Shown here in pieces: positions 1-64,000 of a stretch of 64,000 nt of DNA. The position numbers and the translations under genes are program-made. Below the pieces are notes generated by a model. It did not search any database and was not told the origin of the DNA. It saw only the letters and a list, made by a program, of their open reading frames with translations. The stretch comes from Tildeniella nuda ZEHNDER 1965/U140 (GTDB lineage Bacteria > Cyanobacteriota > Cyanobacteriia > Leptolyngbyales > Leptolyngbyaceae): contig JAHHIG010000008.1 in NCBI GenBank assembly GCA_019358895.1, forward strand, positions 62,001 through 126,000, in the 5' to 3' direction. How positions within the stretch are numbered: position 1 is the stretch's first letter; every line of letters begins with the position of its first letter.

Positions 1-136
1 GCGTAAATCGCTGGTGCAATTGCTGGAGCAGCCAGACTTGGGCACGCTGCGAATTGATGTCAACCAGGCGATCGAAGAGATTGACGATTTGTTGGATGAG
101 TTCAAGCAAACGTTTCCTGGTTCACAGCCTGTCTAG
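1..136 (+). CDS. C-terminal end of an unidentified protein (partial)
   Basis: An open frame enters from the left edge (first full codon at position 2) and stops at 134-136. About 44 residues are visible. They are acidic and helical, with a stretch reading roughly QAIEEIDDLLDEFKQTF, and codon use fits the neighbours. The fragment is too short to assign a family. It is followed by 165 bases with no gene before the convergent response-regulator gene. Confidence 0.5.
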   Translation, partial: RKSLVQLLEQPDLGTLRIDVNQAIEEIDDLLDEFKQTFPGSQPV

Positions 137-301
137 ACAAGGTTCTGATGTGCTGGTGCGAAGCGGCTTCATAAGTGGGCGATCGCAGTCTTCCAGCAAT
201 TGATGGCGATCGTTTAGTGCAACAAGGCGGAAGTTCGGCAACTGTAGGGCAAGCATCTCGCCTGCCCTACGGAAGGGTAGCTAGATTTACGCCACACACT
301 A

Positions 302-700
302 CTAGCTGCTTTTTTCTCGCTGCCCAAGCTGTCTGACCATTGCAATCAAATCTGAAGTTGCCGTATCTTTTTTGCAAAAGGCATCAATTTTTGCTGTCTG
401 GATCATCACTTCAGTTTGGGGGTCATCTAATGACGAATAAGCAAGAATTTGAATCTGCGGATTGGTGCTTTTGATCTGAGTGGAAGCGCTTAACCCGTCC
501 ATAACAGGCATCTGGAGATCCAGAATAATCACATCTGGATGCTGCTGTTTCACCAGATCGATCGCTTCTTGCCCGTTGCTTGCTAAGCCAATCAGCTCGA
601 TGTCATCCTGGCTCCGCAGCGCAAGACTAAGGCTGAGTCGAGTCAGTTCGTGATCGTCGACGATCAAAACACGAATAGCGGAGCGTTCATAGGTCAACAT
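302..700 (-). CDS. Single-domain response regulator (CheY-like receiver)
   Basis: The 132 residues form one receiver domain. Acidic pocket residues are D15 and D16, the likely phosphoacceptor is D61 in the IILDLQMPVMDG segment, the switch Ser is in ILAYSS near residue 89, and the conserved Lys is at 110-111. There is no output domain, although the N-terminal part resembles NarL/LuxR-type regulators. It probably acts as a phospho-transfer or protein-binding switch in the cytoplasm. No histidine kinase lies nearby, so its partner is unknown. The next confident gene upstream on the same strand is the sigma factor at 1131-2132, about 430 bases away. Confidence 0.9.
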   Translation of the reverse strand: MLTYERSAIRVLIVDDHELTRLSLSLALRSQDDIELIGLASNGQEAIDLVKQQHPDVIILDLQMPVMDGLSASTQIKSTNPQIQILAYSSLDDPQTEVMIQTAKIDAFCKKDTATSDLIAMVRQLGQREKSS

Positions 701-751
701 CCTAACCCTACTGAGTTACTAAACAATGCGTTTATCACCTCGACTTTAGTA

Positions 752-982
752 TTAGCGAATACTAACCGCCTCTATCATCCGAGTTAGAACTTCGCTCACA
801 GAGTTGAATCGGGTACAAAAAATGATCTGAAGCGCCTTACATTCAGTCTTGTTACTACGTTTAGAGCCAGCAATTTCTAGGTGCAGACGTGTAGCGGTAA
901 TCGAGCAGCCGTGGGCAAAGCACATGAGATATGCGGTAAAGCTTTGATAGTAGCTTGACCAGCCGATGTCTTTTCGCACCAC
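752..982 (-). CDS. Doubtful small open frame (76 codons)
   Basis: This is the only sizeable open frame in the 430-base gap between the response regulator and the sigma factor. It would start at a GTG with no convincing ribosome-binding site and encodes a Cys-rich, low-hydrophobicity peptide that I do not recognise. It may be spurious or a decayed gene. Apart from it I see nothing in 701-1130. Confidence 0.2.
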   Translation of the reverse strand: MVRKDIGWSSYYQSFTAYLMCFAHGCSITATRLHLEIAGSKRSNKTECKALQIIFCTRFNSVSEVLTRMIEAVSIR

Positions 983-1130
983 AACACATGGCAGACTGTA
1001 CGGCGACCAAGAGGAGTCAGAGGGACTTCTGGCTCCTATTTGAGGGCTAGCATTGGTTGAATCGTGTGAATTAACTGAGTTGTGTAAAGGCTAAGTGCGG
1101 CGTTTGCGATCGCTGACCACGGTCACTCGA

Positions 1131-2132
1131 TCAACGAATCCAATCTTTGAGTAGCGCTTGGCGGCGCGGGTGCCTGAGTTTCCGCATGGCTTTTGCTTGA
1201 ATCTGACGCACCCGTTCTCGTGAAAGTTGATACAGCTCGCCGATTTCAGTCAGGGTGTAGTGCTGTCCGTCTTCTAGCCCAAACCGCAGTTTGATGATGT
1301 CGCGTTCCCGATCGCTGAGATGATCCAAGACTGAGTTGAGGCGATCGCACAGCAGCTTGTGATCTAAACAATCATTTGGCGCAACATTATCGGCATCTTC
1401 AATCAGTTGCATGAGTTCCGTATCTTCTTCACGCCCAACCCACGCGTGCAGCGAAAGGGTGCCCTGGCTCACATCCAGCACTTGCTCTAGCTTGTCTTCA
1501 TCGATTTCCAGCGCCGCTGCCAGTTCAGCTTTGGTCGGCTTGCGTCCGAGTGCCTGAGAGAGCGTTTGGCGAGCTTTGCGAACCTGGTTCAGTTTCTCGA
1601 CCATGTGGACGGGCAGGCGTACCGTGCGGGACTGAGAGGCGATCGCACGGGTGATACCCTGACGAATCCACCAGTAGGCGTAGGTCGAGAACTTATAGCC
1701 ACGTTCATAGTCAAACTTTTCGGCGGCACGCATGAGTCCCATCGCGCCTTCCTGAATCAAATCCAGAAACGGCACACCTCGGTTGAGGTATTTTTTGGCG
1801 ATCGAGACAACCAGGCGTAAATTCGCCCGCACTAATTTACGTTTTGCCTGTTCGCCGCGATCGCCACCCTTCACAATTTCTCGTGCCAGCTCAATTTCTT
1901 GTGCTTGGGTTAGCAGGGGGTAGCGTGCCATTTCGCGTAAAAATAGCCCGACTGAATCATCGGTTAGACCAAGACGTTCAGCTTTGGTTGGTTTGTACGG
2001 AACCTTCTCTAGAACGGCATCGTCCGGATCGATCTCTTCAATTTCGGTTAGATCGATCGCAAAATCAAGCTCGGCAACGACTGACTCAGCAGAATCAGTT
2101 TCAGTAGGATCAGGAGACAATTTAGCAGTCAT
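1131..2132 (-). CDS. RNA polymerase sigma factor, RpoD-like group 2 (SigB/SigC/SigD type)
   Basis: The 333-residue protein has the full sigma-70 layout without the long non-conserved region of the primary factor. Region 1.2 begins near [17 protein letters not shown]. Region 2 contains the core-binding and -10 recognition helices ([36 protein letters not shown]). Region 3 follows, and region 4 ends with the -35 HTH ([27 protein letters not shown]). The N-terminal 45 residues are acidic and variable. Size and sequence place it among the non-essential group 2 factors used in stress or carbon/nitrogen responses. I cannot choose between the cyanobacterial paralogues by eye. It is a single gene with a long AT-rich upstream region. 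Confidence 0.95.
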
Positions 2133-2583
2133 ACACGCTCAAATAAAACTCTCAGAATGGGATGTAAAATTGCCTCCAACTTTAACAAAGAATTTTGCAA
2201 ACGCTCACTTTTTTTGAAAAAACTTTTTAAATTTTTGTGTTGGGGCTAAAGCTACTAACAATGGACAATAGCAACTCCTTAAATTTTTTGTTCATTTTGT
2301 TGCTTGTCATGTACAATTCTTGATTCTATTCTTCTCGAATCAGCCCTCGACGATCAGCTTTTCTTATGGACTCAACGCTTTCTTCAGCAATTCGCTGATC
2401 AACAATTCGGGCAACCCTTGAAGTGAGCTGAAAAGCAAAATGCCGCCACGGCTCTAAGCAGTGGCTTAGACTCTAGCCTCGACTGACTGCTGATCATCTA
2501 GATTTCAGCGGTTAGTTATCTATGCACTTCTCTTGGTGCTCAGCAAAAATTTGCTCTTTGATCGCAGTCGCGTAAAATTTTTG
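2133..2583. other. Intergenic region between divergent sigma-factor and VanZ-like genes
   Basis: About 450 bases without a gene. The half next to the sigma gene is AT-rich (for example the A/T tracts around 2210-2240) and must hold both divergent promoters, but I cannot place -35/-10 boxes with confidence. No clear structured RNA is visible. Confidence 0.4.
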
Positions 2584-3132
2584 ATGCCGCTTTTGCACAT
2601 TCGACATTCCTGGTTTTTGAACTATCGCCTTGTGCTGTTAGTCAGCATGAGCCTCATTGTGTCGATCGGTTACGCCATTCGCTTTGCTCAAGCGCCAACA
2701 TTTGTCTGGCTAAATGATGCGATCGGCAGCATTGCTTACGAAATCTTCTGGATTTTGTTCGCTGCTTTTCTTTCGCCGCGCACTTCTTTACGCGCGATCG
2801 CTATTGGCGTTTGTCTTGCCACTTGCGGTTTAGAGTGGCTCCAGCTCTGGCATCCACCGTTTTTGGAAGCAGCTCGCGCCACTCTAGCAGGACGGCTCGT
2901 TTTAGGCAATACCTTTAGCTGGCTGGATTTTCCGCCTTATGTCATGGGCAGTTGGCTGGGCTGGCTGTGGGCGCGATCGACGCGAAGGTTAGCAAGGAAG
3001 GGTGGGGAGTGGGGAGTGGGGAGTGGGGAGTGGGGAGTGGGGAGTGGGGAGTGGGGAGTGGGGAGTGGGGAGTGGGGAGTGGGGAGTGGGGAGTGGGGAG
3101 TGGGGAGCAGGGGAAGAAGTTTTGAGTTTTGA
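2584..3132 (+). CDS. VanZ-like/DUF2809-type small membrane protein with repeat-encoded tail
   Basis: I start the protein at the ATG at 2584, just before a membrane segment, rather than at a GTG 17 codons upstream. It has about four hydrophobic segments and the layout of VanZ/DUF2809 proteins (conserved E in GLEWLQLW, and GNTFSWLDFPPYVMGSWLGW near the end). The family's function is poorly known. The natural domain seems to end near ARSTRRLARK. The last 35-40 residues are a GEWGVGS heptapeptide repeated five times, encoded by 15 copies of a 7-bp DNA repeat. The original stop codon was therefore probably lost when the repeat arose. Membrane location is inferred from hydrophobicity. Confidence 0.7.
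   Translation: MPLLHIRHSWFLNYRLVLLVSMSLIVSIGYAIRFAQAPTFVWLNDAIGSIAYEIFWILFAAFLSPRTSLRAIAIGVCLATCGLEWLQLWHPPFLEAARATLAGRLVLGNTFSWLDFPPYVMGSWLGWLWARSTRRLARKGGEWGVGSGEWGVGSGEWGVGSGEWGVGSGEWGVGSRGRSFEF
3003..3107. repeat. 7-bp tandem array (TGGGGAG x15) inside a gene end
   Basis: Fifteen uninterrupted copies of TGGGGAG. Because 7 is not a multiple of 3, three units make one 21-base coding period, which gives the repeated heptapeptide at the end of the VanZ-like protein. It resembles the short tandemly repeated repetitive (STRR) heptanucleotides known from filamentous cyanobacteria. Confidence 0.95.
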
Positions 3133-3156
3133 ATTATTCTTGCCTTCTGCCTTCTA

Positions 3157-3195
3157 CTTTTAGCCTTTAGCCTTTAGCCTTTAGCCTTTAGCCTT
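3157..3195. repeat. 7-bp tandem array (TTTAGCC, about five copies)
   Basis: A second heptanucleotide array lies 50 bp after the first, followed by C/T-rich sequence with TTCTGCC-type units. The same TTTAGCC unit returns inside hemW (around 14230) and near 41960. Confidence 0.9.
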
Positions 3196-3326
3196 CTGCC
3201 CTCTGCCTTTTCCCCTCCCCCTCTGCTCAAACTGCCTTAGACTGTGGGGTGTAAGCTTGTGGACTGTAAATTCAAACTTCAGCCGCAAAGTTACAATCTT
3301 AAATTCTGGATGTTGGAGCAGCATTT

Positions 3327-4436
3327 ATGGACGTGAGAGCCGCCGTTGCGCTAGAAGCAGGCAAACCGCTAAGCATTGAAACAGTGCAGCTTGAGGGACC
3401 TAAAGATGGCGAAGTGCTGGTCGAAATTAAAGCTACAGGCGTTTGCCACACCGATGCCTATACATTGTCGGGGAATGACCCTGAAGGGCTGTTTCCTGCC
3501 ATCCTGGGGCACGAGGGCGCTGGCATAGTCGTGGAAGTCGGTGCTGGTGTCAAGTCTCTCAAACCAGGCGATCACGTCATTCCTCTGTACACGCCGGAAT
3601 GTCGCAACTGTGAGTATTGTCTGAGCCAAAAGACCAATCTTTGTCAGGCGATCCGCTCCACTCAAGGACGTGGCGTCATGCCCGATGGTAGTAGTCGGTT
3701 TTCGATCGATGGCAAACCCCTCTATCACTACATGGGCACTTCTACTTTTGCCAACTACACCGTGCTACCCGAGATTGCACTCGCCAAAATTCGGGAGGAT
3801 GCTCCGTTTGAAAAAGTCTGCTATATCGGCTGTGGCGTGACAACAGGCGTTGGTGCCGTCATCAACACTGCCAAAGTTGAATACGGCGCAAATGTCGTTG
3901 TCTTTGGTCTGGGCGGCATTGGGCTAAACGTGATTCAGGGTGCCCGCATGGTGGGAGCTAACATGATTGTGGGCATAGACCTCAACCCCAAAAAGAAGGC
4001 ACTAGCAGAAAAGTTGGGCATGACTCACTTTGTGAATCCCAGCGAAATTGAAGGTGATCTGGTGGCGCATTTAGTTGAACTGACAAAGGGGGGGGCTGAC
4101 TACAGCTTTGAATGCATTGGCAATGTTAACGTCATGCGGCAAGCACTGGAATGCTGCCACAAAGGTTGGGGCGTGAGCGTGATTATCGGTGTGGCAAGTG
4201 CCGGACAAGAGATCAGTACGCGACCCTTTCAACTAGTGACAGGACGTGTCTGGAAGGGCAGCGCCTTTGGGGGTGCGAGAGGTCGCACAGACGTACCCAA
4301 AATTGTGGATTGGTATATGGAAGGCAAGATCAATATTGATGACCTCGTTACCAATGTGATGCCGATCGATCGCATTAATGAAGCCTTCGATCTGATGCAC
4401 AACGGTGAGGGCATTCGGACTGTCATCACGTTTTAG
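3327..4436 (+). CDS. frmA: S-(hydroxymethyl)glutathione dehydrogenase / class III alcohol dehydrogenase
   Basis: This cytoplasmic zinc enzyme oxidises S-hydroxymethylglutathione, formed from formaldehyde and glutathione, with NAD+. It can also reduce S-nitrosoglutathione. The 369 residues match the class III length. Catalytic zinc ligands are visible at C40 and H62 and later at the [10 protein letters not shown] segment. The structural zinc site is C92, C95, C98 and C106, and the NAD-binding glycine motif is GLGGIGL near 195. No esterase (frmB) or regulator (frmR) is adjacent. The downstream Uma2 gene starts 13 bp after the stop. Confidence 0.95.
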
Positions 4437-4449
4437 CAGGTCAGGAAGC

Positions 4450-5010
4450 ATGACGATCGCAGCACCTAAAACCACGTTGCAGGCATTCTTGCAACTGCCT
4501 TACATCGAAGAGTCGCCCGCGTGGGAATACATCAATGGGGAAGGAGTGCAGAAGCCAATGGGCGGTGGTAAACACAGCACGTTGCAGAAAGGATTGGTGG
4601 CTGCGATCGACCAGGCAGACACTCGTTATGAAGCTTTTCCAGAGCTACGCTGCACGTTTGGCAACCGTTCTGTCGTTCCGGATGTAGTAGTGCTTGCGAA
4701 CAATCAACTTCCGTTAGATGAAAGTGGCGATATTATCAGCGCTGGCATTGAGTTTGCACCAGCTTGGGTCATTGAAATTCTTTCTCCGGCTCAAAGCCAA
4801 ACCAAAGTCACGGGCAACATTCTGCACTGTTTACGGCATGGGAGTCGGTTAGGATGGCTGCTTGATCCCAATGAGCGATCGATATTGGTCTATCAGCCCG
4901 ATCGCCTGCCGGATCTACTCTTTGGGGCAGATCAACTGCCCACACTAGATGAAATCGCCTTGCAATTGTCCGTTGAAACGGTCTATGGCTGGCTGCGACG
5001 AACGAGCTAG
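4450..5010 (+). CDS. Uma2 family endonuclease-like protein (DUF820)
   Basis: I start at the ATG at 4450, preceded by an AGGAAG ribosome-binding site. A longer frame would overlap frmA. The 186 residues show the Uma2/DUF820 restriction-like fold: WEYINGE near the N-terminus, the VPDVVVL aspartate and the WVIEILSP strand carrying the acidic metal-site residue. The family is greatly expanded in cyanobacteria and its role is unsettled. The gene follows frmA closely, may be co-transcribed with it, and overlaps the convergent gene at 5007-5936 by 4 bp. Confidence 0.9.
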   Translation: MTIAAPKTTLQAFLQLPYIEESPAWEYINGEGVQKPMGGGKHSTLQKGLVAAIDQADTRYEAFPELRCTFGNRSVVPDVVVLANNQLPLDESGDIISAGIEFAPAWVIEILSPAQSQTKVTGNILHCLRHGSRLGWLLDPNERSILVYQPDRLPDLLFGADQLPTLDEIALQLSVETVYGWLRRTS

Positions 5011-5936
5011 ATTCTACCTTTACGTCGTCTTGGCACAGGGGATACATCTAGAGGCGATGGCTGCTGGCGGGGACGCGTTGATGCCACGCTGGTTTCTCGA
5101 TCGAGAGTTGACTTGACAGCGGCTTTAGGGCGACCTCTGGTTGGCTTCGGCGGCACGATCGATGGCTCTGTAGGGGCTTCTGCGATCGATGGCTCTGCGG
5201 CAATAGAAGGCTCTACAGTCCCGTTGTTTGTGGTCTCTGTCGCTTGATCTGCAACAGCAGGTAGAGTGGCTACTGGACTAGCTTTTTTTTTTGCTGTCGC
5301 GTTGCCTGTTTTTGCTTTGCGTCTGGCAGCCGACAGATAGTTTCGAAGCGTAGAGGCGCTGATCTTGGCACCGTTGCTGGTCAACAGGGCAGCGAGATCA
5401 TCCATTGTTTTGCCTTCTTTGAGTAGCACAGTGAGTTGCTCATGCTGCTGCTCAATCACTTCTCGTGACGTGAGTTTTGCCATTGCTGGCTCAGACAGGC
5501 TTTGCACAAGTGTTTCCACTGCCTTGCTTGGCGTTGTTTCTGATGGCTTTTCTGGCGGCTTGGCTTTCGTTTGTTTGGCTTTGCTTGTGGATGGTTCTGA
5601 TGGCGCTCGTTCGCTCGTCTTTTCACCTGGTGGCTCAACCAGTGTTTCAACCGCACTGTCACTGCTCTCGATCGCTGTAGTCGGAATCGTCGTAGCTTCA
5701 ATGGAGGGCGATAGGATGCCTCTTACAGCCTCTATTTCCTGTTTGCGCCACTCGTCAAAGGAGGGCAAGCCTGCAATCTGCAACTGGCGAATTTGCTCTC
5801 GCAAGACTTCATCAGAATTACGTAACGTGGCTTCGCAGACAAACTTGAGGTATTGATACTCAATTTCTGCCAAAGCGACTTCGACATCGACGGTCTGAAA
5901 GGAAATTTTTCTGAATGCAGTGAAATCTTGAACCAC
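5007..5936 (-). CDS. Disordered basic protein with a small HTH-like module, function unknown
   Basis: The 309-residue protein has an N-terminal helical part (about 1-75). A long Ser/Thr/Pro/Lys/Glu-rich linker follows. A compact helical module near residues 165-205 contains LTVLLKEGKTMDDLAALLTS and then STLRNYLSAARRKAK. The tail is basic with an AT-hook-like RGRPK. The compact module looks like the small DNA-binding helices seen in mobilisation and plasmid-associated proteins. That reading is inference from pattern only. It is a single gene on its strand, ending head-on against the Uma2 gene. Confidence 0.65.
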   Translation of the reverse strand: MVQDFTAFRKISFQTVDVEVALAEIEYQYLKFVCEATLRNSDEVLREQIRQLQIAGLPSFDEWRKQEIEAVRGILSPSIEATTIPTTAIESSDSAVETLVEPPGEKTSERAPSEPSTSKAKQTKAKPPEKPSETTPSKAVETLVQSLSEPAMAKLTSREVIEQQHEQLTVLLKEGKTMDDLAALLTSNGAKISASTLRNYLSAARRKAKTGNATAKKKASPVATLPAVADQATETTNNGTVEPSIAAEPSIAEAPTEPSIVPPKPTRGRPKAAVKSTLDRETSVASTRPRQQPSPLDVSPVPRRRKGRI

Positions 5937-6229
5937 GACTGTCTCCTTGACACATTAAGAGGATGGATTGAATAGCGAAATAATTTTAGGCGCTAGGTTT
6001 GCATAACGTCTCATCTCTACTGCCGTTATACTGCCTGCTGCGCTGGGTGGAAGCAAAAATTTTAACTGATTGAACGATCGCCGCCACATTATTTGCTCAA
6101 TTTGCCCAGTTTTGGTCGGTTTACTTCAATCATTGACCAAGTAAAAACGCTGATGAAGTCCGACCGTTGCGTTTGCTAGACTCCGCATAGTGATCTGCGA
6201 TCGCACCTCAACCCGCTTCAATCCTCATC

Positions 6230-6838
6230 ATGCAAATTTCACCTGCTCTACTTTTACTCCCAGTTTTGGTGCTATCAGGAGCGTGTACATCAACCGTGCC
6301 GTCTGCGATCGCCAACGACGATCGTCCTGCTTCGCCTCAACCCGCGATCGCCTCACCTGTTGCTGCACCACTCACGATCAAATCACTGGCAGGAAGGTAC
6401 AAAGCTATTATTGATGAGCAAGAACTGAAAAAGTTCTCAAGAAGCATAGTGCAAAAGCTAAGCAATAGAAATATGCGTTTGGAAACGATTGAGTCCGAGC
6501 TCCGTAAAGCTTCTGACCAGTTGACAATAACAATCAATGCCTCTGGCACGTTTGAAACTCGTAATTATGAGAATCAGCGTGGCAGAATCAGAGCTGGTGG
6601 CACGTTTGAAACTTGTAGAGATGGCAACCAACGTGGCAAAGCTAGACTCGATGGCAACAAGCTTATTCTCACTGCCGATTCAGCCAAACTGGTTGATGGT
6701 ACAAACGGTTCAACCAACATTTCTAGATGTAGTAAGTGCTGTACGTTCATACTTAATGTCTCAGCCGATAGGAAAATGCTATTGGTGGATGCTACCCAAA
6801 ATTCTTGCAAAATTCTGCGTGGTTATGTGAAGCAGTAA
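6230..6838 (+). CDS. Putative lipoprotein, copy 1 of a tandem family of three
   Basis: The N-terminus is a lipoprotein signal: a hydrophobic run ending VLSGAC, so the mature protein would begin at Cys19. After a Pro-rich linker (PASPQPAIASPV) comes the conserved AGRYKA motif, a charged helical part, and a C-terminal half with GTFET, DGNKLILTAD and a CSKCC cysteine cluster, ending LRGYVKQ. Residues about 106-141 contain an 18-residue tandem duplication (bases 6545-6598 and 6599-6652) absent from the other copies. The family is not recognised. It is probably an outer-face membrane lipoprotein. Confidence 0.85.
   Translation: MQISPALLLLPVLVLSGACTSTVPSAIANDDRPASPQPAIASPVAAPLTIKSLAGRYKAIIDEQELKKFSRSIVQKLSNRNMRLETIESELRKASDQLTITINASGTFETRNYENQRGRIRAGGTFETCRDGNQRGKARLDGNKLILTADSAKLVDGTNGSTNISRCSKCCTFILNVSADRKMLLVDATQNSCKILRGYVKQ
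6545..6652 (+). repeat. 54-bp in-frame duplication inside lipoprotein copy 1
   Basis: Two adjacent 54-base units, each beginning GGCACGTTTGAAACT, encode diverged 18-residue copies (GTFETRNYEN... and GTFETCRDGN...). Copies 2 and 3 of the gene family have only one unit. Confidence 0.8.
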
Positions 6839-6854
6839 CGAATCTGTATGCAAC

Positions 6855-6920
6855 AGATCCCCGACTTCTATGGCAAGGGGATGCCGATCGCTTTGAGTTT
6901 TCATCAGAAGTCGGGGATCT
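6855..6920. repeat. 66-bp palindromic element, copy 1
   Basis: Perfect 15-bp terminal inverted repeats: AGATCCCCGACTTCT on the left and its complement on the right. A diverged extra right end lies at 6951-6964. The same 66-bp element occurs at 8232-8297 and 8312-8377, so it brackets the lipoprotein genes. Confidence 0.9.
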
Positions 6921-6982
6921 AAGACTTGCCGATCGCGCCGAGCTTGCACCAGAAGTCGAGATCTAAACCTTGCCGCACAACT

Positions 6983-7020
6983 GTTACGAAAAGGATACAG
7001 GTTGGCAAGTTGTCACTATT
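6983..7020 (+). repeat. 38-bp leader repeat, copy A
   Basis: The segment beginning GTTACGAAAAGGATACAGG lies 30 bp upstream of lipoprotein copy 2. It recurs at 7609-7646 upstream of copy 3 and at 8396-8433, where no gene follows. It is part of the duplicated unit and may carry the promoter or leader of the genes. Confidence 0.85.
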
Positions 7021-7049
7021 TTGATCAAAAAGCTCTCTGCACAGTCATT

Positions 7050-7601
7050 ATGCGAATCTCACCTGTCCTACTGCTTCTACCAGTCTTGGCGCTATCGGGA
7101 GCGTGTACGCAAACGGTACCCTCTGCGATCGCCAACGACGATCGCCCCGCTTCTCCACAACCCGCGATCGTCTCGCCTGTTCCCGCACCACTCACGATCG
7201 AGTCACTGGCAGGGATATATAAAGGTGTCACTGATAAGCAAGACTTAGCTGCCCAACAGAGAGAAATTAAAAAACTGGGCATGAATGTGCCACCCGAATT
7301 GCTTGAGACGATGAGCCGTCAAATGGCTGATCAGATGAAACTAACAATCAATGCTGATGGCACGTTTGAATCTTCGTTCGCCACTAATAAACAGCGTGGC
7401 AAAGTCAAAATTAATGGTAATAAGCTTACTTTTACTAACGACCTAATCGAACCTATCAATGGTGCACATGGCTCAACCACAGCTCCCAACTGTGCCGAGT
7501 GCTGCACGTTCACTCTAAATGCCTCAGCCGATAGGAAAACATTATTGCGTGATGATCCTGCAAATCCCTCAAAACCTACTCCTACTTACGTGAAGCAGTA
7601 A
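7050..7601 (+). CDS. Putative lipoprotein, copy 2 of a tandem family
   Basis: I start at the ATG at 7050 because the signal peptide (MRISPVLLLLPVLALSGAC) begins there and copies 1 and 3 align to it. A longer frame opens at 7002. The 183 residues keep the lipobox Cys, the PASPQPAI linker, the ESLAGIYKG motif and a CAECC cluster before the conserved FTLNASADRKTLL segment. The N-terminal 50 residues are nearly identical to copy 1, while the central helix differs. The role is unknown. Confidence 0.85.
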   Translation: MRISPVLLLLPVLALSGACTQTVPSAIANDDRPASPQPAIVSPVPAPLTIESLAGIYKGVTDKQDLAAQQREIKKLGMNVPPELLETMSRQMADQMKLTINADGTFESSFATNKQRGKVKINGNKLTFTNDLIEPINGAHGSTTAPNCAECCTFTLNASADRKTLLRDDPANPSKPTPTYVKQ

Positions 7602-7608
7602 CGCAACT

Positions 7609-7646
7609 TTTACGAAAAGGATACAGGTTGGCAAGTCGTCACTATC
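7609..7646 (+). repeat. 38-bp leader repeat, copy B
   Basis: Nearly identical to 6983-7020, with a few substitutions. It sits 32 bp upstream of lipoprotein copy 3. Confidence 0.85.
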
Positions 7647-7678
7647 TTTATAAGCAAAAAGCTCTCTGCACAGTCATT

Positions 7679-8215
7679 ATGCGAATCTCACCTGTCCTAC
7701 TGCTTCTACCAGTTCTGGTCTTAACGGGATTGGCTGCGATCGTCGTTGGCGATCGTCCTGCTTCTCCTCAACCCGCGATCGCCTCACCTGTCCCTGTAAC
7801 ACTCACAATCGAGTCACTGGCAGGAACGTATAAAGGTGTAGTTGATGAGCAAGAACTGGCAAAGTTGTTGAGAGAGACGAGAAGGCAAAACTCAAGCTCG
7901 GATGAGGCGACTTTGAAAGAGGTTTTGAGTTGGGTTGAGAGCGATATTCGTCAGAAATTTGACCAAGCGCAAATCACAATTAATGCTGATGGCACGTTTG
8001 AGTCTCAATTCACACTTGAGGGCTACGGTGGCAAGGTCAAAATCAACGGTAACAAACTCATCTTCACTGCTGATCCAGCCAAGTCTACCGAAGGTACAGG
8101 CAGCGCAACTAAAGTTCGTCAGTTCACTTTTGTTGTTTCAGCCGATGGAAAAACACTACTGTATGACCAGCCCAAATATCCCTCTAAACTTCTGCGTGGG
8201 TATGTGAAGCAGTAA
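7679..8215 (+). CDS. Lipoprotein-family copy 3, lacking all mature cysteines
   Basis: Starting at the ATG at 7679, the 178-residue product shares the signal region MRISPVLLLLPVLVL with its neighbours. The lipobox Cys and the following residues have been replaced by a short TGLAAIVVGD segment. The CxxCC cluster found near the C-terminus of copies 1 and 2 is also missing (SATKVRQFTF instead). Nothing else is broken, and the frame ends in the family's LRGYVKQ. The product may be secreted or anchored by an uncleaved signal rather than lipidated. This copy may be evolving a new role or drifting. Confidence 0.8.
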   Translation: MRISPVLLLLPVLVLTGLAAIVVGDRPASPQPAIASPVPVTLTIESLAGTYKGVVDEQELAKLLRETRRQNSSSDEATLKEVLSWVESDIRQKFDQAQITINADGTFESQFTLEGYGGKVKINGNKLIFTADPAKSTEGTGSATKVRQFTFVVSADGKTLLYDQPKYPSKLLRGYVKQ

Positions 8216-8231
8216 CGTATCTGTACGCAAC

Positions 8232-8297
8232 AGATCCCCGACTTCTATGACAAGGGTATGCTGATTGTGCCCAGCTTCCATCAGAAGTCGGGGATCT
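8232..8297. repeat. 66-bp palindromic element, copy 2
   Basis: Same 15-bp termini as the element at 6855-6920, with a partly different centre. It lies 17 bp after the stop of lipoprotein copy 3. Confidence 0.9.
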
Positions 8298-8311
8298 AAA
8301 CCTTACGCACC

Positions 8312-8377
8312 AGATCCCCGACTTCTATGGCGAGGGTATGTCGATCGCGCCTAGATTCCATCAGAAGTCGGGGATCT
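8312..8377. repeat. 66-bp palindromic element, copy 3
   Basis: Separated from copy 2 by only 14 bp. Transcripts reading through could form two successive long hairpins, which may also stop or protect mRNA of the preceding genes. Confidence 0.9.
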
Positions 8378-8395
8378 AAGACTTGCCGCGCAACT

Positions 8396-8433
8396 GTTAC
8401 GAAAAGGATACAGGTTGGCAAGTTGTCACTATT
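8396..8433 (+). repeat. 38-bp leader repeat, orphan copy C
   Basis: Matches the leaders at 6983 and 7609, but no lipoprotein gene follows. It looks like the remnant of a fourth unit whose coding part has been lost. Confidence 0.8.
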
Positions 8434-8958
8434 TTTAATAAAACAGCGGTTTGCGGCGATCGAATAGCAGAGAATCCGCTGCAGTATATGGATGATTGCC
8501 TGGATTTCAGAGTTCCGATCGCCTCTCAGTAAGACTTACGGCTCTGCTATGCCCTTCTGAGGCGGCTATAGAAGCGGTGAAGCGGCTTGTGGTGGAGGGG
8601 CGATCGCGGCAAAATTCCACCAGAGCAAACATTTCAGCGGCGTTTTCTTTATTGTCTATTGTTCCGCTTTTTATAAAAAGGAAAGATTAAAACTGGTTAA
8701 GCTTCGATTTCTGAGGCTGATAGGCGTTTATGATGGCGTTTAGCAAACATTTGATTTCAGGGAAACTAAGGCTCTGTTTTATCGCCCTGTTCATTATGGG
8801 TAGCTCTTTTCTTTGCGATCGCGTTGCCCAATAATGACAGCAACCGAGAATCAAGAAACCGGGTTTCTGCTGCTGGTGCTTGATGAAAAACAACGTTGCT
8901 GAAGAAACCCGGTTTCTGAGCAGCGATCGACCACGACACGATTAGGAGACTAACAAGA
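8434..8958. other. Gene-poor stretch upstream of chlL with palindromic repeats
   Basis: No convincing gene; short open frames here have poor coding character. At 8859-8873 and 8903-8917 there are two near-palindromes (AGAAACCGGGTTTCT and AGAAACCCGGTTTCT). They belong to a motif seen again near 34390-34465 and at 63764. The chlL promoter must lie in or just after this stretch. Confidence 0.5.
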
Positions 8959-9825
8959 GTGAAACTCGCAGTTTACGGCAAAGGCGGCATTGGCAAATCT
9001 ACGACAAGCTGCAACATCTCAGTCGCACTGGCGCGTCGTGGCAAAAAAGTCCTGCAAATTGGTTGCGACCCCAAACACGACAGCACCTTTACGCTAACGG
9101 GCTTTCTCATCCCCACCATCATCGACACCCTGCAAGAAAAAGACTACCACTACGAAGATGTGTGGTCTGAAGATGTGATCTACAAAGGCTATGGCGGTGT
9201 GGATTGCGTCGAGGCAGGTGGACCGCCAGCGGGTGCAGGCTGCGGTGGTTACGTCGTGGGCGAAACCGTCAAGCTGCTGAAAGAACTCAACGCCTTCGAT
9301 GAATACGATATCATTCTGTTTGATGTGCTAGGAGACGTAGTATGCGGTGGCTTTGCCGCTCCCCTCAACTATGCTGACTACTGCATGATTGTCACCGATA
9401 ACGGCTTTGATGCTCTGTTTGCTGCCAACCGGATTGCGGCTTCCGTCCGTGAGAAAGCACGTACCCATCCTCTGCGCCTCGGTGGATTGATTGGCAACCG
9501 CACCTCCAAGCGTGACCTGATCGACAAGTACATTGAAACGGTGCCCATGCCCGTGCTGGAAATTTTGCCGCTGATTGAAGATATTCGCGTCTCTCGGGTG
9601 AAAGGCAAAACGCTGTTTGAAATGGCAGAAACCGATCCGTCGCTTAACTACGTCTGCGACTACTACCTCAACATCGCGGACCAAATCCTGGCGCGTCCCG
9701 AAGGTGTGGTGCCCAACGATACGCCCGATCGCGAACTCTTCTCGCTTCTCTCTGACTTCTACCTCAACCCTGCCAAACCACCCGCACGGTCAGAATCGGA
9801 AGAATTAGACCTGATGATGGTTTAA
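8959..9825 (+). CDS. chlL: Light-independent protochlorophyllide reductase, iron-sulfur ATP-binding protein ChlL
   Basis: ChlL is the NifH-like dimer that passes electrons to the ChlN-ChlB component, with ATP hydrolysis, to reduce protochlorophyllide to chlorophyllide in the dark. The 288 residues begin at a GTG with AGGAGA upstream. The P-loop is GKGGIGKST at 7-15. The cysteines that bridge the shared [4Fe-4S] cluster are C95 (GAGCGGY) and C129 (VVCGGF). It is transcribed towards chlN with one small gene between. chlB is not in the window. Confidence 0.97.
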
Positions 9826-9900
9826 AAGACAGTGAGGAGTTAACAGTTTTGGGTTATGAGTTAGTAACAAGCTCAAAACTCAAAACTCAAAACTAATCCT
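9826..9900. repeat. 7-bp repeat (CAAAACT) between chlL and DUF5331 gene
   Basis: Three or so copies of CAAAACT occur just before the GTG start at 9901, in the position where a ribosome-binding site would normally be. Confidence 0.6.
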
Positions 9901-10329
9901 GTGAATACCGAGCAAATTCGCCAATCGGTGCGAGAGAAATGGTTGACCTACTACGCCGAAAATCGTCAATGGCTGTCGCGTTTAGGGGTGTGGGTCAACT
10001 GCGATGGGCAACGTCGTCCCTCGTCTGGCTTCATTCTGGCAACCCTATCAGTTTTGGAGCCAAGACTTGCCCAACTATTGCCGCTAGTAGTTGATCTCAG
10101 CAGCAACCCCGATCGCATCGTGATGGCACTGGGGCTTAACTTTAACCCCGAAGACCAGTTAGACAAGCTGGCGACTCAGAACGATACCACCAGCGATCCA
10201 AAAAATGGTTCCCGCAAGCTACTGCCAGCCGCGTTGAATGCGATCAACATCCAGGCAAGCAAAATCCCTCTGAAAGCACCTGCTGAAATTGACGAAGACT
10301 GCCGAGGCTCCCGCGATCGACGCGACTAG
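9901..10329 (+). CDS. DUF5331-type protein encoded between chlL and chlN
   Basis: A 142-residue protein starting at GTG. The conserved part is at the N-terminus: QIRQSVREKWLTYYAENRQWL, then WVNCDGQRRPSSGFILATLSVLEP. The C-terminal half is variable and ends in a charged tail. Its steady position between chlL and chlN in cyanobacteria suggests a link to dark chlorophyll synthesis, but no activity is known to me. It is flanked by repeat-filled spacers of 75 and 107 bp. Confidence 0.8.
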   Translation: MNTEQIRQSVREKWLTYYAENRQWLSRLGVWVNCDGQRRPSSGFILATLSVLEPRLAQLLPLVVDLSSNPDRIVMALGLNFNPEDQLDKLATQNDTTSDPKNGSRKLLPAALNAINIQASKIPLKAPAEIDEDCRGSRDRRD

Positions 10330-11843
<1,514 letters not shown>

Positions 11844-11868
11844 TCAAGTTTAGATAATCAATCAATCA

Positions 11869-11899
11869 CAGGGTTAGCAATGCTGACCCTGCTTTTTTA
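11869..11899 (+). terminator. Rho-independent terminator after chlN
   Basis: A 10-bp stem (CAGGGTTAGC / GCTGACCCTG, one G-T pair) with a three-base loop AAT, followed by C and six T. It lies 25 bp after the chlN stop. Confidence 0.9.
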
Positions 11900-11905
11900 T
11901 TCAGT

Positions 11906-12115
11906 TTACGAATCTATTTGCTCATTCAATTGAGCCTCGATCAAAGCAGAAACCTTTGCCCAGTCATCCGGTGTGTTAGGGCAGGGATGCCATACTTGAT
12001 GGCTTGAATCGGCTTTCAGGCGATCGACCAGTATCGAAAATGCCGTACTATCATCTCGATGCGCTAACACATAGGCTCGAAGCTCGGCTTTGCTCATCTG
12101 GTTAAAATCTGTCAT
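11906..12115 (-). CDS. DUF6887-type small protein
   Basis: I start at the ATG at 12113-12115, which overlaps the upstream gene's stop as ATGA. The 69 residues begin TDFNQMSKAELRAYVLAHRDD, the family signature, and end with a helix (DWAKVSALIEAQLNEQ). Function is unknown. Small size and tight coupling with DUF6888 recall toxin-antitoxin layouts, but no toxin fold is visible. A paralogue lies at 12416-12613 on the other strand. Confidence 0.8.
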   Translation of the reverse strand: MTDFNQMSKAELRAYVLAHRDDSTAFSILVDRLKADSSHQVWHPCPNTPDDWAKVSALIEAQLNEQIDS

Positions 12116-12306
12116 GTCAGAAATCTCCACAAACCATCACGACTAACCTGGATCTGCAACTCTTCTCCAGCAAAGATAAAGATAGAGCCATCGCGCTCAT
12201 CAAGTCGCAAGATTTCAACCGGACGATAAAAGTTAGTTAACGCTTGGCATAGCCTGATACAGGTTAGCCCTTGCTCTGCGGTCGGCAGAATTCTTGCTCC
12301 TTGCAA
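12112..12306 (-). CDS. DUF6888-type small protein
   Basis: A 64-residue protein with LTCIRLCQALTNFYRPVEILRLDERDGSIFIFAGEELQIQVSRDGLWRF, matching the DUF6888 pattern usually paired with DUF6887. It is the first gene of a two-gene unit and overlaps the next start by 4 bp, so translation is probably coupled. Confidence 0.8.
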   Translation of the reverse strand: MQGARILPTAEQGLTCIRLCQALTNFYRPVEILRLDERDGSIFIFAGEELQIQVSRDGLWRFLT

Positions 12307-12415
12307 TCACCACATCTACATTCATTTTACACCTTCACTCTCTGCCCACTTAAGTGCTATGTCACAATAAGGGCAGGTATATGCTCTAACAGTCAAATAA
12401 GCTGGGAGCTTTCTA

Positions 12416-12613
12416 ATGACACCTGACTTTGAAAGCATGAGTACAGCCGACTTACGGGCTTACGTCCTGGAGAACCGGGAGGATCTGGAAGCAGTTCGTT
12501 CTCTAATGAGTCGCCGTAATCCTAACGCTGTGCGATATAACTTTCCTGATACTGAGGAAGGACAGGCACAGATGAGGAAAATCCTGCGGCGGAAGATTAA
12601 CGGCGAACTTTGA
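12416..12613 (+). CDS. DUF6887-type small protein, second copy
   Basis: The 65-residue product (FESMSTADLRAYVLENREDLEAV...) is clearly a paralogue of the protein at 11906-12115 and shares the ST/SK-A-[DE]LRAYVL motif. It is divergent from the DUF6888 gene and has no DUF6888 partner of its own. The 218 bases after it hold no recognisable DUF6888 remnant. Confidence 0.8.
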   Translation: MTPDFESMSTADLRAYVLENREDLEAVRSLMSRRNPNAVRYNFPDTEEGQAQMRKILRRKINGEL

Positions 12614-12831
12614 TGCAGCCTGCGCTTGAGCAGGAGCAGTAAAGAGTTTGATGCCGTCAACGCCGATGAATTCAATCGCTATTCCTCAGCCTCATTGTGG
12701 CGCTGGTGGTAATTAGTGGGACAGTATTCTGAGTGTCGCGATCGCTCAGCGTTGGGGATTCAAAAGCTAAGAGCTGGAAATTCATCAGATAGCCCTAGCC
12801 TACAAATACCTGCAAAGCAAAGATTCTTCGT

Positions 12832-13872
12832 ATGACAAAGAAAAAAATCAGGTTGGTTGCAGTGGGCACGTTGCTTTCAATTACCGCTGTTTTGGGATGC
12901 GGCTATCTCTCAAAATTAAATAGCTTAACAGTAAAAATTCAACCAGCCGAATTACCCATAAGTCTAATCAGTCAAGGTATTCAAGCTACAGGCATTGCTG
13001 TATCTCCTAATGGATTTTTTATTGCGGCAACTGATTTTACTAATTCACCGCAACTACTCGATCGACAGACTGGGAAAAAACTAAAGACTTTTGAAGGGAA
13101 GCAAGGTACTTATCCATTTGCTACTTTCTCACCCGATAGTACAGCTCTTGCAGCCGCAAATCGAACCAATCAGGTGGTTTTATGGAATACCTCCAGTGGT
13201 CAAGCGAAGATGATCTTAAACAGACAAAATCAACTAATTAATCGCATTATTTTTTCCTTAGATGGGGAAAGTCTAGCCAGTAGTAGCGATGATAAGACAA
13301 TTAAGATATGGGATGGAAAAACAGGTCAATTACGGCAAACGTTTAATGCAGCTTATCCACTTTTTGAAATGAGCTTTGCTAAAAACGGTAATCTCTTGTA
13401 CGCAGCGGATGAATTCGGTACAGTTTACGAGTGGAGTTTAGTAACGAATAAATTAATTCGGAAGATAGCAACTTCAAAAAACAAAGTTCCAGCAGTTGCT
13501 TTTTCATCCAATGAAAAGCTGATGGCACGAAGGGATGACACTGGCACAATTAGCTTTTGGAGTCTAGAAACAGGCAATGTAATCAGCACTATTAAAAACA
13601 GTAGGGAGCCGTTTAGGATAGCATTTTCTCCGGATAGCCGAATACTAGCAGTGGCACACAGCTCTGATCGTATCGATCTAGCCACAGGTGGTAGTGGCTT
13701 TGAAGTCCTCAAAATTTGGGATGTGGAGACAGGTCGATTACTTGCTCAATCTGACGACTGGCAGTCCATCTCAGGTCTTGCTTTTGATCCAACTGGAAAA
13801 GAAATTATCACCTGTGATGGATCGGGAGGAGTCTTGCTGTGGGACATCAGTAAAATCGTGGATCATTTGTAG
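12832..13872 (+). CDS. WD40-repeat lipoprotein
   Basis: A signal peptide ends in AVLGC, so the protein is probably lipidated at Cys23 and exported. The 346 residues then form about seven WD-like blades. The clearest are FSPDSTALAAANRTNQVVLWNTSSG, FSLDGESLASSSDDKTIKIWDGKTG and the final ITCDGSGGVLLWDIS. It probably acts as a beta-propeller binding platform at the membrane surface. The gene is more AT-rich than its neighbours and stands alone, which could indicate transfer. Confidence 0.85.
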   Translation: MTKKKIRLVAVGTLLSITAVLGCGYLSKLNSLTVKIQPAELPISLISQGIQATGIAVSPNGFFIAATDFTNSPQLLDRQTGKKLKTFEGKQGTYPFATFSPDSTALAAANRTNQVVLWNTSSGQAKMILNRQNQLINRIIFSLDGESLASSSDDKTIKIWDGKTGQLRQTFNAAYPLFEMSFAKNGNLLYAADEFGTVYEWSLVTNKLIRKIATSKNKVPAVAFSSNEKLMARRDDTGTISFWSLETGNVISTIKNSREPFRIAFSPDSRILAVAHSSDRIDLATGGSGFEVLKIWDVETGRLLAQSDDWQSISGLAFDPTGKEIITCDGSGGVLLWDISKIVDHL

Positions 13873-13902
13873 CACATCGCAAATTCTCTACCAGTAAGAA
13901 CC

Positions 13903-15240
13903 TCAATCAAATGTCTCAAATAGTGAAACGAGAATCACGTTTGAGAAGAGGAAGCCTTCGGGATCAGTCAATTGCAGCCGTCCAGCGTTTGGTGGGGTTT
14001 CTGGCGATCGCTCACCCGCTCCATTCTGATCAGTCGCAATCACAACCCAACCTCTAGCATGAAACGGTTGTAAACATTGCCAAACCCGCTCCAACGTTTC
14101 TCTACCAAACTGCTTTGTCAATGCCGCTAGACTCAATCCCTCTGCTAACCGTAAACCCAGCATTAAAGTATCTAAAAGCAAATCTGAAGCATCAAAGCTC
14201 ACGTTTAAAGACTTCGCTTGTCCATCTTTTAGCCTTAATCCTTTAGCCTTTAGCCTTTCCTCCACTATCCTTTCCTCCACCCACTCGTAATACTCTCGCG
14301 TCTTACGAGGACGAGACAGACGCTTTCCCTCTAAATAACTCGTTGCGCCCATGCCAAAGCCATAAAACGATCGATTCTCCCAATAAACGCGGTTATGACG
14401 GCACTGGTAGCCCGGTTTGGCGTAATTAGAGATCTCGTAATGGTGATAGCCTGCTGCCGTAAGACGCTGTTGCGCGGTGCGATACATGGCGGCAGTGGCT
14501 TCATCGGACGGCAACGGCTGCATTCCCGGTTTGTATTGCCGACCAAAGGCAGTTACGGGTTCGATCGTCAGGTCATAACACGAGAGATGTGTCGGAGCCA
14601 GCGCGATCGCGGCATCTAGCGATTCTTGCCAATGTGCTGGCGTTTGATGCGGTAGCCCAGAGATTAAATCCAGACTGAAATGCTCAAATTCGGCTTGCTG
14701 GACTAAAGCAACGGCTGTGTAAACATCGTCAACGGTGTGCGATCGCCCACAGGCTTGCAACAGTTCCGTCTGAAACGCTTGTACACCAATGCTGACTCGA
14801 TTCACGCCTGCTGCTCGATAGCCTTGAAGTTGCAACCGATCAAACGTACCAGGATCGATCTCCATCGAGATTTCAGCACCAGCAGCAATGCCGAACTGCT
14901 GCTCCAGCGTGCTGAGAATGCGGCTAAGTTGCTCAACGGAGAGCAGGGACGGTGTACCGCCTCCAAAGAAAACAGTGTCGAGGGTCCTTCCTGCTGTCGT
15001 AGTGCAGCGAATCTCCTGGCAAAGCACATCGACGTAATGAGCGATCGTGCCAGAGTTACTGCCATTCAGCGGCTCAGCGGGTAAGCCATCTGCTCGAGCG
15101 ATGGGTGGGCGATCGCCCACAACAGACACCGCAAAATCACAGTAAAAGCAGCGCCGCCGACAGAAGGGAATATGGACATAAGCAGACCCTGTCAACTCGA
15201 TCAGATTAATTTCCCTAGAATCTGTCTTGAGCAAAAGCAT
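13903..15240 (-). CDS. hemW: Radical SAM heme chaperone HemW (HemN-like)
   Basis: The radical SAM cluster motif is C27-x3-C31-x2-C34 (FCRRRCFYCDF), preceded by YVHIPF. The FFGGGTPSLL, EIDPGTFD and GVNRVSIGVQ segments of the HemN/HemW family follow. The short N-terminus and the CRRRCFYC motif without an extra Cys favour the heme-delivery protein HemW over coproporphyrinogen oxidase HemN. The 445 residues exceed the usual 380-410. About 25 extra residues (VEERLKAKGLRLKDGQ region) come from 7-bp repeats inserted just before LLDTLMLGLRLAEGL. Confidence 0.9.
   Translation of the reverse strand: MLLLKTDSREINLIELTGSAYVHIPFCRRRCFYCDFAVSVVGDRPPIARADGLPAEPLNGSNSGTIAHYVDVLCQEIRCTTTAGRTLDTVFFGGGTPSLLSVEQLSRILSTLEQQFGIAAGAEISMEIDPGTFDRLQLQGYRAAGVNRVSIGVQAFQTELLQACGRSHTVDDVYTAVALVQQAEFEHFSLDLISGLPHQTPAHWQESLDAAIALAPTHLSCYDLTIEPVTAFGRQYKPGMQPLPSDEATAAMYRTAQQRLTAAGYHHYEISNYAKPGYQCRHNRVYWENRSFYGFGMGATSYLEGKRLSRPRKTREYYEWVEERIVEERLKAKGLRLKDGQAKSLNVSFDASDLLLDTLMLGLRLAEGLSLAALTKQFGRETLERVWQCLQPFHARGWVVIATDQNGAGERSPETPPNAGRLQLTDPEGFLFSNVILVSLFETFD
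14226..14262. repeat. 7-bp repeat (CTTTAGC type) inside hemW
   Basis: Imperfect and perfect TTTAGCC units like those at 3157-3195 lie within the hemW reading frame. They encode the Lys/Leu/Arg-rich linker between the HemN core and the C-terminal domain. Confidence 0.8.
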
Positions 15241-15415
15241 TGCAGGTGCGAAGAGTATAATGAAACTATGCCGCTTATCTGCTACGCCAGCTGAATCGCT
15301 GCATCGCTTCTCTACGCTGCCTTTGACTCATAGGCTTTCAACTGGCTCAAAACCCGATCGGTAGATTCCTCACTACGCAGACGTTTGGAATCAGTCCCTC
15401 AACCAAACTAAGCTT

Positions 15416-16498
15416 ATGCTTGATGCCATTATTATTCTTTCATTTATCCTAGCAGGGGCGGGGATCGGTTTTAACAGCATACAAGAGCTGCCAATCAGCG
15501 TCTTACAGCAAGTCAGCAACGAAAATGGGTTGCAGTGGGTCACGGCTGGCTTTGGTGCCTTAATTGGTCTCGCCGTTGGCTTGACTGTGCAAACAGCCTA
15601 TCGTCGGTTTGAGAAGCGGTTCCGTGCTTTGCCAGCCGACGTGCTTTTGAGCCGCGCCGTTGGTTTAGTGCTTGGGTTGCTTGTGGCTAACCTGATGTTA
15701 GCGCCGATTTTTCTATTGCCCATTCCTCCTGAATTCTCCTTTCTCAAACCTCTGGCAGCCGTGTTGGGTAGCATTCTCTTTTCCTTCTCTGGTATTACAC
15801 TGGCGGATACGCATGGGCGTACGTTGCTGCGGTTGATTAACCCCAACACGGTTGAGACGACGCTATTGGCAGAAGGTACGCTGAAGCCAGCCTCTACCAA
15901 GGTGCTAGACACCAGCTGCATTATTGATGGACGGATTGAAGCATTGCTGAACACGGGCTTCCTTGAAGGGCAGCTTTTAGTCCCTCAATTTGTGCTGGCG
16001 GAATTGCAGCAGGTGGCGGATGCCTCAAGTGACATCAAGCGAGTCCGAGGACGACGTGGTTTGGATATCCTCAACCGTATGAAGGAAGCCTATCCCGATC
16101 GCATCATCATCCATTCTGCCGACTATGACGACATACCGACTGTCGATGCCAAGCTAGTACGCCTGGTACAAGAAATCAACGGTACCTTGTTGACGAATGA
16201 CTACAACTTGAACAAAGTTGCCACTGTTCAGCGTGTGCCCGTGCTGAATGTGAATGATCTGACCCATGCGATGCGTCCGTCTTATCTTCCTGGAGACAGC
16301 CTTGACCTGAAGATCCTTAAGGAAGGAAAGGAACCAACTCAAGGCGTGGGCTACTTAGACGACGGTACGATGGTTGTGGTGGAAGAAGGTCGCAGCTACG
16401 TTGGTGGCGAATTGCAGGTGATTGTTACCAGTGCACTGCAAACCTCGGCGGGACGCATGATTTTTGCTCGACCAAGAGCGTCTATGATTGCGTCTTGA
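15416..16498 (+). CDS. PIN/TRAM-domain membrane protein, YacL-like
   Basis: The 360 residues contain about four membrane segments (1-150). A PIN nuclease-type domain follows: KVLDTSCIIDGRIEAL with the first acidic residue, then TNDYNLNKVATV with the last. A TRAM-like domain ends the protein (GYLDDGTMVVVEEGRSYVG). This is the architecture of Bacillus YacL and its cyanobacterial homologues, whose substrate is unknown. It is divergent from hemW over a 175-base gap. Confidence 0.92.
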   Translation: MLDAIIILSFILAGAGIGFNSIQELPISVLQQVSNENGLQWVTAGFGALIGLAVGLTVQTAYRRFEKRFRALPADVLLSRAVGLVLGLLVANLMLAPIFLLPIPPEFSFLKPLAAVLGSILFSFSGITLADTHGRTLLRLINPNTVETTLLAEGTLKPASTKVLDTSCIIDGRIEALLNTGFLEGQLLVPQFVLAELQQVADASSDIKRVRGRRGLDILNRMKEAYPDRIIIHSADYDDIPTVDAKLVRLVQEINGTLLTNDYNLNKVATVQRVPVLNVNDLTHAMRPSYLPGDSLDLKILKEGKEPTQGVGYLDDGTMVVVEEGRSYVGGELQVIVTSALQTSAGRMIFARPRASMIAS

Positions 16499-16508
16499 TG
16501 GTTGGCTG

Positions 16509-16691
16509 ATGTTGCGATCGCGCCAAAAGCCCTGCACTCTCTGCACTCAAACTGCTCCCATGCTTTACCGCATTCAACACGATGCATCAGGAGTGTGGGC
16601 TTTTGTGTGTCCAAAATGCTGGACAAAAACCAGTCAGAACAATCCCAATTACGTCTACGGCGGCACCTGGAAAGCAACGAAAAAGGACTAA
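16509..16691 (+). CDS. Small zinc-ribbon protein
   Basis: I start at the ATG at 16509, which avoids overlap with the yacL-like gene. A TTG at 16488 is the alternative. The 60 residues carry two Cys pairs, CTLC and CPKC, about 28 apart, as in a zinc ribbon, followed by a positively charged tail. Function is unknown. It ends in a 4-bp overlap with the convergent DUF4241 gene. Confidence 0.65.
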   Translation: MLRSRQKPCTLCTQTAPMLYRIQHDASGVWAFVCPKCWTKTSQNNPNYVYGGTWKATKKD

Positions 16692-17437
16692 GCAGGCAAT
16701 TCACTTACAATCTGACTATCTTCATCGAAGAGCATAAAGTCAGTAACAAGGCAGACAACTTTATCTGCTTCATCGTAGCCCCAGTAGGAAGCATAAACAC
16801 CATCACCCAAACCTGAGCGAAATGTTATGACGTTTGCTCCAGTTGAACTGCTCACAAGTAGGTTTGTCCAATCAAAACCTGTATTAGCGTAGTTCTTATC
16901 TTGTTCTTGCACAAGTCTGTTACCAAACTCTTGCTCAAATCGCTCTTCTACCTCAAGAATTGTTGCTAAAGATTGTCTAGCTTCATTCTTTATATTTTCT
17001 GGATTGACAAGTGCTATTAGAGCTTGAAGTGTATCTGCGTCCATAAAACAGCCAGTTCCAGAATCAACGCCGTAAGCATATATTCCCTTCTCTAAATCGT
17101 CCCCCAAACGAAGCGCCACCTCCCACTTGACAGGTACTTGACTGCTAACCTGCAACATAGCGCAAGCAGGCAATTTACTTAGCGGATTATAGGTTGCAAC
17201 GCTTAGGAGAATCGGATAGCTGTTAGGTAGTAAACATACAGTAAAAAAAGGCTCATTCCCTTCGGATGAGGGAGAAATAAGCAGTGGATCGCAAGCAATC
17301 AACTTTCCTGATGTAAGAACCAGATTTCCAATATTGTGAACTGAAAACGTTATGCTATCGCTTCCTGCATCAAGGATTTGTGGCTTAAAGGAGTATCCTT
17401 CCCGAAAGGCTTTTGTAAAGTTTGTGTGCTTCATCAA
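16688..17437 (-). CDS. DUF4241 domain protein
   Basis: A 249-residue protein whose C-terminal half has the DUF4241 hallmarks: GVDSGTGCFMDADTL and SGLGDGVYASYWGYDEADKVVCLVTDF. The family is often found near toxins and immunity genes and its molecular role is not established. Its start lies 1 bp after the stop of the upstream nuclease-like gene, so the two form one transcript. Confidence 0.85.
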   Translation of the reverse strand: MMKHTNFTKAFREGYSFKPQILDAGSDSITFSVHNIGNLVLTSGKLIACDPLLISPSSEGNEPFFTVCLLPNSYPILLSVATYNPLSKLPACAMLQVSSQVPVKWEVALRLGDDLEKGIYAYGVDSGTGCFMDADTLQALIALVNPENIKNEARQSLATILEVEERFEQEFGNRLVQEQDKNYANTGFDWTNLLVSSSTGANVITFRSGLGDGVYASYWGYDEADKVVCLVTDFMLFDEDSQIVSELPA

Positions 17438-17438
17438 A

Positions 17439-18065
17439 TTACTGAAGAACGATTGCCCGCAACTGCTTCAAGATGCCAAGCACGACATATAAATCATTGC
17501 CTGGATTTGCTAATGAAAACAGTCGAGACAAGCCGTAGTGAGGAGCGGCGTGTTTAACGAGTTTGACGAATTGAACTTCGGTACCGTTTAGCATTAAGCC
17601 AAAGATTGGTTTTTCGTTAGCAGGACTGGACAGCATGTAAAAGAGCGCTTGGGGTAATGCTTCCCTCACGTTTAACTGATTGCGCTTTGCTTCAATCACG
17701 ATCGCCCACAAACGCTGATGCAAAATTAAGACATCAATTCTGCCACGAATGATTTCATCCTCAGTTTCAAGGGCAATTTCAACTGGCTTTTCGGCTTCTG
17801 GGTTGAACGGCAATTGCATTAAACCCGCTAAAAATAGGAGCGGAGCTAAAACGCTGAGTTTGATGATTTCTTCGTGCAGTGGATAGTCGGCGAAGCTCAG
17901 AAAGTTATCTTTGATTTGGTCAAGCCACTGCTTCTCAGCATCAGAAAGCTCTGGCAAATCACCTTGCCACTCGGAGAAAAACTGACTGTCCCGCATCTCT
18001 TGCAGATGAAAGCGCTCTTTAACGTCACCCAAATTCAGATTGCTTGCCTGAATAAGCTGAACCAT
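17439..18065 (-). CDS. Restriction-endonuclease-like protein (HsdR N-terminal type fold)
   Basis: The 208 residues show a PD-(D/E)xK core: a helix with LHEEIIKLSVLAPLLFLAG, the strand RGRIDVLILHQRLWAIVIEAKR (D...E-A-K catalytic pattern) and GLMLNGTEVQFVKL. No methylase or specificity subunit is nearby, so a classical restriction system is unlikely. It is the first gene of a pair with the DUF4241 gene. Confidence 0.8.
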   Translation of the reverse strand: MVQLIQASNLNLGDVKERFHLQEMRDSQFFSEWQGDLPELSDAEKQWLDQIKDNFLSFADYPLHEEIIKLSVLAPLLFLAGLMQLPFNPEAEKPVEIALETEDEIIRGRIDVLILHQRLWAIVIEAKRNQLNVREALPQALFYMLSSPANEKPIFGLMLNGTEVQFVKLVKHAAPHYGLSRLFSLANPGNDLYVVLGILKQLRAIVLQ

Positions 18066-18162
18066 AACTTACGATATCCCTAGCAAACTCGTACTACACG
18101 CGGGTTCATTTGCCTTCACTACACCCTATACCCCACACCCTACACCCGTTTTATCCAATCGC

Positions 18163-19401
18163 CTACTGCAACGTCGTTTTAGACACAATGCGCGTTTTCT
18201 TGCGATCGCCCTCCGAAAGTTCTTCACCCGCCTGAAGCTTTGTAGCATTTGCCTGTAGCACCGTAGCAGCACCCTGATCGCCCATTTGAAGAGCCGTCTT
18301 AGCCGCCGTTTGTAGCATTGTGGCAGCGCCCGTGCGATCGCCTTGCTGTAACTTGCTTTCCGCAATTTGCGTTTGCCGATACTTCGCTAGCGCTAGAATG
18401 TGTTGCTGCACATCAGCATTGAGAGCTGGTTGGTACGGTGTCAACACATGGGCGGTGACAGCAAGTGTTTCAGACGGCAGTCCTTCTTTGCCATACGCCG
18501 GATCGTCGTAGCGCACCTGTACCTGAGCAATAGGCTGTTCGCCCGCCAGCAGTTGGGCAATGTACAGATTCGCCAGCACGACTCTGGGCGCATCTATCAT
18601 GAGATCGCCCAGGCGCACAACGTATTTGCCCGCTTCTTGTTGCACCGTTAGTTCAATGGTGTCGGGCGCAACCTGAGCGATCGGCTTCATCTCTGCCAAC
18701 CGCACATTGGGCGCTAAGGTGAGTAACAGGTGGGCATTGGTCAATCCAACAGACTGCATCCGGCTGAAGAGGCGATCGAACTCAGCAACCGCCTGCTCTG
18801 GGTATTGAATGTACGACAGCGTACCACCCCCTGCATCCGCAATTTTTTCCAGCACATCCTGGTTCCAGCTATCGCTAAATCCCAGCGCGTTCAGCGTCAA
18901 CCCGTAGTCTGTTGCCAGTTTCGCCAGTTTCAAGCAGCGATCGTTGTCTCCATGCTCGTTCTCCCCATCTGTTAGCAAGAACGCCTGAGAGACGGTCTCT
19001 TTCTTGCCTTTCGCCAGTTCTTCAATGCCCAGTCGCAAGCCTTCGTCGATCGCCGTGCCACCCGCTGCTTTTAGTTGGTTGATTTGCAGTTTCACGCTGG
19101 CAGGGTTGTCAATCACCTGATTGGGCACCAATACCTTTGCCTTGTGATCAAACGCCACGATCGTTAGTCGATCGCCCGGTGACAGTCGATCGACCAGCCG
19201 CTGCGCCGCCTGTTTGACCGTATCCAGCGACCGTCCGCCCATTGAGCCGCTATGGTCTAAAATCAAACATAAATTTAAGGGGATGTTGCGACCCATTGCT
19301 TCAGCGATCGCGGCGATCGAAATTGAAAGCTGACGCTGACTAGACGCTTGAGCAGCATCAACATTGGCATCGTTCAGAACAGACTGCAAACCAACTTTCA
19401 T
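18163..19401 (-). CDS. VWA-domain protein (Ca-activated channel/von Willebrand type)
   Basis: I start at the internal ATG at 19401 (MKVGLQSVLND). The von Willebrand A fold has a complete metal site: DHSGSMGG near residue 51, TAID in the middle and LLTDGENE. The remainder is a beta-rich domain and a helical C-terminus rich in Gln/Ala (MLQTAAKTALQMGDQGAATVLQ). Such proteins are common in cyanobacteria beside kinases and phosphatases, but none is adjacent here. No signal peptide is visible. Confidence 0.85.
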   Translation of the reverse strand: MKVGLQSVLNDANVDAAQASSQRQLSISIAAIAEAMGRNIPLNLCLILDHSGSMGGRSLDTVKQAAQRLVDRLSPGDRLTIVAFDHKAKVLVPNQVIDNPASVKLQINQLKAAGGTAIDEGLRLGIEELAKGKKETVSQAFLLTDGENEHGDNDRCLKLAKLATDYGLTLNALGFSDSWNQDVLEKIADAGGGTLSYIQYPEQAVAEFDRLFSRMQSVGLTNAHLLLTLAPNVRLAEMKPIAQVAPDTIELTVQQEAGKYVVRLGDLMIDAPRVVLANLYIAQLLAGEQPIAQVQVRYDDPAYGKEGLPSETLAVTAHVLTPYQPALNADVQQHILALAKYRQTQIAESKLQQGDRTGAATMLQTAAKTALQMGDQGAATVLQANATKLQAGEELSEGDRKKTRIVSKTTLQ

Positions 19402-19480
19402 GGGAAGCTCCTGGTAAAGCAAGGGGCAAACAGCGATCTCCTACTAATACCTAGAATAGGCGAAAGTGCAAAGAGATTAG

Positions 19481-19579
19481 GCAGAGGAAGCAGAGGAAGC
19501 AGAGGAAGCAGAGGAAGCAGAGGAAGCAGAGGAAGCAGAGGAAGCAGAGGAAGCAGAGGAAGCAGAGGAAGCAGAGGAA
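19481..19579. repeat. 9-bp tandem array (GCAGAGGAA x11)
   Basis: Eleven uninterrupted 9-base units lie upstream of the VWA gene. Any open frame through it is a repeat artefact. Confidence 0.95.
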
Positions 19580-19726
19580 GTAAGGGTGCTGGGGGACGGG
19601 GTCAGTAATCAGGAGTCGCTGATCCACCACCAACTCTTCCGGTATGACCATAGGGCTTTACAGCTAGTAACCAATGACCCGAAACTGTTTCAGCTTCAAT
19701 CTCAGGCTTTCTCCCCTACTGCCTTA

Positions 19727-19798
19727 CCTCCTTTGCTCCCCTTGCCTCCTTTGCTCCCCTTGCCTCCTTTGCTCCCCTTGCCTCCTTTGCTCCCCTTG
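19727..19798. repeat. 18-bp tandem array (4 copies)
   Basis: Four identical units beginning CCTCCTTTGCTCCCC lie about 130 bp upstream of clpR. Together with the 9-bp array they fill most of the 530-base gap between the VWA gene and clpR. Confidence 0.95.
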
Positions 19799-19929
19799 CT
19801 CCTCACTCCTCACCCCTCACTCCTCTCTCCACAGTGCCAACTGTCACGTTAGTATGTAAAGACAGCGCCACTTCAAGTGACAGATGTCAGATGACACACG
19901 TTCAGGCAATACGTTCCAGGCACCCTGCT

Positions 19930-20589
19930 ATGACTTCATCCATTCAAGCCGCTCAGTCCCCCTATGGTGGTGATTCCTTCTATCGCACACCGCCCCCCGA
20001 CTTGCCCTCTCTGCTGCTGAAAGAGCGGATTGTTTACCTGGGAATGCCTTTGGTGCCCGCTGTGACAGAGCTGATTGTGGCAGAACTGCTCTATCTTCAG
20101 TACGAAGACCCAGAGAAGCCAATCAAAATCTATATCAACTCCACAGGCACCTCTCGTTATGATGGTGAACCCATTGGGTTTGAAACCGAGGCGTTTGCCA
20201 TCTGCGACACCATGCGCTACATCAAGCCTCCCGTACAAACCATTTGTATCGGTTCGGCAATGGGCATGGCAGCGATGCTACTCTCTGCGGGTACAAAAGG
20301 CTTCCGTGTGAGTTTGCCCAACGCCACGATCGTCCTCCACCAGAGCAAAAGCTACGCACGCGGTCAGGCGACGGACATTCAAATTCGCGCCAAAGAAGTA
20401 TTAGCAAACAAAGCGACGATGGTCGAAATTCTGTCCCAGAATACGGGACAGTCGATCGAAAAAATTGCCAAAGATATGGATCGGCTGCTCTATTTGTCCC
20501 CTGAGCAGGCAAAAGAATACGGTTTAATCGATCGCGTCCTCGAAAGCGAAAAGGACATCCCCGTTCCACTCCCCGCTGGCATTCTTTAA
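19930..20589 (+). CDS. clpR: ClpR, non-catalytic ClpP-like protease subunit
   Basis: The 219 residues (start chosen at the ATG at 19930, by family length) align with ClpP throughout. The nucleophile serine motif is changed to [16 protein letters not shown], with Gly where ClpP has Ser. The His region (IVLHQ) is kept. This is the cyanobacterial/plastid ClpR, which forms mixed rings with a catalytic ClpP and is not a broken gene. clpP follows 89 bp downstream on the same strand. Confidence 0.92.
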
Positions 20590-20678
20590 AGTTTCGAGTG
20601 ATGAGTTACCGAACTCAAAACTCTCTTGCGCAGCGGCACAAAGTGCTACTCAAAACTCATCTAACAACGGAGCTTCTT

Positions 20679-21272
20679 ATGCCAATTGGTGTTCCCAAGG
20701 TTCCCTACCGTATGCCGGGAGAACCCTATACTCAGTGGATCGATATCTACAACCGTCTTTACCGGGAACGCATTATCTTTCTGGGCAAAGATGTTGACGA
20801 CGAAATCGCCAATCAAATCGTAGCTGTGATGCTCTACCTGGATTCTGAAGATCCAGGTAAAGACATCGTGCTATACATTAATTCGCCGGGTGGTTCTGTA
20901 ACCGCAGGCATGGCGATTTACGACACCATGCAGCACATTAAGTCCGATGTGGTCACGATCTGCGTTGGTCTCGCTGCCTCAATGGGTTCCTTCCTGCTGG
21001 CAGCAGGTGCAAAGGGCAAACGGCTAGCGCTACCTCACTCGCGGATCATGATTCACCAACCCTCTGGTGGTACTCGTGGGCAGGCGACTGATATTGAAAT
21101 CGAAGCGCGGGAAATTATCCGCATCCGACGGCAACTCAACCAAATCTACGCCGATCGCACAGGTCAGCAACTGACGAAAATTGAGAAGGACATGGATCGC
21201 GATTACTTCATGTCGGCTGAAGAAGCGAAGGAATATGGCTTGATCGATCGTGTAATTGAATCTGCCTCCTAG
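20679..21272 (+). CDS. clpP: ATP-dependent Clp protease proteolytic subunit
   Basis: A start at 20679 behind a GGAG site gives 197 residues, the standard size. The catalytic triad is visible as S101 (GLAASMGSF), H126 (MIHQPSGG) and D175 (MDRDYFMSA). It works in the cytoplasm with ClpC or ClpX unfoldases. Together with clpR it matches the clpP3-clpR pair of cyanobacteria. Confidence 0.95.
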
Positions 21273-21486
21273 ACTCCCAGAAGCAGTATCACGGGCTGTA
21301 GGTGCAACCGAATCTATTCGCAGAAGGCAGTCATTGAGTTGGTATTACCACAAACGATTGCTAACAGATAGGTTTCTCAAATTCGTACCGATTCAATGAC
21401 TGATCGTTCTCGTTCACGTTACCCCTTCTCAGTAGTGGCAGAATTATTAGTAAGTGGGTGGAACCAATAAAACATAGAACTACTGT

Positions 21487-21561
21487 AGGATGGGTTAGCG
21501 ATAGCGTAACCTATGCTGTTCAAGGGTTTGATGCGTTACGGCTTTGCCTAACGCATCCTAC
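21487..21561. repeat. 75-bp inverted-repeat element
   Basis: Ends GTAGGATGGGTTAG and CTAACGCATCCTAC pair at 13 of 14 positions. The element lies between clpP and the J-domain gene, within a 334-base gap that is otherwise featureless. Confidence 0.75.
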
Positions 21562-21606
21562 GTTTAATGATGTCCACTTAACTTGATTCTGCCATTTTTC
21601 ATCTAA

Positions 21607-22206
21607 ATGAACCTTGCAGAGTGTTACCGCATTTTAGGGCTAGAGTCTGGTGCGTCGTTTGATGCAATCAAGGCAGCTTATCGACGCTTGGCAAGGCGTT
21701 ATCATCCAGATGTGAACCCCGGAAATCAGCACGCAAAAGAAAAGTTTATTGAGCTGACCGAGGCTTACAAGCTCATTCTGGCTGCCATCGCAAGTCCTGA
21801 GCCAGAGCAACCGCCTAAAGTGACCGGAGCACCACAGCCTACGACAGCGCCCACTGGCATTCGTATTACGCGCAAACAGCCCCCGCTTCAATTCACCAAC
21901 CTGTCGCCGTTGGAGCAACAGCTAAAGGCAAACTCCTACCAGCAGTTGCAGCAGATGCTGAAGGAGCAACGCTTTCCGAGGGCGATCGCCCTGATCGAAG
22001 GACTCGCACGGCGCATTCCACAAGATCCAGAGGTGAAGCAGTGGCAGGCGATCGCCTATCAGCGCTGGGGACGACAGCTCATTAAGGAGCGACAGTTCGA
22101 CAAGGCTAGAATCTATTTGAAAAAAGCTCTCCGTACCGATCCGCATAATCGCTCTCTCTGGGCGGAAGTGGAGCGCGATTTCCGTTACATGGAACGTCTT
22201 TTTTAG
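21607..22206 (+). CDS. J-domain protein with TPR-like C-terminus
   Basis: Residues 1-65 form a J domain with the HPD triad at 33-35 and the YHPDVNPGN loop, so it should stimulate an Hsp70 (DnaK). A Pro/Thr-rich linker follows. From about residue 105, helical repeats (LEQQLKANSYQQLQQMLKEQRFPRA..., then QAIAYQRWGRQLIKERQFDKARIYLKKALRTDP) look like two to three TPRs. It has no zinc-finger or DnaJ C-terminal domain, so it is a specialised co-chaperone. Confidence 0.92.
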   Translation: MNLAECYRILGLESGASFDAIKAAYRRLARRYHPDVNPGNQHAKEKFIELTEAYKLILAAIASPEPEQPPKVTGAPQPTTAPTGIRITRKQPPLQFTNLSPLEQQLKANSYQQLQQMLKEQRFPRAIALIEGLARRIPQDPEVKQWQAIAYQRWGRQLIKERQFDKARIYLKKALRTDPHNRSLWAEVERDFRYMERLF

Positions 22207-22260
22207 TTCTTGGACAGTTCGATGCCTGATGCAGAAGCTAAGGATCGTGGATTTAATAAA

Positions 22261-22404
22261 GTAGGGTGTGTAAAGCCTACTCTTCGAGAAGCAAGCTACG
22301 GCATGGCTTCGCTCAAGGCAACACCGTAACGCACCAATCGATCAGCGTTTAGTACGTTAACGCCACACTTTTCTTGAATGCCGGAACGGCTATACGCACC
22401 CTAC
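22261..22404. repeat. 144-bp inverted-repeat element
   Basis: Begins GTAGGGTGTG and ends CGCACCCTAC (9 of 10 paired). It is related in its ends to the GTAGGATG element at 21487-21561 and occupies the first part of the 700-base gap before 22911. Confidence 0.6.
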
Positions 22405-22910
22405 AGAATGACAGGATATTTGATCCACGATCTTAAGAGGACAAACATTGAGGTCTTTTGTGTCTGAGATGAAGAGATCAACCTATTACATCTCTACAGA
22501 GACTTAATGGAACGCTGATCACGGTAAAGCGTGGGATCAGTTCGCCGATCGTAGGGCAGATGTACTGCTGCCAGGTGCAAGCAAGCATTTTTAGAGAGCA
22601 AACATTGAGACAAAGGGTGCATTTTTGCACATGTTTTGGTACTATGAGATGAGAGGAGTTCACCCTGTAGGGGGATTCCGGGCTAAAAATTAATTTTCTG
22701 AACGTTTTTAACCTCGTCAATTTAAGTCTAAAGAGCAGTTTGAAACGTCCCTTAACAGCTTGATCAGAATCAACGTTCGCCTTCAATACGCTTACTAAGC
22801 AAACCTTATGCTTAGCTGACTCTGATAAAGCCCAAAAAGGCGACTCTATCCTTAGTCAGCGTGATGTCATAGGTTGCATTCATCCATTTGAAAGCTATGG
22901 GGTTTTCTGA
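22405..22910. other. Gene-poor stretch upstream of the RsbW-like gene
   Basis: About 500 bases without a convincing gene or a clear structure. A 102-codon minus-strand frame exists but has no protein-like features. Confidence 0.4.
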
Positions 22911-23360
22911 GTGATTGCTGTCTCATCCCGTCCTGTCAAACGTAACTGGAACACGGTCAGCTTCGCTTCTACTCTCTACCTTATCCCTGTCTTGGATCTC
23001 TTGCTAGAGGAGATTCCACAGCGCTGGAAGGCAGAGATCCGACTAGGTTTGCAAGAAGCGCTGGTGAATGCCGCCAAGCACGGTAACGCTTTAGACCCCA
23101 GCAAAACTGTACTCGTTCGTTTCTCAGTGGTTGCAAATCAGCACTGGTGGGTCATCTCCGACCAAGGTAATGGCTTTCGCCGATCGCAAGCGTCTGAACC
23201 TGAGCATGAAAAGCTGCTTCCGTGCGAACAGCAAGAATGTGGGCGTGGCATGTATATTCTTCACCAGATTTTTGACCAGGTTCAGTGGAACCATCAGGGC
23301 ACTGAACTCAGGCTTTGCAAATGTGTCAAAACCTCTTACCGTTTGCCTTTACTTACCTAG
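22911..23360 (+). CDS. RsbW-like anti-sigma factor / serine kinase (GHKL ATPase)
   Basis: The 149 residues start at GTG. They show the GHKL ATP-binding boxes: N box EALVNAAKHGN, G1 WVISDQGNGF and G2 CGRGMYILHQIFDQV. Such proteins bind a sigma factor and/or phosphorylate an STAS-domain antagonist. No STAS or sigma gene is adjacent, so the partner is not evident. The group 2 sigma factor at 1131-2132 is 20 kb away. Confidence 0.88.
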   Translation: MIAVSSRPVKRNWNTVSFASTLYLIPVLDLLLEEIPQRWKAEIRLGLQEALVNAAKHGNALDPSKTVLVRFSVVANQHWWVISDQGNGFRRSQASEPEHEKLLPCEQQECGRGMYILHQIFDQVQWNHQGTELRLCKCVKTSYRLPLLT

Positions 23361-23599
23361 CGCGATGGGCAACTAAACTTGACCTCATCCCCCGTCTCCC
23401 CAGGGAGAAGAACTCTAAGACGTTTCTGGTTCCCCCTCCTGCTGGGAGAAGGCTGGGATGGGGGCGGTCTCAGCAGGCAGTTTAGAAAAGTCGCACATCG
23501 CGTTACTTAAGCGCCTTTTAGATCAGTTTGATGACTGGTTGCCAAACCACAGATATTTAGTCTAGTACTCTAAATCGGACTGCGTTCCTTAAAGTTCTG

Positions 23600-24283
23600 T
23601 CATAAAGTCGGCTCTGTCGCAAAGTGGTAGGGCGGCAAAGCTTCTCCCAGGTTTAGCTCCCACTGAGGGTTTTGCTGCTGCAAGGTTTGAACCTGTTGGC
23701 AAAGCTGGCTTTCGCGATCGCGTGCAACGAGTAGGTAAAGCGTTTTGGCTCCCGTTTCTGCCTCGCTGAGGTAATAGTGTGGATAAGTTTGAGCGATTGT
23801 CTGCTCGATTTGCCTCATAGCGTCCTCTTGCTGTTTTTGATACGACAGCTGAGTTTGATACTGCTCCTTTTTGGCAAGAAAGTAAGCTTTTCCTTTGACT
23901 TCTGGCGCGATCGCTAACTCCGGAAACGCTACGGGAGTAAGCTTGAGCGTGAATTCAGCTTTACCTTCCAGTTGGATGAGTTTGCTCAGATATGCCTGCT
24001 GATGCGTGTGCAGATGCGCCAGTAAGCTTGGTAAAGAGCGAAAGCTGGTACCAAACCGTAGGGGCAGCATGGTGGTTTGGCAGAACAGGCTACGGAGAAT
24101 ACGATCGTGAGCTAAGACCGCTTGCACCAGCAAGGTATCATCCTTTTGCAGACTATCTAAGTCTAAAGCTGGCTCAACGACGGCTGAAAGCTGTCCTGCA
24201 TCAGCGATTTGGACGAGGGTATCTATGCCTCGTGGCAGGGTTAAAGGTGTGAGGGGAGTCTTTAAAAAAGCGTAGGTATACAT
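23600..24283 (-). CDS. GvpL/GvpF family gas vesicle protein
   Basis: The 227 residues match GvpF/GvpL: an N-terminal MYTYAFLKTP strand, then AVLAHDRILRSLFCQTTMLPLRFGTSFRSL, and a C-terminal ferredoxin-like domain ending GEALPPYHFA. In gas-vesicle clusters this family binds GvpA and helps shell assembly. Here no gvpA, gvpC, gvpN or gvpK lies within the window. The start codon overlaps the preceding gene's stop by one base (TGATG), so it is translated with the 592-residue protein. Its role outside a gas-vesicle cluster is unknown. Confidence 0.9.
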   Translation of the reverse strand: MYTYAFLKTPLTPLTLPRGIDTLVQIADAGQLSAVVEPALDLDSLQKDDTLLVQAVLAHDRILRSLFCQTTMLPLRFGTSFRSLPSLLAHLHTHQQAYLSKLIQLEGKAEFTLKLTPVAFPELAIAPEVKGKAYFLAKKEQYQTQLSYQKQQEDAMRQIEQTIAQTYPHYYLSEAETGAKTLYLLVARDRESQLCQQVQTLQQQNPQWELNLGEALPPYHFATEPTL

Positions 24284-26061
24284 CAGAGTGCATCAGCAAC
24301 AAAGGCAAGACTCAGACTGATCTGCATCGAACCAGTTTGCCAGTCTTGCTCAACATCTTCAAGCCAAGCGATCGCAACACCGCCTCGTAACAAGCTGTAT
24401 GACAACATGGCATCATCAAGCTGCTGCTCTAAATGCGCTATCAGCGTTGCGATCGACGTGGGCTGTGAGCAGACTGTGTTGCGGGTATGAACGATCGCGT
24501 CTGATGCCAATTGTGTAGTGTTAATGAGCACCGATCGCCCTGTTGATAAATCAAGCGTGTAGTCCACATCGGTTGCTTTGAGGTGCAGCGCTGCAAGTAG
24601 TCGCAATGTGCCCTGCTGCCAATTGGCGTTGGGCTGTAGCACCTGTGCGGGGATGCCTCCAAGCAACTGCATGATTTCGTACGTGCTGCTTGTGAGCGAC
24701 CATAGCAGTTGCGGTACGAGTTCGTCCATCAGCAGCATGGGTTGCCAAAGACCTGTGCCAGGAGTGCTGAGTTGATGCGCACAAGCGATCGCGGCTTGCA
24801 CAATCAGTGTGAGTTGTACACTCTCATCATCGCCGTTGGTCTGCTGGCTTTGCAGTTGGACGAGGCTTTGTACGAGCTGTTGCTGCGTGAGGCGCTGGGT
24901 GTAGTGCTCCAGGTGGTCTGCATCTGTCACACGCACAAGCGTTGTTGGACTGAGCGCCCGACTAACAGGGTTAACTACAGACACGTGAGTTTTAGCCATC
25001 ACAGCGATCGTCCGTGTGAGGGGTGTCGCCGAAACTGGCGATGGTCTGCCCTGGGTGATTCCAATTGCCTCTTCCATCAGTTCCGCTTCAATTAATTCAG
25101 GGTGCATCGGCACCTCCTCCTGACTGCTAGCGGTTAGCGTCTGAGTGCTAAATGTAAAGCCCAGGCGGAGTCGAAGGTTGCCTGTTTGCCAGCCTGAGCC
25201 GGGTTGTAACAGCTCTACCGCTACTCCTTGTAGAAGCGTTTTAAGCCTGAATCGTTCGGCTTGCAGCGACTGCACGATCGCTGTAAGCTGATGGTCAACC
25301 TGATAGGCGGCATCGATCGAGCCATTTCTATCTCCAGCCGCAGCAGTTTGCCGGAGGGGAAGAATGCACTCGTCAGTTTGGACGATCGCATCGAGCGCCA
25401 GCAACTTCTCGGCTGAATATCCCGTTGCCAAATCAAAACACCAGCGTGCCGACGGCGTTTCTGCCTCTAGCATGACCACCAACCGCAACATGCCGCAAGA
25501 CCAGCCTGGCTCTGGCTGCCAGCATTTTGCCCTCACCCCTTCGATGAGCTGCATCGCGCTGTAAGAACTCCGCGCTAGTGCCCAGAGCAGGGAGGGGATG
25601 AGGGTGTCGATCGCGATGAAGGGGTGGGGGGATGAAAGGGATGAGGGGGTGAGGAGATGGAGGGATGTGACGGCTGACGGCTGACCGCCCATAGCTGCCT
25701 TCAAATGCCTCTCTTCGTCTCGCAACGCCTCCAGCACGTCATAGGCTTCTTCACTCACGTAAGGGAGCAAGGCTTCAAGCGTCTGTGCCTCGCTCAGCAA
25801 GCGCTCAGATGCACGGTCTAGAGAAGCTAGTGGTGACGATCGCAATGTATTGATCATGGCAACCAAACGCTGCATCGCTACCAGTGCCGCCTGAGAATGA
25901 GCGGGTATCGCGATCGCTTGCTGGCACAAAAGCGGCTCCACAACCTTGATCACCGTCCGCTGAACGGTATCCCAAACGAATGGTGGAGCGTCTTCTGCGT
26001 CGGTTTTGCAAGCAGGCGGCTCGTTTGGCAGGATCAGGGTGGAACGAGAATAGTTGGGCAT
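24283..26061 (-). CDS. 592-residue internally repeated protein coupled to GvpF/L, function unknown
   Basis: I do not recognise the family. Two large modules are visible, about residues 150-305 and 445-590. Each begins with a (I/M)D-x-L-(I/V)P-x-LLW-x-L segment and contains S-x-Y-x-x-MQL. Next comes a G-V/I...QP...W-x-x-G-x-LRL unit (175-199 and 469-494), then DL(A/S)TG (210, 504) and DAIV (224, 521). A second W-x-TG unit closes each module (279-304 and 560-587). The first 120 residues are helical with heptad-like Leu spacing. There is no signal peptide or membrane segment. It is the first gene of a two-gene unit with GvpF/L. Residues about 126-147 come from simple-repeat DNA. Confidence 0.8.
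   Translation of the reverse strand: MPNYSRSTLILPNEPPACKTDAEDAPPFVWDTVQRTVIKVVEPLLCQQAIAIPAHSQAALVAMQRLVAMINTLRSSPLASLDRASERLLSEAQTLEALLPYVSEEAYDVLEALRDEERHLKAAMGGQPSAVTSLHLLTPSSLSSPHPFIAIDTLIPSLLWALARSSYSAMQLIEGVRAKCWQPEPGWSCGMLRLVVMLEAETPSARWCFDLATGYSAEKLLALDAIVQTDECILPLRQTAAAGDRNGSIDAAYQVDHQLTAIVQSLQAERFRLKTLLQGVAVELLQPGSGWQTGNLRLRLGFTFSTQTLTASSQEEVPMHPELIEAELMEEAIGITQGRPSPVSATPLTRTIAVMAKTHVSVVNPVSRALSPTTLVRVTDADHLEHYTQRLTQQQLVQSLVQLQSQQTNGDDESVQLTLIVQAAIACAHQLSTPGTGLWQPMLLMDELVPQLLWSLTSSTYEIMQLLGGIPAQVLQPNANWQQGTLRLLAALHLKATDVDYTLDLSTGRSVLINTTQLASDAIVHTRNTVCSQPTSIATLIAHLEQQLDDAMLSYSLLRGGVAIAWLEDVEQDWQTGSMQISLSLAFVADAL
25610..25690. repeat. Low-complexity GGGATGA/GACGGCT repeats inside the 592-residue gene
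   Basis: Degenerate 7-9-bp repeats of the type seen in spacers elsewhere, including two GACGGCT units. They encode the Ser/Leu/Pro-rich linker before the first repeat module. Confidence 0.6.
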
Positions 26062-26353
26062 AGGTGACTATCGTTGACGATTCAAAAGCAGCTATGGTTA
26101 GAGTGCCCACTTCGGGTTCAATGTGCGAAACGGGCTGGCAATGCTTAGTGGAGATTTATGAACCGCAGGCTGGACTGGAGTAAAATCCAGCGCCAAACGT
26201 TGACCCCAAACGTTGAACAGTGGCTGAATGCTGAAGTCTCGGTCAGAACGCTCAGTGCAACTTACAATTTTGAGTATGTAGTCACAGCGCCTTATCGCCA
26301 ATTTGTTCAACGACTAACCCGATCGCAACATGCCCTTTCTCCACTTTTGCGTC

Positions 26354-27244
26354 ATGTCTCCGGTTGACCTCCCGATCGCCATCCAATTTACCTCCCCCGG
26401 ACCGATGCTGTTGGACTGGGGACCTTTCGCCATTCGCTGGTACGGGTTTTTGATCGCGTCTGCTGTGCTGATTGGGGTCACACTTGCCCAATGGCTCGCT
26501 AACCGTCGAGGCGTAAACCCAGACCTCTTAAGCGACCTGGCGCTTTGGTTGGTCATTGCAGCCATTCCGAGCGCACGGCTTTACTATGTCGCGTTTCAGT
26601 GGCAAGAGTATGCTCAACATCCCGACCAAATTTTGGCGATCTGGAAGGGCGGCATTGCGATTCACGGTGCCATCTTGGGTGGGTTAGTAGCCAGCTTGCT
26701 CTTTGCTCGCCTTCGCCACGTTTCCTTTTGGCAACTAGCAGATTTAGTTGCGCCATCGTTGATTTTGGGACAGGCGATCGGGCGCTGGGGTAATTTTTTT
26801 AATTCAGAAGCGTTCGGTCGTCCTACCGATTTACCCTGGAAGCTCTACATCCCGTTGAATCGCCGTCCGGCTGGCTACGAAGGGTTTGAGTACTTCCATC
26901 CCACCTTTTTGTACGAATCACTCTGGAACGTGATGGTCTTCAGTATCCTGATTGCGCTTTTTTTCTGGGGCTTAAAAGCAAAAGCTCGGCTGAAGGTCGG
27001 TACCCTCTTTTTAGTGTATCTGGTGGCATATAGCTGTGGTCGTCTGTGGATTGAAGGGCTGCGTACGGATAGCTTGATGTTGGGACCGTTACGGATTGCC
27101 CAGGTTGTAAGTCTGACTCAAATCGCGATCGGTCTGTTTGGTTTAGCCTGGCTCTATGTTTTCCATCGATCCCTACCAGATGTGGCGACCGCTCAAAAGC
27201 ATCAGACCTCGGATACATCACAGCCATCCAACAGAACACCGTAA
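26354..27244 (+). CDS. lgt: Prolipoprotein diacylglyceryl transferase
   Basis: Lgt adds diacylglycerol to the lipobox cysteine of prolipoproteins in the plasma membrane. The 296 residues (start ATG 26354) have seven hydrophobic segments and the family motifs [21 protein letters not shown] (the essential His) and the Lgt signature [28 protein letters not shown] and [10 protein letters not shown] follow. This enzyme would process the lipoproteins encoded in the window (6230, 7050, 12832, 32807). Confidence 0.96.
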
Positions 27245-27418
27245 GCACTGCTCTTGCTGTGCAAAACGCCAAAAAAAAACACCCCGGAGCTAGGCTCCAG
27301 GGCGAAATCAGGGTGCATCTACCACTCTATTCTTCTGCGTTAGTGCTACCCGTCCGGAGAAATTGCAACACTGCACAGATGTTTCGACAGACGTTATGTC
27401 CTTTTATCCTCTTCTTCT

Positions 27419-28264
27419 GTGATTGATCTTTCTAAACCACACAGCGATACCTCTCTACTACCCGCTGTCTATATCGTGGGCGCTGGACCAGGCGATCCAG
27501 AATTGTTGACTGTCAAAGCACAGCGACTGCTGTCACTGGCAGATGTTATTCTCTTTGCTGATTCGCTGGTGCCTGAGCAACTTTTGCAGGATATACGTCC
27601 CGGAGCAGAGCTGATTCGCACCGCAGACAAAACGTTGGAAGAAATCCTGCCGCTGATGGTGGCACGAGTGCAGGCAGGCGATGCTGTAGTTCGCTTGCAC
27701 TCTGGCGATCCTAGCCTTTATGGAGCGGTGCAAGAGCAAATGCAGGCGCTTTTGGAGGCTGGCATCCCGTTTGAAGTCGTACCGGGGATTAGTGCGTTTC
27801 AGGCAGCAGCAGCGAAACTACGGGTGGAGTTAACAGTGCCAGGGGTAGTACAAACGCTGATCCTGACTCGCATGAGCGGTCGCACTGAAGTGCCGCCAGC
27901 AGAAGAGTTGGCAACGCTGGCAGCCCATCAAGCGAGCCTGTGCCTTTACTTGAGTGCCAAGCATGTGGAGTCGGCACAGGCAAAACTGATGCAGCATTAT
28001 CCAGTAGACACGCCAGCCGCGATTTGTTTTCGTTTGGGCTGGCAGGATGAAAGCATTTGGGTGGTGTCGTTGGCAGAGATGGCAGCAACGACCCAGCGAG
28101 AAAACTTGACGCGGACAACGCTTTACATTGTTAGTCCTGCTTTAGCTGCTGCAACGATACCGGAAGCGTTTATCCATTCTGGTCAAAGACGTGAACGATC
28201 GCCCACACGATCGCGCCTCTATAGTCCCAGTCATTCTCATCTCTTTCGCCCCGAAAAGGCGTAA
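27419..28264 (+). CDS. cobM: Precorrin-4 C11-methyltransferase
   Basis: A SAM-dependent methylase of cobalamin ring synthesis. The 281 residues start at GTG. They show the tetrapyrrole methylase pattern: VYIVGAGPGDPELLTVKAQRLL, then VVRLHSGDPSLYGAVQEQ and VPGISAFQAAAA, with TLILTRMSGRTEVP typical of CobM/CbiF. The last 30 residues are a basic, probably disordered tail. No other cob gene is adjacent, and I see no cobalamin riboswitch upstream. Confidence 0.93.
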   Translation: MIDLSKPHSDTSLLPAVYIVGAGPGDPELLTVKAQRLLSLADVILFADSLVPEQLLQDIRPGAELIRTADKTLEEILPLMVARVQAGDAVVRLHSGDPSLYGAVQEQMQALLEAGIPFEVVPGISAFQAAAAKLRVELTVPGVVQTLILTRMSGRTEVPPAEELATLAAHQASLCLYLSAKHVESAQAKLMQHYPVDTPAAICFRLGWQDESIWVVSLAEMAATTQRENLTRTTLYIVSPALAAATIPEAFIHSGQRRERSPTRSRLYSPSHSHLFRPEKA

Positions 28265-28396
28265 GCAGCGTGCCACTTCACGGAAGCCATGCTGAAAAAC
28301 CAATGCTGAAAGATCAACGGTGCGATCGCCACAGAGTTTCCGGATTCGCTCAGGTTCGCCGTGTTGTAACTCTTATGAAGCACTCATAGGTAACAG

Positions 28397-28424
28397 ACCC
28401 ATCGGCATTGCTGGTGGGTTTTTT
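28397..28424 (+). terminator. Probable rho-independent terminator after cobM
   Basis: A stem ACCCATC/GGTGGGT (one T-G pair) with an inner GCA/TGC pairing is followed by six T. It lies 130 bases beyond the cobM stop, so it may instead end a short transcript in between. Confidence 0.6.
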
Positions 28425-28468
28425 GTTGTCTTGCGGCGCTGCCTGTGCCTGGGTTTGAGGCAAAGCTG

Positions 28469-28573
28469 TCATACCAATTCTACAAAATCGCCTTACAGAT
28501 TCGTTCTTGCTGCTGACCGCTGACCGCCAGTCGAAGCTTGCCTGTGTAGCTACAGTTTAGTGAAATGGTATGA
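28469..28573. repeat. 105-bp inverted-repeat element with ATACCAATT end
   Basis: Left end TCATACCAATT and right end AAATGGTATGA pair at 10 of 11 positions. The terminus matches the element at 37064-37178. It lies in the 346-base gap between cobM and the LapA-like gene. Confidence 0.6.
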
Positions 28574-28610
28574 GAATAGAGTTGATGCTTTTTCGTTCGC
28601 CAATTTCCCC

Positions 28611-28853
28611 ATGAAAGCCCTTGCCATCCTTTTGACATCCCTCATGCTTGCTGCCTGGATCAGCGCGATCGCGATTCTGGCGATCCAAAACTTCAGCCCT
28701 GTAACGCTACAGCTTTTGGGCTTCCAATCGATCGCGATGCCAGTTGGTGTGGTGCTGGCATTCAGCGTGGCGCTGGGTCTTTTGGGCACTGCGATCGCTC
28801 AACCCCTGCTGGGAATCTCCAGTTTTCAGCGCGAGGATGACGAAGACTACTAA
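28611..28853 (+). CDS. Small membrane protein, LapA/DUF1049-like
   Basis: Starting at the ATG at 28611, the 80 residues contain two hydrophobic segments (1-27 and 38-65) joined by NFSPVTLQLLGFQSIAMPVG. This pattern is typical of LapA-domain proteins (LPS assembly protein A/DUF1049). It ends in an acidic tail DDEDY. The precise role is unknown; membrane location is clear from sequence. Confidence 0.75.
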   Translation: MKALAILLTSLMLAAWISAIAILAIQNFSPVTLQLLGFQSIAMPVGVVLAFSVALGLLGTAIAQPLLGISSFQREDDEDY

Positions 28854-28880
28854 AGAGGCTTGAGACTGACGCAAACCTCG

Positions 28881-30029
28881 TCACAGGGCGTAGACTTGCC
28901 CGTCAATTAACAGGCGCGTGATGCCTTTTGCCTGGAGATGGGATGAGGTTTTCTGGAGCATCTGGGCATCCGGGAGCTTGATGACTCGCTGCGTACGAGG
29001 GTTGGAATACCGTTTGGCGACACGATGATTGTCAAAGATAGGCAGCGTTTTTGATAGCACTTCGGCTTCTGGAATTTGACCTAAATCGCCAAATTCTTTT
29101 AAGGGTCGGGCAATTAACTCAGCCGAGCGATCGACGACCAGATAACAGGTGCGCGGTAAAGATGCCTCTGCTAACGGCAACACCTGAACCAGTGCTTTGC
29201 CAGCAATCCGACCGCCAGCGAACAGTGCACCGTTCCCCAGATCGTCGAGATCATCGTCCTCTAAGTCGTCATCAAGCTCATCGTCAAGCTCATCGTCAAG
29301 CTCATCGTCAAGCTCATCTGCTAGATCGGCTTCATCCAATAATTCTTCGCTTGTGATCGCCTCAGCCGCCTCTGCTGTCAGAAGTTCATCGTAGATTGGC
29401 TCAGGATAACGATCGCTTGCGTCATCAGGCGTTAAAGCCACATCATCGAGAGCGGCGATCGCTGAACGATCCACTCGCTCTGGCGTTTTTGTTTTGATTG
29501 TGGGCGGCGCAATAGGAGGAGTAGACGGATCTGGTTCGACCGGAGCCGAGGAGCGCTTCCGCAGTCGCCGTCCATTTGCCGTTTGCGACGCAGGCAGCGA
29601 CTCTTCTGGCAGGGTTTCTTCTGTGGATATTTTAGGCAGCGATACGTGTGAAGGCAGCGCGATCGCGTCTGCAACCGCATCCGTACTTGGAGCGACCAAT
29701 TCCTCGTAGCCGCGCTGCTCAGTGGTCGCGACGACTAATGGATCAGAGGCAACGGCTTCAGAGTCCATCACCGCAGACTCCACGACATCAGAATCCATCA
29801 CCTCAGAGTCTAAATCTAAGAGAGAGGGTTCGCTAGAAGCACGGCTGCCGCGTTTTGTCTGAATGAGCGTATCGTACTCCGCTTCAGAAAAACTATTTTT
29901 GAGAATGCGGCTGATTGTACTGTTGCTTACCCCATACCGACTTGCCAGGGTTGACGTGGTCTCACCTGGATGCCGATAGAGTTGCAGCATTTCTTGTTTA
30001 TCAGACTCGGTCAGTTTTCGAGGGGTCAT
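28881..30029 (-). CDS. Cyanobacterial HTH protein with acidic repeat linker
   Basis: Residues 1-50 form a transposase/Hin-like helix-turn-helix (LYRHPGETTSTLASRYGVSNSTISRILKN). A 200-residue acidic, disordered linker follows, including DELD repeated from 12-bp DNA units. The conserved C-terminal domain of about 110 residues starts near GKALVQVLPLAEASLPRTCYLVVDRSAEL and ends AKGITRLLIDGQVYAL. The architecture points to a DNA-binding regulator or nucleoid protein rather than a transposase: there is no DDE domain and no flanking inverted repeats. Function unknown. Confidence 0.75.
   Translation of the reverse strand: MTPRKLTESDKQEMLQLYRHPGETTSTLASRYGVSNSTISRILKNSFSEAEYDTLIQTKRGSRASSEPSLLDLDSEVMDSDVVESAVMDSEAVASDPLVVATTEQRGYEELVAPSTDAVADAIALPSHVSLPKISTEETLPEESLPASQTANGRRLRKRSSAPVEPDPSTPPIAPPTIKTKTPERVDRSAIAALDDVALTPDDASDRYPEPIYDELLTAEAAEAITSEELLDEADLADELDDELDDELDDELDDDLEDDDLDDLGNGALFAGGRIAGKALVQVLPLAEASLPRTCYLVVDRSAELIARPLKEFGDLGQIPEAEVLSKTLPIFDNHRVAKRYSNPRTQRVIKLPDAQMLQKTSSHLQAKGITRLLIDGQVYAL
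29277..29312. repeat. 12-bp tandem repeat encoding DELD
   Basis: Three perfect CTCATCGTCAAG units with degenerate copies on both sides, all within the acidic linker of the HTH protein. The frame is preserved because 12 is a multiple of 3. Confidence 0.85.
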
Positions 30030-30185
30030 GCGTTAGGCTGCGGAGAGAACATGCCATTTGCTTCATTCTATGCTGAAGCACTGCCAATCTGGAGACGATC
30101 GCGCAATCAAAACCAAAGATGGTACAGCATCCAAAATGGCTTCTCTGCCGACTTCGGCGATCGGCTGCAAGCGGCGATCGCAGCG

Positions 30186-31346
30186 TTAGGACGAGGCACG
30201 TCTGCGACCACCTGTTCGACTGCGGGCACGACTCGACAAATCGTGCTCTAGTGCCGCACCGATGCCAAACAGTACACCGCTAAACACCCAAAACACTTCT
30301 AAAAAGCCGCCACTTTGATAGTTAGCTAAGTGCGTCGTCGTGTACTTGAACCAGATATCCGCAATGTAAAGCGAAAACGCAGCGGCAGCGATCATGCGCC
30401 AGGACTGGGCAAATCGCCCTCCCCAGAATGCTAACAGCAGCGTCGTTGCAATGATGAGCAGCAACACATCACAGACAATGTAGTAGCCATTCACATAAGG
30501 TTTCAGCGGTTTCAGCGTTTCCTCTAATGCAAGCACCCACTCTGGCGGTGGGGCTTTCTGCTCAGCAGCAGGAACAGGTACCGTTTGATTTCCCGGCACT
30601 GCCTCTGCTGGCGCTTTTTTCTCTCCTGCCGTCGGTACAGGTGCGATGACAGCTGGGGCAGACGGGGACGCGACTGGCACTGCTGGCTTCGCTTTCACAG
30701 CCGGAGCAGACTTGGGACTCGCTTTCAGAACCCCTGGCTTTGCCGTTGGTTTCGCCGTTGGCTTCGTGGCAGGTGCTGTTTGTGCCGCTACAGGCTGCAT
30801 CAAAAGAGCTTGCGGCATACTGCCAGATACGGGCGACGAGACAAACCACGCAATCACAATGCTGATCGCTGCAATCACGGTAACCACACCCCACTGCCAG
30901 AGTTCTAGATTAAGCCGCCTGGAAGCAACGGCTAGAACGATGCCGACAATGAGAAAAATGTAGGTGAGGATGTAGAAGAAATCTCCGGGAGAGACATCAG
31001 CCTCTTGTCCTAAAATCGTTTCCCAGTAGAAAAAGAGTAACCCGCCCAGGAAGTAGAACAAGAGACCTAGCCCAATGCATAGCCATACGTTGCGACCGCT
31101 GACAATTTGTGGGCTACGCCAGTTTCTAAAGCACAACCAGGCGGCAACAAAGTAAGCGATTTCTTCAAACGCTGTGGTGCCGATCGAATACCACAGTGGG
31201 CGATCTTGTCCCGGTAGAGGCACGCTGAAGAGGAGAAAGAACAGCAACGCCAGGACTGCCAGGACAATTTCAGCCAGGACGATCGTCTGTACCGATGGAA
31301 ACGACTTAGGAGAACTCGATGATTTGTCCAAGGAACTGCCTACCAA
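30186..31346 (-). CDS. Multi-pass membrane protein with Pro/Ala-rich loop, unknown
   Basis: The 386 residues have about five hydrophobic segments in the first 180 residues. A soluble loop (about 185-275) rich in Pro, Ala and Lys follows, with PTAKPTAKPG and KAKPAVPVASPSAP-type repeats. Two to three more membrane segments come next and an Arg-rich end closes the protein. Family not recognised. The loop could span the cell wall or tether the two membrane halves. It follows the Npun_F0813-type gene in the direction of transcription, with a 119-base gap. Confidence 0.65.
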   Translation of the reverse strand: MVGSSLDKSSSSPKSFPSVQTIVLAEIVLAVLALLFFLLFSVPLPGQDRPLWYSIGTTAFEEIAYFVAAWLCFRNWRSPQIVSGRNVWLCIGLGLLFYFLGGLLFFYWETILGQEADVSPGDFFYILTYIFLIVGIVLAVASRRLNLELWQWGVVTVIAAISIVIAWFVSSPVSGSMPQALLMQPVAAQTAPATKPTAKPTAKPGVLKASPKSAPAVKAKPAVPVASPSAPAVIAPVPTAGEKKAPAEAVPGNQTVPVPAAEQKAPPPEWVLALEETLKPLKPYVNGYYIVCDVLLLIIATTLLLAFWGGRFAQSWRMIAAAAFSLYIADIWFKYTTTHLANYQSGGFLEVFWVFSGVLFGIGAALEHDLSSRARSRTGGRRRASS

Positions 31347-31465
31347 GCTTAAAAAGGGAATGTTGAGCGGATGTGAAACAGGCGGTTAGCAAGCATGTCT
31401 ACAGCAAGACTCGCATCGTAGTCGAAAGTAATGGTGATGAGACAGGGCGTGAACATTTCTTTAAG

Positions 31466-32137
31466 CTAATGCCACATCTTGCCTAGCGGCGATTGATTGA
31501 GCCAAGCCTGAAAAACCGTGCGATCGTTGCTCGACAGATCTTGCAAGGTGTCGATCGCGCGGTCTGCAAACGAAGTATTCCCAAAATAAGCCTTGCCTAA
31601 ACGATGCAGCTCCTGTAACAGCGTATTCAGGTGGTGCTCTTGCCAGGGAGGAATTTGGGCAGCATCAAGGGGATCGACTGTCAGCAAATATTTAATTGCC
31701 TCTGGCGAGTCTGCCTGTGGAAACCGCCACTGTTTAAAGACTTCAGCAATGTCCTTTTGAAATAGCCCTACTTGCCGATGACCCAACAAATCTTCAATAT
31801 CGATATAAACTCCCTGTAGCATGAGAAGACATGCTCTGATGTAAATCGGTGTTGCCGTCGTTTCTCCACCACCAGCATCCGCATCGGCGGTCAGTTGCTC
31901 CATCCGAATTTTGCCCCAGACGCTGTAGCGCTCCGGCTCCTCCAGCAGCACGCAGGCTTTCCCCTGGTTGTCTGTCAGATCGCGCCAGAATGTCTTTGCA
32001 TCTTCTTCCTGGCTAGCATTGAAGACATTCAGCAAGCGAAACGTTTGCCCCTGATAAGTAAGGATCGGAATTTGCTGATCCCGCTTCGGGTGCTGGACAC
32101 TTGTAATCTCAACATCCTGCCTTTTCAGAATAAACAT
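31466..32137 (-). CDS. Npun_F0813-type conserved cyanobacterial protein
   Basis: A 223-residue soluble protein beginning MFILKRQDVEITSVQHPK, with conserved YQGQTFRLLNVFNASQEEDAKTFWRDLTDNQGKACVLLEEPERYSVWGKI. I believe this is the family named after Nostoc Npun_F0813. It is widespread in cyanobacteria without a known function. No catalytic motif is visible. It is transcribed ahead of the membrane protein at 30186-31346. Confidence 0.65.
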   Translation of the reverse strand: MFILKRQDVEITSVQHPKRDQQIPILTYQGQTFRLLNVFNASQEEDAKTFWRDLTDNQGKACVLLEEPERYSVWGKIRMEQLTADADAGGGETTATPIYIRACLLMLQGVYIDIEDLLGHRQVGLFQKDIAEVFKQWRFPQADSPEAIKYLLTVDPLDAAQIPPWQEHHLNTLLQELHRLGKAYFGNTSFADRAIDTLQDLSSNDRTVFQAWLNQSPLGKMWH

Positions 32138-32697
32138 GACGCTGCCAATTAACTCCTGTCTGGGCTGGGCGTTTAAGCGGGATTATCTGATGTGATCTCG
32201 CCAGTCAATAAAGCGATGGTGCGATAGCCGTTAACTTGCGATAGCCGTTAACTACAGTGACAGTTAGCTGGGGTGATCCAAGATAAGAGGCTGCTTAAAG
32301 CAAACTAAAATACACCATACCTTAATCAATTCCCCTTTTTGGGTGATTAGTTTACATCACCTCAAGGTTTGGGTCTTTTTGAATTCTAATCGTATTGAAC
32401 ATCAACAGTGGCTGAGCATGTGTGACTAAACTTTAGAAACTCAAACGGCGAGGCTGACTGTCTCTCGTGCGAGACCAAAGACTCCATGTGAACCTCAGCG
32501 CCATTTGCCGTCCAGATTGCGTCGCTTGATAAGGCACTGATCGCGCAGATAGAGCAAGAGTAGCGCAGAAAACAAGAGTTGATCACGGTTTAGCCGAAAC
32601 ACATCTAACGCATTCTCGACGGTCGATCGCTCAAAGTTCAGAGCGAACGCAAGAGCTTCTTGGTTTATGCTGGTTTTATCACGTTATTTTGCACCAG
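32138..32697. other. Gene-free stretch upstream of tRNA-Arg
   Basis: No gene seen in 560 bases. It holds a 16-bp direct repeat GCGATAGCCGTTAACT at 32221-32236 and 32238-32253. The tRNA promoter should lie near 32640-32690 but I cannot define its boxes. Confidence 0.5.
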
Positions 32698-32770
<73 letters not shown>

Positions 32771-32806
32771 CCTCGCATTGTTGACCTCATTGAATCGGAA
32801 TGAATC

Positions 32807-33250
32807 ATGGTTAAGTATCGGTCTGCTATCGCGTTTATTTTGATGCTGATCACAGTCACGTGCGTGAGTTTTGGCTGCACCGCAGCAGAAAAATCGGTGT
32901 CTTACACCACTACCCAGGTCGAGGAAATCCAAACCTATGCTGCCGAGGTTTCGGAACTGCGCGATCGTCTGCCTGAGTTAGCAACGCTGGTTGAAAAGCA
33001 GAACTGGACGTTTGTGCGGAACTTTATTCATGGACCCTTGGGAGAACTGCGTACCAAAATGGTGTACATTTCGCGGAATCTGCTTCCAGATGATCAGATC
33101 AAAGCCCGCGATCGCGCCAAAGAAACCTTCAAGAGCCTGGTAGCGATCGATGCGGCAGCCGAGAAGGAAGATTACAAAGCAGCCGTTCGCAGCCTTGACA
33201 AAACGATTAAAGGATTGGACTCGTTTTTGGAACTCGTTCCCCAAGGTTAG
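32807..33250 (+). CDS. psbQ: Photosystem II lipoprotein PsbQ (CyanoQ)
   Basis: The signal peptide ends VSFGC, so the mature protein begins at lipidated Cys24, as for CyanoQ on the lumenal face of photosystem II. The remaining 120 residues are a four-helix bundle type: VEEIQTYAAEVSELRDRLPELATLVEKQNWTFVRNFIHGPLGELRTKM, then AKETFKSLVAIDAAAEKEDYKAAVRSLDKTIKGLDSFLEL. It helps stabilise the oxygen-evolving complex. The FAD-oxidase gene begins 26 bp downstream. Confidence 0.93.
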   Translation: MVKYRSAIAFILMLITVTCVSFGCTAAEKSVSYTTTQVEEIQTYAAEVSELRDRLPELATLVEKQNWTFVRNFIHGPLGELRTKMVYISRNLLPDDQIKARDRAKETFKSLVAIDAAAEKEDYKAAVRSLDKTIKGLDSFLELVPQG

Positions 33251-33276
33251 AGCGCTACTGAGTTTTCTCACTGCTT

Positions 33277-34392
33277 ATGGCTCATGTTGTTATCGTCGGC
33301 TGTGGTATTGTGGGAGCCGCGATCGCCTACGAGCTGAGCCACGTTGAGAGGCTGGCGATTACGGTGGTCGATCGCCAGCAACCAGCCAAAGCAGCAACAG
33401 GCGCAGCGCTGGGTGTGCTAATGGGAGCCATTAGCCAGAAAACGAAAGGCAACAATCTGCGGATGCGGCTGGCAGGCATTGAGCGCTACAACACCTGGGT
33501 GCCTGAGCTAGAAGCCGTAACAGGTCAAAAAATTTTGTTTAATCAGCAAGGGATACTTCGCCTTTGCTTTGAAGGAGAGACACTGGATGGATGGCGGAAC
33601 CTGGTCGAAGTGAGGCGATCGCAGGGTTTGTCGTTAGAGATTCTTGATCGCAATCAACTTGTAACTAACTATCCCCAACTAAATTTGGAGCGGATTACGG
33701 CGGCTGTTTACTCGCCGTACGATCGACAGGTTGATCCCACAGCGCTGACTCAAGCATTGGTGGCTGCCGCTGCTCAAAAAGGTGTGACGTTTCAGTTTGA
33801 TACCACTGTGGTCGGGGTGGAGCCGCGCGATCGCTCGGTTCCACTATCCGAAACCGCTCTCCAGCAATGCCAGCAGGTTTACACTACACAGGGTTCGCTG
33901 ACAACGGACTGGCTGATTATTGCTGCTGGTTTGGGGTCTACACCGCTCACCGCGATGCTTCAGCAAACCGTCGATATTCGTCCAGTGCTGGGGCAAGCCA
34001 TCCATGCGCGCTTACCCAAACCGATGGGGCAGGCTCAGTGTCAGCCTGTCATTACGGGTGAGGATGTCCACATTGTCCCGCTGGGTCAAGGAGATTACTG
34101 GGTTGGTGCCACAGTGGAGTTTCCTGACACAGCATTGCTTCCAACTGCAAACTCAGCGATTTTCAACAACATGATGAAGCAGGCAGTCGCGCTGTGTCCT
34201 GAGCTTAAAAGCGGCACCGTTATTCGTTCCTGGTCAGGCTTGCGTCCCCGTCCTGAAGGTCGTCCAGCGCCGATCGTGGAGCGTCTCCCTGGCTACTGCA
34301 ATGTGCTGTTGGCAACAGGGCATTACCGCAATGGTGTTTTGCTGGCACCCGCGACAGCAGAAAAAATTCGACAACTAATCGGCGCGGTTTAA
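33277..34392 (+). CDS. FAD-dependent amine/amino-acid oxidase (DAO family)
   Basis: The 371 residues begin with the dinucleotide-binding motif VVIVGCGIVGAAIAYEL and end with the DAO pattern GLRPRPEGRPAPIVERLPGYCNVLLATGHYRNGVLLAPATAE. The length and the GHYRNGVLLAP end resemble glycine oxidase ThiO. No thiamine genes are near, so the substrate is open. It closely follows psbQ and may be co-transcribed with it. Confidence 0.85.
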   Translation: MAHVVIVGCGIVGAAIAYELSHVERLAITVVDRQQPAKAATGAALGVLMGAISQKTKGNNLRMRLAGIERYNTWVPELEAVTGQKILFNQQGILRLCFEGETLDGWRNLVEVRRSQGLSLEILDRNQLVTNYPQLNLERITAAVYSPYDRQVDPTALTQALVAAAAQKGVTFQFDTTVVGVEPRDRSVPLSETALQQCQQVYTTQGSLTTDWLIIAAGLGSTPLTAMLQQTVDIRPVLGQAIHARLPKPMGQAQCQPVITGEDVHIVPLGQGDYWVGATVEFPDTALLPTANSAIFNNMMKQAVALCPELKSGTVIRSWSGLRPRPEGRPAPIVERLPGYCNVLLATGHYRNGVLLAPATAEKIRQLIGAV

Positions 34393-34478
34393 GGAAAACC
34401 GAGTTTCTGGACGCAACCTGACTGCTCAAACGAGATTGCCCCGTGAAGCAATCCGGTTTCTGCGTCAGCCTTATGACT

Positions 34479-36989
34479 TCACTGGGCGAACGAAAAGCCC
34501 TTGCGAATGGATCGGCGTTCTGCTACCTGCACCTCGAACGTGACGCGATCGCTCTCATCATCGCTTTTCACCTGCAATGTCCAATGTCCTGGCTTTGGCA
34601 CCCAGAACACAGAATCTGACGTTTTGGTCGCCAACGGCTGTTCATTCAGCCGCCATTCAACGCTCTGAGTCGATGGACTTGCCAGCTTGAACTGGAGTCG
34701 TTGAACAGACTCGGCGCTTGCTCCAGCGTCCAATAGGAACACATCGCCATTGCGAGGAGAGAGAATGCTCAAACCAGCGGACGGCATCGGCGGTTGCGTT
34801 GCCAGCCATTCGTTGTACTCAGGTGGCAGTTTGAGGCGATACTGGCGCTGTCCCTTGCCATCAGTCACCGCCTGATAGAACGGCTCAGCTTGGCGATCGT
34901 ACTCTCCCAAATCCTGTGGCTCAAAATATTCCTGTACGACTGACGGGCAGGCAGGCGTAGGACGCGCACCCGACAGCGCACAGATTGGACGCTTGACCAA
35001 CCCAGCGGGCAATGGAAAAGTACCTGGCTCCCGCTGTTCATGCAAATGCAGCATGATCCGATTCCATAACGGAGCCGCACCCGTTACTCCTGACACCTGA
35101 CGCATCGGTGCCCCGTCAAAATTACCGACCCAAACCGCAACCGTGTAGTCTGTGCTGAAGCCGATCGTCCAGGTATCACGGAAATCAGAGGATGTGCCAG
35201 TTTTGACAGCAGTGGGAAACGGCAAACGCAGCAGTGAATCGACTCCAAATGTTTTAGCGCGGGCATGGGTGTCGCTGAGCATATTGGTGATGAGCGACCA
35301 GGTGGGGGATGGGGAGATGGGGGATAGGGGAGATGGGGAGGCAGGGGAAGAGGAGGGGCGTTCTGAGTCTTGAGTCTTGAGTGTTTCTTGCCTTTTACCT
35401 TCTGCCTTCTGCCTTCTGCCCTCTGCCTTTTCTCTCTCCTCTCCTCTCTCCTCTCTCCTTACCCTCAACCCGATCGGCTTCCCCTGGTTTGCCAATGTCA
35501 AATATGCCCGTGCCAGTTCCCATAAGCTGACTTCGCCGCTGCCGAGTGCCAGCCCTAAACCGTAGTAGTCAGGCGATCGAGTCAAATGGGTAAAGCCTAG
35601 TTGGTGCAGGCGATCGAGAAAGGCTTTGACACTGACTTTCTCCAAAACACGTACGGCTGGTATATTCAAAGAGTTTGCCAATGCTACCCGCACGCGCACA
35701 GGTCCTTGAAACGTTTCGCTGTAATCTGACGGTGTGTAGAGCTTGGCTCCAGGAATGGCATAGCGGGTGGGAATGTCGGCAAGAATTGTATTCGGATGAA
35801 TCACTCGTTGCTCCAGGGCAAGTTCGTAGAGGAATGGTTTGAGCGTGGAACCAGGCTGACGCAGCGCCTGCACACCATCATTCCGTCCGCCCTGGGTATC
35901 GACAACCTGAGCATCGGCAAAGTAATTGGGCGATCCCACATACGCCAGCACGTTGCCAGAGCGGTTATCTAGCACTAAAGCTGCCGCATGATGGACGTTG
36001 TGCGGGGCTAAAGATTGAATCACCTGCTGCACCTGTGCTTCGACAAACTGCTGTAAAGAGCGATCGAGCGTCGTCTGCACCGTAGCCGGATGGGTCGATC
36101 GCTGCTCAGCTAGCCAGAACAGAAAGTGCGGTGCAGCGACAATACCTTGCTGTCGTGGTTGGAGAGACAGTTCTTCTTGGAACACTCGATCGGCTTCAGC
36201 ACGGCTCAAATAGCGCTCCTGAACCATGCGATCGAGCACGTAGGTTTGTCGCCGTTTCAATGCCTGCCAGCGATCATAAGGATTAAGGCGAGTGGGATCA
36301 TTGGGCAGTCCTGCTAACAGGCTTGCCTGAGCGACGTTCAGCTCACTGGCGGGAATGCCGAAATAAATACGGGCAGCGGCTTCGATTCCATAAATATTGC
36401 CGCCCATTGGCAGCCGATTCATGTATGCCTGGAGAATGTCATCTTTGCTCATGCCAGCCGTCAGCCGCCAGGATGTCCAGATTTCTTTGACTTTCCCTGA
36501 CAGGTTGCGGGGCGATGGTTCCAGCATTCGGGCAAGCTGCATCGTAATCGTAGACGCACCGCTGACGATCTGGCGGGCTTGCATCGCTTCTAAAACGGCA
36601 CGAACGATCGCCCGTCCATCCAGCGCCCCATGTTGATAGAAGCGCCCATCTTCGGCAGCGACGATCGCCTGCTTAAAGCTTGTGGATACCTGCTGTAACG
36701 GCACCGTGACGGTATGTTCCTGGTCACGAGTCAAGACAGTTCCCAGGGGCAGCCCATTGCGATCGGTAAACGCGATCGCTTGCTGATCTTGCACTAACGC
36801 AGCGGCACGAATGGGAGCCAGGTAAGGGAGCGATCGCACCACCAGGCACAGCAGCACCAGCGTCAGCACCATGCTCCAGGGCGATCGCTGTGCGTACCAC
36901 TGCCAAAAATTCGACAGTCGTACTGTCGAGCGTCTCAAACTGCTCAAAAATTGATTCGGCTTGAGATTAACCCACTTGTGCTGACGCAT
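34479..36989 (-). CDS. pbpC: Penicillin-binding protein 1C (bifunctional peptidoglycan synthase)
   Basis: The 836 residues hold an N-terminal membrane anchor, a GT51 transglycosylase (EDGRFYQHGALDGRAI, then STITMQLARMLEP) and a transpeptidase. The transpeptidase has the active serine in RQPGSTLKPFLYEL, SLN, and KTGTS. A C-terminal BiPBP_C domain (LSILSPRNGDVFLLDAG...) is typical of PBP1C. Between TLANQGKPIG and WSLITNMLSD there is an insert of about 55 residues (REERGEEREKAEGRRQKAEGK..., then SSPASPSPLSPISPSP) encoded by simple repeats. It lies before the KTGTS motif, probably in a surface loop. Confidence 0.93.
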   Translation of the reverse strand: MRQHKWVNLKPNQFLSSLRRSTVRLSNFWQWYAQRSPWSMVLTLVLLCLVVRSLPYLAPIRAAALVQDQQAIAFTDRNGLPLGTVLTRDQEHTVTVPLQQVSTSFKQAIVAAEDGRFYQHGALDGRAIVRAVLEAMQARQIVSGASTITMQLARMLEPSPRNLSGKVKEIWTSWRLTAGMSKDDILQAYMNRLPMGGNIYGIEAAARIYFGIPASELNVAQASLLAGLPNDPTRLNPYDRWQALKRRQTYVLDRMVQERYLSRAEADRVFQEELSLQPRQQGIVAAPHFLFWLAEQRSTHPATVQTTLDRSLQQFVEAQVQQVIQSLAPHNVHHAAALVLDNRSGNVLAYVGSPNYFADAQVVDTQGGRNDGVQALRQPGSTLKPFLYELALEQRVIHPNTILADIPTRYAIPGAKLYTPSDYSETFQGPVRVRVALANSLNIPAVRVLEKVSVKAFLDRLHQLGFTHLTRSPDYYGLGLALGSGEVSLWELARAYLTLANQGKPIGLRVRREERGEEREKAEGRRQKAEGKRQETLKTQDSERPSSSPASPSPLSPISPSPTWSLITNMLSDTHARAKTFGVDSLLRLPFPTAVKTGTSSDFRDTWTIGFSTDYTVAVWVGNFDGAPMRQVSGVTGAAPLWNRIMLHLHEQREPGTFPLPAGLVKRPICALSGARPTPACPSVVQEYFEPQDLGEYDRQAEPFYQAVTDGKGQRQYRLKLPPEYNEWLATQPPMPSAGLSILSPRNGDVFLLDAGASAESVQRLQFKLASPSTQSVEWRLNEQPLATKTSDSVFWVPKPGHWTLQVKSDDESDRVTFEVQVAERRSIRKGFSFAQ
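35290..35465. repeat. Simple repeats (7-bp TTCTGCC and GGGGA/CTCTC types) inside pbpC
   Basis: Four or so CCTTCTG units at 35397-35427, a CTCTC-rich tract up to 35460, and GGGGAGATG-type units at 35300-35345. All lie within the pbpC frame without breaking it. Confidence 0.8.
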
Positions 36990-37063
36990 ATCCTATCCTT
37001 CTGCCAGCGCTGTCACTGCTCTACAACGCAGACAGACACAGCGCTTTTACGCAAGCATAACTA

Positions 37064-37178
37064 ATACCAATTTAAAAAATAAGGGTTACAGATGGGGGTG
37101 TGGGGGCGTTGCCCCCAGCCAGGGGTTCTACCCCTGCACCCCGTTTCCATCTGCCATGTTTGCTCTTTAAATTGGTAT
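37064..37178. mobile_element. 115-bp MITE-like palindromic element
   Basis: Perfect 13-bp terminal inverted repeats ATACCAATTTAAA / TTTAAATTGGTAT enclose two nested hairpins, GGGGGCGTTGCCCCC and AGGGGTTCTACCCCT. AACT occurs immediately outside both ends and may be a target duplication. It lies between pbpC and the prepilin-like gene. No transposase is inside, so movement would depend on one elsewhere. Confidence 0.75.
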
Positions 37179-37311
37179 AACTTCAAGCTGACTACACGAT
37201 CGCAATCGACCGATCCGGCAACCATCACAAACAGAGCGTTACCAGCTCAAATTCTCTGGGAAATCTGAAATAGACGCATCCACGTCTTTGCTTTTATCAG
37301 AGTGCCCTACC

Positions 37312-37899
37312 ATGAGCCAACAAACCAAACACGACTCGACCCGACGTTGCATCAAAGGCGCGATCGCCTCACACTGTCAACCTGTAAAACGTTCACCCAT
37401 TGGTGGCTTTACGCTGCTGGAATTGATTGTCATCGTCGTGATCATCAGCATCTTGTTTGCCATTATGGCTCCTGGATGGACGGCATTTCTGAATGTACAG
37501 CGCCTCAATGGTGGGCAGGAACAGGTTTTACTGGCGATGCGGGATGCCCAGAGTCGCGCTAAACAAAGTCGCGTCGTTTGGCAAGCCAGCTTCCAAAACC
37601 CCAACGGCGTTGTGCAATGGGCAATTCACCCAGCGGGCACCACGCCTGCACCGTCCCTTTGGCGCAACCTCGACTCAGCCATTCAAATGGATGCAGAAAC
37701 AACACTACAGCAGGCGGGTGGAGTCCGCAGAGTGCAGTTTGACCACGAAGGCAACGTTAACGGTCAGCTCGGACGACTCACCTTGTCTGGCAAAATGGGT
37801 GGCAAAGTCAAACGCTGCGTGATTGTCTCTACCTTGCTGGGAGCAATACGCACTGGCAGAGAGCGTACAGCCATGCAGGATGGTAAATATTGCTATTAG
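37312..37899 (+). CDS. Type IV prepilin-like / GspH-type pseudopilin
   Basis: The 195 residues start at the ATG at 37312. The prepilin peptidase motif [18 protein letters not shown] (cleavage after Gly, Glu at +5) lies unusually far in, at residue 30, after a basic leader. The remainder resembles the GspH/minor pilin fold with a pair of cysteines near the end. It probably acts in type IV pili or competence, but no other pil gene is adjacent. It overlaps glgB by 4 bp, tail to tail. Confidence 0.82.
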
Positions 37900-40196
37900 T
37901 CAGTTATGCCCTGCAACGCTTTTGCCGTTTTGGGGCGATCGAGCTTCAAGATTAACGTTCCCAGCGGCGGCAAACAGAGATCGATGGAATACGGCTGATT
38001 GTGGTATGCCCACTCCTCTGTCCACTTGCCGCCCAGGTTACCCATATTACTACCGCCATATTCCCGCGAGTCGCTGTTAAACAGCTCGGTGTAGAAGCCC
38101 AGCTCTGGCACTCCCACGCGATAATGCGAATGGGGTTGAGGGGTGAAGTTGCACACCGTTACGACAAACTCATCCGAATCTTTTGCCCGACGGATGAACG
38201 CAACGACGCTATGGCGATTATCGCTACAGTCAATCCATTCAAACCCATCCTGACCAAAATCCTGAGTATAAAGCGCTGGCTCACTACGATAAAGCTGGTT
38301 CAACGCCGACAGAAAGTGCTTCAGCTTTTGGTGCGGCTCATACTGGAGCAGGTGCCATTCCAGGTCAGCCCAAACGTTCCACTCACTCCACTGACCAAAT
38401 TCCATGCTCATGAACAGTGTCTTCTTGCCAGGATGCGTGAACATGTAGGCGTAAAGACAGCGCAGGTTCGCAAACTTTTGCCACTCATCACCTGGAATTT
38501 TGCCGAGCATATTGCTCTTGCCGTGGACAATCTCGTCGTGCGAGAGCGCCAGCATGAAGTTTTCGGTGTGGTTATACCAGATGCTGAAGGTGATGTTGTT
38601 TTGATGAAACTGGCGGAACCACGGATCCATGTGGAAATAATCCAGCATGTCGTGCATCCAGCCCATGTTCCATTTCAGGTTAAAGCCCAAGCCGCCAACA
38701 TAAGTGGGCCACGACACCATGGGCCATGAGGTTGACTCTTCGGCAATGGAGAGAATGCCAGGAAAATAGCTAAAGATCACATGGTTCATCTGACGGACAA
38801 ACTCTGCCGCTTCAATATTCTCTCTGCCGCCATATTGGTTAGCGACCCATTCGCCCGGTTCACGGCAGTAGTCGAGATAGAGCATCGACGCAACGGCATC
38901 GACCCGAATGCCATCAATGTGATATTTGTCAAACCAGAAGAGCGCGTTCGCAACCAGATAATTCCGCACCTCGTTACGGGCGTAGTTAAAAACGAGCGTG
39001 CCCCATTCTTTATGTTCGCCTTTACGCGGGTCAGCATGTTCATAAAGATGGGTGCCGTCAAAGAAGGCTAAGCCGTGCCCGTCTTTAGGAAAGTGACCAG
39101 GAACCCAGTCTACAATGACACCAATACCGTTGGCATGGCACTGATCCACAAAATACATAAAATCTTGCGGGGTGCCGTAGCGAGAGGTGCAGGCATAGTG
39201 ACCAACAACCTGATAGCCCCAGGAGCCGTCGAACGGATGTTCAGCGATCGGTAGCAGTTCAATATGAGTGAAGCCCAGTTCCTTCACGTAGGGAATGAGT
39301 TTGGCAGCGAGTTCTCGGTACGTCAGGAACCGTGCTCCAGGCTTGAGTTCTGAGACAACAACAACAGGTTCTGGTTCGCCGTTGGGTAACAGCGCTGGTT
39401 CACTAGAGGCAGCGTGAAGCCAGGAACCAATGTGGCACTCGTAAACAGAGATGGGTTTGGTCAGTGGTTCGGTATGACGGCGTTGCGCCATCCACTCATC
39501 GTCGTTCCAGGTATAGGTGTCTAAGTTAGTGACGATCGACGCTGTTTTGGGTCGCGCTTCTTGCTGAAAGCCATAGGGATCTGACTTTTCGTAAATGTGA
39601 CCGTCCTGGTTCTTGATCTCGTACTTGTAGCTGTCGCCTACTCCCACTTCAGGAATGAAGAGATCCCAAATGCCGCCACCCAGCTTTCGCATCTGGTGCT
39701 TGCGACCATCCCAGTGGTTGAAATCACCTAACACAGAGGCACTGCGAGCATTGGGTGCCCAGACAGCAAAGTAGACACCGCTGACCCCGTTCATCTCGGT
39801 CAGATGCGCGCCCATCTTTTCGTAGAGGCGATGGTGATTGCCTTCTGCAAAGAGGTGAACGTCGAAATCAGTCAGGTAAGGCGAACGAAAGGCATAGGGG
39901 TCATAAATAAAGCGCTCGTGCTCACCTTCCTTTAAGCGAAACTGGTAGTTGGTAAGCTCAACCCCATCGATCGTACATTCAAAGAAGTGAGGATGGTGGG
40001 TTGCCTGCATGGGGTATTCTGCCCGTTGCTCTGGCAACACAACCCAAACGGCATCGGCACTCGGCTGATAAGCCCGCACAACCCAGGATACTTGACCACC
40101 GTTCTCTGAGGCGTGAGGACCCAGCACTTCAAACGGATCATGATGCTGATTCCAAACGATCCGCTCTACCTGATCTGGGGTGATGGTCACTGTCAT
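37896..40196 (-). CDS. glgB: 1,4-alpha-glucan branching enzyme
   Basis: GlgB makes the alpha-1,6 branches of glycogen. The 766 residues contain an N-terminal CBM48-type region ([25 protein letters not shown]), the GH13 barrel and a C-terminal beta domain. The catalytic residues are the nucleophile Asp in [15 protein letters not shown] and the acid Glu in [10 protein letters not shown], with the stabilising Asp in [12 protein letters not shown]. It stands alone. The 338-base upstream region holds no clear gene. Confidence 0.97.
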
Positions 40197-40534
40197 GAAG
40201 CTACCTGCCTAAGCAAAATTATTAAGCCGCAAAGAAATTTAAATGATGCGTAATCAACTGTAATAAACCGTAGCAAATCATGGTTAAAGTCTCAAATTTA
40301 TTTGCACCAATACGTAATTTTTCGTAAACGACAGAGCTGCGCGGCGATCGATGCATCATGCAACCGACAAGAAACAAGGCGATAAGAGTATGAATACAAA
40401 ACACGCCCTAACTCTATCATTTACAAGTCAGGGCGATTAGATTGGTTGACACGCTTTTAACGCTTGCTCAATCTTTGGATGCAAAACACTGACGGAGCGT
40501 GCGTTGCGCGGTAGAGAGTGCACTCAACCGTTGG
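40197..40534. other. Gap between glgB and PSRP-3 genes
   Basis: No gene seen. A weak stem (CGCCCT at 40405, AGGGCG at 40431) could end the PSRP-3 transcript on the minus strand, but its loop is 20 bases and only a short T-rich run follows. Confidence 0.4.
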
Positions 40535-40849
40535 TCAGGCGCTGCCTGTAAACGTGACCTCTGGAAATTTCGCCTGCGCTTCTGCCATTGGTCGCCGTTT
40601 GCCTTCCTCTTGCCAGTAGTTAATTACCTCGGTTGCCTGGTTGAGCAGTTCAACCCGGTCAACCTCAGAAATCCAGTGTTTGGCTTCCATCTCGGTTTTT
40701 AGCTGTTCCCACGCGTCATTGCGGGGCCAAAAAAAGTAAGAAGTCAAAGGGCTAGTCCCTTTACCCACAACCTGATCAACAGCTAATGCAACGTTCTCAT
40801 CTAGCCAGAGAACTTTTAAAATAAACTTCGACAACCCAACCTCCAGCAT
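40535..40849 (-). CDS. Small ribosomal subunit protein PSRP-3 (Ycf65)
   Basis: A 104-residue protein carrying the highly conserved block [20 protein letters not shown], then [22 protein letters not shown] and [15 protein letters not shown]. These define PSRP-3/Ycf65, a 30S subunit protein found only in cyanobacteria and plastids. It is a single gene. Confidence 0.95.
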
Positions 40850-41017
40850 GTCCCAGACTTTTTCGATTTGCGTGCAGTTTTGCGATTATTTCCGCAGCTT
40901 ACCATTCTATCTCACTGTTGGAGGGATCACCACAGTAGTCGTGCTGATCAACAGCAGACTATTGGAGTTGGGTGTAGGGTATGGGGTGTAGAGTTTTTAA
41001 CGTGGTTTGTGATCGGT

Positions 41018-41890
41018 ATGGAGGCAGCCGTAGCGGTGGAACAGGCAAGTGATTTAAGCGCAAGTCATGGTTTGAGCGCGATCGTTATCTTTGACATTGA
41101 TGGCGTGATCCGCGATGTGGGTGGATCGTATCGGCGAGCGCTGGCAGACACCGTAGAACAGTTTACAGATGGAGCGTATCGCCCTTCTCCGTGGGAGATT
41201 GATGCGCTGAAGGCAGAAGGCATTTGGAATAACGACTGGGAAGCCTCGCAAGAATTGCTGTATCGCTATTTTGAGGCGCAGGGTCGATCGCGCAGGGTCT
41301 CTGAAAGAGAATCGCGACAACCCAGTGCTACAGACCCGATCAGGCTTGATTACAACGAACTGGTCGCCTTTTTTCAGTCTCGCTATCGTGGCACTGACCC
41401 ATTGCATTGGACAGGCTACATTTGCCAGGAGCCGCTGCTGCTGCAACCCACTTATCTCGATCAATTGACGCAGGCAGGCATCCGATGGGGCTTTTTCAGT
41501 GGTGCCACAACTGGCTCGGCACGTTATGTTCTGGAGCAGCGTTTGGGTCTACGATCGCCCGTACTGGTAGCAATGGAAGATGCACCCGGTAAGCCTGATC
41601 CAACCGGGCTTTTGCAGACGGTGCGCTTGCTCAATGGTGCCGACACTGATCCTGTAGTCTACGTGGGCGATACGGTGGCAGATATGCGTACGATCGCCAA
41701 TGCGCGACAACTCCAGCCCGATCGACCCTGGTTCGCGGTTGGTGTCTTGCCACCCCACGTTCAGGACGTTGACGCTCACAGAGAAGCCTACACCGCTACG
41801 CTTTGGCAATCAGGAGCACAAGTGGTTTACAACAATGTTGAGGCGTTGACGGTAGGCGCGATCGAGCAATTAGTAAAGCGCAAGGCGTAA
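41018..41890 (+). CDS. HAD-superfamily phosphatase (TIGR01548-type)
   Basis: I start at the ATG at 41018. The longer frame runs through heptamer repeats (GGGTGTA) and lacks conservation. Motif I is IVIFDIDGVIRDVGGSYRRAL, motif II is the SGATTGSA serine region, and motif IV is VVYVGDTVADMRTI. These match the cyanobacterial HAD IA branch TIGR01548. The substrate is unknown. Confidence 0.9.
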   Translation: MEAAVAVEQASDLSASHGLSAIVIFDIDGVIRDVGGSYRRALADTVEQFTDGAYRPSPWEIDALKAEGIWNNDWEASQELLYRYFEAQGRSRRVSERESRQPSATDPIRLDYNELVAFFQSRYRGTDPLHWTGYICQEPLLLQPTYLDQLTQAGIRWGFFSGATTGSARYVLEQRLGLRSPVLVAMEDAPGKPDPTGLLQTVRLLNGADTDPVVYVGDTVADMRTIANARQLQPDRPWFAVGVLPPHVQDVDAHREAYTATLWQSGAQVVYNNVEALTVGAIEQLVKRKA

Positions 41891-42014
41891 ATCAAGTCAT
41901 AAATCAAGTTGTGTGTCTTAATCAATTTCGACTCCTGATCACTAACTTCAGCTTTAGCCTTCAGCTTTCAGCCTTTAGCCTTTAGCCTTCCAGCCCCTCA
42001 CTCCTCTCTCCTCT

Positions 42015-42914
42015 CTAAGCTTTTAGCTTCAAAAACTTCTCCATCGCCGCCACCATTTCTGGGGGCCAGCGGCGGTTGTCTTTGAGCCACTTCAGATCTT
42101 TGTAGCGCGAGTCGAGACCAACGGCTGAGACCCACTGACTTTCGGCTTCACCCTGTTTACCCTGTGCCCAAAGCGTGGCGGTGAGGGCAGCTCGCATATC
42201 GGCAAATTGAGGATACTTGCGTACCAGATTTCGCATTTTACGCACCGCCTGATCGTGCTGACCCAGCTGGTAAAGTGCCAGTGCGTAGTTGGCATTTGCA
42301 AAGGCATAGTCACGGGCAAGCTCAGTCGCTTGTTTGTAGTCAGCCGCTGCGGCTTCCCATTGCCCCAGCCCAGCTTCAGCATTGCCGCGATTGTTGAAGG
42401 CGGCGGGATCTTTGGGATCGAGTTCCAGGACGCGATTATAATCGGCGATCGCCTCTTCCCATTTGCCCAGCCCTTCGAGCGCTGTCCCGCGATTGAGGTA
42501 TGGATCAGGGGCATCTGGTGCCAGCTCGATCGCCTTGTTGTAATCAACCAGCGCACTTTGCAGCTTATTCTGGCTCACTTTAGCGTTACCGCGATTGCTC
42601 CAGGCGGCAGCAGTTTGCGGCAGTTTCTCGATGATTTGTGTCCAATAGTCTTCTGCGGTACGAAAGTTGCCTTCATTGGTGGCTTTGAAGGCTTTGTCGG
42701 CGATCGCATCCAGTTGCTTGTATAAATCCAACGCCGTCGGTTGAGGCGGTGCTGAGGCTTCTGTCGGCGGTGCTGACAACTCTGGCTGAGCAGGTGTAGT
42801 CGATGGTGTCGACGCTGTCACGGGGGCTTGCTCCGCCGCCAGCACCAAACTAGGCGGTACGGTGAGCACGCTCATAAGCAAGACGCTCAGCAAAACAAAG
42901 AGAAACCGAATCAT
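42015..42914 (-). CDS. Exported TPR protein
   Basis: From the ATG at 42914 the 299 residues begin with a signal peptide (FLFVLLSVLLMSVLTVPPSLVLAA) and a Pro/Ala-rich stretch. Four to five tetratricopeptide repeats follow: WSNRGNAKVSQNKLQSALVDYNKAIELAPD, YLNRGTALEGLGKWEEAIADYNRVLELDPK, FNNRGNAEAGLGQWEAAAADYKQA. It ends with a conserved DLKWLKDNRRWPPEM segment. It is a likely periplasmic or lumenal scaffold of unknown partner. Confidence 0.9.
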   Translation of the reverse strand: MIRFLFVLLSVLLMSVLTVPPSLVLAAEQAPVTASTPSTTPAQPELSAPPTEASAPPQPTALDLYKQLDAIADKAFKATNEGNFRTAEDYWTQIIEKLPQTAAAWSNRGNAKVSQNKLQSALVDYNKAIELAPDAPDPYLNRGTALEGLGKWEEAIADYNRVLELDPKDPAAFNNRGNAEAGLGQWEAAAADYKQATELARDYAFANANYALALYQLGQHDQAVRKMRNLVRKYPQFADMRAALTATLWAQGKQGEAESQWVSAVGLDSRYKDLKWLKDNRRWPPEMVAAMEKFLKLKA

Positions 42915-43200
42915 AGGAAGACTACCCAATGAACAGCAAAGTAAGCCGGATGATGATCTGCACAGGTCAAGAATGGTTTCTTAGCGCGGGTAACATTGCA
43001 TTCTTTCTCAAGAAAGTCCGATATCAAAGGCAAAACGCAGGGTTCTCTGTAAGGTTAGCAAAGGTCTGGGGTTTGTCTGCTGTCCTTGAGTAGAGAATAC
43101 CCTCTGCTTGAGCAACCCCAACATGCCAGTCGTTTCCATCTTTTCTCAAAATTCACTCTCTTGTCAGGGTTTATAAGTAGAGTGCGCGTCGATGAGCCGT

Positions 43201-44316
43201 CTAGAGCACTGAGAGCTGGGTATCGGGCGGAGTGTACCCCAGATGTTTCCAGGCGGCAGCAGTGGCAATGCGACCTCGCGCAGTACGGTTGAGATAGCCA
43301 ATTTGCAGCAGATAGGGTTCATAGACTTCTTCGATCGTCTGAGCATCTTCGCCCGTTACCGCTGCCATTGTTTCCAGCCCAACCGGACCGCCGCCAAAGT
43401 GTTCGATCATCACGGTGAGTAGTCGGCGATCGGTCCAATCCAGACCGCAGGGATCAACATTAAAGCGCTTTAAGGCTTCAGCCGCGATCGCCTGATTGAT
43501 GGTTCCCAGCTCTTTGACCTGCACATAGTCACGCACTCGTTTGAGCAACCGATTGGCAACGCGGGGTGTGCCACGAGCACGACGGGCAATTTCGGTGGCA
43601 CCGTCAGACGTGACAGCCGTAGTGAGGAGTTTCGCTGTTCGCAGCACAATTTGCGTCAGCTCATCAAGTTCATAAAAGCGCAGACGTTGAATCAGCCCGA
43701 AGCGATCGCGCAAGGGTGACGTAAGCGCACCTACTCGTGTGGTGGCACCCACCAGCGTAAAAGGCTGTAATTTGAGCGATCGCATACGGGCGCTGGAACC
43801 TTGCCCGATCGTCAAATCAACCCGAAAATCTTCCATTGCCGGATACAGAAGTTCCTCGCTGACTTTGTTGAGCCGATGGATCTCATCAATGAAGAGAACA
43901 TCTCCTGGTTGTAGGTTGACCAGCAGTCCCACAATATCTTTAGGGCGCTCTAGCGCTGGCGCACTGGTAATTTTGCAATTCACGCCCATTTCCGTTGCCA
44001 AAATCAGCGACATCGTTGTTTTGCCCAAGCCAGGAGGACCGTAGAGCAACAGATGATCCAGGGTCTCTTTGCGAGCTTTGGCGGCACGAATGGCAATATC
44101 CAGGATTTCTTTCAGGTCTTTTTGCCCAACGTACTCCGCCAAGCGCTGAGGGCGTAAGCGCTCTTCTTGTTTGCCCCGTTCTTCGGGTTCTGGATTTGGT
44201 TGCAGCAGAGAACCAGATTTCGGTAGCTTGCCATTGCCAGTGTCTAAAGGCAACTGATCGTCAGGCTCTTGACCATCCGCATCTGGAGACGGTTGCTTGG
44301 AGGAGATTATTGCCAT
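43201..44316 (-). CDS. ruvB: Holliday junction branch migration helicase RuvB
   Basis: The 371 residues (start ATG 44316, [11 protein letters not shown]) show [12 protein letters not shown], Walker [13 protein letters not shown], Walker [11 protein letters not shown], sensor [19 protein letters not shown] and the C-terminal winged helix [27 protein letters not shown]. RuvB drives branch migration with RuvA. The first 60 residues are an acidic, disordered extension common in cyanobacteria. ruvA is not in the window. Confidence 0.97.
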
Positions 44317-44459
44317 ACTTTGGGGAAGCAATCAGCTGTGAGCCGTCAGGCATGGAAGTGCTCGATCCTCTTAATCTTAATCGTCCCAGTGTTGAAGCTG
44401 GTAGCTGACCGCTGATAGCTGACCGCTAAACATGAGGCACACTTAGAGAACTTGAGAAG

Positions 44460-45005
44460 ATGGCAGTTGAGTCTAGTTTCACCGTCCCTGATGCCGTGAG
44501 CTTTCCAGAGGCGATCGCGCTCACCCAAACGCTCTTGGACAGTCTTGAGCAAGGTACCGTGACCGCAGCAGCACTTGAAGCAACGGTGTGTGCTCTAATG
44601 GGCAGCGAGAATGGTGCCAGGGGCTTTTTCGTGACGTACTTGAGCGACGATCGTTCATTAGCGGACCAGCCAGCACCAGCGATCGTGGCAGCGTTGAGAA
44701 CGTCGCCTGCGATCGTGGCACTGCTGTTGGTGAAAAATCTGGCGATGTCTACGGCAATGGCGCTCACGCATCACCGCAACCAGGATGAAGCGATGGTAAG
44801 GGGTTCAGAGCGGGTGCGATCGCGCACAGCACAGCTCATTGATCAGCTCCAGTTGCCGCAAGTGCAGCTCGAAGCACGGCAGTTGGCAGGGGCGATCGAA
44901 ACAAAAACGGGCGCTTATCAAACGTTTTTGGAGCGCTGGAGATACGATTTGGAGCAGCAGCAGGCGATTCAGCAAGTACTGAAGGAGATAGGCATTATAG
45001 GATGA
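44460..45005 (+). CDS. Conserved hypothetical helical protein
   Basis: The 181 residues have no signal peptide or membrane segment. They are helical, with a conserved-looking centre ENGARGFFVTYLSDDRSLADQPAPAIVAALRTSPAIVALLLVKNLAMSTAM. The C-terminal Gln-rich helix includes KTGAYQTFLERWRYDLEQQQAIQQVL. I do not recognise a family. Divergent from ruvB with a 143-base gap. Confidence 0.75.
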   Translation: MAVESSFTVPDAVSFPEAIALTQTLLDSLEQGTVTAAALEATVCALMGSENGARGFFVTYLSDDRSLADQPAPAIVAALRTSPAIVALLLVKNLAMSTAMALTHHRNQDEAMVRGSERVRSRTAQLIDQLQLPQVQLEARQLAGAIETKTGAYQTFLERWRYDLEQQQAIQQVLKEIGIIG

Positions 45006-45274
45006 GTGCCTGAGGCTTGAGAGGCTTTCTTCGTTCACAGAGTAACCGTGTCATAGCCCTAGTCTGGACTGATGGAACAATGAAATCGCTTGCATCGTCT
45101 CTAAAGCGGCAGTGTGCAAACTAGCGTCATGCCTGTTATCCTCTTGTTGCTGGATGGTTTGGCAACTGGAGTGGTTTAGCAACAGTCGTAACGTAAACTA
45201 GTTGACATCGGTACCGATTCCAGAGAACTTAGATCAGCGATCGTAATTAGAATTTAGTTCGGTTTCATTTAAAC

Positions 45275-46150
45275 ATGGCAATCTCAATTCAGAAAAACCT
45301 GTCCCGATCGGAGGCACAGCGGTATTGGGAGTTGCTTCGTGTTTTGGTAGAGCGTAACCTGCATACCCGCTATCGAGGTTCGATTCTGGGAGTGTTTTGG
45401 TCGCTGCTCAACCCAGTCACCATGACTGGACTCTACACTGCCATTTTTGGGGGTGTCTTTGCCGTTCAGTACTACGGCTCACTGTTTCGCTACGCTCAAG
45501 CGGCATTCGCTGGGCTTGTGATCATCAACTTTTTTTCGGCGGCAACAGCGCAGGCACTGACGAGCGTTGTGGGCAATGGTCCGCTGCTGAACAAAATTCG
45601 TTTGCCGGTAAGTGTGTTTCCTGTATCGATAAACGCAGCGAACGTCTTTCAGCTTCTGGTCGGTCCCATGCCATTGCTGGCGATCATGACGGTCGTTAAC
45701 GTCAGACATCATGTCTTGAGTCAGCTTACCGCTCCCCTGCCGTTGCCAGAATTGGTGGCAGCGATTGTGACTAAAAGCTTGATTAATTTAGCCATTTTTC
45801 CGCTTCCACTGATCGCTCTTACCTTGGTTTGCTTGGGAGTCGGGTTCCTTGTCAGCGCCCTGTATGTGTTCTTTCGAGACTTGCCTTACTTCTATGAGCT
45901 AATCGTCTTCGTCCTCTGGATTAGTAGTCCCGTGTTTTATCCAGCGTCCATTGTGCCACCTCAGGTCAGACCGCTCTTAGAACTGAATCCGCTCTTCCCG
46001 ATTATTGAATGCACTCGTCAAATTGTGCTTTCAGGCGAACCTCCCGATGTCAGTATGCTCGTGCGAGCGCTACTAAGCAGCGTTGTCATCTTTGGGCTGG
46101 GCTGGAGTTGCTTCAGATGGTGGCGACCGCAGTTTATGGATTTACTTTAG
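45275..46150 (+). CDS. Polysaccharide/teichoic-acid type ABC exporter, permease (Wzm/TagG-like)
   Basis: An ABC-2 permease of 291 residues with six hydrophobic segments. It has the family start YWELLRVLVERNLHTRYRGSILGVFWSLLNPV and the end ELNPLFPIIECTRQIVLSGEPP. Such permeases move lipid-linked O-antigen or exopolysaccharide across the plasma membrane. The ATPase gene follows with no gap. Confidence 0.92.
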   Translation: MAISIQKNLSRSEAQRYWELLRVLVERNLHTRYRGSILGVFWSLLNPVTMTGLYTAIFGGVFAVQYYGSLFRYAQAAFAGLVIINFFSAATAQALTSVVGNGPLLNKIRLPVSVFPVSINAANVFQLLVGPMPLLAIMTVVNVRHHVLSQLTAPLPLPELVAAIVTKSLINLAIFPLPLIALTLVCLGVGFLVSALYVFFRDLPYFYELIVFVLWISSPVFYPASIVPPQVRPLLELNPLFPIIECTRQIVLSGEPPDVSMLVRALLSSVVIFGLGWSCFRWWRPQFMDLL

Positions 46151-46915
46151 ATGGAAGTCATTCGTCTCGATCACGTTTCACTGGCACGACGAACTCAAGA
46201 AGAGTTCTCCTATGACTTGAAAAAAACGCTGCTGTCTTTTGTAGAAGGCAAATACCGTCAACCAGCACGAAAGTTAGTGCTGGACGATATCAACCTGTCT
46301 ATAGAAGCAGGCGAAAAAGTTGGTGTCATTGGCGCGAATGGCTCTGGCAAGTCAACCCTACTCAAGTTGATTTCTGGTATTCTGCAACCGACTCATGGCT
46401 CTTTGCGAGTGCGGGGGCAAATTGCACCACTCATTGAGCTTGGTGCAGGGTTTGATGCCGAAATGACCGTGATGGCAAATATTGTCCTGTACGGTGTCTT
46501 GCTAGGCTTTCGGCGAGATGAAATGCTGACTAGAGCGCCTTCTATTTTAGAATTTGCAGAGTTAAAGGACTATGCGTCAGCTCCTGTCAAAGCGTTGTCG
46601 TCAGGGATGACCGCACGCCTGGGGTTTGCGATCGCAACAGATGTGCAGCCTGATATTTTGATTTTGGATGAAGTGCTGTCAGTCGGTGATGAGAGTTTTA
46701 AGCAAAAATGTAAGCAGCGGATGGAGCAGCTATGGGACGGTAGCTCTACAGTGCTGCTGGTTTCGCACAGCATGAACGATATTCACAAGCTATGCGATCG
46801 TGCGATCTGGCTCGATCGGGGCTGCATCCGCCTGATGGGTCGTACAGACGATGTCGCAGACGAATACCTGGGTGCCGTTGAGCGGAAGCTGGATATGGGG
46901 CTACGTCACGTATAG
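46151..46915 (+). CDS. Polysaccharide-type ABC exporter, ATPase (Wzt/TagH-like)
   Basis: The 254 residues begin immediately after the permease stop. Walker A is GANGSGKSTLL, the signature is ALSSGMTARLGFAIA and Walker B is PDILILDEVLSVGD. The C-terminus ends soon after the nucleotide-binding domain, so it lacks the carbohydrate-binding domain of long Wzt proteins. Such short forms usually export glycans without checking the end cap. No glycosyltransferases are nearby. Confidence 0.92.
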   Translation: MEVIRLDHVSLARRTQEEFSYDLKKTLLSFVEGKYRQPARKLVLDDINLSIEAGEKVGVIGANGSGKSTLLKLISGILQPTHGSLRVRGQIAPLIELGAGFDAEMTVMANIVLYGVLLGFRRDEMLTRAPSILEFAELKDYASAPVKALSSGMTARLGFAIATDVQPDILILDEVLSVGDESFKQKCKQRMEQLWDGSSTVLLVSHSMNDIHKLCDRAIWLDRGCIRLMGRTDDVADEYLGAVERKLDMGLRHV

Positions 46916-47068
46916 CTCTAAGCCTTTCAGTCAGCGATCGCCGTTGCGTATCATTGAGGCTAACGCCAACTCATAAATTTAATTGATGCTTTGGAAAACA
47001 AAGAATGTTTGCTTTGATGAGCTATAGCCTTTAGCCTAGAAGCAAAGACTTTAGAGCATAAAAAATTT

Positions 47069-47326
47069 ATGAGCGCAAGTATTACCGTCAACGAAATTGA
47101 TTGGAGCCCGATTCTTAAACAGCTTCAATGTGTGGGCGAACAGGGTTTGCCGACCTATCCGGGCGATTTGAAAACAGCATTGATACATCATGCACGCTTG
47201 AGCGGTCATCCCAAAGCAGAAATAGCGTATCAGCTTGCCAATGACATTGCTCACTTGACCACTCACTGTGACCCAGAAATTGTTTACTGGTTCTCGCGCT
47301 TACTCTCGTTAATAGAGACCCCATAA
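47069..47326 (+). CDS. Small conserved hypothetical protein
   Basis: An 85-residue soluble protein with IDWSPILKQLQ near the start and a helical end, QLANDIAHLTTHCDPEIVYWFSRLLSLI. Family not recognised. It ends 19 bp before the convergent mreD stop. Confidence 0.6.
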   Translation: MSASITVNEIDWSPILKQLQCVGEQGLPTYPGDLKTALIHHARLSGHPKAEIAYQLANDIAHLTTHCDPEIVYWFSRLLSLIETP

Positions 47327-47344
47327 GGCGATCGCAGGCTTGCC

Positions 47345-47905
47345 CTACTCTTTTTCCAGACTCTCGATCCACTGCCACCAGCGGTTGAGCGGAAAGTAGA
47401 TGACAGGTGCCCACAAGCTGCTCAGAATCGCAGAACTCAAAGCAATAAGCTGGTGATACGTCCAGATTTCCACCAGGGAGCGATCGGCTTGGAAACTATA
47501 CTGAATTGCCATCACGGTTTCGGCTATGACTGCGGTACCAAAGGCAATCAGCGCGACTGAAATAAAGTCTTCCTGAATATATCGCCCTTTCCGCAAGCGT
47601 GCCGTCAAAACGCCAACGACCATCAGGCTCAAAATGTGGGTTGGTGTATGAGCCGTCATCCCATCTTGAATCAAACCCAGCACCAGCCCCGCCAATGCCC
47701 CTTGAAACATGGTTCGGTTAACGCTCCAGGCAACCACCCAAATGAGCAGCCAGTTAGGTCCAATGCCTGCCAGTTCCATGCCAGGCAGACGAGTCGGTAA
47801 AATGAGCAAACATAGCAGCAATGAACCTACTGTCACAACGCAGTTAACAACTAATCGTTGCGATGGGCTTTCGTGCCAAGTGGTTACTAACGCTTCGCTT
47901 TTCAT
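47345..47905 (-). CDS. mreD: Rod shape-determining protein MreD
   Basis: The 186 residues contain about five membrane segments and the MreD pattern GIGPNWLLIWVVAWSVNRTMFQGALAGLVLGLIQDGM. It is the last gene of mreBCD; its ATG overlaps the mreC stop as ATGA. It is part of the elongasome that guides lateral wall synthesis. Confidence 0.9.
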   Translation of the reverse strand: MKSEALVTTWHESPSQRLVVNCVVTVGSLLLCLLILPTRLPGMELAGIGPNWLLIWVVAWSVNRTMFQGALAGLVLGLIQDGMTAHTPTHILSLMVVGVLTARLRKGRYIQEDFISVALIAFGTAVIAETVMAIQYSFQADRSLVEIWTYHQLIALSSAILSSLWAPVIYFPLNRWWQWIESLEKE

Positions 47906-48696
47906 TGCTCAGGCTTCTTGCCAGGTACCTGGTTAGGCGCTCTAATGGGCTGTCCAGACTGATCGTGGGGGTAAATCACCGCCCACTCCAGAAAACTAAC
48001 AGGGGCAGAAAGCTCGATCGTGGCTTCAGGTGCAGGACTTTTGTTGAGATTGACCGACTCCACACGACCGATCGGCATTCCAGCAGGAAAGAACTGGCTC
48101 AAGGTCGAAGTAGACACGACATCACCGCGCCGCACATCTGGGACTTTGTCAAAAAACTCCATGACGGCATGGCTTGTTGATTGCCCACGCATATAGCCCA
48201 TAAAGCGACTGCGGCTAATCGTCACCCCAATGCGGCTCGACGGATCACTCAAAAGCAAAACTCGGCTGGTATTGGGCGTAACGTCTGTAACGCGACCAAC
48301 GACTCCACCAGGAGCCATCACCACGTAGCCAACCTTGACGTTGTCGTTGCTGCCCCGTCCCAGGATGAGTTGCTGCCACCAATGGTCAGCACTCCGTCCA
48401 ACCACCGGAGCTGTAATCCCCGACTGCTTGTTTTCCGAGGCATAGCCCAACAGCTCACGCAGGCGCTGGTTTTGACTTTCGATCTCAGTGAGTCGCTGCT
48501 GCAATTCTTGCAGTTGAGCGTTCTCAAGCAGAGTTTGTTTCGCTGGATTTGGCTGGAAAAGACGGGAGAACAATTGATAGGTTTCAAACACGGGCATTGC
48601 CTGGGTCTGCCGGATGAGCAGAGCCGAACCAACAGCCATGCTCGCTAGAAAAACTCTTAGCCGGTGCCGATCCCACCAGCGACGTAGGGTATACAT
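47902..48696 (-). CDS. mreC: Rod shape-determining protein MreC
   Basis: A 264-residue protein with one N-terminal membrane segment, a coiled coil (ENAQLQELQQRLTEIESQNQRLRELL) and the paired beta-barrel domains containing GRSADHWWQQLILGRGSNDNVKVGYVVMAPGGVVGRVTDV. It links MreB filaments to periplasmic wall synthases. Confidence 0.95.
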   Translation of the reverse strand: MYTLRRWWDRHRLRVFLASMAVGSALLIRQTQAMPVFETYQLFSRLFQPNPAKQTLLENAQLQELQQRLTEIESQNQRLRELLGYASENKQSGITAPVVGRSADHWWQQLILGRGSNDNVKVGYVVMAPGGVVGRVTDVTPNTSRVLLLSDPSSRIGVTISRSRFMGYMRGQSTSHAVMEFFDKVPDVRRGDVVSTSTLSQFFPAGMPIGRVESVNLNKSPAPEATIELSAPVSFLEWAVIYPHDQSGQPIRAPNQVPGKKPEQ

Positions 48697-48822
48697 GCAA
48701 GCAATTTAGGCGTTAAGCGAGCGTTAACTGAATCTAGCAAGATTGAATAGAAGGCATGTGACGACTCAGGACGAATTGAATTGAATAGATTAGCTAGCAG
48801 CGCAATGACACAAACGCGATCG

Positions 48823-49860
48823 CTAAAAATTGCGCGATCGACCACTGAAGACTCGCTCCAGTTGCTTAAAGTTCTCCAGGACGCGCCCGGTTCCGAGTAC
48901 GACACAGCTCAATGGATCAGCTGCCACATGAACAACAATGCCAGTTTCGTGGCTAATCAACGTATCGATTCCCTTCAAAAGAGCACCACCACCTGCCAGC
49001 ATAATACCGCGATCGATAATATCTGCTGCAAGTTCGGGTGGAGTTCGCTCCAGTGTGCGCTTGACGGCATCAACAATCACTGCCAACGGTTCCGACATAC
49101 TCTCACGGATTTCGGGTGCTTTCACGGCAACTGTGCGCGGCAATCCAGAAAGCAGGTGCAGCCCTCGGACTTCCATCGTGGTGTCATCATCCACCGGATA
49201 CGCAGAGCCGATCGTAATTTTGATTTCTTCAGAGGTGCGTTCACCAATCACCAGGTTGTGCACTTTCTTCATGTATTGAGCGATCGCCTCACTCAACTCA
49301 TCGCCTGCCACGCGAACAGACTCACTCAGCACGGTACCCTGTAAGCTCAACACCGCAACTTCGGTTGTGCCGCCACCGATGTCGATGATCATGTTGCCTG
49401 TCGGTTCTGCAACAGGTAAGCCTGCCCCGATCGCGGCGGCTACTGGCTCATCAATTAAGTAAACATCACGTGCGCCTGCCTGAGACGCAGCATCCATCAC
49501 GGCTCGTCGCTCCACACCTGTAACACCGCTAGGTATGCCAATGACAATCCGAGGCGATACTAGCGTTTTACCTTCATGAACCCGCGTAATAAAATGCTTC
49601 AGCATCAGCTCAGCCGTGTCAAAGTCAGCGATTACACCATCGCGAAGCGGGCGAAGTGCAATGACATTGCCAGGGGTACGACCAAGCATCCGCTTTGCGT
49701 CTTCACCGACTGCCAGCGGTAGCTTAGAATCCTGATCCATAGCAACAACGGACGGCTCTTGCAGGACAATACCCTTGCCCGACACGTAAACCAATGTATT
49801 TGCTGTGCCAAGGTCAATGCCCATATCCCGCGAAAGGGAAAAGCGACTAAAAAGTCCCAC
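48823..49860 (-). CDS. mreB: Actin-like rod shape protein MreB
   Basis: The 345 residues start [26 protein letters not shown], with the phosphate-1 motif. Phosphate-2 is [16 protein letters not shown] and the adenosine motif is [14 protein letters not shown]. It is the first gene of mreBCD, 126 bases ahead of mreC. It forms membrane-bound filaments that set cell width, implying a rod-shaped or cylindrical cell. Confidence 0.97.
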
Positions 49861-50268
49861 GAGCTTCTATGCCTCTCAAATAACAAATGGATGACTGGAT
49901 CATTTTGCACCTACATCACTATACGTGCAATCAAGGTTGGATCCTATTATGTTTTTAGCTGTGAGTCCAGTCAGCATAATATATCAATCACGAAAAATTG
50001 CCTCAAATAGCTAAGGTAAGCACCATAGTAGTAATCTTAACTAGAAACGTATCGTCATTATGGGTCAATTGCTACCAATCAGACATAGGTAGAGGGCTGA
50101 GGGTCGATCGCCAGACGGTTGGAACTACTCGCAAACAGCGTATAGCTGCTAAAATACGCTTGTACCAGTCGATATCTTAGGACTCAACTCTTAAGATGAG
50201 ATTGGGTAGCAAAGTCTGCCGTGTAACCTGTTCATGCAAAACCTGTTCATGCAAAAGAGTTAACAGAT
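49861..50268. other. Divergent control region between mreB and ssb
   Basis: About 400 bases without a gene, AT-rich in the centre. It must hold promoters for both mreBCD and ssb, but I cannot place them reliably. Two adjacent 15-base units (CCTGTTCATGCAAAA at 50227-50241 and 50242-50256) precede the ssb start. Confidence 0.5.
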
Positions 50269-50634
50269 ATGAGTCTGAATGCTGTAACCCTGGTAGGTCG
50301 TGTTGGTGGTGATCCAGATGTGAAGTATTTTGAATCGGGCAGCGTCAAGTGTAGTTTAACGCTGGCGGTCAATCGCAAAACTCGCAACAACGATCAGCCA
50401 GATTGGTTCAATCTAGAGCTTTGGGGCAAAACGGCTGAGGTCGCTGCTAACTATGTTCGTAAAGGCAGTCTGATTGGCGTAACTGGCGCGCTCAAGTTTG
50501 ATACGTGGAAAGATCGCAGCACGGGGGACGATCGCTCCAAGCCCATCATTCGCGTCGAACGGCTCGATCTACTAGGCTCCAAACGCGACAATGAAGCAGG
50601 AGCCAACAGCGGCGGCTACGATGAGGAGTTTTAG
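50269..50634 (+). CDS. ssb: Single-stranded DNA-binding protein
   Basis: The 121 residues form one OB fold (MSLNAVTLVGRVGGDPDVKYFESGSVKCSLTLAVNR, then WFNLELWGKTAEVAANYVRKGSLIGVTG). The family ends with a short acidic tip (GGYDEEF) that binds partner proteins. This is the short cyanobacterial form without a long linker. Confidence 0.95.
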   Translation: MSLNAVTLVGRVGGDPDVKYFESGSVKCSLTLAVNRKTRNNDQPDWFNLELWGKTAEVAANYVRKGSLIGVTGALKFDTWKDRSTGDDRSKPIIRVERLDLLGSKRDNEAGANSGGYDEEF

Positions 50635-50645
50635 AAAGACCTTCT

Positions 50646-50673
50646 GTAGGGACGTTACATGTAACGTCCCTAC
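50646..50673. repeat. 28-bp perfect palindrome between convergent genes
   Basis: GTAGGGACGTTACA followed at once by its exact complement. It lies 12 bases after the ssb stop and 8 bases before the SIMPL gene stop, so it can fold in both transcripts and may act as a bidirectional terminator without a clear T run. It resembles dispersed palindromes common in cyanobacterial genomes. Confidence 0.9.
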
Positions 50674-50680
50674 GATTCAC

Positions 50681-51427
50681 CTAATAGCTGATTTGCAACG
50701 TTACTGAGGCTTGGACTTCTTGCTCACCACCGATCACAGGACTGGGTGCTTTTGGTGCAGCGGCAGTTCGCATGGCTTGAAAATCCTCAAGGGGACGTGG
50801 TGGAGGCGCAGACGCACCGTTAACCTGAATGCTGACAATCTGTCCTTTGCTCAGGTTGAGGGCACTAAAGACGGCATCCGCTTGTGCCTGAGCATCCTGG
50901 GTCGCTTCACGGAGCGCAGATTTTTGAGTCGCTGCGATCGCCTCATCGGTGGCAATAAAGCTCACGCCGTCAATCCGCGATGCGCCTGCCTTAACCGCTT
51001 CATCCAGTAAGACACCTGCTTTAGTGGTTGCAATGCGAAAGCTGACAATGTTGCTGGCAGAGTAGCCCGTCAGCGTCTGTTTGCCATTGTCGTACTGGTA
51101 GGTTGGGCTGAGGTTAATGCCTGTCGTTTCCAGCTTGTCTACCTGGCGAGCTTTCAAGAGATTGACAACTGCGTTCGATCGCCGTGCCACTTCTTCCTGC
51201 ACCGCATTCGCTGTTTTGCCCTGTGCCTCCACACCTAAACGCACTTGAGTAATCGTTGTAGCAACCATTTCTGTGCCGCGCCCAGTGACGGTCAGCGTCC
51301 GCAGCATTTTTTCTTGTGCGAGGACGGGATTGGCGATCGCAAGGCTCAACAGTCCGGCGCTGACGATCAGCGTCTTCAAGCGATTCCAGGAAGCAGTTTT
51401 AACGATCGAAGGGGTTGAATGCATCAC
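50681..51427 (-). CDS. SIMPL (DUF541) domain periplasmic protein
   Basis: A signal peptide ending NPVLAQ precedes the SIMPL domain: LRTLTVTGRGTEMVATTITQVRLGVEAQGKTANAVQEEVARR, then GINLSPTYQYDNGKQTLTGYSASNIVSFRI. The C-terminus is ...EVQASVTLQISY. Proteins of this family are periplasmic or outer-membrane associated, without an established activity. 248 residues. Confidence 0.9.
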   Translation of the reverse strand: MMHSTPSIVKTASWNRLKTLIVSAGLLSLAIANPVLAQEKMLRTLTVTGRGTEMVATTITQVRLGVEAQGKTANAVQEEVARRSNAVVNLLKARQVDKLETTGINLSPTYQYDNGKQTLTGYSASNIVSFRIATTKAGVLLDEAVKAGASRIDGVSFIATDEAIAATQKSALREATQDAQAQADAVFSALNLSKGQIVSIQVNGASAPPPRPLEDFQAMRTAAAPKAPSPVIGGEQEVQASVTLQISY

Positions 51428-51534
51428 AGTAAGATCTCCTCACAAAAAACGATGAAGTGAAATGGTTTGACTGTATTCACTCTGCCACTGAATTGTCAGA
51501 AGGTATGTTTGGTTACAGTTTTGGCAACTTGAGA

Positions 51535-51740
51535 GAATGGGGAGTAGGGAGTAGGGAGTAGGGAGTAGGGAGTAGGGAGTAGGGAGTAGGGAGTAGGGAG
51601 GCAGAAGGCGTTCAAACCTGCCTCTGCTGCCTCTGCTTCCCCTGCTTCCCCTGCTCCCCCTGCTTCCCCTGCTTCCCCTGCTTCCCCTGCTTCCCCATCT
51701 CCCCCTGCTTCCCCCTGCTCCCCCATCTCCTCACCCCTCA
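51535..51740. repeat. Two adjacent simple-repeat arrays (7-bp GTAGGGA and 9-bp CTTCCCCTG types)
   Basis: About nine 7-bp units run from 51538 to 51600. C/T-rich 9-bp units follow from about 51640 to 51705, then CACCCCT units up to the stop of the GNAT gene at 51738. They fill the spacer between two minus-strand genes. Confidence 0.9.
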
Positions 51741-52835
51741 CCCCTCACCCCTCACCTCTTTCGCATAAGCGATCGACGTATAGAGCTTGCTAAACCCGAC
51801 TGATTCATACAACCGCAGTGCACCGGATGGGTTTTCGGAGTCTACGCCCAGCAGGGCTGTCTCAACGCCGATCGCCTTGAGCTGCTGTAGCCCTGAGAGC
51901 AACATGGCACGACCCAACCCCAATCTGCGAAAGCCTCGGCGAGTGCCCAGTATGTTGATCCAGCCTTCGTTTCGCCCGTTGCGTTGATTGTCTTTTGGGT
52001 AGATATGCCCAGCGCAAAAGGCGGCAAAGGTGCCATCGGCAGCAATGGCAATGCGATCGAGCGCAGGATTGTAGTCAGGTTCCGTCGTCTCATGCTTGAA
52101 CTGTTCGATCGTGAGAGGGTGATGGTTCCAGTGATCGATGAACGACTCGTTGAACATAGCAACCCACGCTTCGGCATCGCGATCGCTATCTATATGACGT
52201 ACGCTAAACCCCGCCGGAAACTGAGCTTCGGGGATGGGTGCTAATAGCGATCGCGTCATGCGGTAGAAATAGCGTTCGATCGCAAAGCCATGCTGTTCTA
52301 GCAGCGAGACGCGGTAGTGATGGGTAGAGCGAGCGCCTGCCCGTAGGTAGACACAGACACCGCGTTCATGGGCAACTTCACGCATCCGCTGTTCACTCCA
52401 GGCAAGCATCTGAGTTTCCAGAGTGCTTCCCCGTGCCTTTGGATGAACGTTACACCACAAAAAGCCGCTATGGTTGTCGCCCGGTGGCAGTACCCAAATG
52501 GCTGCAAAACCAATGAGATCGTTATCGTCCTGCCATACGCGGACATCGCGGCTTAAATCCAAGTCGGGATCAGTAAACTTCTGGCGTAGCTCATCAACCG
52601 AGGTGCCTGCATCTAACCGATCGACGGCTTCGCAGGCGTTGAGCAGGTCGGCGATCGCGGGCAAATCTGCTTCACCAGCGTAGGGACGCATGATGATATT
52701 TGTAGACAATAGAGTAGACACGGTGGGGACTCCGTTAAGTTCAGGCGCACTAAGTTCAGCCGCACTATCAGCGGCCAGAGGCTGAGGGCGATCGCGTTTA
52801 AGGTTTATAAAGAAGGGGTGGCGATCGTGCGACAA
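51738..52835 (-). CDS. Tandem GNAT acetyltransferase
   Basis: The 365 residues contain two GNAT folds, as in mycothiol synthase-like proteins. The N-terminal one (IIMRPYAGEADLPAIADLLNACEAVDR to about residue 190) is degenerate. The C-terminal one has the acetyl-CoA loop RRGFRRLGLGRAMLLSGLQ and the ALLGVDSENPSGALRLYESVGF motif. The first 45 residues are a weakly conserved extension, and the start could lie further in. The substrate is unknown. Confidence 0.88.
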   Translation of the reverse strand: MSHDRHPFFINLKRDRPQPLAADSAAELSAPELNGVPTVSTLLSTNIIMRPYAGEADLPAIADLLNACEAVDRLDAGTSVDELRQKFTDPDLDLSRDVRVWQDDNDLIGFAAIWVLPPGDNHSGFLWCNVHPKARGSTLETQMLAWSEQRMREVAHERGVCVYLRAGARSTHHYRVSLLEQHGFAIERYFYRMTRSLLAPIPEAQFPAGFSVRHIDSDRDAEAWVAMFNESFIDHWNHHPLTIEQFKHETTEPDYNPALDRIAIAADGTFAAFCAGHIYPKDNQRNGRNEGWINILGTRRGFRRLGLGRAMLLSGLQQLKAIGVETALLGVDSENPSGALRLYESVGFSKLYTSIAYAKEVRGEG

Positions 52836-52893
52836 GTGCGCGCGTCCAGATAGCTACACAATGAACTGGTGCAATTTCGTAGCAAGAGTAACC

Positions 52894-53874
52894 ATGCCTG
52901 TCATTCTGGCTGAGAACCTGAGCAAGCTGTATCCCGTTGCGGTGAAAGAACCGGGGCTAAAAGGGACATTCCAGCACTTTTTGCGGCGAACCTATCGTCA
53001 AATCAAAGCCGTTCAGTCGATTTCGTTTGCCATCGAACCGGGAGAAATCGTCGGCTTTCTAGGCGCAAACGGAGCGGGTAAGACGACAACGCTGAAGATG
53101 CTTACGGGACTGATCCATCCATCTGAGGGACGCATCAACGTTGCGGGACACATACCGTTTCAGCGCAAATTTGCTTTTTTGCAGAACATCACGCTCGTAA
53201 TGGGGCAAAAGCAGCAGTTGATCTGGGATTTGCCCGCGCTGGATTCGCTGCGGATCAATGCGGCAGTGTATGGGATCAGCGATCGCGACTTCAAAACCCG
53301 CGTCGGCGAACTCACCGAAATGCTGTCTCTAGAAGGAAAGCTCACTCAGGCAGTCCGTAAACTCTCCCTCGGTGAACGGATGAAAGCCGAACTACTCGCA
53401 GCACTGATCCACCAGCCGCACGTCCTCTTTCTAGATGAGCCGACATTGGGACTGGATGTGAATGCTCAGGTCAGCGTCCGCGAATTTTTGCGCGAGTACA
53501 ACCAGCGCTATCAGGCAACGGTTTTGCTAACCAGTCACTACATGGCAGACATCACGGCGCTGTGTCAGCGAGTGCTGGTGATTCATGAAGGGCGCTTGAT
53601 TTACGATGGCAGTCTGGATGGCTTGGTCGATCGCTTTGCCCCCTGCCGCGAAGTTAATATCGAACTGGCAAATCCTTACTCTGCCGAAAAGCTGGCTCTC
53701 TATGGCGATTTGGAGTCGGTGGATGGTTTGCTTGCCAAATTTTTGGTGCCGCAAGAACGCCTCACTCGCACGGTTGCCAAACTCTTATCTGAACTAGAGG
53801 TGGTGGATTTGTCGGTCACAGAACCGCCGATCGAGGAAGTGATTGGACGGGTGTTGCGATCGGGGGTGGCGTGA
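52894..53874 (+). CDS. ABC transporter ATP-binding protein (ABC-2 type exporter)
   Basis: I start at the ATG at 52894 (MPVILAENLSKLYPVAVKEPG). The 326 residues have Walker A GANGAGKTTTLKML, the signature LSLGERMKAELLAALIHQP and Walker B VLFLDEPTLGLDV. The insert QRKFAFLQNITLVMGQKQQLIWDLPA is typical of a subgroup paired with DUF990-type permeases. Members in Synechocystis are linked to export of viologens; whether this one does so is inference. Confidence 0.9.
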   Translation: MPVILAENLSKLYPVAVKEPGLKGTFQHFLRRTYRQIKAVQSISFAIEPGEIVGFLGANGAGKTTTLKMLTGLIHPSEGRINVAGHIPFQRKFAFLQNITLVMGQKQQLIWDLPALDSLRINAAVYGISDRDFKTRVGELTEMLSLEGKLTQAVRKLSLGERMKAELLAALIHQPHVLFLDEPTLGLDVNAQVSVREFLREYNQRYQATVLLTSHYMADITALCQRVLVIHEGRLIYDGSLDGLVDRFAPCREVNIELANPYSAEKLALYGDLESVDGLLAKFLVPQERLTRTVAKLLSELEVVDLSVTEPPIEEVIGRVLRSGVA

Positions 53875-53875
53875 A

Positions 53876-54020
53876 AGAGCGGTCAGCTACCAGCGGTCAG
53901 CTATCAGCTATCAGCGGTCAGCTATCAGCTATCAGCTATCAGCTATTAGCCTCAATGCTAGAACGATAAGCTGAAAGAAACAATTCTAAAGCTGACCGCT
54001 GACCGCTAATTGCTAAATTC
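53876..54020. repeat. 7-bp repeat region (GCTATCA and GCGGTCA units)
   Basis: Multiple copies of GCTATCA and related GCGGTCA lie between the ABC ATPase and permease genes, with complementary GACCGCT units at 53994-54008. The same units occur at 44385-44430 and 63418-63455. Confidence 0.85.
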
Positions 54021-54025
54021 TTACT

Positions 54026-54814
54026 ATGAATCGCATCATCAAAATTGCCCAAACCATGACCTCTGTGTACTACGCCTATATGGTGGAGTATCGGGCTGAA
54101 TTGCTGCTGTGGGTGCTGTCGGGTTCGTTGCCAATTATTCTGATGGGTATTTGGATGCAGGCGGCGCAAAACGGAAATTTTGGCTTAACGCCGATTGAGT
54201 TTGCCCGTTACTTTTTGGCTGCATTCGTCGTCCGTCAGTTCACTGTGGTTTGGGTCATCTGGGAATTTGAGCGCGAGATTATCGAGGGCAAGCTGTCCTT
54301 CCGCCTGTTGCAGCCGCTTGATCCCGCGTGGCATTACTTTTTCTCCCACTTTGCAGAGCGCTTTGCCCGTCTGCCTTTTGCGTTTGGGCTGATTGCGTTA
54401 TTCTTCTGGCTTTACCCACAGGCGCTTTGGCTACCGAGTCTGGGCGGCTTCCTCTTGTTTTTGATCACGGCTGTCTTTGCCTTTGCGCTGCGGTTTTTAA
54501 TGCAATACACCTTGTCCATGTTCGCCTTTTGGACGGAGCGTGCCAGTGCGTTAGAGCAGTTCTGGTTTCTGTTTTACCTGTTTTTGTCGGGCATGGTCGC
54601 GCCGTTGGAGGTATATCCACCGCAGATGCGGGCGATCGTCCTTTGGACACCGTTTCCCTACCTGATTCACTTCCCCGCCAGCTTGCTGGTTGGTCTGCCT
54701 GTCAACCTCGGTCAAGGGTTGCTTGTCATGCTGGGCTGGACGGCTATTTTTTTCACGACCTACCGCTGGCTGTGGCACAAGGGGCTAAAGCAGTATTCGG
54801 GGATGGGGGCGTGA
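54026..54814 (+). CDS. ABC-2 type permease (DUF990-like)
   Basis: A 262-residue membrane protein with six hydrophobic segments. The N-terminal pattern is AYMVEYRAELLLWVLSGSLPIILMGIWMQAA, and FEREIIEGKLSFRLLQPLDPAWHYFFSHFAERFARLP follows. It partners the ATPase 151 bases upstream. Related systems carry two permeases; the second is not next to it here. Confidence 0.88.
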   Translation: MNRIIKIAQTMTSVYYAYMVEYRAELLLWVLSGSLPIILMGIWMQAAQNGNFGLTPIEFARYFLAAFVVRQFTVVWVIWEFEREIIEGKLSFRLLQPLDPAWHYFFSHFAERFARLPFAFGLIALFFWLYPQALWLPSLGGFLLFLITAVFAFALRFLMQYTLSMFAFWTERASALEQFWFLFYLFLSGMVAPLEVYPPQMRAIVLWTPFPYLIHFPASLLVGLPVNLGQGLLVMLGWTAIFFTTYRWLWHKGLKQYSGMGA

Positions 54815-54831
54815 GTGAGAGTTTTTGGTTG

Positions 54832-55965
54832 TTAGTTGTTGGGTGCCAGGGCTTCTTGAGCTTTCGCTGTTTCGATGTTGGTGTGATCTTCTAGATAATC
54901 AACCAGTTTGAGAAAATCGACGCGAGGGAGCGATCGACCCCCAATTTCTCGAAAGGCTAGCTGTGGTTTATCATTTTCAACAATGTGGTAGCCCCAATAC
55001 AAAAGCTGCTTGCTAAAGCGAATGGCGACGGTTTCGGGGTCGATGTAATGGCACTTGGGATCATCTGCCATCAAGGTTTCAAATTCGGTCTTTAAGATGC
55101 GATTGAGCACCTCGTTGCGTCTGGGTTCGTCGCTGTGGTAGTTGTTGACGATGACAAATAGTTCGGCATTGCTATTGCTGCGTCGCACGGCTGCAAAGGT
55201 ACGTCGGATAACATCAGCGTTTTTGTTGATCCCTAACGGGTTGAGCGTTGTGGGGATCAGGCAGTAGTTGAATTTTTCGATGAATGCCTCTGGATTCGCG
55301 TCATACTCCGGACTGCAATCGCAAATGACAACGCGGGTATCGGGATATTCTTCTTCGCGCCATTCGGTGTGGTTGAGGACGGTAATCGTTGCGCCCAAGC
55401 CGCCTCGTCGTCCGGGAATATAAACGCCATCCCCAAGCAGCTTTCGCAGGTTGCTCTGGCGATCGAGGTCAATCAGCACAACATCGTACCCGTTGAGCGC
55501 AAAGGCTCCTGCAAGGTGAGCGCTGATCGTCGTTTTGCCCACACCACCCTTGCAAGTAAACACGCCAATGTAGGTGAGCTGCGCTTTCGGTTGCGGTGGG
55601 GGAATGTCACCATCTTCCCAGACAAGCTGATCCTCTCTAAAGCTACCCAGCGCGACATCTACAACCTCTTCTGTCCGCATATATGTAAAGACAGACGGCG
55701 TAAACCCCGATGCCGAAAGCAGAAACCCGCGTGTAAATTTAGCCGCTGCGGGTCGCTCTAAAAAATCAATAAATTTCTCTAGTTGACCCGCATGGACTTT
55801 CGCCCGCTGAGACTTTACCTGCATCGCAACACATTCGCTGCCGCGTACCAACTCAATGTCATAGCCCAGCGTGTTGGGTGGGGCAAGGGTTGCCGTCCAG
55901 CCATCTTGCTCAAAGTGCTGTAGGATGACCGTCTTGAAATCGGGGTCTTTCTCAAACTGTGGCAT
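54832..55965 (-). CDS. Fusion of an Mrr-type nuclease domain with a ParA/MinD-like ATPase
   Basis: Residues 1-115 form an Mrr_cat-like PD-(D/E)xK domain. The pattern is D36 in TLGYDIEL, Q49-x-K51 in VAMQVKSQR (Gln in the usual Glu place is normal for Mrr) and FTRGFLLSASGFTPSV. From residue 130 a ParA-type ATPase follows: deviant Walker A CKGGVGKTT (139-146), LIDLDRQSNL (164-173) and Walker B VVICDCSPEYDA (212 on), then IPTTLNPLGINKNADVIRRTF. No ParB or methylase gene is adjacent. I know no named system of this architecture. A chromosomal defence or DNA-positioning role is possible. Confidence 0.85.
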   Translation of the reverse strand: MPQFEKDPDFKTVILQHFEQDGWTATLAPPNTLGYDIELVRGSECVAMQVKSQRAKVHAGQLEKFIDFLERPAAAKFTRGFLLSASGFTPSVFTYMRTEEVVDVALGSFREDQLVWEDGDIPPPQPKAQLTYIGVFTCKGGVGKTTISAHLAGAFALNGYDVVLIDLDRQSNLRKLLGDGVYIPGRRGGLGATITVLNHTEWREEEYPDTRVVICDCSPEYDANPEAFIEKFNYCLIPTTLNPLGINKNADVIRRTFAAVRRSNSNAELFVIVNNYHSDEPRRNEVLNRILKTEFETLMADDPKCHYIDPETVAIRFSKQLLYWGYHIVENDKPQLAFREIGGRSLPRVDFLKLVDYLEDHTNIETAKAQEALAPNN

Positions 55966-56165
55966 GGGGTTGCACCGATCGCACGTCAGGTAGAGATAGT
56001 CGCTTCTAGAGATTAGCCCAAACCTGTCGAGGAAAGTGCGATCGTCAACGGCTGATGGAACAATCTGTAGGCGCGATCGGTGGAGATGTTTCAGTCTATG
56101 GCGCTATGCGTCGATTGAGCGATTGGGGCGCATGAGAAGAGGCGTGGGGCGATCGCGCAAATGTC

Positions 56166-56264
56166 TAGGACTTACGCAACCCTCAGAGGTTTTAACCAGG
56201 CAGCAAGCATCGTGAACAGAGTGGCTTCACCCTCTAAGGTTTTGGTCAAAATACGTAAGTCCTA
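56166..56264. mobile_element. 99-bp inverted-repeat element, MITE-like
   Basis: Ends TAGGACTTACG and CGTAAGTCCTA are perfect 11-bp inverted repeats. Inside, CCTCAGAGGTTTT and CCTCTAAGGTTTT form a second, direct-repeat pair. The ends resemble those of cyanobacterial insertion sequences, but no transposase is present. Confidence 0.7.
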
Positions 56265-56289
56265 ATGTCATCGTACGCATCTAAGGCGT

Positions 56290-56754
56290 TCAAACTGCCA
56301 CCGCTTCACCCGCTTCTGCAAAGAATTTTTGCAGGTTTTGAGGCTGCATAAACTCAAGATACTTTGCCGCCATCGCGGGTGTGAGAAACTCTAGCATCAA
56401 CTTGTTCTCGACCCAAAATTCGAGCACGTCAAAGAAACCATCACGATTGCAACGAACAACGCGCCAGCCTTCCCGTGTGCCAATGCGTTCAATTTCTGCC
56501 TGGCTGGTAGGCACTGAAATCGCAACGTGAGTGGCACTAAACGGGGACGCTAACGCATTGCTAGAAAATGTGACCTGGTCGGTACCAGAACCTGGCATCA
56601 GCTCAGTTTCAGCAGGGTAGACCTCAATCATCGTGCCATAGTCGTCGAGTGCGATCGCCATGAAGCTACCCGGATGCGGTGGGAAGAGGGTACACGCGCC
56701 CTGCAAAACTTCTGCTAGAACGTGAGCAACGTGACCAGGGTTTTCAGCAGTCAT
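56290..56754 (-). CDS. VOC-like (glyoxalase fold) conserved protein
   Basis: The 154 residues have an N-terminal half with GACTLFPPHPGSFMAIALDDYGTMIEVYP and a C-terminal half with THVAISVPTSQAEIERIGTREGWRVVRCNRDGFFDVLEFWVENKLMLEFL. The second half has the His/Glu spacing and strand order of a vicinal-oxygen-chelate domain. The enzyme activity is unknown. Two 19-bp direct repeats lie just upstream of its start. Confidence 0.65.
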   Translation of the reverse strand: MTAENPGHVAHVLAEVLQGACTLFPPHPGSFMAIALDDYGTMIEVYPAETELMPGSGTDQVTFSSNALASPFSATHVAISVPTSQAEIERIGTREGWRVVRCNRDGFFDVLEFWVENKLMLEFLTPAMAAKYLEFMQPQNLQKFFAEAGEAVAV

Positions 56755-56792
56755 CGAAAAGTGGTGCAGCTACAAAATCTCCTTACAGAATA

Positions 56793-56838
56793 AAATGGTT
56801 AAGTAGGCTACCGAGCAAGAAATGGTTAAGTAGGCTAC
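56793..56838. promoter_or_regulatory. 19-bp direct repeats upstream of the VOC-like gene
   Basis: AAATGGTTAAGTAGGCTAC occurs at 56793-56811 and 56820-56838, identical in all 19 bases and 27 bp apart start to start. The position, 39-84 bases before the minus-strand start at 56754, fits an operator or duplicated promoter. The remaining 300 bases to 57155 hold no gene. Confidence 0.45.
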
Positions 56839-57155
56839 TTTTTATTCCTCTAGTTAAATTGACTGCATTACGCAAAAAACAGCCGCAGCATGGTCAAATT
56901 CACCCGATCGCGTGACCCCTCAATCACCTGACTGGATCACCAGCTTGGGTAGCAACGCTGTCTAAAAGCTTTAACACGCTGTGAGCGCAAGCCAGCGACA
57001 GTGTGAACTCGGCTACAAGCATGGCGATCGCTCGTTCTCTTTCAGATCTAGACCAAAGCTATGACTAGCTGAGCCAGCACGGTAGAATGCAGTAGAACAG
57101 TTGTCCTGACATCAAGCGTGTCGCTTTACGTTAAGTTGATCTGAGGCTTGTTGCT

Positions 57156-58211
57156 TTGCTCAAATCGTCCACCCAAGCCACCATCCCTGAGCCATCGCCG
57201 CGCTATCGGGCTACGACGGTGAGGACGGCGCGATCGACCACACCGCCAGTACAACGACAAGGCAGGCGATCGCGGGAGTCTGAACTACTCTTGCTAATTC
57301 ACGCTGGATGGGTGGGTATGGCACTGCTGATCGTCACCTGCATTCCTGCCTGGAAAGCAGATTTTGATAAACGCATCCAGCCTGCTGTCAAAATTGCAGC
57401 CACAGCCAACCAGCCTGCTGCCGCTGAATCGCACAGTGCTCCGATCGGAATGCGACAGACGCTCTTCGCAGGCGGCTCAAATTCGCTGGTAGCGCGGACG
57501 GTCGGTCATGCTGAAGGCACACGCACCCCAGACGGCAGAAAAACCCGTGCCTATTACGGGCATAAAGATCCTGGTAACGGAGTTTGGAATCTGGGCAGCT
57601 TCTCCTTTCAGCACTGCCGAGAGGTTCGCTACAACTGCTCGACACCCGAAGCAGCGGACGATCGTCAACTCCGTCGCTTGCAGTCTCAACATGTTGCGTT
57701 ACTGCAACAAGCAGCAGTGGTCAAACTCCAGATGACGCTGGCAGAGCAACTCAATGGCATTGACCTGGCAAATCAAGCCCCATTGGCTGCGTTGAGCGAT
57801 CAGGGCTACATCGATCGCCTGTTGCAGGCAAAGCAAAAGGGCTTCAACGGACAGGATGCCATCCTTGAGGCTCGCGTGTGGAGCTACTGGAATCCTCAAA
57901 AAAATCGGTGGGACGCGCCCGGATTGGGCAACATTGAACCCAGCATTCGTCACGATCAGGAGCGTCGCCTGCTGGCGATCGATCGTGCCCTGATGCTGTC
58001 GCAGCAGGCAGGGCTACAGGCTAGACAGCGCAGTCTTAACGTACTCAAGCTACAGCCAGAAGTGTTGAACCCTTACGCCTTCAGCCAGCGATCGGACTAT
58101 CTCTGGTGGGATGCTGGCTACTGGGATGCCAAGCTTCACCAGCAGCGACAGGTGCCTCCTGGTTATGATGCTGCCTACGATCGCGGCTTTGCAAACGGCT
58201 CCACCTTTTGA
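57156..58211 (+). CDS. Membrane-anchored hypothetical protein
   Basis: The 351 residues start at a TTG with TGAGG upstream. An Arg/Thr-rich head is followed by one membrane segment (LLLLIHAGWVGMALLIVTCIPAW, about 45-67) and a large periplasmic part. Recognisable conserved-looking stretches are ARTVGHAEGTRTPDG, YYGHKDPGNGVWNLGSFSFQHC and LLQAKQKGFNGQDAILEARVWSYWN. These suggest an enzyme fold with two Cys, but I cannot name a family. A GTG 21 codons in is the alternative start. Confidence 0.7.
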   Translation: MLKSSTQATIPEPSPRYRATTVRTARSTTPPVQRQGRRSRESELLLLIHAGWVGMALLIVTCIPAWKADFDKRIQPAVKIAATANQPAAAESHSAPIGMRQTLFAGGSNSLVARTVGHAEGTRTPDGRKTRAYYGHKDPGNGVWNLGSFSFQHCREVRYNCSTPEAADDRQLRRLQSQHVALLQQAAVVKLQMTLAEQLNGIDLANQAPLAALSDQGYIDRLLQAKQKGFNGQDAILEARVWSYWNPQKNRWDAPGLGNIEPSIRHDQERRLLAIDRALMLSQQAGLQARQRSLNVLKLQPEVLNPYAFSQRSDYLWWDAGYWDAKLHQQRQVPPGYDAAYDRGFANGSTF

Positions 58212-58308
58212 TGCCCCAACCAATAGCTGCTTTTGCAATGCCGAGGCAATCGCCTATAGCGGCACGGTTATCTGTATTCTGATAGCAGCTAGTTCCAGAG
58301 CGATCGCA

Positions 58309-60495
58309 GTGTCTCGAAAACCTTTCTATGCTTTGCTGTTGCTGCTTGTCTGGGCAGTGGTGTTCTTTGCCATGCCTCAGCCGACGTGGGCAGCGATCGC
58401 CCAACCCGATCGGGTGCCCCTCACTCTGGAGCTTTTGCAAGAGCGGCTGAAGAATCCCATGCAGAGCGATGGAGTGCGTATTCTCGACTTGAGCGGATTG
58501 ACGATCGATTTGCGTTCAGAAAACGCCGCCTTTCGCGATCAGTTTTACAGTCTCGTGCAGGGGCAGCTACAACGTCCTGGTACACCAGTCGGATTAGATC
58601 TCAGCTACTCGCAACTTCAGGGTGAGTTTAAGATCAGCCAGTTGGGGCTACGGGCACCGCTGTATGGGCAATCGCTCTCGCCGATCTTTACACCTGCTGA
58701 ACAGAAACAGCTACAGCGCGATCGACGACTCTTATCCCGCCTCAGCACCCTTTCGCAGTCGTTGCTTTCCACACCCGATGCAGGGATTCAGCCAGCACCG
58801 CTGCAAATTACGGTGTTTCGAGGACCGCTGAAGCTGATTCAGACTCGCTTCACAGGGTTAGCTGACTTTACAAACACGTTTTTTCTCAATCGGGTCGAAG
58901 CGCAGAGCGTGCAGTTTGCTCAGTTGGCGGATTGGTCACAGGCGCGTTTGAGTCAGAATGCCAGTTTTGCGGGAGCCATCTTTGAGCGGGATGCTCGCTT
59001 TCGCAGCAGCATTTTCTTTGCCAAAACAGAGTTTACGCAGACACAATGGCGCGGTGCCGTGAATTTTCAGAACAGCGAATTTCAAGCGACGGCAAACTTC
59101 AATCAAGCGTTATTTCAGCAGCCGACCAATTTTACGCGGGTGCAATGGTTGGGCAATGCCGACTTTGCACAGGCGCACTGGCAAGACCAGGCGATTTTTA
59201 CAAAGGATACGTTTAATCAGTCGTTTTTTCTAACAGACGCGGTGTTTGAAAAAACAGTTTTGTTTCGAGAAGCGCAGTTCAACCGCCCGGTAAACTTGCG
59301 CGGTGCGTCGATTCTCGATCGAGCGGAGTTTGGCTATACCGGGTTTGCCAAAGGTGCCTATTTGAATGTGCCAGGACTGCGGTTTGACTCCGATCGCGCC
59401 AAAATTATCGGCAATCCAGGACAAATCAGCCGCGTGATCTCAGTGCCAACGCTACAAGGCAACGAAAACCTGCTGCGGGAACTGGTGCGAAATTTCCGGC
59501 GTTTGGAACAAATTCCCGATGCCAACCAGTTGGAATATATGCGTGAACGGTTACGCCTGCGAGAACTGCGTCAGCAATTAGTTGGTATCAATATCAACAC
59601 AGCACCCATAGCACAGTTGTTGGATGTGGGGTTTTCGCAAACGCAGGCAACCGCGATCGTCCAGCGTCGGACGCAACAGCCGTTTCGCAGCACGGCTGAT
59701 CTATTGATTGTCGGCAGCGTTGATCTGGCGACCTATATCAACGTGCGCGATCGCATCATTGCCAAAGAAGCCGTTACGCCGAGTTTAGAAGCACTCAATC
59801 GTCTCTCGGCAGGTTTAAGCTGGCTGGGCTTGAGCCAATTGCTGCTGCTCACACGCTATGGCACGGATTTCTGGCTGATTTTTGGGGTGGGGCTAGTGGC
59901 AAGCGCGTACTTTAGCGTGCTGTTTTGGCTGGTCGATCGCTGGCGACGCGTTACGCCCAGACCCGTGCTACCAAAGCTCCCTGAAACATTGTGGGTACTG
60001 TCATTATTCAGCGTTCTGTCTTTGTGGGGGCTTGTCTCAATCTTTCGGGCTGGCGATCGCCCCTGGCTGACGATCGCCAGTATTGCGGCACTCATCATTC
60101 CTGTGCCTGCTTTGCTAACCATTCGGCTTTACAAAGTGGGGCGCTATCACCCCATGATGGATGTCAGCTACTTCACCGAAGAAGGGTCGCTGCGCCAACT
60201 GCGAATCCTCATCGGACGGTTGCCCACCATTCCCCGCTTCGAGCTGTTTCGTGAACGTTATATGCCGCTGCTGTGGGATCGTCGCTGGAGCTGGCTCAAT
60301 TACTTTGACTTCAGCCTCAACAATTTGCTTAAGTTCGGCTTCAACGACATTCGCCTGCGCGATGAACATCTTCCTGGGTTGATTACCGCGATCGTCTGGT
60401 ATCAGTGGAGCCTGGGCATTCTCTACATCGCCCTCCTGCTATGGACGCTCTCGCGCACGATTCCAGGGTTGAATCTGTTGATCTACTTTAAGTAG
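58309..60495 (+). CDS. Exported pentapeptide-repeat protein with HhH and membrane C-terminus
   Basis: I start at the GTG at 58309, which begins a signal peptide (FYALLLLLVWAVVFFAMPQPTWA). The open frame extends back to 58111 inside the previous gene. The 728 residues then show about 180 residues of unknown type. A pentapeptide-like stretch follows (FANAHF/FQNSEFQATANFNQALF patterns, roughly 200-390). A helix-hairpin-helix motif comes next (NINTAPIAQLLDVGFSQTQATAIVQRR). The end has at least four membrane segments separated by VGRYHPMMDVSYFTEEGSLRQL. The combination is unusual, and the role is unknown. Confidence 0.8.
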   Translation: MSRKPFYALLLLLVWAVVFFAMPQPTWAAIAQPDRVPLTLELLQERLKNPMQSDGVRILDLSGLTIDLRSENAAFRDQFYSLVQGQLQRPGTPVGLDLSYSQLQGEFKISQLGLRAPLYGQSLSPIFTPAEQKQLQRDRRLLSRLSTLSQSLLSTPDAGIQPAPLQITVFRGPLKLIQTRFTGLADFTNTFFLNRVEAQSVQFAQLADWSQARLSQNASFAGAIFERDARFRSSIFFAKTEFTQTQWRGAVNFQNSEFQATANFNQALFQQPTNFTRVQWLGNADFAQAHWQDQAIFTKDTFNQSFFLTDAVFEKTVLFREAQFNRPVNLRGASILDRAEFGYTGFAKGAYLNVPGLRFDSDRAKIIGNPGQISRVISVPTLQGNENLLRELVRNFRRLEQIPDANQLEYMRERLRLRELRQQLVGININTAPIAQLLDVGFSQTQATAIVQRRTQQPFRSTADLLIVGSVDLATYINVRDRIIAKEAVTPSLEALNRLSAGLSWLGLSQLLLLTRYGTDFWLIFGVGLVASAYFSVLFWLVDRWRRVTPRPVLPKLPETLWVLSLFSVLSLWGLVSIFRAGDRPWLTIASIAALIIPVPALLTIRLYKVGRYHPMMDVSYFTEEGSLRQLRILIGRLPTIPRFELFRERYMPLLWDRRWSWLNYFDFSLNNLLKFGFNDIRLRDEHLPGLITAIVWYQWSLGILYIALLLWTLSRTIPGLNLLIYFK

Positions 60496-60599
60496 TGAGG
60501 GGAGAGGGGAGGCAGGGGGAGAGGGGGAAGAGGGGGCAGAGGGGGCGCGTTTAGAGGTTGACGATCTGCCATCATGATTAGTTGAATTGGTATCAAGGT

Positions 60600-60956
60600 T
60601 CGCTCACGAGTAACCAAGATTCACTCACGAGTATCAAAGCCTCATTCACGAGTGTCAGAGACTCACTCACGAGTATCAAAGCCTCATTCACGAGTGTCAG
60701 AGACTCACGCACGAGTATCAAAGCCTCACTTACCAGTAACCAAGACTCACGCACGAGTGTCAGAGCCTCACTCACGAGTATCAGAGACTCATTCACGAGT
60801 GTCAGAGAGTCACTCACGAGTATCAAAGCCTCGTCCACGAGTATTCAAGACTCACGCACGAGTATCAAAGCCTCGTCCACGAGTATTCAAAACTCACGCA
60901 CGAGTATTCAAGACTCGCGCACGAGTGTCAAAAACTCGCTGGATATTCTCCAAGAC
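60600..60956. repeat. 21-bp tandem repeat array, about 17 units
   Basis: Units of the type GAGTATCAAAGCCTCACTCAC alternate between two sub-versions, giving a 42-bp higher-order period. Because 21 is a multiple of 3 and the unit lacks stops, three frames stay open. One plus frame reads SLTSIKA/SFTSVRD, another plus frame reads RVSKPHS and the minus frame reads EALILVS/ESLTLVN. Which, if any, is translated cannot be told from sequence. Confidence 0.9.
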
Positions 60957-61126
60957 TCACGCTTCAGACACCCCCAGAAGCACACCACAACAAATTAAAG
61001 CCGCTTCAGGTTGTCTTTGCTCCCCTCTTCTTTCCCTGCCGCTTCCTCTAATCGCTTCGACAGTCTGTCTTTTGACAGTCAGAGCAGCATTCGCCAAAAA
61101 TAGGCAAGATGTTGTGATGGGGTTTT

Positions 61127-61567
61127 ATGGTTTGCGTTAGAGAGTTTCGTCGGGCGATCGGTTGGCTCATATTCCCTGTGCTTCTGGCAACACCCGTTCT
61201 CGCACACACAGTCAAGGTTTCAGGTGATGTGGCAGCCACATTTCATATTGAACCAAACCACAATCCTAAAGCCGGTGTGCCGTCTCAAGCCTGGTTTGGG
61301 TTAACGCGCAAAGGGGGCAGCACGATTCCGCTATCGCAGTGCAATTGTCGGTTGGCTGTGTATGCAGTGCCGCGTGCTAGCAATGCCTCGCCAGTACTAC
61401 AACCCACTCTCAAGGCAGTAAATGCGTCAACGTTTAAAGGCGTTCCAGGTGCCGACATTGTGTTTCCCAAAGCAGGGGAGTATGAATTGCGGCTTAGTGG
61501 TACAGCGAAGGCACCCGCAACCTTCCGATCGTTTCAGCTCAACTACAGCGTGACCGTAGGAGGCTAA
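61127..61567 (+). CDS. Small exported beta-rich protein
   Basis: The 146 residues start with a signal peptide ending TPVLAH. The mature part begins HTVKVSGDVAATFHIEPNHNPKAGVPSQAWFGLTRKGG and includes a CNC pair. It ends as a beta-sandwich-like RSFQLNYSVTV. An N-terminal His and the context beside a SafE-like protein and cytochrome c6 raise the possibility of a copper- or redox-related role, which is inference only. It is convergent with the SafE-like gene. Confidence 0.75.
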   Translation: MVCVREFRRAIGWLIFPVLLATPVLAHTVKVSGDVAATFHIEPNHNPKAGVPSQAWFGLTRKGGSTIPLSQCNCRLAVYAVPRASNASPVLQPTLKAVNASTFKGVPGADIVFPKAGEYELRLSGTAKAPATFRSFQLNYSVTVGG

Positions 61568-61593
61568 TTAGGAGGCTAATTGCGCCACCATCA

Positions 61594-62904
61594 TCACAGT
61601 ACGCGACTCTTGCCTTCTGCCCTCTGCCTCCTGCCTTCTGCCTCCTGCCTTCTGCCTTCTGCCTCTTGAGCGCCACCTGGCGGACTATAAAACGGCTTCA
61701 AGAACGGTAGCGACCAAAACCACGGCAGCCGCACGAGCAAAATTACCGCTGTTGCTGCAATGACACAGCCAGAAAGTGCTTTATTAGCTGCTGTCCATTC
61801 GGTTGCGCCGAGGTAATGGGAGCCAACCAGCACGGTATGAACTACCCCAAGGATTAGGGCGGGTACTCCAAGTAGGTGGATGTAGCGCCAGCGATCGCCC
61901 AGTGCCTTGACCATCCAATCAAAGCTGGTGAGAGCTGCGGGAGTCAGTAGCACGATCGCCACAATGCCTGCCCAGATCCCGACTTGTTGTTCGATCGGCA
62001 AAAAGGGCAGACCTTGAAGATCCCACTCAAACGTATGGGCGAGCATGTGCCCCGTATGTGCCAGCGAGAGAACGTAGGCTCCCACACCCAAAACGCGACG
62101 ATAGCGCAGAGGAAACTGCCAGAAGCGGCTGACAGGACGGGCAAGCAGCGCCAACATGAGGCAGAAGATGGCAGCGTGCCCGGTGTAATCGACCATTCCA
62201 TCCGTGCGGAGGAGGGTGAGCAGACCGATCGCCAGCGTGACCCAACCGCCCATGCGAAAAAGCTGGCTCCGGCGATCGCGGCTCAGCAGCGAAGTCGAAA
62301 GTCCAATGCCCAGCATCGAGGGTGCAGTACCCAAACCAAACGCCAGCATAGTAGCGGTGCCATGCCACAAATTGCCTGTTTCAGCCGCTTTTACCTGTGC
62401 CGCGTACAAAAAGCCACAGGGAATCAGCCCCCACGTCATGCCGAGCAGTGCTGGAGTCCACCAATGTGCGTGGCTGGAGAGCTTCATCATGCCCGTACTC
62501 AGCCGCTCATGAAAGCCACCCTGAAGCATGGGATGGAGCAGGGGGATACCCGGCAAAAGCTTCGGGTTAATCTGCGTGAGTCCCATCCAGATTAGCAGGA
62601 GTCCGGTGGCGATCGACAGCCCCTGCCGCAACCCACTCCCAATGCCTGCCAATTGCCCGCCCGCTACCAGTACCGATCCCAGCGCACCAATCCCAGCGCC
62701 AACCAGTGCATAGCTGATAATGCGACCCAGGTTAAGCAACCCATGAAAGGCAAGCCGCTGCTGCCAGGTTGGCGTGTGCTGCGAGGACTGCTGCGAGGAC
62801 TGCTGCGAAAGGGCAAACGCAGCCGTGAGCGGTCCACACATGCCCACACAGTGTCCAAAGCTGCCCAACAGCCCCAGCAACATGACCAGCCACAGATCCG
62901 TCAT
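61594..62904 (-). CDS. SafE/DsbD-like membrane protein fused to a ferric-reductase-like domain
   Basis: Residues 1-230 form a sulfite exporter TauE/SafE-like (UreH/DsbD_2) domain with the motif GSFGHCVGMCGPLTAAF and paired Cys at 19 and 23. About residues 260-385 hold four more membrane segments with spaced His (LAHTGHMLAHTFEWDL, then YIHLLGVPALILGVVHTVL), as in ferric-reductase-like haem membrane domains. The 25-residue tail is repeat-encoded. It follows petJ directly (4-bp gap), so the pair may act in electron transfer or cytochrome maturation. Confidence 0.85.
   Translation of the reverse strand: MTDLWLVMLLGLLGSFGHCVGMCGPLTAAFALSQQSSQQSSQHTPTWQQRLAFHGLLNLGRIISYALVGAGIGALGSVLVAGGQLAGIGSGLRQGLSIATGLLLIWMGLTQINPKLLPGIPLLHPMLQGGFHERLSTGMMKLSSHAHWWTPALLGMTWGLIPCGFLYAAQVKAAETGNLWHGTATMLAFGLGTAPSMLGIGLSTSLLSRDRRSQLFRMGGWVTLAIGLLTLLRTDGMVDYTGHAAIFCLMLALLARPVSRFWQFPLRYRRVLGVGAYVLSLAHTGHMLAHTFEWDLQGLPFLPIEQQVGIWAGIVAIVLLTPAALTSFDWMVKALGDRWRYIHLLGVPALILGVVHTVLVGSHYLGATEWTAANKALSGCVIAATAVILLVRLPWFWSLPFLKPFYSPPGGAQEAEGRRQEAEGRRQRAEGKSRVL
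61603..61668. repeat. 7-bp repeats (TGCCTTC/TGCCTCC) encoding the tail of the SafE-like protein
   Basis: Nine or so related heptamers give the peptide AEGRRQEAEGRRQRAEGK at the C-terminus. A nearly identical peptide is encoded by the repeat inside pbpC. Confidence 0.85.
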
Positions 62905-62908
62905 GACA

Positions 62909-63253
62909 TCACTTCTTCCAATCCTTTGCTGACTGGTCTAACACATAAGCGGCAACAGCTTTAATGTCCTCTTCTTTCAGACGACCTTTGAAAGACGGCA
63001 TGGCACCTTTACCGTTTGTCACTTGAGTAATAATCGCTTCAGCAGAATCCATCCCATATTGCTTCAGCGCGGCTGCTTTCAGGTTCTTATTAGCAGCAAC
63101 CACATTGTTTCCCCCCTGATGGCAGGCGGCACAGTTAGCGCTGAACACTTTTGCACCCTTGGCAGTGAGAGCGGTTGAGTCATCTGCCTGCACCGGGTTA
63201 GCAAAGCAGAGGGCGCACACGATCGCCAGCAGCACAGCAAACAGTTTTTTCAC
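62909..63253 (-). CDS. petJ: Cytochrome c6
   Basis: I start at the GTG at 63253 because an AGGGG site lies 8 bases ahead of it; a GTG six codons earlier overlaps that site. The signal peptide ends NPVQA. The mature protein has the haem motif CAACH near its start and the axial Met in [10 protein letters not shown]. Cytochrome c6 carries electrons from the b6f complex to photosystem I in the lumen and can replace plastocyanin. It is transcribed with the SafE-like gene. Confidence 0.95.
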
Positions 63254-63859
63254 AGTCGTTCCCCTTGTCACAACAAAGCATCGGTAAGCTCTATTGTTTA
63301 CTCGACTGTCTACTGCGTCAAAAGACAGGCTGTCGAAGTTCTAAGGATCGCTCACCTGGTCGCTTGGGTGAGTTGCTGTAGCAGTTCTGAATCATTCGTG
63401 AAAAGTATGCAGTGGTTTAGCGGTCAGCGGTCAGTAGTCAGTAGTCAGCGGTGAGCGTCGAGAGCTAGAGCTGAAAGCGAATCCAGCATGACTTTCATCA
63501 ATCAAACCGGATGGCATATCCAGTGATGCGATCGCTAAAGATTCAGTTCACTTCGCTCAAGCGATTGGCGAGTGCTGTGTATGTTTTCTTGCTTGAGAGA
63601 CGTTTGTCAGAACGTTTGAGGTATCAGCAACCTTGCTAGAGACCTGTGGTTTGAGTCGATAAGCACCATGCAACACCAGTAGGATGGGCAATGCCCGTTA
63701 CCTGTGACGTTGCACCCTGAGCACCAGTAGAGTGGGCAATGCCCATCTACCTGTGGCTTCGTGAAGAAACCCGGTTTCTACATTCAAGCAAGCCGTCAAT
63801 CCTTCACGGGTGTTAGCCTAGAGGAGCAGTCTTTTGCAAGCATCTTTGCTTCACTGTCC
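63254..63859. other. Gene-free stretch between petJ and mnmA with dispersed repeats
   Basis: It holds GCGGTCA/GTAGTCA heptamers at 63418-63455. An imperfect tandem pair at about 63674-63713 and 63722-63757 has units starting CACCAGTAG, each with a GGGCAATGCCC palindrome. One AAACCCGGTTT repeat lies near 63767. The petJ and mnmA promoters must lie at its two ends, but none is clear. Confidence 0.5.
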
Positions 63860-64000
63860 ATGAAAAACGTTGTGGTAGGACTCTCAGGCGGAGTCGATAG
63901 TTCAACAGCCGCTGCCATTCTGCATGATCAAGGCTACTCGGTCGTGGGGCTGACGCTTTGGCTGATGAAGGGCAAAGGGCAGTGCTGCTCAGAAGGTATG
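63860..64000 (+). CDS. mnmA: tRNA-specific 2-thiouridylase MnmA (partial, N-terminus)
   Basis: The first 47 residues are visible before the window ends: [21 protein letters not shown] with the PP-loop SGGVDSS that binds ATP, then [21 protein letters not shown]. MnmA thiolates U34 of Glu, Gln and Lys tRNAs. No ribosome-binding site is obvious before the ATG. Confidence 0.93.

Follow-up and report, generated by a model that had tools for sequence, protein, structure and literature searches.

The window analysed here, a 64,000-nucleotide stretch of the Tildeniella nuda genome, carries a real pair of overlapping genes, most readily understood as a so far undescribed addition to a machine already known. 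The smaller gene appears to be gvpW; for the larger one we favour, with a probability of roughly 60%, the view that its product works with GvpW in assembling the gas-vesicle shell, as an accessory confined to certain lineages and not described before. A sequence-only reading of the same DNA had proposed that this larger, repeat-containing protein takes the place of GvpA as the partner of GvpF/L; a gvpA-free shell is the wrong reading for this genome, and a GvpA-independent shell is not supported.

Both genes lie on the minus strand, the 592-residue gene (24283..26061) preceding the 227-residue GvpF/L gene (23600..24283). Their junction reads CTC-TGATG-TAT, and in the TGATG overlap (24281..24285, minus strand) the large gene's stop codon and the small gene's start codon have a single base in common, an arrangement that suggests translational coupling. 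Between the window and locus L165 of a close relative (genome G322), the large gene gives dN 0.215 and dS 0.851, and the GvpF/L gene dN 0.171 and dS 0.998; with dN well below dS, both genes look constrained, in line with purifying selection. When the locus was scanned for promoters and terminators, the matches stayed at chance level. A phage or defence origin of the pair was rejected, since neither protein matched PHROGs or PADLOC at E 0.01 and no plasmid match was found for the large protein.

The small protein matches the Pfam family PF06386 (GvpL_GvpF) at 117.3 bits, where the cut-off is 23.6, over profile positions 2-244 of 245, and the GvpF/L homologue coupled to a 592-residue protein through TGATG, as first read from the letters, is thus borne out. 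In a quick tree of 85 GvpF/L sequences (48 W-type and 37 F-type, two of the W rows being truncated copies of others), F-type and W-type proteins form two groups with an SH-aLRT of 100 for the split, and the window protein falls on the W side, like GvpW of cyanobacterial gvp clusters. We identify the small gene as gvpW because it groups, apart from gvpF, with the second GvpF/L gene that gvpF-G-V-W clusters contain. Its product stays far below the NCBIfam equivalog cut-offs for cyanobacterial GvpF (NF052351, 24.2 vs 350 bits) and GvpL (NF045778, 20.6 vs 200 bits); a gene on contig C15 of the same genome scores 383.2 bits on NF052351. Compact clusters elsewhere, for example in family f7 (which we take to be Nostocales), run in the order gvpF, gvpG, an oppositely oriented gvpV and then the W-type gene, whereas the window gvpW stands apart from gvpF, gvpG and gvpV and overlaps the large gene. 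The compact order agrees with excerpts of three papers: gvpV and gvpW are assigned downstream of gvpG in Anabaena PCC 7120 (PMC7204071), the gas-vesicle genes of Microcystis all run in one direction except gvpV (PMC6362013), and a table in PMC9501494 is likewise in agreement.

Haloarchaeal GvpF and GvpL belong to the same Pfam family as the window protein, and by this family resemblance GvpW is likely to be an assembly factor as they are. In work by Mlouka from 2004, Microcystis gvpV and gvpW mutants reportedly had no vesicles. Excerpts of PMC9501494 describe GvpV and GvpW as not essential; the sources thus differ on the importance of GvpW, and its role is unsettled. In haloarchaea, according to the same excerpts, GvpA is bound by GvpF, while GvpL is a platform contacting other Gvp proteins (PMC9501494). 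One benthic Planktothrix strain is reported to be without gvpW in an excerpt of PMC5259702.

The large protein consists of two modules of about 150 residues with two related units apiece, just as the sequence-only reading had described it, and the D-L-x-T-G and DAIV landmarks named there are visible in module 1 and in module 2. Module 1 holds unit 1 (residues 147-232; 25366..25623) and unit 2 (residues 250-306; 25144..25314), and module 2 holds unit 3 (residues 437-526; 24484..24753) and unit 4 (residues 533-592; 24286..24465), all on the minus strand. In profile-profile comparisons, with unit profiles of up to 31 relatives, module 1 matches module 2 at E 9.5e-47, unit 1 matches unit 3 at E 1.5e-35 and unit 2 matches unit 4 at E 2.3e-21, while the four cross-unit pairs give E 6.7e-8 to 3.4e-11; all four units are mutually related. 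Chance similarity falls far short of explaining such a structure of two modules and four units.

Two features had escaped the sequence-only reading, namely the relation of the units to KGK domains and the MazG-derived N-terminal segment. As a whole, the large protein scores 38.6 bits against KGK (PF08872), above the curated cut-off of 25.6, a total to which weak stretches contribute, each of them failing E 0.01 by itself; the best of these stretches (residues 266-310, profile positions 52-98 of 119) falls mostly in unit 2. A KGK match at E 0.01 or better was found in 11 of 13 members of the large-protein family. Against an alignment of four stand-alone KGK proteins, units 2 and 4 give E 1.1e-9 and 4.2e-9, and units 1 and 3 give the weaker values of 7.9e-6 and 7.1e-6. 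Going by these alignments, the repeats share ancestry with the KGK domain of cyanobacteria. KGK-domain proteins have about 120 residues according to an excerpt of PMC5827413; the window protein, with 592 residues, differs in carrying four diverged units in two tandem modules, and is not a small single-domain protein with a full-length KGK domain. Excerpts of the same 2018 paper call the function of the KGK domain enigmatic, suggest without proof a role in protein-protein interaction, and mention that some bacterial dynamin-like proteins have KGK proteins encoded alongside (PMC5827413). Among the Pfam matches of the large protein up to E 1, PF00741, the family of the GvpA-type shell protein, is absent. 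Small KGK-type proteins are encoded near large-family members at L094:9861-10265 (-) in G008 and L093:7445-7810 (-) in G229.

The structural model of module 2 comprises two alpha-alpha-beta-beta units, with a mean pLDDT of 89.8 and a pTM of 0.83; its alignment kept 28 of 31 distinct rows, two being too short and L085 being truncated by a frame change. Compared with solved structures, module 2 gave a best Foldseek E of 0.7 and a best VIA Z of 3.7 (rmsd 5.0 over 72), and neither it nor the whole model (pLDDT 68.7) found a convincing relative among solved folds, which does not imply a novel fold. Searches and the first model were based on alignment A1, whose 13 rows include L085 with its out-of-frame tail. 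A frame change, which may be a sequencing error or a sign of decay, splits the large gene at two loci, L069:7722-9238 (-) in G027 and L085:5444-6965 (+) in G215.

The MazG N-terminal-like segment covers residues ~58-118 (25708..25890, minus strand). It aligns by hhalign with five cyanobacterial MazG-type proteins at E 1.1e-18, and the profile of the large-protein family matches the solved MazG structures 3cra/3crc at E 1e-9. What it shares with the MazG nucleoside triphosphate pyrophosphohydrolase is a stretch of ~54 aligned residues with the first, EExxE-type motif, retained in the window protein as EEAYD; what sets it apart is the second catalytic motif, ExxD in MazG, before which the alignment ends, and a complete catalytic core (EExxE + ExxD) was not found in the large protein. 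The Pfam MazG score of 13.9 is below the cut-off of 22, and nothing convincing in modules 1 and 2 aligns to MazG. The segment has presumably lost catalysis. The large protein as a MazG-like enzyme was rejected, relatedness being confined to the N-terminal fragment. In a profile comparison the segment matches the helical stretch between the modules weakly, with a probability of 33%. Another gene, of MazG type and distinct from the large one, gives a match at G000:C5.

The absence of gvpA from which the idea of another shell had started holds for the window, whose own contig gave no gvpA match, but not for the genome. Family scans of the Tildeniella assembly (38 contigs, 96% complete) place gvpA, gvpC, gvpN, a GvpJ/A-like (J-like) gene and gvpK on contig C17, which has three PF00741 matches; gvpF and gvpG are on C15, and a GvpV relative (E 9.3e-28) is on C13. 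The gas-vesicle genes of this organism are thus scattered over several contigs.

In the phylum sample, GvpF/L and Gas_vesicle (gvpA) matches are found in an identical set of 46 out of 292 genomes. The large-protein family occurs in 13 of these 46 and in none of the 246 gvpA-negative cyanobacteria (Fisher 7e-12), and among 42 genomes of the window's order in 19 of 34 with gvpA vs 0 of 8 without (Fisher 0.004), values that overstate independence because related species share history. Counted by family, 8 of 15 gvp-positive families vs 0 of 23 others carry the large gene (1.3e-4, a value that shared ancestry weakens as well; the total of 38 families is the highest family number in a listing that covers part of the genomes). 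The two samples together hold 30 distinct carrier genomes, and every one has gvpA (13/13 and 19/19); homologues beside gvpF/L in genomes lacking gvpA, which the sequence-only reading had led one to look for, did not turn up. Since members were found only where gas-vesicle genes are present in the sampled genomes, the large protein is probably an overlooked helper and not a new shell part. Gas vesicles do not generally require it, as 33 of the 46 gvpA-positive genomes have no detected member. The large protein as a replacement for GvpV was rejected, because gvpV matches in 44 of the 46 gvp-positive genomes, the window genome included, and because GvpV, small and basic, has none of the repeat units.

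These counts depend on how members were recognised. Because the family profile matches MazG in most genomes (some match in 217 of 292), partial MazG hits were dropped before counting, and KGK-only matches were likewise removed; 17 of the 292 genomes had matched at first, the 13 carriers along with G005, G014, G070 and G159, where the match was to a MazG-type protein only. At most four candidates per genome were scored in the phylum sample, so diverged members may be missed there; in the window's order all candidates were scored. The 13 phylum carriers are made up of 12 with full-length-type members, those of G027 and G215 being the split ones, and G229 with a short two-unit protein, without which the count becomes 12/46. 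In G324 the large gene is cut by contig ends.

In 20 of the 30 carriers the large gene immediately precedes gvpW, with the same orientation and at a distance of no more than ~310 bases; three others (G303, G304 and G318) have it within ~2.1 kb of gvpW, across lgt and cobM, and in seven (G011, G129, G170, G213, G229, G307 and G328) the two are unlinked, with no W-type gene found in G229. Adjacency is thus not obligatory, with seven carriers lacking a linked gvpW. The two-protein complex once proposed from the letters keeps part of its ground: the pair recurs and a physical partnership is plausible, but not every carrier links the two genes. In the same way, of the two findings that the sequence-only reading had named as speaking against it, gvpA does lie elsewhere in the genome, while the pair is linked in most carriers. 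Direct pairing is seen in families f1, f4, f8, f11, f23 and f29. In G060 (L079), gvpV, the large gene and gvpW follow one another on one strand, and the 419-base gap between gvpV and the large gene has no ORF over 53 aa wholly inside it. When the 46 gvp-positive genomes were classed by hand from coordinates as compact (gvpF and the W-type gene within 5 kb) or scattered, the large gene was present in 11 of 19 with gvpW away from gvpF vs 2 of 27 with both close, an excess that may reflect lineage history rather than function.

Linkage could also be a matter of positional inheritance without shared function, with the large protein having some other role in lineages that tend to keep gas vesicles. 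Plain synteny predicts shared surroundings, and those of lgt and cobM are indeed common to the window, L009 and L011 and within order f1; the seven unlinked carriers also fit, as do KGK-like single-domain matches in genomes without gvp genes (e.g. G014, G054, G111 and G123). We nonetheless find this explanation rather unlikely, as adjacency to gvpW recurs in f4, f8, f11, f23 and f29, where neighbour clustering of the linked pairs showed neither lgt nor cobM, and as not one of the 30 carriers is without gvpA.

Another possibility is that the large protein regulates gas-vesicle production, for example by holding GvpW or another Gvp protein inactive under kinase control, and has no part in building the shell. 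In G255 and G262 (both f11) the large gene begins within an ATGA overlap with a Ser/Thr kinase gene, a related kinase gene lies upstream of the large gene in G129, and a HATPase gene with weak RsbW similarity adjoins gvpW in the window, L009 and L011. The HATPase gene, however, belongs to a clpP/dnaJ neighbourhood that still adjoins gvpW in G307, a genome with the large gene at another place, and kinase genes stand beside the large gene in 3 of 30 carriers, all of one family, with part of the carrier flanks covered; a regulatory role therefore seems unlikely to us. The three f11 kinase-type genes upstream of the large gene are L082:2836-4770 (-), L080:9684-11603 (-) and L090:8911-10761 (-), one of them scanned in Pfam; the overlap is ATGA in L080 and L082, and the called frames overlap further in L090.

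That the repeat protein partners GvpF/L in a different protein shell or scaffold, for which one could cite G309 and G320 of the window's order with an open W-type gene and no gvpA found, is very improbable indeed, given that these two genomes are without the large gene, that all its carriers including the window genome have gvpA, and that sequence and fold searches (the latter with weak scores) gave no shell-like relative. The W-type open frames in question, in genomes with no PF00741 match found, are L160:7222-7896 (-) in G309 and L161:7347-8006 (+) in G320, and are either remnants after cluster loss or genes with a role without gas vesicles.

For the preferred reading, an accessory acting with GvpW in shell assembly, we suggest the following picture. 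The pair would belong with the gas-vesicle genes that this organism keeps in scattered places, and the large protein would be made together with GvpW and bind it, directly or within one complex. The four KGK-like alpha-alpha-beta-beta units might then provide binding surfaces, with the MazG helices at the N-terminus serving as a non-catalytic helical element, so that, while the vesicle shell is being nucleated, the large protein and GvpW together could support the GvpA-like proteins as a scaffold or as a platform for chaperoning. Co-expression, physical interaction with GvpW and a role in assembly are all inferred.

More tentatively, we speculate that gas vesicles are nucleated on a scaffold devoted to this task and made up of GvpW and the KGK-tandem protein, an assembly branch of the lineages with scattered gvp genes; if true, KGK units would act quite generally as adaptors in cyanobacterial protein assemblies. 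As a variant, the GvpW complex might have a role independent of gas vesicles, at which G309 and G320 might hint. Gas-vesicle gene sets have mostly been described from compact clusters. That the family is confined to gvpA genomes in our samples, and mostly stands beside gvpW, suggests that scattered lineages carry assembly parts which cluster-based searches miss; engineered gas vesicles (acoustic reporters) could profit. Searches found no literature linking gas vesicles with KGK or gvpF with MazG, subscription journals lying mostly outside their reach, and excerpts of PMC7204071, PMC6362013, PMC5259702 and PMC4982088 mention no GvpW partner of this kind. The pair offers a testable lead on the function of KGK domains and on the role of GvpW.

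The gas-vesicle genes on C17 show some further peculiarities. GvpN (L006:6636-7952 (-)) and GvpC (L006:8098-9186 (-)) have a homologous C-terminal domain in common (blastp E 4e-16, 39% over 92 columns), and GvpC matches a Pfam TrmB-like winged helix just below the cut-off. GvpK (L006:5650-6111 (-)) consists of PF05121 followed by a C-terminal GvpA-like PF00741 domain, both above cut-off; a GvpK with a GvpA-like domain is probably not unique to this organism, since a number of other genomes have a PF00741 match a short distance upstream of gvpF.
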